This document shows, in pieces, positions 1 to 33,093 of a stretch of DNA of 33,093 nt. The stretch spans positions 1-33,093 of the forward strand of contig VGZG01000034.1 of the NCBI GenBank assembly GCA_016872675.1, in the 5' to 3' direction. The DNA comes from Planctomycetota bacterium (GTDB taxonomy: Bacteria > Planctomycetota > UBA1135 > UBA2386). The translations under genes and the position numbers were made by a program. Under the pieces are notes generated by a model. The model saw only the letters and a program-made list of their open reading frames with translations, did not search any database and was not told where the DNA came from. How positions within the stretch are numbered: position 1 is the stretch's first letter; every line of letters begins with the position of its first letter.

Positions 1-2580
1 GCCGACGGCAGCCGCCAGCAGACGCCGGTCAACCAGACGCTGACGCCGCACGGCGTGTTCGTCGACCTGCCGGGCATGCGACCGTTGGCGTTGGCGAGTT
101 CGCGCGACGGCGCGCGCGTCTTCACGGCGGGCAAGACCAACGAACTCGTCGTGATCGACGCGGCGACCGGCGCGATCGCGCAGAAGGTGCCGCTGCCGGC
201 CGAGAAGCAGACGACGCCGGCTGGCGATCCCAACCGCAAGGAACAGAAACCTGACAAGGACGGCCAGATCAGCTGCACCGGCCTCGCCGTGTCGCCTGAT
301 GGCCGCACGATCTGGCTCGCCAACGCGCGCGGCTCGCTCAAGGCCTTCGCCGTCGGCGAGGACGGCACGGTGGCGCCATCGCACACGCTCGCGCTGCCGC
401 CGGCGAAGGCGCCGCGGCGCGAGGCCGAGATCCCGGCCGGCATCGCAGTCACCGCCGACGGCGAGCGGCTGTACGTCTGCGGCAACCTGTCGAACACGCT
501 GCTGGAGCTCGACGCGCAGACCGGCGCCGTGCTGCGCACGTTCCCCGTCGGCACAGCGCCCTTCGACGTCGTGCTCGCCGGCGACCGCGCCTACGTCAGC
601 AACCAGGGCGGCCGCCGGCCGGGTCCCGACGATCCGGTCGGCCCCGCCGGCCGCGGCACGCTGGTGCGCGTCGATCCGACGACCGACGTCGCCAGCGAAG
701 GTTCGGTGTCGGTGATCGACCTCGCGACCGGCGCGCTCGTGCGCGAGACGGTGACCGGGCGGCTGGCCAGCGACCTCGCCGTGTCGCCGAACGGCCGCTG
801 GATCGTCTGCGCCAACGCCGGCAGCGACACCATCAGCGTGCTCGATCGCGATGGCGCGCTGGTCGAGACGCTGTGGGCGCGCAGCAAACCGAGCGATCTG
901 CTGCAGGCCGCGCCCAACGCGGTGTGCTTCGCGCACGACGGCGAACGGCTGTACGTCGCCAACGGCACGATGAACGCGATCGCGGTCTTCCGCTTCGAGC
1001 CCGAGGACCGCGGCGACAGCCGGCTGCTCGGCTTCGTGCCGGTCGGCTGGTACCCGGGTGCGCTGCTGCTCGACGAACAGCGCGAACGGCTGGTCGTCGC
1101 CAACGTGAAGGGCCTCGGCTTCGGCCGCCCGCGCAAGGACGGCGGCGCGCCGGAGTTCAACAGCCACCAGCACCACGGCTCGCTCTCGCTCGTGCCACTG
1201 CCCGACGAGGACGACGAGCTGCCCAAGCTGTCGGCGCAGGTCGACGCCAACCTGCGGCGCGACGCGATCGCGCAGGCACTGTTGCCACCGCGCGCTGGCC
1301 AACCGCCGCGCGCGATCCCCGAGCGCATCGGCGAGCCGAGCCGCATCCGCCACGTCGTCTACGTCATCAAGGAGAACCGCACGTACGACCAGGTGCTCGG
1401 CGACGTGACGGCCGGCAACGGCGACGCGCAGCTGTGCATCTTCCCCGAGCGCATCACGCCCAATCAGCACGCGCTCGCGCGCCGCTTCGTGCTGCTCGAC
1501 AACACGTACTGCAGCGGCATCCTGTCGGCCGACGGCCACCAGTGGAGCACAGCGGCGTTCGCGACCGACTATCTGGAGAAGGCATTCGCCGGCTTCCCGC
1601 GCAGCTATCCCGACGGCATGGGCGAGGATGAGAAGGACGCGCTGTCGTACTCGCCGGCCGGCTTCCTGTGGGACCGCGCAATCGCGCAGGGCGTGACGCT
1701 GCGCAACTACGGCGAGTTCTGCGGGCCCAAGGTGCGCTGGCGCGATCCAAAGAAGAATGACGAACCCGACTTCACCGCCTGCTACCGCGCGTGGCGCGAC
1801 GGCACCGACGACGTCGTGTTCGCCAGCGAGGCGAGCGTGCGGCCGTTGGCGCCGTTCTCGCCGACCGGCTACGTCGGCTGGAATATGTCGGTGCCCGACC
1901 AGCACCGCGCCGACGTGTTCCTGCGCGAGCTCGCCGCGTGCGAGGCGAAGGGCGAGTTCCCGCAGCTCGTGCTGATCTGCCTGCCCAACGACCACACCAG
2001 CGGCACGAGCAAGAACTGCCCGACGCCGGCGGCGTGCATGGCCGACAACGACCTCGCCTTCGGCCGCATCGTCGAAGGCCTGTCGAAGTCGCGCTTCTGG
2101 CAGGACATGGCGGTCTTCGCCATCGAGGACGACCCGCAGGCCGGCTGGGACCACGTCAGCGGCTACCGCACGACCTGCTACGTCGCGAGCCCGTACGCGC
2201 GCCGCGGCGCGGTGGTGTCGACGCAGTACAACACCACCAGCGTGCTGCGCACGATCGAGCAGATCCTGGGCCTGCGGCCGATGAACGTGTTCGACGCCAG
2301 CGCGACGCCGATGTTCGACTGCTTCACGGAAGCGCCGGACTTCACGCCGTACGCGGCGCTGCCGGCCAACGTGCCGCTCGACGAGATGAACCCGAGCCCG
2401 GCGGCGATCGCCGACCCGCAGCTGCGCGCCGACGCGATCGCCTCGGCGGGGCTCGACCTTTCGCAGATGGATCGCGCGCCGGAGGACCTGTTCAACCGCA
2501 TCCTTTGGCGCGCGATGCGCGGTAGTGCCTTGCCGTATCCCGAGTGGGCGACCACGTCGGGCGCAGACGACGACGACTGA
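1..2580 (+). CDS. YncE-type beta-propeller / alkaline-phosphatase-superfamily phosphoesterase, 5'-truncated
   Basis: The reading frame is open from base 1, and residues before the GTG at 55 (ADGSRQQTPVNQTL) continue the fold, so the true start lies upstream and any signal peptide is missing. The N-terminal half (about residues 1-430 of the visible part) has repeated propeller blades of the 'SPDGRTIWLAN', 'DGERLYVCGN', 'SPNGRWIVCAN', 'DGERLYVAN' type, as in YVTN/YncE proteins. From about residue 449 comes a phosphoesterase domain: VVYVIKENRTYDQVLGD carries the ENR(S/T)(F/Y)D signature, followed by SADGHQWS, NDHTSG and EDDPQAGWDHVSGYRT, which supply likely metal-binding Asp/His residues. This two-domain order is known for 'bifunctional YncE family protein/alkaline phosphatase family protein'. 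Probably exported and acting on a phosphoester; the substrate cannot be told. It ends in an Asp-rich tail with TGA at 2578. Confidence 0.85.
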   Translation, partial: ADGSRQQTPVNQTLTPHGVFVDLPGMRPLALASSRDGARVFTAGKTNELVVIDAATGAIAQKVPLPAEKQTTPAGDPNRKEQKPDKDGQISCTGLAVSPDGRTIWLANARGSLKAFAVGEDGTVAPSHTLALPPAKAPRREAEIPAGIAVTADGERLYVCGNLSNTLLELDAQTGAVLRTFPVGTAPFDVVLAGDRAYVSNQGGRRPGPDDPVGPAGRGTLVRVDPTTDVASEGSVSVIDLATGALVRETVTGRLASDLAVSPNGRWIVCANAGSDTISVLDRDGALVETLWARSKPSDLLQAAPNAVCFAHDGERLYVANGTMNAIAVFRFEPEDRGDSRLLGFVPVGWYPGALLLDEQRERLVVANVKGLGFGRPRKDGGAPEFNSHQHHGSLSLVPLPDEDDELPKLSAQVDANLRRDAIAQALLPPRAGQPPRAIPERIGEPSRIRHVVYVIKENRTYDQVLGDVTAGNGDAQLCIFPERITPNQHALARRFVLLDNTYCSGILSADGHQWSTAAFATDYLEKAFAGFPRSYPDGMGEDEKDALSYSPAGFLWDRAIAQGVTLRNYGEFCGPKVRWRDPKKNDEPDFTACYRAWRDGTDDVVFASEASVRPLAPFSPTGYVGWNMSVPDQHRADVFLRELAACEAKGEFPQLVLICLPNDHTSGTSKNCPTPAACMADNDLAFGRIVEGLSKSRFWQDMAVFAIEDDPQAGWDHVSGYRTTCYVASPYARRGAVVSTQYNTTSVLRTIEQILGLRPMNVFDASATPMFDCFTEAPDFTPYAALPANVPLDEMNPSPAAIADPQLRADAIASAGLDLSQMDRAPEDLFNRILWRAMRGSALPYPEWATTSGADDDD

Positions 2581-2758
2581 CGCCGATGCGACCGGCGGTC
2601 GCGCCGAGTCGGCCAGCCAGCCGCACGCCCGCCGCCCCGCCCGCCCCGATTTTTTCAACAAACCTCCGTGCGTCGGCGAGTGAACGCGACTTTGCGGGAT
2701 ACTCCCCTTGTCCTGGACCAGGCTGTCCCGGCGCCCCCCGTCGCCACCACAAAACCGC

Positions 2759-5700
2759 ATGCCACGATCCCATTTCGTCGGATTGTCCGCCGCGCTCGCG
2801 GCCGCGCTCGCCTTCAGCGCGACCACCACCGCGCAGAAGGACGTCTCGGAGGCAGCGCAGCAGAAGTCGGCGTTCCTGTCCTCCGCGCCCTGGCAGGCGT
2901 TCCTCGCCGACGTCGGCGGCGAGTGGTCCGTCGAATGGTGCGCCGCCACCGGCTCGCCCGGCGCGATCTGGGGCAGCGGCGTGCCACTCGCCGATTGGCG
3001 CGTCAACTCGCTCGACGAAGCCCGCCGCCATGCCCACGCGCTGCTGCGCGAGCGCAGCGAACTGCTCGGTCTCGGCGACAGCGAGTTCCGCGAGGTCATC
3101 GGCGCGCGCATGAGCCGCGTCTGGACCTTCACGTTCGACCAGTTCTTCCGCGGCATTCCGGTGCTCGAAGGCCGCGCCGACGTGCGCGTCCACATGGTCG
3201 GCCGCGTGCCGATGTTCGGCGCCAAGGCCTGGCGCATCCCCGCGGACTTCGACGTGCTGCCGGCGTTCGACGCCGACACCGCGCTCGCCATCGCATGGCA
3301 GCAGGTCGGCGCTCCCACCGGCGCGCCGCAGCCTGCGGCCGTCGCCGCCCCGCGCCTCGTGATCTGGGCCGACGTCGACGCGGCCGCGCCGCAGGCACCG
3401 CGCCTCTTCTGGGAGGTCGCCATCAGCAACGTCGACGATCAGGGCAGCGGCCCCATCGGCCGCCACTACGTCGACGCCAAGACCGGCGCCTACGCGCGCT
3501 TCCAGACCGACAAGCACGAGTGCGGCTTCGCCGGTTGCACGATCGGAGCGGGCGATCGCGTCGGCGGCCTCGAACTGCCGGCGACCGCGCCGGTCGAGGT
3601 TCCCATGCCGCCGATGCCGCCGGTCAACACGACCGTGACGGTGCAGGGCTGGACGCGCACCGGCGTCGACGCCTACTCGGCGCTCGTCAACGCGCCGCTG
3701 CCGGGCCTCGTGTTGAGCGTGCCGGGCATCGGCAACGTCACCACCGACAACAACGGCCAGTTCGTCATCAACATCGCCTCGCCGGTGTCGATCACGGTCG
3801 GCGCGCTCGACGGCCGCCACCACGCCGTGATCAGCGGCGCCAACGCGCCGAGCGGGTCGTTCACGGTCAATCCCGGCGTCGCGACGACGATCCAGTTGCT
3901 GACCTCGGCGGCGACAACCAACCAAGCGGCGCACACCACAGCCACGTACTGGACCGACAAGGTCAACGAGTGGGCCCGTTCGATCCTCGGCAACTCGCCG
4001 GAGCTGGCCACCGCCGACAACGTCGGCGTGACTGTCAACATCGCCTCGACCTGCAACGCCTACTACGTCAGCAACACGACGAACTACTACCAGGCCGGCG
4101 GCGGCTGCTCGAACACGGCGGCGTCGACCGTCATCGCGCACGAGTGGGGCCACGGCCTCGACGACCGCTACGGCGGCATCTCGCAAACCAACGGCCTGAG
4201 CGAGGGCTGGGGCGACATCCTCGGCTGCTACCTGCTCGACACGCCGAACCTCGGCAGCGGCTTCCAGACCGCCGGCGTGCCGCTGCGCAGCGCCAACAAC
4301 ACCACGCAGTACCCGTGCTCGGGCTGCGGCGTGCACGAGGCCGGCCAGTCGTGGATGGGTTTCGCCTGGAAGCTGCGCGAACGGCTCGCGACGACGTTCG
4401 CCAACCGCCCGGCCGCCATCGCGCTGACCGAAGACATCGTCGTCGGCACGATCGCCGCCGACGCGACCAACCAGGCGGACGCCGTGCTGCAGGTCTACAT
4501 CGCCGACGACAACGACGGCAACCTGAGCAACGGCACGCCGAACAAGCCGGACCTCGACTGGGCGTGCAACCAGCACTCGCTGCCGATCCCCGGCGGCGGT
4601 GGCGGCGGCGGTCCGGCGAACAACGAGTGCTCGGCGGCGATCGCCGTCGGCAACGGCGTCGTGGGTCCGTACACGACCGTCGGGGCCACCACCTCGGCGC
4701 CGGGCTGGCCGTGCGCCTCGGGCGGCAACGACGTCTGGTTCGTCTACACCGCCTACCAGGGCGGCACGCTGTCGGTCAGCACGTGCGGCCAGGCGACGTG
4801 GGACACGGCGATCCAGGTCTTCTCCGGTACGTGCGCGGCGCTCACCAGCGTCGGCTGCAACGACGACGTCTGCAGCCTGCAGTCGACCGTGACCACGCCG
4901 GTCTCGGCGGGCACCTACTACATCCGCGTCGGCGGCTACGCCGGCGCGACCGGGTCGTTCAGCCTGAACATCACCGGCCCGACGTCCGTGCCGGCCGCCG
5001 TGAGTTCGTATGGCACGGGTTGCTACAGCCGCTCGCGCGCCTTCTACGAGTTGTTCCCGGCCGGCGCGTTCGACCTCGCGTCGACGGGCATGCGGTTGAC
5101 GTACAACGTGGCCGGAACCTACACGGCGTCGGCCGCCGGCAGCTACGTCGCGCCGACGGCGGGCGCGACGGCGCTGACGCTGACCGACGACTCGACGACG
5201 TCGGTCACGCTGGCGAGCCCGCTCGCGTACCCCGGAGGCACGACGACGACGCTGGAGGTGTGCTCCAACGGCTTCGTGAGCACGGCGACGGGCAACGGCG
5301 CGGCGTACACGCCGAGCGCGACCAGCTGGCTCGGCTCGGCGCAGGCGCGCTGGGGCTGCTGGCACGACTACAACCCGGCGGTCGCCGGCTCGGGCCAGGT
5401 CAAGTTCGAGCAGGTCGGCAACGTCTCGTACGTGACGTGGGACGGCGTCTACAGCTACGGCACGACCAGCCCGGCGACGTTCCAGCTGCAGTTCAACCGC
5501 AGCACCGGCGACGTCACCTACGCGTGGGGCCCGGTGACCGTCGCCGGCAACGGCTGGCTCGTCGGCTTCGCCGCGTCGGCTCCGAACGCGGACCTCGGCA
5601 GCCGTGACCTCACGGCGACGCTGCCCGGCGGCTTCTCGACCAGCACGACCAACCTCGCGCCGCTTGCGCTCACCGGCACGACGCCGACGCTCGGCTCGAC

Positions 5701-6010
5701 GCTGACGCTGACGACGACCAACTTCACGGCGGCGGCGGCGGTCGGCATCCAGGTGCTGAGCACGACCGGCATCAACCCCGGCGTCGACCTCGCTCCGCTC
5801 GGCATGCCGGGCTGCTTCCAGTACGCGGCCCCGACCGCGCTCTACACGATCAACGTGGCGGCAGGCGCGGCGACCTACTCGATGCCGATCCCGAACAATC
5901 CGGCCCTGATGGGCTTCCAGATGTTCGCGCAGAGCGCCGGTTTCGCGACCGGCGCCAACACGCTCGGACTGGTGACGTCGAACGGTGTCGCGCTGACCGT
6001 CGGCATCTGA
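2759..6010 (+). CDS. Secreted gluzincin metalloprotease (M36/fungalysin-like) with PPC domain and planctomycete-type C-terminal tail
   Basis: The ATG at 2759 was chosen over an upstream in-frame TTG (2708) because it puts a signal peptide (MPRSHFVGLSAALAAALAFS, likely cut near TTTAQ) at the N terminus; 1083 aa. Domains in order: an FTP/PepSY-like propeptide (about 60-170), a carboxypeptidase-regulatory-like beta domain (about 289-360), a gluzincin catalytic domain with HEWGH (461-465) and SEGWGD (E482 the likely third zinc ligand), a Gly-rich linker (about 611-618), a pre-peptidase C-terminal (PPC) beta domain (about 620-745), a long beta-rich region opening with SSYGTGCYSRS (about 750), and a tail with LAPLGMPGC and PNNPALMGFQMFAQ ending SNGVALTVGI. 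Zinc-dependent extracellular protein degradation is the likely role. M36 is the nearest family I recognise, but the spacing from the second His to Glu (17) is shorter than usual, so a divergent gluzincin is possible. Confidence 0.87.
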   Translation: MPRSHFVGLSAALAAALAFSATTTAQKDVSEAAQQKSAFLSSAPWQAFLADVGGEWSVEWCAATGSPGAIWGSGVPLADWRVNSLDEARRHAHALLRERSELLGLGDSEFREVIGARMSRVWTFTFDQFFRGIPVLEGRADVRVHMVGRVPMFGAKAWRIPADFDVLPAFDADTALAIAWQQVGAPTGAPQPAAVAAPRLVIWADVDAAAPQAPRLFWEVAISNVDDQGSGPIGRHYVDAKTGAYARFQTDKHECGFAGCTIGAGDRVGGLELPATAPVEVPMPPMPPVNTTVTVQGWTRTGVDAYSALVNAPLPGLVLSVPGIGNVTTDNNGQFVINIASPVSITVGALDGRHHAVISGANAPSGSFTVNPGVATTIQLLTSAATTNQAAHTTATYWTDKVNEWARSILGNSPELATADNVGVTVNIASTCNAYYVSNTTNYYQAGGGCSNTAASTVIAHEWGHGLDDRYGGISQTNGLSEGWGDILGCYLLDTPNLGSGFQTAGVPLRSANNTTQYPCSGCGVHEAGQSWMGFAWKLRERLATTFANRPAAIALTEDIVVGTIAADATNQADAVLQVYIADDNDGNLSNGTPNKPDLDWACNQHSLPIPGGGGGGGPANNECSAAIAVGNGVVGPYTTVGATTSAPGWPCASGGNDVWFVYTAYQGGTLSVSTCGQATWDTAIQVFSGTCAALTSVGCNDDVCSLQSTVTTPVSAGTYYIRVGGYAGATGSFSLNITGPTSVPAAVSSYGTGCYSRSRAFYELFPAGAFDLASTGMRLTYNVAGTYTASAAGSYVAPTAGATALTLTDDSTTSVTLASPLAYPGGTTTTLEVCSNGFVSTATGNGAAYTPSATSWLGSAQARWGCWHDYNPAVAGSGQVKFEQVGNVSYVTWDGVYSYGTTSPATFQLQFNRSTGDVTYAWGPVTVAGNGWLVGFAASAPNADLGSRDLTATLPGGFSTSTTNLAPLALTGTTPTLGSTLTLTTTNFTAAAAVGIQVLSTTGINPGVDLAPLGMPGCFQYAAPTALYTINVAAGAATYSMPIPNNPALMGFQMFAQSAGFATGANTLGLVTSNGVALTVGI

Positions 6011-6073
6011 CGCACGCGCCAGCCAGCGGCGCGGCGGCGGCGAAGTGACCGCCAAGCCGCGAGGCGGGCGCGC

Positions 6074-7099
6074 TCACCGCGGCGCGAGCACGCGCGTCTG
6101 CAGCTCGATCTGGCGCTCGGACCAGCGCAGCTTGTAGGGCATCCGCGGGCCGAGGTCGTAGCGGCGCGCGCCGCCTTCGCCGAGCCACGCGATCTGCTCG
6201 AGTTGCAGCACGTTGCCAAGCGAGCGCGCCGCCCACGTTTCGTCGTAACTGCACTGCTGGCCGCGGTACACGCCGTCGACGCAGCCGCCGAAGATGAAGC
6301 CGACGTCGCGTCCGTCGTGGACCGCGAAGATCACGCGCGCGAGGCCGCCGACCGCGAGGCGTTCTAGCATCCGACCGTAGAACGGCAGCGAGGCGCCGCT
6401 GGTCATGCCGCAGTCGCCGATGCCTTTCCAGCTGCGCGCCTCGACAGCGCACATGCGCGCGTAGACGTCGCGCGCCGCCGGCGCGTCGGTCGGACAGCGG
6501 CGCTCGAAGGCAACGCCGAACTCGCGCGCGCGCCGCCATGCCGGGCGGACGCGCCGGCGGAACGACGCCGAGCGCCGCGCCAGGAAGCCGTCCAGGCCGC
6601 CGGCGAGCGAGGCCACGCACTGCGGGCGCGGCTCGTCGGCGAAGGCTTCGTGACTCGCCGCCGTCGCCGCGATCAATTCGCGCAGCGTGGCGCCGTCGGG
6701 ATCGAGCCCGGCGACCAGCACGGCGGGACGAACGCCGGCGCGCCGCAGTTCATCGAGTCGCCGCGCCAGCAGGTCGACGGCGCCGGGACCGAGCAGCGGG
6801 CAGCCAAACAGCCATGAAGCCTCGAACGGCACGAGCATGCGGCCGACCCGGTCGCTGCGCGCCCAGGCAAAGGCGAGCGCTGCGCCGTCGCCGAGCGTGA
6901 TCTCGGGCACGAAGTCGCGGTGCATCGTCTCCCACGCCGACAGCTGCCACTCGGTGCGGCAACACAGCGGGTCGCCGTGCGCGACGGCCATCGCGGCGCG
7001 GTTCCACGCCGAGTCGGGCGCGTCCTGCTCGGCGGCGGTCGTGGCCGTCGTGCGCCGGCCATCGCCGTCGCCGTCGCCCCGCTGTGCCGCGGCCGCCAT
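6074..7099 (-). CDS. GNAT acetyltransferase of the BioF2/CelD (FemAB-like) type
   Basis: The ATG at 7099 gives 341 aa and lies 5 nt after the stop of the glycosyltransferase gene; a longer frame would overlap that gene with low-complexity Arg/Ala sequence, so it was not used. The protein shows the two-lobe GNAT layout of the BioF2-like/CelD group: an N-terminal lobe with GCPLLGPGA, a basic helix SFRRRVRPAWRRAREFG, then ARSWKGIGDCGMTSG, FYGRMLERLA, the beta strand VIFAVHDGRDVGFIFGG, and a C-terminal YDLGPRMPYKLRW. Members of this group modify polysaccharides or peptidoglycan precursors with acyl or aminoacyl groups. The near-overlapping position behind a GT4 enzyme suggests it acts on the same surface glycan. 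Substrate unknown; cytoplasmic. Confidence 0.8.
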   Translation of the reverse strand: MAAAAQRGDGDGDGRRTTATTAAEQDAPDSAWNRAAMAVAHGDPLCCRTEWQLSAWETMHRDFVPEITLGDGAALAFAWARSDRVGRMLVPFEASWLFGCPLLGPGAVDLLARRLDELRRAGVRPAVLVAGLDPDGATLRELIAATAASHEAFADEPRPQCVASLAGGLDGFLARRSASFRRRVRPAWRRAREFGVAFERRCPTDAPAARDVYARMCAVEARSWKGIGDCGMTSGASLPFYGRMLERLAVGGLARVIFAVHDGRDVGFIFGGCVDGVYRGQQCSYDETWAARSLGNVLQLEQIAWLGEGGARRYDLGPRMPYKLRWSERQIELQTRVLAPR

Positions 7100-7104
7100 G
7101 CGCG

Positions 7105-8457
7105 TCAGCGCGGACCGTGCTGCGGCATGGCGCGCGACAACGCCGTTTCGCGCTGCAGCATCAGGAAGTCGATGCGGCGGTCGGGTCCGACCGGCGGGCA
7201 GAACGGCGGCTGCGGCGGCGATGCGCGCGCGCGCGCGTAGATACGCGACAATGCCTCGACGTGCGCTTCGAGGCTCGCCGAGGCCGCGGGCCGCCGCGCG
7301 CACAGTTGCGCCCAGAGCGCCGGCTCGTCGACGAAGCGCTGCAGCGCGGCTGCGAGATCGGCGTCATCGCCGGCGCGCGTCCGCAGGCCGGCGCCGCCGG
7401 CGCGCTCGGGCAGCGCGCCAAGATCGCTGGTGACGCACGGCAGGCCCAACTCGAAGCACTCGTCGAGCACGAGGCCGTAGGTCTCGATGCAGGTGCTCGG
7501 GAAAACGCCGACGTGCGGCGCGACGGCGTGCAACTGCGCGGCCTCGAAGCGGCCGTGCATCGTCACCGGCAGCCCTTCGGCGAGCACACGCAACTCCGCG
7601 GCGAGCTCCGGCGACTCGACGCCGCCGAGCACGTGCAGTTCGGCACGCCCGGGTCGGGCCGCGTGCAGGCGGCGGAGCGCGCGCAACAGCACGTCGACGC
7701 CCTTGTGGCGTCCGACGCCGCCCCAGAAGGCGAAGCGTATCGGTCGGTCGGCCGACGGCGCGGCGAGCGGCGTCATGCCGCGGAAGCGCGGTTGGTAGCC
7801 GAGCGGCAGCGTCGCGTAGCGCGCGCGCGGCACACCGGTCGTCGCCGCGAGCAGTTCGGCCGTGCTGTCGACGGCGACGAGCACGGCAGCCGCATGCGCG
7901 AGTTCGGCGCGGAAGTGGTCACGGAACAACTCGATGCCGGCGTCGATCTCGAGCTTCGGCTCGTAGCCGTACTTCGGCACGCAGTCGCGGCAGCTGTCGG
8001 CCGACAGCGGGCGGCGGCAGGCCTCGTCGCCGACGCGGCGGCGGAAGGCGCGCGGGCAGCTGGAGTAGTAGTCGTGCAGCGTGACGACGGCGGGCACGCC
8101 GACGCGGGCGCAGACCTCGACGAGGTTGCAGGTCAGGCGCAACCACTGATGCACGTGCACGATGCCTGGGCGCCGCTCGCGCAGCAGCGCCTCGAAGCGC
8201 CGCTCGACCTCGGGGTGCCACATCTTGGCGTGGTGGTCGAAGTACTGGTCGTTGCGGTGCAGCCGGTGGACTACCAAGCCTTCGACGTCTTCGCGGACCA
8301 CTTCGACCTGCGGTCGCCACTCGTGACTGCCCGACAGCACCTCGACGGCGAGGCCGATCCGTTGCTGACGCTTCGCAACGTCGAGCACGTAGGTCTCCGA
8401 TCCGCCGCGGTGATGCGGCAGGAACTGGTGGATCACGTGCAGGACGTCGAGCGCCAT
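7105..8457 (-). CDS. GT4-family glycosyltransferase
   Basis: 450 aa starting at the ATG at 8457. The GT-B fold is clear: N-terminal Rossmann start LHVIHQFLPHHRGGSETYV with the GG nucleotide-sugar loop, IVHVHQWLRL, VVTLHDYYSSCPR and a Cys-rich insert (PLSADSCRDCVPKYG); C-terminal lobe with FAFWGGVGRHKGVDVLLRAL, LHVLGG, and the donor-binding motif ETYGLVLDECFELGLPCVTSD, where the E-x7-E pattern belongs to GT4. It likely moves a sugar from an NDP-sugar to a cell-surface glycan or lipid. It is the first gene of a pair with the acetyltransferase immediately downstream (5-nt gap). A TATAAC hexamer on this strand (8471-8466) lies 8 nt before the ATG and could be a -10 element of a leaderless message. 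The last about 45 residues are low-complexity and may be a disordered tail. Confidence 0.9.
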   Translation of the reverse strand: MALDVLHVIHQFLPHHRGGSETYVLDVAKRQQRIGLAVEVLSGSHEWRPQVEVVREDVEGLVVHRLHRNDQYFDHHAKMWHPEVERRFEALLRERRPGIVHVHQWLRLTCNLVEVCARVGVPAVVTLHDYYSSCPRAFRRRVGDEACRRPLSADSCRDCVPKYGYEPKLEIDAGIELFRDHFRAELAHAAAVLVAVDSTAELLAATTGVPRARYATLPLGYQPRFRGMTPLAAPSADRPIRFAFWGGVGRHKGVDVLLRALRRLHAARPGRAELHVLGGVESPELAAELRVLAEGLPVTMHGRFEAAQLHAVAPHVGVFPSTCIETYGLVLDECFELGLPCVTSDLGALPERAGGAGLRTRAGDDADLAAALQRFVDEPALWAQLCARRPAASASLEAHVEALSRIYARARASPPQPPFCPPVGPDRRIDFLMLQRETALSRAMPQHGPR

Positions 8458-8724
8458 GGCTCGCCGTTATACTCTGACGCAAGACCGCCGCCGCCGATCA
8501 CCTCGTCCGATCGCGGCGCCGCCGCTGTGATCGCCGGGGCGATCCAGCCGCCCGCGACTCCCTCTTCCAGCGCACCGTGGGGTCGCTGGTCGCCTTCATC
8601 CGCTCATGATCCGGCAAGGCCGCGGCGGCGGCCGATCAGCAGCGCGCCTGCGTCCTGTGCGGCCCGCTTGCCGCCTACGCCATGCTCGGGCGCTGAGCCG
8701 GACGCACGAATTCTTCTCGGGCGC
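8458..8724. other. Intergenic interval with a coding-like stretch lacking a start
   Basis: This 267-bp gap lies between the glycosyltransferase and hemerythrin-like genes, both on the minus strand. A TATACT hexamer on + (8468-8473) overlaps the TATAAC on -. On +, the frame beginning at 8553 reads ARDSLFQRTVGSLVAFIRS, then TGA at 8604, then SGKAAAAADQQRACVLCGPL through to a second TGA near 8690. Third positions are nearly all G or C, as in real genes here, but there is no convincing start and an in-frame stop. It may be the remnant of a small gene; see findings. Confidence 0.3.
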
Positions 8725-9273
8725 TCATCGCGCCCAGCGGGCGAGCGCTGGCTCGAGACGCCGCGCCCACTCCGCGCGCGAAGTGCGTTCGCGCTCGAGC
8801 GCCTCGAAGCGCGCGAGCCAATCGAGTTGGTCGTCGGCGGGCACCTCGGCGTCGCAGAGCGGGAACAACGCGAGCTCCTCCCGCTCGGCGAGCCGGCGCA
8901 AGCGCCCACACACGGCGTCGACGGTGTCGGCGAAGCCCCGTCGTTCGTCGTCGCCGAGGTCGTCGATCGGCTCCCAGAAGAGCACGAGCGAGTGAACCAG
9001 TTCGGCGACCTCGTCGTGCAGTCGGAACACCTCGCCCACTTCGGCGGCGAGTTTGTCGCTGCCGTGCATCGCTGCCGCCGGACAGACCAGGTCGGCTTCC
9101 TTGCGCAGATGCACGGCGATCACGAACTCGCGCAGGAAGCGGATCAACAGCGCCGAGTCCGCCGCGGGCAGCGTGCCGCCGGCGCGCACCTGTGCGGCGA
9201 TGGCGCCGAGCGCGCCGAGGCCGCGGGCCACCAGGGCGTGGTCCGACCGCAGGTTGTCCGTCGGGCGCTTCAT
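8725..9273 (-). CDS. Hemerythrin-like helical-bundle protein
   Basis: The ATG at 9273 (MKRPTDNLRSDH) gives 182 aa; it begins just before the first conserved His, so upstream in-frame ATGs are less likely. The pattern matches hemerythrin HHE domains: H12 in helix 1, H55-x2-KE59 with LVCP after it in helix 2, H86-D-E in helix 3 and REELALFP (132-138) in helix 4. Hemerythrin-like proteins bind a di-iron or other metal centre and take part in oxygen, NO or iron-sulfur repair responses. The usual His four residues before EE of helix 4 is Leu here (L128), so the metal site may be incomplete or changed. The gene appears to be transcribed alone from the divergent region 9274-9457. Confidence 0.75.
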   Translation of the reverse strand: MKRPTDNLRSDHALVARGLGALGAIAAQVRAGGTLPAADSALLIRFLREFVIAVHLRKEADLVCPAAAMHGSDKLAAEVGEVFRLHDEVAELVHSLVLFWEPIDDLGDDERRGFADTVDAVCGRLRRLAEREELALFPLCDAEVPADDQLDWLARFEALERERTSRAEWARRLEPALARWAR

Positions 9274-9402
9274 TCGGCGGGATTCGACGATGCGGCGGCG
9301 CATGCGGGATCGCCAATCGCGCGGCGGGAACAAGATTTCGACCTGCGCCCAGGCGCCGGGCCACCCCCCCGGTCGCCGGACCTAACTTTTCACGAATATC
9401 GG

Positions 9403-9430
9403 TTGACAGGTGCAAACTTTTCCCTAACTT
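9403..9430 (+). promoter_or_regulatory. Candidate sigma-70-type promoter of the small membrane-protein gene
   Basis: A perfect TTGACA (9403-9408) is followed after 16 bp by TAACTT (9425-9430, 3 of 6 matches to TATAAT), 27 nt before the ATG at 9458. The octamer CCTAACTT occurs at 9381-9388 and again at 9423-9430 across the -10, spaced 42 bp (four helical turns), so it could be a paired operator. This stretch is notably AT-richer than its surroundings. Confidence 0.4.
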
Positions 9431-9457
9431 GCAGCCACCCAAGCCCGGACACCGCCC

Positions 9458-9706
9458 ATGAACTTTACCCGTACAAACCTGAGCCCCCTTCTTGCCCGCC
9501 AGACCCGTCAGACCGCCCAGCGCGGCGTCGTTGCCATGCGTCGGGCTGTGCTGCCGCCGACCGACCGCAGGGCGACCAGCCTGGGAAACGCTGCGTGCGA
9601 GGCCGCTGTAGCCGCCGACACGCCGATGAGCGCCCGCGAGATCCTCGAGTTCGCCGGCACGGTGGCGATGATGGCGTTCTTTATGGTTCTAGCCCTGTTC
9701 GGGTAA
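9458..9706 (+). CDS. Small tail-anchored membrane protein of unknown function, upstream of lexA
   Basis: 82 aa from the ATG at 9458, downstream of a TTGACA-type promoter. The N-terminal 55 residues are basic and polar without recognisable motifs (MNFTRTNLSPLLARQTRQTA start). The C terminus (about 61-82, EILEFAGTVAMMAFFMVLAL) is a single hydrophobic helix ending the protein, so it should sit in the inner membrane with most of the chain in the cytoplasm. It stops 67 nt before lexA on the same strand, so it may share a transcript with it. I do not recognise a family. Small membrane proteins beside lexA act as SOS division inhibitors in other phyla (YneA beside Bacillus lexA), but no sequence likeness is visible here. 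Confidence 0.6.
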   Translation: MNFTRTNLSPLLARQTRQTAQRGVVAMRRAVLPPTDRRATSLGNAACEAAVAADTPMSAREILEFAGTVAMMAFFMVLALFG

Positions 9707-9747
9707 GCTCGCGCGCCTTCCGGGCGCCAACCGAACCCACTCCTTCC

Positions 9748-9762
9748 GAACGAAGCTCGAAC
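9748..9762 (+). promoter_or_regulatory. Candidate LexA operator, GAAC-N7-GAAC
   Basis: GAAC at 9748-9751 and GAAC at 9759-9762 are separated by exactly 7 bp and end 11 bp before the lexA ATG. This is the reverse complement of GTTC-N7-GTTC, the direct-repeat LexA box known from Alphaproteobacteria. A third GAAC lies at 9733-9736. The position would allow LexA to repress its own gene. No binding data; the match is from the sequence only. Confidence 0.4.
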
Positions 9763-9773
9763 TGGAATCCACC

Positions 9774-10400
9774 ATGAAGCTGATGCTTACGGAAAAGCAG
9801 ATTCGCGTCCTGCGGTACTTCCGCGACTACCGGCGCGAGAAGGGCATCGCGCCAACCCTCGACGAGGCGGCGCAGGCGCTCGGCGTCAGCAAGATCACCA
9901 TCCACGAGCACCTCAACCAGCTGACGAAGAAGGGCGCGATCCACCGCGACCGCGCCAAGGCGCGCGCCGTCGCGATCCTGCACGACCCGGACGCCGTCGA
10001 GCCGGCGCTGGTCGCCAGCAACGCGCCGACGTTGCCGCTCGTCGGCCGCATCGCCGCCGGCAGCCCGATCGAGGCGATCGAGGACCGCGAAGACGTCCTC
10101 CTGACCGACCTCGTGCCGACCGGCGACAACATGTACATGCTGCGCGTGCGCGGCAAGTCGATGATCGAAGACCACATCGACAACGGCGACCTCGTGGTCG
10201 TCGAACGGCGCGAGACGGCGAAGGACGGCGACATCGTCGTCGCGATCCTCGAAGACGAGATCGCCACCTTGAAGCGTTTCTACCGCGAACCCAACGGCAT
10301 GATCCGGTTGCAACCGGCCAACGCGGCGATGGAGCCGATCTTCACCTCGCGCGTGCAACTGCGCGGCGTCGTCCGCGGCGTCATCCGCCGTTTCCACTGA
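9774..10400 (+). CDS. lexA: LexA repressor, SOS regulator
   Basis: 208 aa, close to the usual 200-210. The N-terminal winged helix (about 1-65) reads MKLMLTEKQIRVLRYFRDY and APTLDEAAQALGVSKITIHEHL, the LexA DNA-binding domain. The S24 autopeptidase half carries the Ala95-Gly96 cleavage bond (VGRIAAGSPIEA), the catalytic Ser129 in RGKSMIEDHIDNGD and Lys167 in EIATLKRF. Activated RecA triggers self-cleavage and derepresses DNA-repair genes. The recognition helix sequence (SKITIHEHLNQLTKKGAI) resembles neither the E. coli nor the Bacillus version closely. A candidate operator sits directly upstream. The gene ends 48 nt before a CDGSH protein gene on the same strand. Confidence 0.96.
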   Translation: MKLMLTEKQIRVLRYFRDYRREKGIAPTLDEAAQALGVSKITIHEHLNQLTKKGAIHRDRAKARAVAILHDPDAVEPALVASNAPTLPLVGRIAAGSPIEAIEDREDVLLTDLVPTGDNMYMLRVRGKSMIEDHIDNGDLVVVERRETAKDGDIVVAILEDEIATLKRFYREPNGMIRLQPANAAMEPIFTSRVQLRGVVRGVIRRFH

Positions 10401-10448
10401 TCACAGCGAACCGATGCGCACTGCGCCCATCCCGAGTCCTGGCGCGCC

Positions 10449-10721
10449 ATGACCGGAGCCGCCGCGCAACCGCCGGGTCGCAAGTCAGATCGCCCGTTCG
10501 TGACCGACTGTGACGCCGGCAAGCACGCCTGGTGCCGCTGCGACCGCAGCGCCCGCTACCCGCTGTGCGACGGCGCCCATCGCGCGCTCCGCGGCGCCGA
10601 TGGGGAGCCGACCGTGACGCCGCTGAAGGTGACGTTCGAAACGCCGCAGCGCGTGGCCTGGTGCGCGTGCGGCAAGACCGGCAGCGCGCCGTTCTGCGAC
10701 GGCGCGCACGCGCGGCGCTGA
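10449..10721 (+). CDS. Dual CDGSH iron-sulfur domain protein
   Basis: 90 aa with two complete CDGSH motifs: C29-x-C31 ... C40-DGA-H44 and C72-x-C74 ... C83-DGA-H87, both of the C-x-C-x2-(S/T)-x3-P-x-C-D-G-x-H form. Each should hold one [2Fe-2S] cluster by three Cys and one His, as in the CISD3-type two-motif proteins. These proteins transfer clusters or electrons and sense redox state; the exact task is unknown. It is soluble and follows lexA by 48 nt, so co-transcription is possible. A distant functional link to the other iron-related gene here (frataxin, 20316-20642) is only suggestive. Confidence 0.9.
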   Translation: MTGAAAQPPGRKSDRPFVTDCDAGKHAWCRCDRSARYPLCDGAHRALRGADGEPTVTPLKVTFETPQRVAWCACGKTGSAPFCDGAHARR

Positions 10722-10750
10722 GACCTGGCGCACGCGCGGCGCGGGTCGCG

Positions 10751-12535
10751 TCAGGGCGCCTTAGGAGCGACGGCTGGCGGCGGCTCCGGCAGCCAGGCGG
10801 CGAGCAGCGCCTTCGCCGGCGCCGGCGCGTCGGCGTCGACCTCAATCGCCGCCGTGCCAGGCGACGCCTGCGGCGTGGCAACGAGGCGCGTCACGACGCC
10901 GCGGCGCGCGAGCAGCAGTTCGACGGGTTTGCCGACCTTGGCGAGCGCCGCCCAGGTTTCGGCCCAGCGCCCCGAATCGACGCGCAGCGAATCGACCGCG
11001 AGCAGTTCGTCGCCCGGATGGACACCCGCCTCGTAGGCCGGCGACCCGTGCGACACCGAGCCGATGGTCATCGCGGCGCCGTCGAAGTGCACGCCGAGGT
11101 ACGGCCGCTCCGCGTCGCGGACGACGAGCTTGAGCCCGAAGGCCGCGAGCAGGTCCGCGAGCGGCGGGTCGAAGCAATCGGCGACGAGCGCTTCGAGCAT
11201 GGCCACGGCGTCGGCGCCCGCGACCGCGACGAGCGCGGCGTGCACGTCGTCGATCGCGTAGCCGCGGCCGGCGCCGAATGTCGCGGCGTAGAGGCGGCGC
11301 AAGACGTCGTCGAGCGACGCGGCGCCGCCGGTCGCGCGGCGGATCCACAGGTCGAGGCACATCGCCGCGACGGCGCCGTTGCCATAGTAGTTCTGCGACG
11401 AGTTACGCGTGTTCTCGTCGGGCCGATAGAGGCGGATCCAGGCGTCGAAGCTCGACTCGCGCAGGCTCAGGCGGAAGCGACCCGGAGCGGCGAGCATGCC
11501 CTGCACGTTCTTGGCCGCGGCTTCGAGGTACTGCTTGCGCGTGAACACGCCGGCGCGCAGGCACAAGAGATCGTCGTAGTAGGCGGTCCAGCCTTCTGCG
11601 AGCCAGAGGAACTGGGTGCAGTTCTCGCGCTCGTAGTCGTAGTCCCAGAACTCAGCCGGGCGCATGCGCTTGACGTTCCAGGCGTGGAAGTGCTCGTGCG
11701 CCGCAAGCGAGACGAACTCACGGTAGCCGGCCTCGCTCGCCAACGCCGCGCGACCCATCAGCAGCGTCGTCGACGCCGCATGCTCGAGCCCACCGTGGCC
11801 GTCGGCCGTGAACAGGCACTGGAACAGATAGCTCGCGTACGGCAGCGGCCCGCCGAACACCGCCTGCGACTGCGCGACGATCGCGCGCAGGTCGGCGCCA
11901 AGGCGCGCGGGCACGGCGACCGGACCGAGCCCATCGAACACGGCCTCGTGCGGCACCCCCTCGACGTCAAATGCCAGACGCTGCGGCAGCGGGGCGACGA
12001 GCGCCGGCGCGTCCATCGCGGCGTCGAGGTCGCCGGCGAGCAGGGTCGTCGCGCCGGGCGCGGTGGCGGCGCGCGGCAACGCACACGCCACCTCCCATTC
12101 CGGCGGATGCTCAATGCGCAGGCTCGCCGCCGCGCCGCGGGCGCCGACCGGCCAAAGCAGCAGGCAGGCGTGATTCCAGTACGCGTGCTCATGCGTGAGG
12201 TCGGCGGTGCGGACGCTGAGTTCGTGCGCGTACACCGTCCACGCCACGACGACGCGCTGACCAGGCGACCATCCGCTGACCCGGAACCGGTTCTTGGCCA
12301 ACTTGCCGATCGGCAACGGTGACCCCGTGGCGGCGTCGCGGGCAGTCAGCCGGGACAGATGGCGGCTGTACTCGCGGATCAGGTAGCTGCCCGGCGTCCA
12401 TGTGGGCAGGAACAGGTCGCATGCCCCGGGCGCTGGAACGGCGGCCGGCACCGCGCTGGGGGTGAAGGCCAACTCGACGCCGATCTCGCGTGTTGCGGGC
12501 CGGCGAACATCCAAGCAGTACTCGAGGGTCGCCAA
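10751..12535 (-). CDS. M61-family aminopeptidase with C-terminal PDZ domain
   Basis: 594 aa, the usual length. The frame upstream has no ATG or GTG before the tRNA gene, so the TTG at 12535 (MATLEYCLDV) is the likely start; it begins right at the N-terminal M61 beta domain. The catalytic part has the zinc motif HEHFHAWNVKRMRP (H280, E281, H284) with E314 in FLWLAEGWTAYYDDLL the probable third ligand. A PDZ domain at about 465-560 includes RPYLGV, GSPAYEAGVHPGDELLAVDS. The family is a glycyl aminopeptidase/M61 gluzincin; some members are exported, but no signal peptide is visible here, so a cytoplasmic site is likely. It is convergent with the CDGSH gene (29-nt gap). Confidence 0.9.
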   Translation of the reverse strand: MATLEYCLDVRRPATREIGVELAFTPSAVPAAVPAPGACDLFLPTWTPGSYLIREYSRHLSRLTARDAATGSPLPIGKLAKNRFRVSGWSPGQRVVVAWTVYAHELSVRTADLTHEHAYWNHACLLLWPVGARGAAASLRIEHPPEWEVACALPRAATAPGATTLLAGDLDAAMDAPALVAPLPQRLAFDVEGVPHEAVFDGLGPVAVPARLGADLRAIVAQSQAVFGGPLPYASYLFQCLFTADGHGGLEHAASTTLLMGRAALASEAGYREFVSLAAHEHFHAWNVKRMRPAEFWDYDYERENCTQFLWLAEGWTAYYDDLLCLRAGVFTRKQYLEAAAKNVQGMLAAPGRFRLSLRESSFDAWIRLYRPDENTRNSSQNYYGNGAVAAMCLDLWIRRATGGAASLDDVLRRLYAATFGAGRGYAIDDVHAALVAVAGADAVAMLEALVADCFDPPLADLLAAFGLKLVVRDAERPYLGVHFDGAAMTIGSVSHGSPAYEAGVHPGDELLAVDSLRVDSGRWAETWAALAKVGKPVELLLARRGVVTRLVATPQASPGTAAIEVDADAPAPAKALLAAWLPEPPPAVAPKAP

Positions 12536-12612
12536 GGCGATGCTGCCTGGGTCCGGTGCGCCCGTCGGCGGGCGCCCCCGGGCCTTAGACCGCGCGCGGT
12601 TTGTGTAAAATT

Positions 12613-12688
12613 GGCGCGCCCGAGAGGATTCGAACCTCTGACCTGCGGCTTCGGAGACCGCCGCTCTATCCAGCTGAGCTACGGGCGC
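12613..12688 (-). tRNA. tRNA-Arg(CCG)
   Basis: The 76-nt minus-strand cloverleaf is complete: acceptor GCGCCCG/CGGGCGC, D arm GCTC...GAGC, anticodon stem GCGGT/GCCGC (last pair T-G) with loop CTCCGAA, TPsiC arm AGAGG-TTCGAAT-CCTCT, discriminator G and an encoded CCA (12615-12613). The anticodon CCG reads CGG (arginine). It lies 77 nt upstream of the M61 gene on the same strand. Confidence 0.95.
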
Positions 12689-12786
12689 GCTCGCCGCCCG
12701 TCTTACTCAGGCAGCCGGGCGAACACAACGGCGGCAGAAAGGCCCCAACGCGGTCGTACGGATCGCCGTCCCCGCCGCGGGGGCGG

Positions 12787-12814
12787 TTGCCAACTCGCGG
12801 ATTCCTGGTTCAAT
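12787..12814 (+). promoter_or_regulatory. Possible promoter of the secreted repeat protein gene
   Basis: TTGCCA (12787-12792), 16 bp, then TTCAAT (12809-12814, 4 of 6 matches to TATAAT), 64 nt before the ATG at 12879. This is the only AT-richer part of the 190-bp gap after the tRNA gene. Weak evidence by itself. Confidence 0.25.
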
Positions 12815-12878
12815 TCGCTTTACTCCCACGCGCAACTTCGCGGCGCGCCGGATCTAGTGGGAGAGCGCAGACCCCCGT

Positions 12879-13763
12879 ATGTCGATCCGCATCGCACTCC
12901 CACTGGCGACGCTACTCGCCGCCGCCACGCTCGCGTGGCCCGGCGAAGCGCGCGAAGTGCAAGCGACTGGCGGCGAGGCGCTGACCGACACCGACGACGA
13001 CTTCCTGCCGGACAGCGTCGAATGGCTCGCGCTGTCGAGCGCGGCCAACGCCGACACGGACGGCGACGCGATCGGCGACTTCGTCGAGTTCGTGCAGCGC
13101 GGACTGCCGCGCCAGGCGAACGCGGCGCTGCCACTTGACCACGAAATGCGCATCGTCGTGACGGGCCCGCAACCCGGCGCCGCGAGCGATGCAACGTGGC
13201 TACACGTGTTCCTCCGTCGCGCCGAGTCGGCAGCGACGGTGAGCGGCTTCCAAGCGTGGCTGGAAGTGCCGTTCTTGCCCGGCGCGCAACTGCCATTCGA
13301 TGCCTTCGCATTGCCTGGGGCCGACTGCGCGCAGCGCGACGGCGGCAGCGAAGGCCAGTGGCTGCGCTATTCGGCGCCGTTCCTCGGCGCTTCGCTGCTG
13401 CAGGCGATCGCGCAGTGCAGCGTGCGCGCCGAAGTAGTGATCGGCGGCCGCCCCGTGTGCAGCGGCGCGACGATCATCGCCGCGCAAGGCACGCTGGTGA
13501 CGCTGACGCGCTTCCGCGACAACGGTTACGCCGTGCAGAGCCTCGCCGCTCCGGCCAACCCGGTCGGCACAACGTCCAACCGCGTCTGCGTGCTCGAACT
13601 GCAAGAGATCGGGGTCAGCCCGACCGGCATCCTCTACAGCGTCGTCGATGCGGACTGCGAGGACTGCAACGAGCTCGAATGCGTGCTGACCAACTGCGCG
13701 CAGTCGATTGGTTGGGTGATCACGGTACCGGGCGGGTCTAGCACGCTGGGCGCCCCCCACTGA
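12879..13763 (+). CDS. Secreted protein with thrombospondin type-3-like Asp repeats, function unknown
   Basis: 294 aa from the ATG at 12879. A signal peptide is clear (MSIRIALPLATLLAAATLAW, likely cut after GEAR or nearby). Residues about 36-72 hold two Asp loops, DTDDDFLPDSVEW and DTDGDAIGDFVEF, spaced as in calcium-binding thrombospondin type-3 repeats. The rest is beta-rich with paired cysteines, including a C-terminal DCEDCNELECVLTNC cluster. No enzyme motif was found. It is probably an exported calcium-stabilised protein. It lies 161 nt upstream of the ECF sigma gene on the same strand. Confidence 0.75.
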   Translation: MSIRIALPLATLLAAATLAWPGEAREVQATGGEALTDTDDDFLPDSVEWLALSSAANADTDGDAIGDFVEFVQRGLPRQANAALPLDHEMRIVVTGPQPGAASDATWLHVFLRRAESAATVSGFQAWLEVPFLPGAQLPFDAFALPGADCAQRDGGSEGQWLRYSAPFLGASLLQAIAQCSVRAEVVIGGRPVCSGATIIAAQGTLVTLTRFRDNGYAVQSLAAPANPVGTTSNRVCVLELQEIGVSPTGILYSVVDADCEDCNELECVLTNCAQSIGWVITVPGGSSTLGAPH

Positions 13764-13889
13764 CCGCCCGTGGCCCCCGCCGTGCCGCACGCCGCTAGCG
13801 GTCGCCCCTCGCCTCGCGTGCCACGACCCGCCACGTTCGGTCCGGCGTGCACTTTGATGCACATATTCCCGGTAGCGGCCTCTTTCCAT

Positions 13890-13920
13890 GGAACCTGGGG
13901 CGCAATGCGCCCCGTCTGAA
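13890..13920 (+). promoter_or_regulatory. Candidate ECF-type promoter with a palindromic spacer, upstream of the sigma gene
   Basis: GGAACCT (13890-13896), an 18-bp spacer, then TCTGAA (13915-13920) resembles the RpoE-type consensus GGAACTT-N(15-19)-TCNNA. The spacer is almost wholly a perfect palindrome, GGGGCGC-AAT-GCGCCCC (13897-13913). The -10 ends only 4 nt before the ATG at 13925, so the transcript would be leaderless. The 9-mer CCATGGAAC occurs both at 13886 and at 13923 (over the start codon). Confidence 0.3.
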
Positions 13921-13924
13921 GCCC

Positions 13925-14545
13925 ATGGAACTGCTGCGCGATCCTGACGCCGAACTCGTGGCCGCGTGCCGCGAACCGGGCGCTGAGGGCTTCGAGGCGG
14001 CCTTCGAGATGCTCTTCGCCCGCTATCGCGAACGCGTCTACGCCGTCGCCTTCCGCGTCGTCGGCAACGCCGTCGACGCGATGGACGTCGTGCAGGAGAG
14101 CTTCGCGCTGCTGTTCCGCAAGCTGCACGCCTTCCGCGGCGTCTCGCTGTTCAGCACCTGGCTATTCCGCATCGTCGTGAACTGCAGCATCGACCATCGC
14201 CGCAAGCGCGATGGCGGCATCCGCGTGCGCGCGCTGAGCATCGAGGGTGTCGATGCCGTCGACGAATCGCCATCGCCGGAGTCGCAAGCGCTAGCCGTCG
14301 AGCTCGGCTGCCAGGTGCAACAGGCGATCTCGCTGCTGAGTCCCAAGCTGCGCGCCATCCTCGCCCTGCGCTACCTCGAAGACATGTCGTACGACGAGCT
14401 CGCGACCACGCTCGGCCTGTCGCTCGGCACCGTCAAGTCGCGCCTCGCCCGCGCGCATCTCGCTCTCGAAGCCGTCGTGCGCAATCGCTTCCCACACCTC
14501 GAGCACGGCCTTGCCGACCGCGCGGCCACGGGAGACGTCGGATGA
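13925..14545 (+). CDS. ECF-type RNA polymerase sigma factor
   Basis: 206 aa from the ATG at 13925; the frame opens 78 nt earlier at a GTG, but that extension runs through the palindrome and has no homologous feel. Region 2 is at about 25-95 (FEMLFARYRERVYAVAFRVV, DAMDVVQESFALLFRKL, FSTWLFRIVVNCSIDHRRKR) and region 4 at about 140-190 (LSPKLRAILALRYLEDMSYD, LATTLGLSLGTVKSRLARAH). Its stop overlaps the start of the anti-sigma gene by 4 nt (ATGA), so the two are translationally coupled. Together with the next two genes it makes a module like RpoE-RseA-RseB, responding to envelope signals; the target regulon is unknown. Confidence 0.95.
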   Translation: MELLRDPDAELVAACREPGAEGFEAAFEMLFARYRERVYAVAFRVVGNAVDAMDVVQESFALLFRKLHAFRGVSLFSTWLFRIVVNCSIDHRRKRDGGIRVRALSIEGVDAVDESPSPESQALAVELGCQVQQAISLLSPKLRAILALRYLEDMSYDELATTLGLSLGTVKSRLARAHLALEAVVRNRFPHLEHGLADRAATGDVG

Positions 14546-15144
14546 GCCACCCGCGCGATCCTGTCCATGGCACGCCGGCGGCGTGCCGCGCCTTCCTCGC
14601 GTCGCCCGAAGCGAACGCCAAGGACGCCGGCGAAGCGCCGCATGCGCGCGCGTGCGCAGCCTGCGCAGCGGCGCTGGCGCGGCGCCAACGCCTGATCGGC
14701 GCCTTGCGCCGGACGCCGACGCCGCCCGCTGCGCTCGCTACGCGCGAGTTCCTCGCCGGCATCCAGGAGCGCATCGTCGCCGGCGTCGAGGCTGCCAGCA
14801 CGCTGGCCCCGCACATCGCCGGCCCGGTCGAGGCGCCGGCCGCGCCGCTGCAGGCCGTGCTCGATGACCAACTCGCCTGCACACTGGCGACGCCGCCCGC
14901 GTCGCCCGGGGAGGTCCGCTGGCAGGGTGTCCGGCGCGCCGTCATCCACGACATCGCCATCCGCCGCGCCGCGCGCATACGTATCACCGTGTGGGTGAGC
15001 CTCGCCGGCGCTGCCGCTGCAGCGCTGTTCCTCGTGCTCGGCCCCGACGTTGACCGCGTCGCCACGCCGAAGATCGTCTTCGCCGACCTCATCTCCGCCC
15101 CGGCCGGCGACTTCACCGTCATCCGCCGCGGCGCCAACCGCTGA
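14542..15144 (+). CDS. Membrane-bound zinc-binding anti-sigma factor (ZAS type)
   Basis: 200 aa overlapping the sigma gene by 4 nt. The N-terminal cytoplasmic part has the zinc anti-sigma motif H34-x3-C38-x2-C41 (HARACAAC) with C15 as a possible fourth ligand. A single transmembrane helix follows at about 148-168 (ITVWVSLAGAAAAALFLVLG), and about 30 residues remain outside (KIVFADLISAP and on). Such proteins hold the ECF sigma factor at the membrane until a signal cuts or alters them. Placement directly behind the sigma gene supports the pairing. No recognised protease site can be read. Confidence 0.85.
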   Translation: MSHPRDPVHGTPAACRAFLASPEANAKDAGEAPHARACAACAAALARRQRLIGALRRTPTPPAALATREFLAGIQERIVAGVEAASTLAPHIAGPVEAPAAPLQAVLDDQLACTLATPPASPGEVRWQGVRRAVIHDIAIRRAARIRITVWVSLAGAAAAALFLVLGPDVDRVATPKIVFADLISAPAGDFTVIRRGANR

Positions 15145-15193
15145 GCCGCACCTACTTTCTCTCTTCGCCGCAACCGATAACATCGCCAACCTC

Positions 15194-16243
15194 ATGCGCC
15201 TCGTCTGCAACTCCGTGGCCCATCGAGCCCTGTGCGCGCTGACCCTCGTGGTTGCCGCGGCGCTGGCGCCGATCACCGTTGCGGTGGCGCAGGCCGACGA
15301 GTTCGCCCCGACGGCGACGCTGCAGACGCTCGATCAGGCGCAGCGCAGCCAGGACTACACGGTGGTCCAGATCCGCCGCTTCGTGACGCCGGCCGCCGCC
15401 GGCGTCGCCGCGTCGGTGACCAGCGTTCGCGAGCGCCTCGAGGTCGCCGCCAACGGCACTGCCAAGCCGTCGTTCGCGCTGACGTTCCTGGGCGTCGAAG
15501 GCGAGCCGACCGGTTCGCCGCTGCACCTGAAGTGGCAGCAGGCCTATGCCCGCCACGCCGCGCGGTTCTTCGGCCACGGCAGCTTCCGGGTGCGCAATCT
15601 GACCGTGGCGAACGCCAACTACACAATGCACGACTTCGGCGCCGTCACGCGCGTTGGCCGCTCGGCCCGCCGCCTGGTGGTGTTCCCGACGTCAGTAGAC
15701 AAATCGATCTGGCTCGTCGAGATCGACGACGCGACGGCCGTCAACCTCTACGCCGCCGAGTTCGACTCGAACCTCACCCTGCTGTCCGAGGTCGAGGCCG
15801 TCAGCTTCGTCGACTCGGTCGGCGGGTTCACGCCGTATGCATCGACCGCGACGACAGTCGCCGACTTCGCCGCCGGCAAGACCGCGATGGGCGATCCCGC
15901 CGGACTCGTCGAGCCCGCGTTGACGGCAACGAGCGAGTACCGCCTCGACCAAGTCGAGGTGCAGAACGACCCGCTGAATGGCTCCTGGACGATGACGCTG
16001 ACGTACACCGACGGCATCGATCAGTTCGTCGTGACGCAGTCGCCAGGCACGCCGGACGCCTTTGCCGCGCTGCCCGGCAAGGTCGCTGGCAGCACCGTGA
16101 TCGGCCGCTTCCGCGACGCGGCGATGTCCGCCCTGGTCTTCTGGGAAGGCGGCGTTTCGTTCCAGGTCGCTGGGCGCGGCTCGCTGCGGCGCCTCGACGA
16201 CCTCGCCAAGGACGTCTACCTGCAGGCGCTCTCGGACAACTGA
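15194..16243 (+). CDS. Exported RseB/MucB-like sensor protein of the sigma module
   Basis: 349 aa from the ATG at 15194, 49 nt after the anti-sigma stop; this start gives a signal peptide (MRLVCNSVAHRALCALTLVV, likely cut near VAVAQA). The mature part has two lobes as in MucB/RseB: an N-terminal LolA-like beta sheet (DYTVVQIRRFVTP, SVRERLEVAANG, SIWLVEIDDATAVNLYAAEF, LLSEVEAVSF) and a C-terminal lobe (MTLTYTDGIDQFVVTQS, VIGRFRDAAMSALVFWEGGV, LDDLAKDVYLQALS). RseB binds the periplasmic part of the anti-sigma factor and guards it from proteolysis. Identity as RseB is inferred from fold pattern and gene order; sequence likeness is low, so a plain LolA-fold lipoprotein-binding protein is the alternative. 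Confidence 0.6.
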   Translation: MRLVCNSVAHRALCALTLVVAAALAPITVAVAQADEFAPTATLQTLDQAQRSQDYTVVQIRRFVTPAAAGVAASVTSVRERLEVAANGTAKPSFALTFLGVEGEPTGSPLHLKWQQAYARHAARFFGHGSFRVRNLTVANANYTMHDFGAVTRVGRSARRLVVFPTSVDKSIWLVEIDDATAVNLYAAEFDSNLTLLSEVEAVSFVDSVGGFTPYASTATTVADFAAGKTAMGDPAGLVEPALTATSEYRLDQVEVQNDPLNGSWTMTLTYTDGIDQFVVTQSPGTPDAFAALPGKVAGSTVIGRFRDAAMSALVFWEGGVSFQVAGRGSLRRLDDLAKDVYLQALSDN

Positions 16244-16308
16244 CGCCTGTCGCACGGCGGCGACCTCGTCGCGGCCATGCGACGCCTGCCGTCGCGCCAT
16301 TGCGACGG

Positions 16309-16342
16309 TCTCTTGTCCTGATCAGGATCTCCTGTCGCGATC
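16309..16342 (+). promoter_or_regulatory. Palindrome and imperfect tandem repeat before the 139-aa ORF
   Basis: A perfect 12-bp palindrome TCCTGATCAGGA (16316-16327) lies inside two imperfect 15-bp direct repeats, TCTCTTGTCCTGATC (16309-16323) and TCTCCTGTCGCGATC (16328-16342), which agree at 12 of 15 positions and are 19 bp apart. This is about 75-105 bp before the ATG at 16416 in the 172-bp gap, and could be an operator. No -10/-35 pair is obvious. Confidence 0.3.
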
Positions 16343-16415
16343 CGGCCGCGCCATCGGACGCTCGCGCGCCGCCGCCACTTGGCACTCCGCGTGCTCCTGC
16401 GTTCCTGACCGACCC

Positions 16416-16835
16416 ATGAACGACTCGAACGACAACGCCCCCAAGTTGCCGGACATGCTGAGTTCGCTGGAGTACCGCTCCCGACTCGCGACCAAGCTGA
16501 ATTGCCTGATCACCGTGCTCGAAGTCGCGATCGGCAAGATCACCAAGGGCCTCGACGTTCCCGGCGCCAACGAGGAACGCCTGCTGAAGATCCGCGGCAG
16601 CCTCGAAAACACCCTCGCGATCTGCACCCGCGCCAAGCAGACGCTTGACAAGGCCGCGGCCCCGACGCCGTCGTCCGCGAAGGCCGAGGGCAAGGCCGCG
16701 ATGTCGGCGCGCGACTACGTCGAACTCGCCAGCATCGACGAGTACCGCAAATTCCGCATGATGGAGCCGATCACCCGCGAGCAAGTCTCGCAGGTCGACC
16801 TGGAAGAACTCGCCCGCAAGCTGCTGGGCAGCTGA
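16416..16835 (+). CDS. Small helical protein of unknown function
   Basis: 139 aa from the ATG at 16416. Residues about 17-85 are predicted to form two or three long helices (LEYRSRLATKLNCLITVLEV, EERLLKIRGSLENTLAICTR), then a short Ala/Pro/Lys-rich linker (about 86-103) and a C-terminal helix (REQVSQVDLEELARKLLGS). No signal peptide or membrane span, so cytoplasmic. The charge and length suggest a scaffold or adaptor, but I do not recognise the family. It sits immediately upstream of the AAA+ regulator on the same strand (129 nt to the chosen start of that gene), so the two may work together. Confidence 0.7.
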   Translation: MNDSNDNAPKLPDMLSSLEYRSRLATKLNCLITVLEVAIGKITKGLDVPGANEERLLKIRGSLENTLAICTRAKQTLDKAAAPTPSSAKAEGKAAMSARDYVELASIDEYRKFRMMEPITREQVSQVDLEELARKLLGS

Positions 16836-16964
16836 AGTGCGGATGCGCCGATGCCGCCGGCCGCACCGCGGCCCCGGCCGGCCCCCCGGCGTCCAGGCGC
16901 AAACGTCGGTGCCACACGGACTTCATGGCCGAGTCCCGGAATGCCGATGCCGTTGCGGAACGGC

Positions 16965-18251
16965 ATGAACACGGCACACGCGGGGAAACTCGGGACGACC
17001 GGCAGGGCGCGCGTCGCCTTGCTCACCAAGGACCACGGCTCGGCGCTGGCCACCGCGCTTACGCGCGATGGGCACGAACTCTTCGAGTGCGAGACCTGGC
17101 AGGATCTCAGCACCGCCGGCGAGGCCGCGTTCGACCTGATCCTGTGCGACGCCGCGACCGCCACCGCGCAGGCGACCACGATGGGCTGCCCGGTGCTTTT
17201 CGTCGGCAATGGCGAGGGCACGCCGGCGGAGCGCACGTTCACCGCCGAGGCGATCGAGTCGGGCCTTGATGCGATCCTGTCGCTCGCCGTGGCGCTCGCG
17301 GAGACGGCAAAGCGCTGCGAAGACCTCGAGTCGCTGCTGCAGGGCTTGCACACGGGTTCAGCGCTGGTCGGTGTGACGCCGGTCATGCGTCGCCTGCAGG
17401 GCGCGATCAGCCGGGCCGCGGACTGCGACCTGACGACGCTCGTTCATGGCCCGACCGGCTCTGGCAAGTCGCTCGTCGCCCGCATGGTCCACGCCAAGAG
17501 CCGGCGCGCGACCAACCCGTTGACGACACTGAACGCCGCCGGCACGACGACCGAGACGCTCGTCGCCGCACTGGAGCAGGCGCGCAACTCGACGATCATC
17601 ATCGAGGACGTCGAGAAGCTGCCCGCCGCCGCGCAGGCGTTGCTGGTGAAGCACCTCAAGGAGCGCGCGCCAGCCACCGCCGCGACCGCGCCGCGCATCG
17701 TCGCCACCACGGCCGCCCACCTGACCGACCTGATTCCCCGCGGCGCGTTCCGCGAGGACTTGTGCCTGCGCCTGCACGCCCTGCCGATCCAGGTGCCTGG
17801 CCTGCACGAACGGCTGGACGACATCGGCCTGCTGGCCCAGGCGGCGCTCGACGCGACCACCGTCGGCAAGCGCGCGCTGACGACCGACGCCATCGCGCAC
17901 CTGATGACGACGACGTGGTCTGGCAACGTCACCCAATTGCAGGCGACGGTGCAGCGCGCCGCGCTTCTGAGCAACGGCAGCGTGATCCAGCGCGAGCACC
18001 TGTCGACGACGCCCGCGACGACCTCGACGCCAAACGCGACAGCAAACCACGCGACTGCGACCACGGCGCCGCGCGCCGAGACCGAACTCACCGAGGCCGA
18101 CGTCCTGCCGTTCGAGCTGGAAGAGCGCCGCTTGCTGGCGCGCGCCCTGCGCGCAACGAAGGGCCAGGTTCGCCGCGCCGCGCAGTTGCTCGGCATCGGT
18201 CGCGCGACCCTGTACCGCAAGATCCAGCAGTACCAGCTGCCGCTGCGCTGA
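16965..18251 (+). CDS. Fis-type AAA+ regulator lacking the GAFTGA sigma-54 contact loop
   Basis: 428 aa from the ATG at 16965; the frame opens at 16851 but that extension is Pro/Arg-rich and the receiver-like fold begins only at RARVALLTKDH. Residues about 12-110 form a pseudo-receiver domain without a clear phospho-Asp. The AAA+ core (about 130-350) has Walker A GPTGSGKS, a Walker B-like STIIIEDVEKLP, the arginine-finger region FREDLCLRL and the sensor II-like WSGNVTQLQ. The GAFTGA loop and its ELFGHE flank, needed to touch sigma-54, are absent: NPLTTLNAAG runs almost directly into the Walker B part. A C-terminal Fis-type helix-turn-helix (QVRRAAQLLGIGRATLYRKI) should bind DNA. It probably regulates transcription without activating sigma-54. 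Confidence 0.85.
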   Translation: MNTAHAGKLGTTGRARVALLTKDHGSALATALTRDGHELFECETWQDLSTAGEAAFDLILCDAATATAQATTMGCPVLFVGNGEGTPAERTFTAEAIESGLDAILSLAVALAETAKRCEDLESLLQGLHTGSALVGVTPVMRRLQGAISRAADCDLTTLVHGPTGSGKSLVARMVHAKSRRATNPLTTLNAAGTTTETLVAALEQARNSTIIIEDVEKLPAAAQALLVKHLKERAPATAATAPRIVATTAAHLTDLIPRGAFREDLCLRLHALPIQVPGLHERLDDIGLLAQAALDATTVGKRALTTDAIAHLMTTTWSGNVTQLQATVQRAALLSNGSVIQREHLSTTPATTSTPNATANHATATTAPRAETELTEADVLPFELEERRLLARALRATKGQVRRAAQLLGIGRATLYRKIQQYQLPLR

Positions 18252-18282
18252 TCGCCGCGGCGCCGCTGCTATCCTGCAGCGG

Positions 18283-18918
18283 ATGGCCGGCGTGCCGATC
18301 CTCTACCGCGACGACCGCCTGGTGGTCGTCGACAAGCCGGCTGGCACACTCGTGGTGCCGGCGCCAGGGCGCCGCGGCGAGACGTTTGTCGACCGGTTGA
18401 CCCGCGAGTTTGGCAAGCGCGTGCTGGCCGTGCACCGGCTCGACGAAGACACCACCGGCGCCATGGTCTTCGCCCTCGACGACGAGGCGCGCGTGGCGAT
18501 GGAAGAACTCTTCCGCCGCCACGAGGTGACGCGTGAGTACCTGGCGCTCGCGTCGGCCGCGCCATCGCCGCCGACCGGTCGCGTCGAGTCGCAGCTCGTC
18601 GAGGGCGACGACGGCGTCGTGCGGGTGGCCGCGCGCGGCGGCCAGCGCGCGGTAACGCACTACGAGACCATCGCGCGCCGCGGCCGCTGCACGCTGCTGC
18701 GCTGCCAACTGGAGACGGGCCGCCGCAACCAGATCCGCGCGCACCTCGCCGCGCTCGGTTGCCCGCTGGCAGGCGACCGCAAGTACGGCTTCCGCCCCCG
18801 CGGCGACGAACGCTTCTCTAGGGTCATGCTGCACAGCTGGCGACTGCGCTTCGCGCATCCATTCGGCGCAGCGACGATCGTCGCTGAGGCGCCGCCCGAG
18901 GCCGCCCTGGCGCCGTGA
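18283..18918 (+). CDS. RluA-family pseudouridine synthase
   Basis: 211 aa, shorter than full RluA-type enzymes because the N-terminal S4 domain is missing. Motif I is YRDDRLVVVDKPAGTLVVP, motif II holds the catalytic Asp54 in HRLDEDTTG, and motif III is LETGRRNQIRAHLAALG followed by GDRKYG. It converts uridine to pseudouridine in rRNA or tRNA; the target base cannot be told. TATCCT (18270-18275) is 7 nt before the ATG, a possible -10 of a leaderless message. The preceding AAA+ gene ends 31 nt upstream. Confidence 0.92.
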   Translation: MAGVPILYRDDRLVVVDKPAGTLVVPAPGRRGETFVDRLTREFGKRVLAVHRLDEDTTGAMVFALDDEARVAMEELFRRHEVTREYLALASAAPSPPTGRVESQLVEGDDGVVRVAARGGQRAVTHYETIARRGRCTLLRCQLETGRRNQIRAHLAALGCPLAGDRKYGFRPRGDERFSRVMLHSWRLRFAHPFGAATIVAEAPPEAALAP

Positions 18919-18952
18919 ACGGAAGCTCGCGCCGGAGTAGCATCCCGTCAGC

Positions 18953-20302
18953 GTGAGGGTGCCCATCGAGTTCTCGGAGCGGTCGTTGCTCGCCTTCCTG
19001 GCGAGCACGCGCTTGCCCGTTGTCGCGCGTCTCCGGTCGTGGATCGACGGCTTCGCGCTCGTCGGCGCCGCCGCGTGCGGCGCCGGTGCGCTCGCCTCGC
19101 TTGCCTTCGCGCCCGACGGCTTCTGGTCGCCAGCCGCGCCGCTCTCCGGCGCCTGTCCGACGCTCGCTGCGATGCCGTGGTTTCTGCTGGCGTGGTGGAT
19201 GCGTCGGCGCGAGCACGTGCAGCGCGCCGCGACGTTGCTGCTGTTCGCGTGCGCGCTGCTCGCCGCGCTCGCCAGTTGGCCGCGCGGGATGATTGACGCC
19301 GCGTGGTATGCGCAGCCCGCGATCGCCGCTCTCGCCGGCCTCACGCTCGGCGTCGCGCCCGGACTGCTGCTGGCCGTCGCCGTTGCTGCGACGTTGCTGC
19401 TCGCCGGCCGTTTCGCGCCGATTCCGCCGGCGCTCACCGCAGCTGAGCCATTGTTCGTCTCGCACTCGCTCGTGCTGGCCGCCGGCGCGCTCGCGCTGGC
19501 CTTGGTCGGCGCGATCACGAATCGGTTGCTCTACGTCGCGCTGTTGACGGCGCAGGCCGAACGGCGCGACGCGCTCGAATCGACGCATGCTCTTCGCCGG
19601 CGCGAGAAGCTGCTCCGCCATGCGCTGCGCGTCGATACCGTCGGCGCGCTCGCTGGCATGGTTTGCCACCAACTGCGCAACACCTTCCAGGTGCTGATGG
19701 GTCACGTCACGCTCGGCGCAATCGCCAGTGACGATGAGTGCCGGCGACGGCTCGAGATGATCGAACAAGCCGTCGAGCAGGCGAAGCCGCTGCTCGACCA
19801 ACTGATGCGCTTGTCGCACCCGGACGACGGCGCAGTCGCGGAGATCGACGTCGCTGACGCGGTCCGTCGCTTCCTGGATCACGCAGCGCACGTGATGCCG
19901 AGCAACATCCGGCTCGCGGGCGACATTGGCCCGGGTCCGGCGCGCGCGACGCTCGACCCGCAGGCGCTGCAGCACGCGCTCTGGAACCTCGCGATCAACG
20001 CGCGCCAGGCGATCACCGGCGAAGGCACGATCACCGTTCGCTGCCGCCGCACGGCGGGGGCCGTCGTGATCGAGGTCGGCGACACCGGCTGCGGCATGCC
20101 GGCAGACGTGCGGCGCCGCATTTTCGACCCGTACTTCACGACAAAGCCGGCAGGCCAGGGCACCGGACTGGGGCTCACCGCCGTCGCGCGCTTCGTGCGC
20201 AGTTGCCGCGGCGAGATCGCGGTCGACAGCGAAGTCGGCCAGGGCACGACGTTCCGCCTGCTGCTGCCGACCAACGACGGCAGCCTCAGCGCCTACGCCT
20301 GA
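18953..20302 (+). CDS. Membrane-bound sensor histidine kinase, orphan
   Basis: 449 aa from the GTG at 18953, the only start that keeps the first membrane helix. The N-terminal half (about 25-200) has five or six hydrophobic helices with short loops and no large periplasmic domain. It is followed by a coiled region, then the dimerisation/phosphoacceptor helix with H239 in GMVCHQLRNTFQVLMGH. The ATP-binding domain has N box LWNLAINARQA, G1 DTGCGMPADV, F box FDPYFTTK and G2 GQGTGLGLTAV. It autophosphorylates and passes phosphate to a response regulator, but none is encoded nearby. TAGCAT (18938-18943) lies 9 nt before the GTG. It is convergent with cyaY (13 nt). Confidence 0.93.
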   Translation: MRVPIEFSERSLLAFLASTRLPVVARLRSWIDGFALVGAAACGAGALASLAFAPDGFWSPAAPLSGACPTLAAMPWFLLAWWMRRREHVQRAATLLLFACALLAALASWPRGMIDAAWYAQPAIAALAGLTLGVAPGLLLAVAVAATLLLAGRFAPIPPALTAAEPLFVSHSLVLAAGALALALVGAITNRLLYVALLTAQAERRDALESTHALRRREKLLRHALRVDTVGALAGMVCHQLRNTFQVLMGHVTLGAIASDDECRRRLEMIEQAVEQAKPLLDQLMRLSHPDDGAVAEIDVADAVRRFLDHAAHVMPSNIRLAGDIGPGPARATLDPQALQHALWNLAINARQAITGEGTITVRCRRTAGAVVIEVGDTGCGMPADVRRRIFDPYFTTKPAGQGTGLGLTAVARFVRSCRGEIAVDSEVGQGTTFRLLLPTNDGSLSAYA

Positions 20303-20315
20303 CCAGCGGCCGGCG

Positions 20316-20642
20316 TCAGACGCGGACGGGGCGCCCGAGGCGCCGCGTCAGCACCTCGCCGAGCACATCCGGCAAAGCGCCGCGGCCCTTGGTGTCGACC
20401 CACTGCCCGTTGGCATCCAAGGCGAAGTGCCACGCCTGGGCTCCCTCGGCGAGCCAGAGCTGGTTGGCGGCGGCCTGCCGGTTCAGGATGCAATTTCGCT
20501 TGTCCGCAAACACGATCTTGAGCACGCCTCCGGACAGGTCGGCCTCGACCTCGTCAGGGTCGAAGCGATCAAGTGCCGCCAGCAGCCGCTGGAAGCACTC
20601 GTCAGCGCGCCGCAGGAAGTCCTGGTCACCGGAAGCGGTCAT
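20316..20642 (-). CDS. cyaY: CyaY/frataxin iron-binding protein
   Basis: 108 aa, almost the length of E. coli CyaY (106). The ATG at 20642 was chosen because the family begins with a helix exactly there (DQDFLRRADECFQRLLAALD), rich in acidic residues that bind iron. The beta sheet follows: EADLSGGVLKIVF, CILNRQAAANQLWLAEG with the conserved N-R-Q and the Trp-Leu, WHFALDANGQW, then the last helix LPDVLGEVLTRRL. Frataxin tunes iron-sulfur cluster assembly on IscS-IscU. No isc gene is in the window. The gene lies about 100 nt downstream of a strong terminator and so must have its own promoter. Confidence 0.88.
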   Translation of the reverse strand: MTASGDQDFLRRADECFQRLLAALDRFDPDEVEADLSGGVLKIVFADKRNCILNRQAAANQLWLAEGAQAWHFALDANGQWVDTKGRGALPDVLGEVLTRRLGRPVRV

Positions 20643-21003
20643 CGAGCCGCATGGTGGGATCTGCGAGCCTGCTGCGCCAGAGGCGGCTTGCGGTCGCAGC
20701 CTGAGCGACGCCGAATCGGCGCGCACGCAGCGAGGCGCGGCCGAAAAAAGAGTGGCCGGCGATTCTCTCCCAGAATCGCCGGCCACGGTGCCCCGGCCAC
20801 GCAATTTTGCCCTCTCGAAGCGCCAGCTTCCTTGCGGTTGCCAGCGCCGCGCGGCCGGGACCACTCGTCCCATGCGGTCACGTAAACGTCGGAGAGCGCA
20901 AAACTTTCCCAGCGAGTGCGCTTTTGCGCGCGCTTTCGCGGTACGCGCCGGCACATGCGCCAAAACGGCCCAGGCTGGCGCCGCGCGATCGCGGCTCTTG
21001 CGG
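20643..21003. other. 361-bp intergenic interval, structured, with a terminator
   Basis: Between cyaY and the moxR gene, both on -. It holds the terminator at 20744-20786, and an 8-bp inverted repeat GCGCAAAA (20896-20903) / TTTTGCGC (20922-20929) in an AT-richer part. The minus-strand RNA from the moxR stop to the terminator would be about 260 nt: either a long 3' UTR or a separate small RNA. No ORF with convincing codon use was found. Confidence 0.5.
20744..20786 (-). terminator. Rho-independent terminator after moxR or an sRNA
   Basis: A perfect 15-bp stem (20752-20766 with 20772-20786), loop of 5 nt (CTCCC on +), followed on the minus strand by TC and six T residues (complement of A 20744-20749). 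It is the clearest intrinsic terminator in the window. The transcript it ends comes from the direction of the moxR gene. Confidence 0.88.
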
Positions 21004-21993
21004 TCAACCGCGCCGCTCGGCGGCGACGCGCCAATCGGCGATCAGGTCGGCGACGCGCACGCCTTCGGCCTCGGCCTCGAAGTTGAGCAGCACGCGATGG
21101 CCGAGGGCCTGCTGCAGGCACGTGTCGACGTCAGCGCGAACCACCGCCGGCCGGCCGGCGAGGAGCGCGCGCGCCTTGGCGCCGAGCACGATCGCCTGGC
21201 CAGCGCGCGCGCTCGCGCCGTAGCGGACGAAACGCCGCGTGCGCTCGCCGGCCGCGGCGCGATCGGGGTGCGTGGCGAGCACGAGTTCGGCGACGAACTT
21301 CAGCAAGTGGCTGCCGCACAGCACGTCGCGCACGAGCGCCTGCAGGGCGCCGAGATCGGCCGACGCCATGCGCGAAACCTCGGCCGCAGCCGGGGCGCTC
21401 GTCGTCGCCGCGAGGATCGCCGCCATCGCTTCGGCCGATGGTGTGCGCACGTCGAGCCGGAACAGGAAGCGGTCGAGCTGCGCCTCCGGCAGCGGGAAGG
21501 TGCCCTCGAGTTCGACGGGGTTCTGCGTCGCGACGACGTGGAACGGCTGCGGCAGCGCGTGGGTGACGCCGCCGACGGTCACCGAACGCTCCTGCATCGC
21601 CTCCAGCATCGCCGATTGCGTCTTCGGCGTGGCGCGGTTGATCTCGTCGGCCAGCACCAAGCCAGCGAACACCGGTCCGGGCTGGAAGCGGAAGCGCCGA
21701 CTACCGCCGTCCTCGTCGACGACCTGCGTGCCGGTCACGTCGCTCGGCATCAGGTCCGGCGTGAACTGAATGCGCGCGAAGTCGAGGCCCAGGCCGCGCG
21801 CCAGCGACCGCACCAGCAGCGTCTTGCCGAGGCCCGGCAGGCCCTCGAGCAGCACGTGGCCGCCGGCGAGCAGCGCCACCAGCAGATCGTCGATCAGCGC
21901 CTCCTGGCCGATCACCTGCGTGCGCAGCTGGGCGCGCAGCGTCTCGACCTTGGGCAAGAGTTCGGCGGCGCGCTTCTGGGGATCGTCGGCCAT
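21004..21993 (-). CDS. MoxR-family AAA+ ATPase
   Basis: 329 aa from the ATG at 21993. Walker A GLPGLGKT (51-58), the MoxR hallmark RIQFTPDLMPSDVTG, Walker B LVLADEINRA with D116-E117, sensor I VVATQNPVELEGTFPLPEAQ, and a C-terminal lid domain with GASARAGQAIVLGAKARALL. MoxR ATPases help fold or activate partner proteins, usually with DUF58 and VWA proteins encoded alongside; here no partner gene is next to it. A TACGCT hexamer on - (22018-22013) lies 19 nt before the ATG and overlaps TAGCTT on +, so the divergent TPR gene may share the promoter region. Confidence 0.93.
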   Translation of the reverse strand: MADDPQKRAAELLPKVETLRAQLRTQVIGQEALIDDLLVALLAGGHVLLEGLPGLGKTLLVRSLARGLGLDFARIQFTPDLMPSDVTGTQVVDEDGGSRRFRFQPGPVFAGLVLADEINRATPKTQSAMLEAMQERSVTVGGVTHALPQPFHVVATQNPVELEGTFPLPEAQLDRFLFRLDVRTPSAEAMAAILAATTSAPAAAEVSRMASADLGALQALVRDVLCGSHLLKFVAELVLATHPDRAAAGERTRRFVRYGASARAGQAIVLGAKARALLAGRPAVVRADVDTCLQQALGHRVLLNFEAEAEGVRVADLIADWRVAAERRG

Positions 21994-22055
21994 GCAGGTG
22001 CGGGAAGCGACAAGCGTAGCTTGGCCCGCGACCCAAGCCAGACGATGATGCGGCG

Positions 22056-23207
22056 ATGCCCGATCGCCGTTGGCTACTGACGCCACTGCTGCTCGCTGCC
22101 GCCTGCGCGGGGGCCTCGGTCGATCCCGATGCCGCCAGTGTCGACGACCTGCCGCCCGCCGCCGCGAACCCGGCCGACCGTGCCGCAGCGCTCGTCGACG
22201 CCGAGGCCGCGGTCGCCGCGTGGCGCTCCACGCGCAGGACGACCGCCCGGCAGCTGGCCGATTCGGCGCTCGCCCGCGATCCCCGCTGCGGCCGCGCGCT
22301 CGCGCTGCGCGCCATGCTGCAGTGGCGATTCGCGCAACTGCAGGCGAAGCCGCCGGCGCTGCGCGACGTCCACGCTGCGGAAGCGGCGCTGCGTCAAGCC
22401 GTCGCGGCGGTGCCGAACGACGCGTTCGCCGGCCTGTCGCTGGCCATCTTCCTTGCCGACGTGGACCACCTGACCGCCGCCGCCGAGGTAGCAGAGCGCG
22501 CGATCGCGCGCCTCGACAAGGCGGACGCCGTGGCCAACACGGTTGATCGCGCGGACCTCTTCGCCCTCGCCGCGGCATGCCGATTCGAGCTCGGCGAGGA
22601 ACGCGCGGCGCTGCCTCACCTGCAGGCCTACGTGGCGCTGCGGCCCGACGACGCCGACCAGCAGTACCGGCTCGGCTCGGCGCTGCTGACCATCGCGGCG
22701 ACGACCAACGACCAGTCGCCGACGTCAAGGCTGGTGGCGCAACGGCAGGCGGAGGCCGCCGCACGCGCATTCGGCCGCGCCTTCGAACTGCGGCCCAACG
22801 ACGCGGCGGCCGGCAAGGCGGTCGCGACCGCATTCCTGCGCGCCGCCGACCTCGCCGGCGCGCGTGGCGTCGACGGCGAGCGCACGGAAGCGCTCGACGC
22901 CGCCAACGCCACGGCACGCGCGCTTACCGCGCTCATCGCCGCCGATCCCGAGCCTTGGTGGCTTCTCGGTGTCGCCATGGAGCGGGGCAAGGACCCCATC
23001 GGCGCCGCCGCTGCGTTCGACGAAGCGCTGGCGCGCGCGCCCGCGCACGTGCCGTCGCTGCTGCACCGCGCGGCGCTGGCCGACGAGGCGGGCGACGGAG
23101 CGACGGCGAAGTCGCTGCTGCAGCGCGCACTCGCGACCGACGCGACGGCGACGACGTTGACGAACGATGAGCGCAAGCGCGTCCAGGCGCGGTTGGCGCA
23201 GCCCTGA
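22056..23207 (+). CDS. TPR-repeat lipoprotein
   Basis: 383 aa. The N terminus is a lipoprotein signal (MPDRRWLLTPLLLAAACAGA) with lipobox LAAAC, so the mature protein is probably anchored by Cys17. The rest is alpha-helical with tetratricopeptide-like repeats: DPRCGRALALRAMLQWRFAQ, ALRQAVAAVPNDAFAGLSLA, ALPHLQAYVALRPDDADQQY, AFGRAFELRPNDAAAGKAVA, AAAFDEALARAPAHVPSLLH. TPRs give protein-protein contact; the partner is unknown. It is divergent from moxR (62-nt gap) and convergent with fabI (21-nt gap). Confidence 0.85.
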   Translation: MPDRRWLLTPLLLAAACAGASVDPDAASVDDLPPAAANPADRAAALVDAEAAVAAWRSTRRTTARQLADSALARDPRCGRALALRAMLQWRFAQLQAKPPALRDVHAAEAALRQAVAAVPNDAFAGLSLAIFLADVDHLTAAAEVAERAIARLDKADAVANTVDRADLFALAAACRFELGEERAALPHLQAYVALRPDDADQQYRLGSALLTIAATTNDQSPTSRLVAQRQAEAAARAFGRAFELRPNDAAAGKAVATAFLRAADLAGARGVDGERTEALDAANATARALTALIAADPEPWWLLGVAMERGKDPIGAAAAFDEALARAPAHVPSLLHRAALADEAGDGATAKSLLQRALATDATATTLTNDERKRVQARLAQP

Positions 23208-23228
23208 GCGGGCGCGCAGGCGGCGCGC

Positions 23229-24002
23229 TCACGCGCCGAGGATGCTGTAGCCGGCGTCGACGTAGATCGTCTGGCCGGTGATGCCGCGCGCCATGTCCGA
23301 CAGCAGGAACGCGGCCGTGTTGCCGACGTCGCCCTGGTCGACGTTGCGCCGCAGCGGCGCCTTCTGCGCCATCGTGTCGAGCAGCGAGCCGAAGTCCGAC
23401 ACGCCCATCGCGGAGACCGTCTTGATCGGACCGGCGGAGATCGCGTTGACGCGCACCCCACGCTGGCCGATGTCGGCGGCGAGGTAGCGCGTGCTCGACT
23501 CGAGCGCCGCCTTGGCGACGCCCATGACGTTGTAGTTGTTCACGACCTTCTCGGCGCCGTAGTAGCTGAGGCACACGACGGACGCCTCGCGGCCCGCCAT
23601 CAGCGGCAACGCGCCCTTGACGAGGCCGATCAGCGACCACGCGCTGACCTGCTGCGCCAGCGAATAGCCCTCCCACGACGTGTCGGCGAAGTGGCCGCCG
23701 AGCTCCTCGCGCTTGGCGAAGGCGATCGAGTGCACGAGGCCGTCGAGCTGGCCAAACTCCTTGCCGAGCCGGTCGAAGTAGCGGTCGATGTCGCCGGGCA
23801 CCGTGACGTCGCACGGGGCCAGGAACGTGTCGGCCGGCAGCTCGGCGGCGAGCTTGCGCACCGGCTCCTCCATGCGGTCGTTCTGGTAGTTGAGCGCGAT
23901 GCGCGCGCCTTCGCGGTGCAGCGCCTGCACGATGCCCCACGCGATGGAGCGCTTGTTGGCGACGCCGAAGACGACGACGTTCTTGCCGGACATCAGACCC
24001 AT
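23229..24002 (-). CDS. fabI: Enoyl-ACP reductase (NADH), FabI
   Basis: 257 aa, the usual length. The SDR fold of FabI is clear: GVANKRSIAWGIVQALH nucleotide loop, CDVTVPGDID, LVHSIAFAKREELGG and the active-site set Y147, Y157 and K164 in SYYGAEKVVNNYNVMGVAK, then SAGPIKTVSAMGV. It reduces trans-2-enoyl-ACP in the last step of each fatty-acid elongation cycle. Ala94 stands where E. coli has Gly93, as in Bacillus-type FabI. TATCGT on - (24053-24048) lies 45 nt before the ATG. mutY ends 69 nt upstream on the same strand. Confidence 0.96.
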   Translation of the reverse strand: MGLMSGKNVVVFGVANKRSIAWGIVQALHREGARIALNYQNDRMEEPVRKLAAELPADTFLAPCDVTVPGDIDRYFDRLGKEFGQLDGLVHSIAFAKREELGGHFADTSWEGYSLAQQVSAWSLIGLVKGALPLMAGREASVVCLSYYGAEKVVNNYNVMGVAKAALESSTRYLAADIGQRGVRVNAISAGPIKTVSAMGVSDFGSLLDTMAQKAPLRRNVDQGDVGNTAAFLLSDMARGITGQTIYVDAGYSILGA

Positions 24003-24071
24003 GCTTTGCCTCGTTCTGCTTCTGCGGATGCGTTCTGGAAGCCGGCCACGATAGCGAACGGCCGCCGCGGG

Positions 24072-25136
24072 TCACGCACGCAGCGCGCCGTCGTCGCCGA
24101 GCGCCTGCCGGAAGACCTTGCGCGACGGCGTCGTCCACGGCGTGTCGTCACGCAGCGGATGCCACTGCAGCGAGCCGATCCCTGAAGCCGTCGCCGCATG
24201 CGCTCGCAGCGTGATGCGATGGCAGGTGATCGCATGCTTGACGGTGGCCACTACGCCGCCCAGGCGCAACCGCGCGCCGAAGCGCTCGCGCACGACGTCG
24301 GCGAGGCCGTCGGCGTCGACGCTGACCAGCACGCCCGGCCCCGGCAGCTCGATCTGGCCGGCGTTGGGTTGGCCGGCGGCGATGCGGCAGCCGAGCGCAC
24401 CCTGCGGCCCGACGACCAGCGCCGCACGCGCGGCGACGTCGATAGGGGCGGGCGGCGGCTTCTTGCGCGGCAACTCGGCCGCGAGCCCTTCGGCGCGCGC
24501 GACGCAGTCGGCGGCCACCGGGCAATCGCCGCAGCGTGGCGAGGTCGGCGCGCAGACCGTGGCGCCGAGTTCCATCATCGCCTGGTTGAAGTCGCCCGGC
24601 TGCGCGGCGTCGAGCCACGCCTCCGCCTGGGCGCGCACGGCCCGCCGGCCCGGCGCGGCGTCGACCCGTTCGCGCACGCCGCGGTGGCGGGCGACCACGC
24701 GTTCGACGTTGCCGTCGACCGCGACTGCGACCAGGCCAAACGCGATCGAGGCCACGGCGGCGCTCGTGTACGCGCCGACGCCTGGCAGCTCTGCGAGCGC
24801 CGCGGCATCCGCCGGCACCGCGCCATCGTGGGCCGCGACGACCGCGCGCGCGCCGTCGCGCAGCAGACGGGCACGGCGGTAGTAGCCGAGCCCACGCCAC
24901 GCCACGAGCAGCTCGTCGTCGCTCGCCGCCGCAAAGCTCGCCGGCGTCGGGAAGCGCGCGAGAAAGCGCTCGTATGGCGCCCGCACCGCCTCGACGCGCG
25001 TCTGTTGCAGCATGATCTCGCTGACCCAGATCGCCCACGGGTCGCGCGTGCGCCGCCACGGTAGGTCGCGGCGCGCGGCGGCGAACCAGCGCAGCAACCG
25101 CGCGGCGAACGGAGCGGCGTCGGCGCGGCGGGGCAT
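24072..25136 (-). CDS. mutY: A/G-specific adenine glycosylase MutY
   Basis: 354 aa from the ATG at 25136; the frame extends upstream into the cinA-like gene but the family starts here. Helix-hairpin-helix ELPGVGAYTSAAVASIAFG with catalytic Asp in VDGNVERVV, catalytic Glu in SEIMLQQTRVEAV, and the [4Fe-4S] motif C-x6-C-x2-C-x5-C (CAPTSPRCGDCPVAADC). A NUDIX-like C-terminal domain follows that recognises 8-oxoguanine (ITCHRITLRAHA, LQWHPL). It removes adenine mispaired with 8-oxoG. The start is 16 nt after the stop of the cinA-like gene, so they are likely co-transcribed. Confidence 0.95.
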   Translation of the reverse strand: MPRRADAAPFAARLLRWFAAARRDLPWRRTRDPWAIWVSEIMLQQTRVEAVRAPYERFLARFPTPASFAAASDDELLVAWRGLGYYRRARLLRDGARAVVAAHDGAVPADAAALAELPGVGAYTSAAVASIAFGLVAVAVDGNVERVVARHRGVRERVDAAPGRRAVRAQAEAWLDAAQPGDFNQAMMELGATVCAPTSPRCGDCPVAADCVARAEGLAAELPRKKPPPAPIDVAARAALVVGPQGALGCRIAAGQPNAGQIELPGPGVLVSVDADGLADVVRERFGARLRLGGVVATVKHAITCHRITLRAHAATASGIGSLQWHPLRDDTPWTTPSRKVFRQALGDDGALRA

Positions 25137-25152
25137 GGTCAAGCAGACGCGC

Positions 25153-25986
25153 TCAGTCGCCCATCGTGCTGGCGTCGGTCGGCCGGCCGCCGATTTCGAT
25201 GCCGAGCGTGTCGCGCAGGTCCTGCTCGGCCTTGTCGAGCAGGTCGGCGAGCGCCACCGGATCCTCATGCTCGGCGACGAGGTTGAGGCGGATCGTGCGC
25301 GCGTATTCGACGCCCTGCACGCGCGTGCGGATGCTGACCATCGGGTGCTTGCGGGCCAGCCCCGCCAGCACGTTGCTGATCACCGACTCGTCGTGGCCGC
25401 GGTAGTCGACTTGACGCTCGCCGCGCACGGTGCTGGGGCCCTCGGAGCTCATCACCGGCATCACGTGCACGGCGAAGAAGCGCTGCATCTCCGCTGGCAC
25501 GCCCGGCAGCAGGAACACCATCGTCGCGCCGACGCGCAGCTGCACCGCCGGCGCAGTGCCAACGAGGTTCTCGTGGCAGACGGCGCCGCGGGGCACCATG
25601 GCCATGCCGCGGCGGGAGTCGGTCAGTTCCTCATCGTCGACAGCGCCCTTGGCGTGCAGACGGCGGTACGAGTTGCGCACGAACTCCAGCGCTTTTGGGT
25701 CCTCGACCATCGGCTGACCGGCAGCCTTGGCGAGGCACCCGCGCGAGCTGTCGTCCCAGTTGGGTCCCATGCCGCCGGTCAACAGCACGAAGGTCGGCTG
25801 CTGTTCGAGCGCCCACTTGATCGCCGCCGTCACCTCGCCCTCGACGCGGTCGACGACCTGGATGGTGCGGACGCGGTAGCCGATGTCGTCGATGCGGTTG
25901 GCGATAAAGGCGGCGTTCCGGTCGACGACCGACCCCTCGAGGATCTCGCGGGAGACGACCAGGATGATGATGCTCTTGTCGAACAA
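25153..25986 (-). CDS. CinA N-terminal (MoCF-like) domain protein
   Basis: 277 aa. Upstream of the TTG at 25986 an in-frame TAG comes within 54 nt and there is no ATG or GTG, so TTG is the probable start. The sequence has the COG1058 pattern: SREILEGSVVDRNAAFIANR, FVLLTGGMGPNWDDSSRGCL, ENLVGTAPAVQLRVGATMVF and FLLPGVPAEMQRFF. This is the molybdopterin-binding-like domain of CinA, whose family includes ADP-ribose or NMN-related hydrolases; the C-terminal deamidase domain of full CinA is absent. Its substrate is not certain. Operon head with mutY downstream, divergent from gyrA. Confidence 0.85.
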   Translation of the reverse strand: MFDKSIIILVVSREILEGSVVDRNAAFIANRIDDIGYRVRTIQVVDRVEGEVTAAIKWALEQQPTFVLLTGGMGPNWDDSSRGCLAKAAGQPMVEDPKALEFVRNSYRRLHAKGAVDDEELTDSRRGMAMVPRGAVCHENLVGTAPAVQLRVGATMVFLLPGVPAEMQRFFAVHVMPVMSSEGPSTVRGERQVDYRGHDESVISNVLAGLARKHPMVSIRTRVQGVEYARTIRLNLVAEHEDPVALADLLDKAEQDLRDTLGIEIGGRPTDASTMGD

Positions 25987-26072
25987 GGGGGCTCCAGGCA
26001 GCGGTCCGGGGGGTGTCCCGGGCGGGTCCGGGACCGCCTATGAAAACGGATGCTAGCCGCGCCCCGGCGTTG

Positions 26073-26100
26073 TTGAAGCCTCGGCAAAAGGGCGCAGAAT
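26073..26100 (+). promoter_or_regulatory. Candidate gyrA promoter
   Basis: TTGAAG (26073-26078), 16 bp, CAGAAT (26095-26100, 4 of 6 matches to TATAAT), 48 nt before the gyrA ATG. The same 162-bp divergent gap serves the cinA-like gene, for which TAGCAT on - (26055-26050) is the best -10. A run of nine C residues (26121-26129) sits in the gyrA leader. Confidence 0.4.
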
Positions 26101-26148
26101 GGCCCCCTTCGTCCGCACCGCCCCCCCCCGCCCGCCGCGACCGCCCCG

Positions 26149-28629
26149 ATGACCGACAAGACCCCGCCCGCCGACGGCCGCATCACCGATCTCCTGCTCG
26201 AGCGGGAGATGCGTGAGAGCTACCTCAACTACTCGATGAGCGTGATCCTGAGTCGCGCTCTGCCCGACGCGCGCGACGGCCTCAAGCCAAGCCAACGGCG
26301 CGTGTTGGTGGCGATGAACGACCTCAACCTGGGGCCGCGCAGCAAGCACCGCAAGTGCGCCAAGATCTGCGGCGACACCTCGGGCAACTACCACCCGCAC
26401 GGCGAGTCGGTCGTCTATCCGACGCTCGTCGGCATGGCGCAGCCGTTCTCGACCCGCTACCCGCTGGTCGACAGCCAGGGCAACTTCGGCGCCATCGACG
26501 GTAGCCCGCCCGCGGCCATGCGTTACACGGAGGCGCGCCTGGGCTACCCGGCGATGCACCTGCTCGAAGACCTCGACAAGGAGACGGTCGACGAGACGCC
26601 CAACTACGACGGCACGCGCATGCAGCCGGTCGTGCTGCCAGCGCGCTTCCCCAACCTCGTCTGCAACGGCTCGACCGGCATCGCCGTCGGCATGGCCGCC
26701 AGCCTGCCGCCGCACAACCTGCGCGAGGTCGCCAAGGCGATCGAGAAGCTGCTCGACAACCCCGAGGTCACGCTCGACGAGCTGCTCGAGGTCGTGCAGG
26801 GCCCGGACTTCCCGACCGGCGGCACCATCATGGGCCGCGGCGGCATCCGCAACGCCTACGCCTCGGGCCGCGGCAATGTCGTGGTGCGGGCCAAGTACCA
26901 CGTCGAAGAGAAGAAGGGCCGCAAGCAGCTCGTGTTCACCGAGGTGCCCTACCAGATCAAGACGACGACGATCCTGGAGCGCATCGACCACCTGGTGAAG
27001 ACCGATCAAATCGACTCGATCGCCGACGCCAACGATGAGAGCAACGATCGCGTCGGCCTGCGCCTCGTTGTCGAGCTCAAGAAGGGCGTCGATGACGAAC
27101 TCATCACGGTCAACCAGCTGTTCAAGCTGTCGCCGCTACAGAGCACGTTCTCGATCATCAATCTCGCGATCGTCGACGGACGGCCACGCACGCTCGGTTT
27201 CAAGCAGATGCTGGAGTGCTACCGCGATCACCGCATCGACGTGATCAAGCGGCGCACCCGCTACCTGCTGCGCAAGGCGGAGGAGCGACTGCACATCCTC
27301 GATGGCCTGCGCCTGGCGGTGCAGAACATCGACGAGGTCATCGAGCTCATCAAGTCGTCGGCGAACACCGAGGACGCGCAGCGACGCCTCGTCGCCCGCT
27401 TCAAGCTCTCGGAGATCCAGGCGCGCGCGATCCTCAGCATGCGCCTGGCGCAGCTGACCGGCCTCGAGATCGACAAGCTCAACGCCGAGCACAAGGAAGT
27501 GACCGACAAGATCGCCTACTACAAGACGATCCTCGCGGACAAGTCGGTGCTGTTCGGCCTGATGAAGGAAGACCTCAAGGAGATGGTCGGCCAGTACGGC
27601 GACGCGCGACGCACGATCATCAGCGACGAGGAGATCGGCAACTTCGTCGCCGAGGACCTCATCCCCGACGAAATGATGGTCGTGACCGTCACGCACCAGG
27701 GCTACATCAAGCGCACCGCGCTCGACCAGTACCGGACGCAGGGACGCGGCGGCAAGGGCGTCAGCGGCGCGGAGACCAAGGAAGGCGACTTCCTATGGAA
27801 CCTGTTCGTCGCCAGCACGCACGACTTCCTGCTCTTCTTCAGCGACAAAGGCCGCGTCTACTGGAAGAAGGTCTACGAGCTGCCGAGCCTCGGCCGCACC
27901 GCCAAGGGCCGCGCGCTCGCCAACGTCGTCGAGGCGCAGGAAGGCGAGAAGATCACCGCGATCCTGCGCGTCGAGTCGTTCGACGACCGCTTCCTCGTCA
28001 CCGCGACGAAGAAGGGCCTGATCAAGAAGACGGCGCTGGAGCAGTACAGCCGCCCGCGCGCCGGCGGCATCATCGCCGTGGGCTTGGAGGAGGGCGACAG
28101 CCTCGTCGGCGTCAACCTTTGCCGCGCCGGCCAGTCGGTCGTGCTCGGCACCGCCGACGGCATGTCGATCCGCTTCGAGGAAGCGGACGCGCGCGCCATG
28201 GGCCGCAGCGCCGTCGGCGTCTGGGGCATCCGCCTCGAGGACGGCGACGAGGTGCGCGACATGGTCGTCACCGACGGCACCGGTTCGCTGTTGACCGTCT
28301 GCGAGAACGGCTACGGCAAGCGCACGGCGGTCGAGGAGTACCGGTCGCAGAGCCGCGGCGGCAAGGGCATCATCGACATCAAGACCAGCGACCGGAACGG
28401 CAAGGTCGTCAACCTGCTCGCCGTCGCCGACGACGACGAGGTCATGCTCATCACCAAGGACGGCCAGATCGTCCGCACCAAGGTCGGCCAGATCAGCGTC
28501 GTCGGCCGCAACACGCAGGGCGTGCGCTGCATCTCGCTCAACGACGGCGACAAGCTGGTCAGCGTCGCGCGCATCCCGCGCGAAGAGCCGGTCGCGGCGG
28601 AGGTCGCCGCCGCCGGCGACAAGAAGTGA
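26149..28629 (+). CDS. gyrA: DNA gyrase subunit A
   Basis: 826 aa; shorter than E. coli GyrA (875) mainly for want of the acidic tail. The breakage-reunion domain begins [20 protein letters not shown] with [17 protein letters not shown], has [10 protein letters not shown] at the quinolone-binding helix (positions 83-91) and the catalytic Tyr126 in [10 protein letters not shown]. The C-terminal pinwheel carries a GyrA-box variant QGRGGKG (531-537) and a second-like QSRGGKG late in the domain, which supports gyrase rather than topoisomerase IV. With GyrB it introduces negative supercoils. No gyrB is in the window. yqeY follows after 8 nt, so the two are probably one transcript. Confidence 0.96.
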
Positions 28630-28637
28630 TCCAAGCC

Positions 28638-29084
28638 ATGGCCAACTATCTCGAGAAGCTCACCAGCGACATGAAGACGGCCATGAAGGGCGGCGACAGG
28701 CCGCGCCTCGAGGTGCTGCGCATGCTCATCAGCGACTTGAAGAAGAAGGCGATCGACCAGAAGGTCGACAACCTGCCCGACGACGAGGAGGCGGCGGTGC
28801 TGCAGAAGGCGATCAAGACGCGCGCCGATTCGGTGGCGCAGGCGAAGGCCGCCGGCCGCGCCGACATCGCGCAGAAGGAGCAATTCGAGATCGACGTCAT
28901 CACCGGCTATCTGCCAAAGCAAATGGACGCCGCCGAGGTCACCGCCAAGGTGAAGGAAGTCGCCGCCGCGATCGGCTACCAGGGCGGCAAGGACACCGGC
29001 CGCTTCATGAAGGAGTGGATGGCGAAGTACAAAGGCCTCGCCGACGGCAAGCTGGTGCAGGACGCGCTGAAGACGCTCGGCTGA
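28638..29084 (+). CDS. GatB/YqeY domain protein
   Basis: 148 aa from the ATG at 28638, 8 nt after the gyrA stop. The family pattern is plain: SDMKTAMKGGDRPRLEVLRM near the N terminus, AKAAGRADIAQKEQFEIDVI, GYLPKQMDAAEV and GRFMKEWMAKYKGLADGKLV at the end. This YqeY-like domain resembles the tail of GatB and may bind tRNA; its function is not settled. Cytoplasmic. Confidence 0.93.
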   Translation: MANYLEKLTSDMKTAMKGGDRPRLEVLRMLISDLKKKAIDQKVDNLPDDEEAAVLQKAIKTRADSVAQAKAAGRADIAQKEQFEIDVITGYLPKQMDAAEVTAKVKEVAAAIGYQGGKDTGRFMKEWMAKYKGLADGKLVQDALKTLG

Positions 29085-29122
29085 GCAACCGCGCGCGCCA
29101 CCGCCGCAGCACCCACGCCGCC

Positions 29123-29956
29123 ATGCAGCGCCTCCGCTTCGCCGTCCTGCCGCTGCTGCTGGCCGCCTGCGCGGCGCCGCCCTCGCATCCGGTCGCCGCG
29201 CCGACGCCGGCGACCGCAACGCTGCTCGCCAAGGCGCTCGACGGCGAAGCGCTGTTCACCGTCGCCGGCGGCCTGAAACCCGTCAGCGAGGGCTTCTTCA
29301 GCTACTCGATCAACGTCGCCGCCCCCGACCTCGCGCCGATCGTCGAGGCCCGCGCCGCGCTCGCCGTCTGGCGCGACGACACGTTGTGGGCCGACGTTCA
29401 CGTCTTCCACGAGCCCCACGGCGGCAAGCGCGCCGCCCGCGGCTACGTCGCCCACCGACGTGCGCTCGCCGAACTGCTGCGCGCGCAGTCGGCGTTCTTC
29501 GCGCCGTACGGGCTCGGCCCCGACACGCATCCGGCCGAGGTCTTCGCAATCGTCGAGCGCATGCCGAAGCTCGACCGACACCGCGGCTTCGGCCTGCTGT
29601 TCGGCTACCCCGCGCACGCGATCGAATTCTTCGTCGCCGCGGAAGTCGCGCAGGAACGGGGCGGCCCGGGCCCCAAACGTCGCTTTGTGCAGATCCCGAC
29701 TTTCGCCGCGCCGACCGGCCGGTTCGTCTACGCCGTCGCCGCTGACGCGCCGGAGCTGCCCGACGACCGCGACCTCGCGGCGGCCGCCGCCGTTCGCCTC
29801 GCGCGCTATCGCGAGCTACGCTCGATCTTCGACGTTGCCGGCGCGACGACGCTGCCACAGGCCGACGCCGCGGCGCTTCAGCGACTCTCGGCGACGCTCG
29901 CCGCCGAGTTCACGTCCGCGACGCCGGTTTCGGCGACAGCGCCCGTCCTGCACTGA
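29123..29956 (+). CDS. Lipoprotein of unknown function
   Basis: 277 aa from the ATG at 29123, which places a lipoprotein signal first (MQRLRFAVLPLLLAACAAP, likely lipid on C16). The mature part has an alpha/beta pattern with ALFTVAGGLKPVSEGFF near residue 50, HVFHEPHGGKRAARGYVAHR, FGLLFGYPAHAIEFFVAA and PTGRFVYAVA. The repeated aromatic and His residues might form a binding site, but I recognise no family. It starts 38 nt after yqeY on the same strand. Confidence 0.75.
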   Translation: MQRLRFAVLPLLLAACAAPPSHPVAAPTPATATLLAKALDGEALFTVAGGLKPVSEGFFSYSINVAAPDLAPIVEARAALAVWRDDTLWADVHVFHEPHGGKRAARGYVAHRRALAELLRAQSAFFAPYGLGPDTHPAEVFAIVERMPKLDRHRGFGLLFGYPAHAIEFFVAAEVAQERGGPGPKRRFVQIPTFAAPTGRFVYAVAADAPELPDDRDLAAAAAVRLARYRELRSIFDVAGATTLPQADAAALQRLSATLAAEFTSATPVSATAPVLH

Positions 29957-29992
29957 CCTGCTCGCCGGGTGCGTCCGGCTACGCTGGCCGCC

Positions 29993-31174
29993 ATGCACAC
30001 TGCCGCCGCCCGCGTCACCTTGCCCGCCTTCGGCGCGCTCAGCGGCGCCCTCGCCATCGCCGCGGTCGCCGGCGTCGCTGCCTGGAGCCTGCTGCACGAC
30101 CGCGCGGTCGTCGTCGCCGCGGACGAGACTGCGGCCCCGACGGACCGCACCGCCGAGCTCGAAGCCGAGATCGCCCGGCTGCAGCAACGCCTCACCGAGG
30201 CGACCACCGAGCGCACCGCGGCAGCGCCGACGACGAACGACGTAGCCGCGACGCCGACCGAAGCCGCGGCGACCCCGCCGCCAGCCGCCGTCAGCGCCGC
30301 CTTCGTCGATGCGCGCTACGCCGAGGTCCTCGCCAAGGTCGACTGGGCCAAGATCGGCGAGGTGACCAAGGAGATGCAGCCGATGCTGGTCGAACTGCTC
30401 AAGCAGGCGGCCGAGACCGGCAAGCCGTCGACCGAGCTCGCGCTCAAGCTGCAGGAGCTCAACGGCAAGCTGGTGTCGCAGGTGCCGGCGATGCTGCAGT
30501 CCGGCGCGCCGGGCTTCGGCCCCAACGGCGCGTACACGCACCCGCTGTTCGTCGCCAACTCGCTGGCGGCGACGCTCGCCGCCGGTGGCAAGACGCTCGA
30601 CCCGAACCAGCTCGCGGCGATCGACGGCCTCGTCAAGTCGTTCGCCGCCGAGAACGACGCCGTCGCCGCGGCGCCGCGCGGCTTCGAGCTCGAGCGCCTG
30701 CTCGCCGAGACCGAGATGAAGGACCGCTTCTTCGCCGAGGTCACGAGCCGCCTGACGCCCGACCAGCAAGCGATGCTCTATCCGCGCGACATGGCCGAGT
30801 ACGACGGCGCCAACCTGTTTGGCACGGGCCTGATGGTCCGCCCCTATGCGGCGGCGATCCCGGCCAAGGACCCCGCCGACTTCGCGCGCCTCGCCAGCAA
30901 CCGGATGACCGAGGACCTCGGTCTCGACGACGCCGCAGCAGCGCGCGTGCGCAGCATCCTCGAAGCCTCGGCGACGCGCGCGACCGAGAGCTTCGCGATG
31001 CCGGTCGACGCGACCGAGAAGACGATGCGCATGATGCGCAAGGGTCGCGCCGCCGCCGCGCTGCGCGCCCAACTCGACGCCATGCGCGCGATCGAACGCG
31101 ACGGCGGCCTCACCGCCGATCAGCTCGCCAAGCTGCGCAAGGCCCAGCAGATCCTCGTGCCGGTGCCGCGCTGA
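29993..31174 (+). CDS. Membrane-anchored coiled-coil protein of unknown function
   Basis: 393 aa from the ATG at 29993; an in-frame ATG-less extension to 29969 is less likely. The N terminus has one hydrophobic helix (about 13-34, FGALSGALAIAAVAGVAAWS), then a heptad-like helix (RTAELEAEIARLQQRLTEAT, about 50-70), a Pro/Ala/Thr linker, and a helical C-terminal domain with two LT-x-DQ segments (RLTPDQQAMLYPRDM and LTADQLAKLRKAQQIL). A periplasmic helical sensor or scaffold is possible. TACGCT (29980-29985) is 7 nt before the ATG. Confidence 0.75.
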   Translation: MHTAAARVTLPAFGALSGALAIAAVAGVAAWSLLHDRAVVVAADETAAPTDRTAELEAEIARLQQRLTEATTERTAAAPTTNDVAATPTEAAATPPPAAVSAAFVDARYAEVLAKVDWAKIGEVTKEMQPMLVELLKQAAETGKPSTELALKLQELNGKLVSQVPAMLQSGAPGFGPNGAYTHPLFVANSLAATLAAGGKTLDPNQLAAIDGLVKSFAAENDAVAAAPRGFELERLLAETEMKDRFFAEVTSRLTPDQQAMLYPRDMAEYDGANLFGTGLMVRPYAAAIPAKDPADFARLASNRMTEDLGLDDAAAARVRSILEASATRATESFAMPVDATEKTMRMMRKGRAAAALRAQLDAMRAIERDGGLTADQLAKLRKAQQILVPVPR

Positions 31175-31182
31175 GAGCCCGA

Positions 31183-31271
31183 GAAGGAAACATCCTTCGA
31201 GCTCACAGCCTGCCGTTCGTGGCCGCATTGGCGGCCACGCAGCGCCTGGGAACCCGATTGTTCCCTCAGGC
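31183..31271. terminator. Three hairpins in the convergent gap, possible bidirectional terminator
   Basis: In the 118-bp gap between two convergent genes: GAAGGA-AACA-TCCTTC (31183-31198), GTGGCCGC-ATTG-GCGGCCAC (31219-31238), and a longer stem GCCTGGGAAC / GTTCCCTCAGGC (31244-31253, 31260-31271) with a 2-nt bulge. None has a T-tract, so they may stop transcripts with help or protect 3' ends. Confidence 0.4.
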
Positions 31272-31292
31272 TCTGAGCGCACGCGGCCGCCG

Positions 31293-32894
31293 TCAGCGCG
31301 GCACGAGCGCGTACGGCGAGTGCACGTCGTAGCCGAGCAGCGGCGCAATCGCGGCGGGCTCGGACAGCATGCGGCCCGGCAGCCGCACGTACGGATCGTC
31401 GGCGGTGCCGAGCGCGCCGTCGGCGCCGACCAGCCCGGCCGCGAACAACGCCAGGAAGGCGTGCGCGCCGACCTCGTCGATCACGACCGCGGCGAAGCGC
31501 CGTTCGCGCAGCGCCGCCGCCGTGCCGTCGAGCAGCGCTTCGATCGCCGCGCGACCCTTCGGCGACAGTCCTTGCAGCCGGCTGCGATCGACGAGCGCCG
31601 CGAGGTCGAACATGCCGTCCGGCTGCTTGGGCAGCAGCTGCATCAGGTCGAAGATCGCCTGCCCATGCGCGCCCGTGCCCTTGCCGGCGCGCGTCGCGAC
31701 GTGGCCATGGCCGGGGATCCACACCGGTCCGTTCTGCGCCTGCACGAACGCGCGCAGTTCCTCGTGCGCCTGCGCGTGCGCGGCCGACGGCAGCAACGTG
31801 CGCATCGGCGCGCGGTGCAGCGCGCGTTCGCCGAGCCAGACGAACTGCGCCAGCAGCAACGCGACGCCGACGGCCTGCAGCCGGCGCGACAGCTGCGCCG
31901 CCGCGAGCGGACCCAGCACGCACGTCGCAGCGAAGCCGTACATCAGCACGTTGTCGAAGCCGCCGATGTGCAGGCGCGAGAACCACGACGTGACGACGCC
32001 ACCAGCGCCGAACGCGGCGACGAAGAGCGCGTCCTTGCGCGCCGTGCCGCCAGCGCGCCACTGCTGCGCGCAGCCGAGCAGCGCCAGCAGCACGAGCGGC
32101 AGCATCGGCCGCAGGTCCTCAGTCCAGAAGCCGAGCTTGCGGTCGCCGACCCAGCCGTGGCGCTGCGGCATCTCGAACAGCCAGAACGTCGACCAGCCGT
32201 CGCTGCCGAGGTGCAGCGCGCCGAGCGCGGCGCCCATCAGGCCGACGCACGCGAGCCCGAAGCGCAGCCCAAGCCGCCAATCCAGGCACAGCGCGCCGAC
32301 GCCGACCGCCGGCAGCCACATCAGCGCCGACTGCTTGGCGAGCAGCGCGAGCGTCGCCAGCCCCGCCGCCCACAGCCATGCACGCCGGCCGCCGTAGCGC
32401 AGCGTGTACGCAGCGATCGCGCACAGGAAGACGAACAGCGTGTCGTTGCGCGCGAGATCGAACCACCACGCCAGCCAGCCGTAGCCGGCGAGCCACAGGC
32501 CGCTGGCGACGAAGCCCGGCAGGAAGCGGCCGCTCGCCATGCGTACCCAGTGCCCGACGAGCATCGCGGTCGCGATCGTGCAGCCGAGCGACAGCAGCCG
32601 CAGCGCGGTGATGCCGTCGAGCCCGAGCGCGATGCCGAGCCCGCCGAGCCAGAACGGCAGCGGCGCGTAGAGGAACGGCACGTGCTCCGGCGACGGCGCG
32701 CAGTACAGCGGCAAGCCGTTGGCGACGCGCCACGCGTGGTCGGCGAGCGCCCCTTCCATCCACTCCAGCTCGTGTGGGTACGGCAGCCGCTGCGCCACCG
32801 CCCAGGCGAAGAATGCCAATGCCGCGACGCCGCAGGCGAGCGGCGGCGACCACAGGCGGGCGAGTGCGTTGTCCGGCGCGGGAGGGACCGTCAT
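31293..32894 (-). CDS. Polytopic GT-C type glycosyltransferase (GT39/ArnT-like)
   Basis: 533 aa from the ATG at 32894. About ten hydrophobic helices span residues 15-360; the first external loop has acidic residues HELEWMEGALADHAWRVANG and then GLPLYCAPSPEHVPFLYAPL, the place of the catalytic Asp/Glu in GT-C enzymes such as PMT/ArnT. The soluble C-terminal part (about 370-533) holds AVVIDEVGAHAFLAL. It likely transfers a sugar from a polyprenyl-phosphate donor to a lipid or protein on the outer face of the membrane. The exact subfamily is not certain. Divergent from the gene at 32940. Confidence 0.75.
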   Translation of the reverse strand: MTVPPAPDNALARLWSPPLACGVAALAFFAWAVAQRLPYPHELEWMEGALADHAWRVANGLPLYCAPSPEHVPFLYAPLPFWLGGLGIALGLDGITALRLLSLGCTIATAMLVGHWVRMASGRFLPGFVASGLWLAGYGWLAWWFDLARNDTLFVFLCAIAAYTLRYGGRRAWLWAAGLATLALLAKQSALMWLPAVGVGALCLDWRLGLRFGLACVGLMGAALGALHLGSDGWSTFWLFEMPQRHGWVGDRKLGFWTEDLRPMLPLVLLALLGCAQQWRAGGTARKDALFVAAFGAGGVVTSWFSRLHIGGFDNVLMYGFAATCVLGPLAAAQLSRRLQAVGVALLLAQFVWLGERALHRAPMRTLLPSAAHAQAHEELRAFVQAQNGPVWIPGHGHVATRAGKGTGAHGQAIFDLMQLLPKQPDGMFDLAALVDRSRLQGLSPKGRAAIEALLDGTAAALRERRFAAVVIDEVGAHAFLALFAAGLVGADGALGTADDPYVRLPGRMLSEPAAIAPLLGYDVHSPYALVPR

Positions 32895-32939
32895 GCGGAT
32901 CGGCGGCGCAGCATAGACCGCGCTATGCTCGCGCGCCCG

Positions 32940-33093
32940 ATGCGTCGTGCCGTCGTGCTACTGTCCGTGGTCGCGCTCGCCGCCGGCATCGGCGGTTGGG
33001 CAGCCGGTTGGTTCGGCGGCGCCGCCATGCCCCCGCCGCCGGGAACCGACTCGCCGGCGGCGACGACGCCGGTCGATGGCGCTGCGGCCGCGG
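32940..33093 (+). CDS. N-terminal part of a membrane-anchored protein, 3'-truncated
   Basis: The frame is open to the end of the window. From the ATG at 32940 it reads MRRAVVLLSVVALAAGIGGW, a single hydrophobic helix or uncleaved signal, then a Pro/Ala/Thr linker (PPPPGTDSPAATTPVDG). A second in-frame ATG lies at 32925. TATGCT (32924-32929) overlaps it and is 10 nt before 32940, which makes the later ATG the likelier start. Function cannot be told. Confidence 0.6.
   Translation, partial: MRRAVVLLSVVALAAGIGGWAAGWFGGAAMPPPPGTDSPAATTPVDGAAAA

Follow-up and report, generated by a model that had tools for sequence, protein, structure and literature searches.

A Planctomycetota family of NtrC-type AAA+ regulators that has lost the GAFTGA loop and is predicted to act without sigma-54

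The window analysed here, a stretch of 33,093 nucleotides, is one contig (C34) of a Planctomycetota genome (G000) that comprises 3.58 Mb in 182 contigs. An open reading frame on its forward strand (16965..18251) encodes P0001, a 428-residue NtrC-type regulator that has no GAFTGA motif. A start codon at 16965, rather than 16851, is supported by an N-terminus resembling MTTALIGK that most orthologues share. P0001 begins with a receiver-like region, which is followed by an AAA+ domain of the NtrC type with its lid and by a Fis-type helix-turn-helix (HTH), and matches the Pfam models Sigma54_activat (74.5 bits), Sigma54_activ_2 (62.7 bits), AAA lid and HTH_8 (1.4e-11). These scores lie well above the cut-offs of the sigma-54 domains, so that automatic annotation can miscall the protein as sigma-54-dependent, which it very probably is not. 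An AlphaFold2 model (30 sequences; mean pLDDT 84.9, pTM 0.65) contains an alternation of strands and helices resembling that of receivers, a linker helix of 30 residues (101-130; 17265..17354, forward strand) and the AAA+ core. The degenerate receiver-like domain (residues 15-100; 17007..17264, forward strand) was delimited from these strands and helices, from residue counts and from an alignment to the orthologue L099. The best structural match over the full length is NtrX (5m7p; Z 25.5, rmsd 12.3, 383 residues aligned), and the AAA domain matches PspF (4qos; Z 24.2, rmsd 2.9, 216 residues aligned).

P0001 lies within a set of genes that we followed over 30 named loci, where some absences reflect contig ends (downstream in L084, upstream in L081 and L127). 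The most constant neighbour on the same strand is an RluA-family pseudouridine synthase (18283..18918, forward strand; 27 of the 30 loci), followed in the window by a histidine kinase with H, N, G1, F and G2 boxes (18953..20302, forward strand; 21 loci) and, on the strand opposite to P0001, by a frataxin/CyaY-like gene (20316-20963; near the locus in 27). Upstream lie a gene for a 139-residue helical-hairpin protein, P0002 (16416..16835, forward strand; 24 loci), and an ECF sigma factor with Sigma70_r2 and r4_2 domains (13847..14545, forward strand; 23 loci); a MoxR gene is likewise found in 23. The stretch 13847-16243 encodes the ECF sigma factor, then a possible anti-sigma factor and then an RseB-like protein, the last two named from position and sequence as neither has a Pfam match; the first and third of these genes lie upstream in 23 of the 30 loci, and the anti-sigma gene was recovered by BLAST in only 9. 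The downstream genes are missing in L095 and L096, and in the genome of the former (G024) the kinase and the frataxin-like gene are found about 160 kb away. Five loci (L100-L103 and L105) have neither the cluster of ECF and P0002 genes nor the kinase at this place, and in three of them (L101, L103 and L105) the RluA gene lies 1.8-4.4 kb from the reference point.

A preliminary description of this locus had proposed that P0001 may act together with P0002. It wanted the conservation of the pair checked: in 24 of the 30 loci the P0002 gene precedes that of P0001 and has the same orientation, which counts in favour of a complex. However, in six genomes of the family (L163-L168) the ECF and RseB-like genes are still next to P0002, but P0001 lies on a different contig (five genomes) or was not found (G020). 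Moreover, P0002 has matches in 56 of the 61 genomes searched, including 24 of the 27 outside the window's family, where P0001 has no orthologue-level match. We therefore reject P0002 as the partner, since within the family it follows the ECF cluster, and regard a P0001-P0002 complex as very unlikely. Outside the family, an ECF match was near P0002 in 6 of 14 stretches and absent from 8, so the link between P0002 and the ECF gene is firm only within the family. P0002 is itself a predicted helical hairpin that ends in a conserved RDYVE tail; its two cysteines, C30 and C70, do not vary among the 19 members aligned. It has no Pfam match at E 1 (its members give scattered weak ones, the best at 0.0038), no sequence match in the PDB better than E 0.24 and no fold match at E 0.001, and thus forms a family without a match to known families.

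A search of the 61 genomes revealed orthologues of P0001 in no family other than that of the window, where 32 of 34 genomes (G000-G033) have a match at E < 1e-68; none was found in G020 and G026, the latter genome being 62% complete. In the 27 genomes from other families of the order the best match, at 1.2e-32, is of paralogue level. The listed orthologues have no stop within their open frames. Residue counts were taken from an alignment (A3) of P0001 with 29 named loci, 30 sequences in all, which leaves out three loci cut by contig ends (L127, L118 and L128) and two distant ones (L106 and L113). A separate alignment, which largely overlaps with A3, comprises 30 of the 32 orthologues, P0001 among them, as the loci L018-L047.

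The L1 loop that bears GAFTGA, a feature of sigma-54-dependent enhancer-binding proteins (EBPs), is absent from P0001. From the Walker A lysine (K168) to Walker B there are 46 residues in all 30 sequences of A3, as against 65 (11 proteins) or 66 (one protein) in the 12 other EBPs of the host genome, of which 11 carry GAFTGA or GSFTGA and one GAFTDA. In the alignment, which the preliminary description had named as the check, a clean deletion lies between residues 203 and 204 (17571..17576, forward strand) and leaves the segment 19 residues shorter than in canonical proteins; the gap is also visible in all 30 sequences of the L018-L047 alignment. The deletion is thus real, as had been claimed, and more general than had been stated. 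That P0001 exceeds the Pfam cut-off for Sigma54_activat could be taken as a sign of a diverged loop that keeps its contact with sigma-54, or of a gene in decay. The alignment gap and the constant spacing rule out a diverged loop, and the residues of the P-loop and the HTH are invariant across the alignment; we consider either explanation extremely improbable. Nor is the deletion a consequence of sigma-54 loss, because the host genome, when searched for rpoN as had been suggested, proved to hold two such genes (L001 and L002, on other contigs) as well as the 12 EBPs with their L1 loop. Those EBPs, P0001 and two other AAA+ proteins (L016 and L017) account for all 15 PF14532 matches in the genome. 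The two rpoN genes differ from one another and both appear intact, within a single genome of 3.6 Mb.

The deletion is accompanied by losses that the preliminary description had overlooked. The second loop, L2, or the stretch before sensor I (17658..17693, forward strand), is 3-8 residues shorter in all 30 sequences: Walker B and the sensor I arginine are 28-33 residues apart, as against 36 in 12 of 12 canonical EBPs of the host. Walker B (17604..17609, forward strand) reads Glu-Asp in the window instead of the canonical Asp-Glu, E214 replacing the aspartate in 30 of 30 sequences and D215 the catalytic glutamate. This second position is Asp in 17 of them, Asn in five, Ser in three, Gly and Ala in two each and Glu in one. 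The switch asparagine, that of the LNCAA stretch and presumably equivalent to PspF N64, is also not conserved, with Asn in only 3 of 30 sequences; P0001 is one of the three, which counts against the reading that we prefer. Sensor II (17931..17933, forward strand) had been described as kept. Contrary to that description, the arginine of its PGNVREL motif is gone from every sequence of A3 (Ala in 17, Thr in nine, Ser in three and Gly in one), and P0001 has T323 in its place.

What has been retained is equally uniform. The Walker A motif GPTGSGKS (residues 162-169; 17448..17471, forward strand) keeps G162, G165, G167 and K168 in 30 of 30 sequences, as does the RxDxxxR arginine-finger motif its R263, D265 and R269 (17751..17771, forward strand), and a threonine is found at sensor I (Thr248) throughout. 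The Fis-type HTH (residues 384-423; 18114..18233, forward strand; HTH_8 1.4e-11) is nearly invariant and is the stretch with the most invariant columns. In these three motifs the preliminary description was right.

The roles of Walker B, the switch asparagine, L1 and L2 and the RxDxxxR motif are known from PspF and NtrC1 (PMC7175178, PMC3419264). There, the PspF equivalents of the residues lost from P0001 are needed for hydrolysis and for movement of L1 and L2, and the equivalents of those kept serve nucleotide binding and subunit contact (PMC7175178, PMC3419264). The PspF ATPase is reported to fall from a Vmax of 39.5 per min to 0.15 in E108A and 0.23 in D107A, K42A to abolish it, and the RxDxxxR motif to work in trans (PMC3419264).

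The sigma-54 independence predicted for P0001 is well supported, as every one of the 30 sequences lacks L1, has a shortened L2 and departs from the canonical residues at Walker B and sensor II. The ability to bind ATP looks kept, although the Glu in place of the Walker B Asp could also lower it; hydrolysis, in contrast, is probably absent because the catalytic glutamate and the sensor II arginine have been lost. The earlier proposal that ATP serves something other than opening sigma-54 promoters therefore stands as far as sigma-54 is concerned, and less so for the use of ATP. Taken literally, it would mean that P0001 still hydrolyses ATP and that the residual motor remodels another target. In its favour, Walker A, RxDxxxR and the sensor I threonine are kept, the catalytic glutamate is replaced in 17 of 30 sequences, the window's included, by an Asp that might allow slow hydrolysis, and there is a precedent in the GAFTGA-less NtrC of Caulobacter, both Walker motifs of which are reported to be needed in vivo (PMC10274813), so that loss of the loop alone implies no loss of hydrolysis. 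Yet glutamate occupies the catalytic position in one sequence of 30, the sensor II arginine is found in none, the switch asparagine in three, and both substrate loops are reduced in all; a residual motor seems to us quite improbable. We consider it likely that P0001 is instead a sigma-54-independent, DNA-binding regulator of transcription, derived from a response regulator of the receiver-AAA+-Fis type, which would use ATP for assembly.

The N-terminal domain had been described as receiver-like and without an evident phospho-Asp. The domain is indeed degenerate, lacking the acidic pair (VALLTKD, where L099 has VLLVDDE) and the lysine (the KP position of L099) of canonical response regulators, but an aspartate, D62, does sit at the phospho-Asp position when it is aligned to the receiver of L099. 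That position is Asp in 23 sequences of A3, His in four and Glu in three. The receiver of L099 itself looks intact (VLLVDDE, LLDVMLPD, MMSG, LVKP), and that of the other orthologues is degraded. In L088, L089, L091 and L092 the receiver Asp is replaced by His though the adjoining histidine kinase keeps its boxes.

These residues also bear on whether P0001 is a working response regulator, phosphorylated on D62 by the adjoining kinase, a possibility that is compatible with our preferred reading. The aspartate is present in the window and in 23 of 30 sequences, the kinase H-box is intact in 24 of 24, and the kinase has been kept even where it is unlinked (G024 and G029) and adjoins the intact-looking receiver of L099. 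The missing acidic pair and lysine of the window protein argue against it, as does the replacement of the Asp by His or Glu in seven sequences, six of which (L087, L088, L089, L091, L092 and L098) still adjoin the kinase; furthermore, the kinase may serve another regulator. We consider a working response regulator of this kind unlikely. A search of 12 chosen genomes located the kinase in G000, G015, G024, G026 and G029 and, at E 1e-40, not in G010, G013, G018, G019, G020, G021 and G028, six of which have P0001 (G020 does not). From this pattern of presence and absence the kinase tracks a part of the family, whether or not it is linked to the regulator, but a single loss in one branch may account for the pattern.

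Upstream of P0001 we found a promoter-like bipartite element, CTTCA-N18-CCGAT (16921..16948, forward strand), the ends of which lie 44 and 17 bases ahead of the start codon. Its spacing is constant in all 25 compared loci, with the first half reading [CG][TC]TCA, although the motif was derived from these same 25 loci. At the same offset, six divergent loci have CTTCA (three), one mismatch to it (two) or no such half (L103); of the 217 occurrences of CCGAT in these six, 7 have a first half with at most one mismatch at that offset. The pattern TTCAY-N15-TGCCGAT occurs once in the host genome, before P0001, and one to three times in each of eight other genomes of the family, one occurrence always being before the regulator. 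Other sites were sought with the full 28-base pattern, allowing up to two mismatches. In G000 it matches exactly at a single place and with two mismatches at 22, but nowhere with one; control patterns, written backwards or with the spacing one base too long, gave 2 and 11. There are four further places with one mismatch in G001, and G006 has five of this kind together with another exact one. A weight-matrix scan of 24 loci returned 20 other matches, and an equally large first-order Markov shuffle returned 18. A regulon controlled through the element is thus not apparent, as no second site stands out in these scans. The element may serve as a promoter read by a rare sigma factor, since GCCGAT is similar to the -10 element of sigma-28 promoters, or as an operator of P0001 itself. 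A perfect 8-bp inverted repeat, ATGCCGTT-GCGG-AACGGCAT, lies at 16947-16966 and reaches into the start codon of P0001; inspected by eye, it is not kept in the compared relatives, many of which share only ATGCC/GGCAT arms.

In a quick tree search of 62 rows, the P0001 family and L113 formed one group of 31 rows (SH-aLRT 99), and the nearest rows that bear the loop were L106 and the EBP L005 of the window's own genome (supports 90 and 86). L113 is without the loop, has Glu at Walker B and an RluA gene nearby and lacks the FREDL arginine-finger segment; its placement is unsure because of its long branch. L106, a protein from a Planctomycetota MAG with a receiver, GAFTGA and Fis domain, shares with P0001 the C-terminus FEEEER...IGRATLYRKIQ; unlike P0001, it has GAFTGA, an intact-looking receiver and Asp-Glu at Walker B. 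A motif scan detected no loop in five proteins from Rhodobacterales and Rhizobium, but these branch elsewhere in the tree, and their loop loss therefore looks independent. The simplest account is that a normal receiver-AAA+-Fis response regulator lost the loop once and that the receiver decayed later. We also asked whether other families of the order have a canonical ancestor at the corresponding position, and none was seen: P0001, RluA and the kinase all lacked a match in the flanks (about 1.5 kb) of 16 frataxin-like genes.

The mechanism that we propose starts from what the sequences show: the elements linking ATP hydrolysis with the remodelling of sigma-54 (L1, part of L2, the switch asparagine, the catalytic glutamate and sensor II) have been lost or altered, and those that persist are the P-loop, a carboxylate at Walker B, the arginine-finger motif, which acts in trans, and the Fis HTH. 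ATP bound between subunits would hold an oligomer together without appreciable hydrolysis, and the oligomer would bind DNA and act on promoters of the sigma-70 or ECF type, as an activator or a repressor. Its oligomeric state may be set by the pseudo-receiver and the long linker helix, and in most of the family may be influenced by the adjoining histidine kinase, with phosphorylation used partially at most. More tentatively, it is possible, if doubtful as a whole, that in this family a sigma-54 motor has become an oligomer that is locked by ATP, does not hydrolyse it and binds DNA, steered by the kinase via the degenerate receiver and expressed from a dedicated promoter or self-operator. If so, L1, a portion of L2, the Glu switch and sensor II would have been lost in one coherent dismantling of the power stroke that left nucleotide-dependent assembly in place. 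The orthologues offer a natural series, from L099, with an intact-looking receiver and no loop, to most others, with a degraded receiver and the kinase, and to L100-L103 and L105, degraded and without the kinase at the locus. With this series one can test what an AAA+ activator needs for assembly and what it needs for the power stroke, as well as the way in which a receiver without its acid pocket may still respond to a kinase.

EBP paralogues without GAFTGA are already known, and P0001, with the AAA+ domain and Fis HTH of the NtrC family and a deleted L1, is one of them. A description of the P0001 family itself was not found in the PMC papers searched, which miss most subscription papers; the main text of PMC3162934 does not contain the word Planctomycet, and PMC12316311, the one paper among them with both GAFTGA and Planctomycetes, uses the motif as a filter. 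According to Francke et al. 2011 (PMC3162934), GAFTGA is defective or deleted in TyrR, DhaR and HupR, reported to be sigma-70-dependent, and in VpsR and YplP, judged probably not sigma-54-dependent; P0001 has a defective loop in common with all five, and the contexts differ. Brucella NtrX (5m7n/5m7p) is the best match of P0001 in the PDB by both sequence and fold and has no GAFTGA in the aligned stretch; unlike P0001, however, it keeps Asp-Glu at Walker B and the arginine of GNLRQL, and P0001 scores 149.4 against a cut-off of 600 with the NCBIfam NtrX model, which places it outside NtrX. By their published description, the NtrC proteins of Rhodobacter capsulatus and Caulobacter are likewise of the receiver-AAA+-Fis type with L1 deleted (PMC10274813). 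Both are reported to act at sigma-70 promoters, and R. capsulatus NtrC, the functional precedent for our reading, to need ATP binding rather than hydrolysis; phosphorylation of the receiver Asp is reported to be required in R. capsulatus NtrC, and this Asp to be important in that of Caulobacter (PMC10274813). P0001 differs in that its receiver is degenerate and that L2, the catalytic glutamate and sensor II are changed as well.
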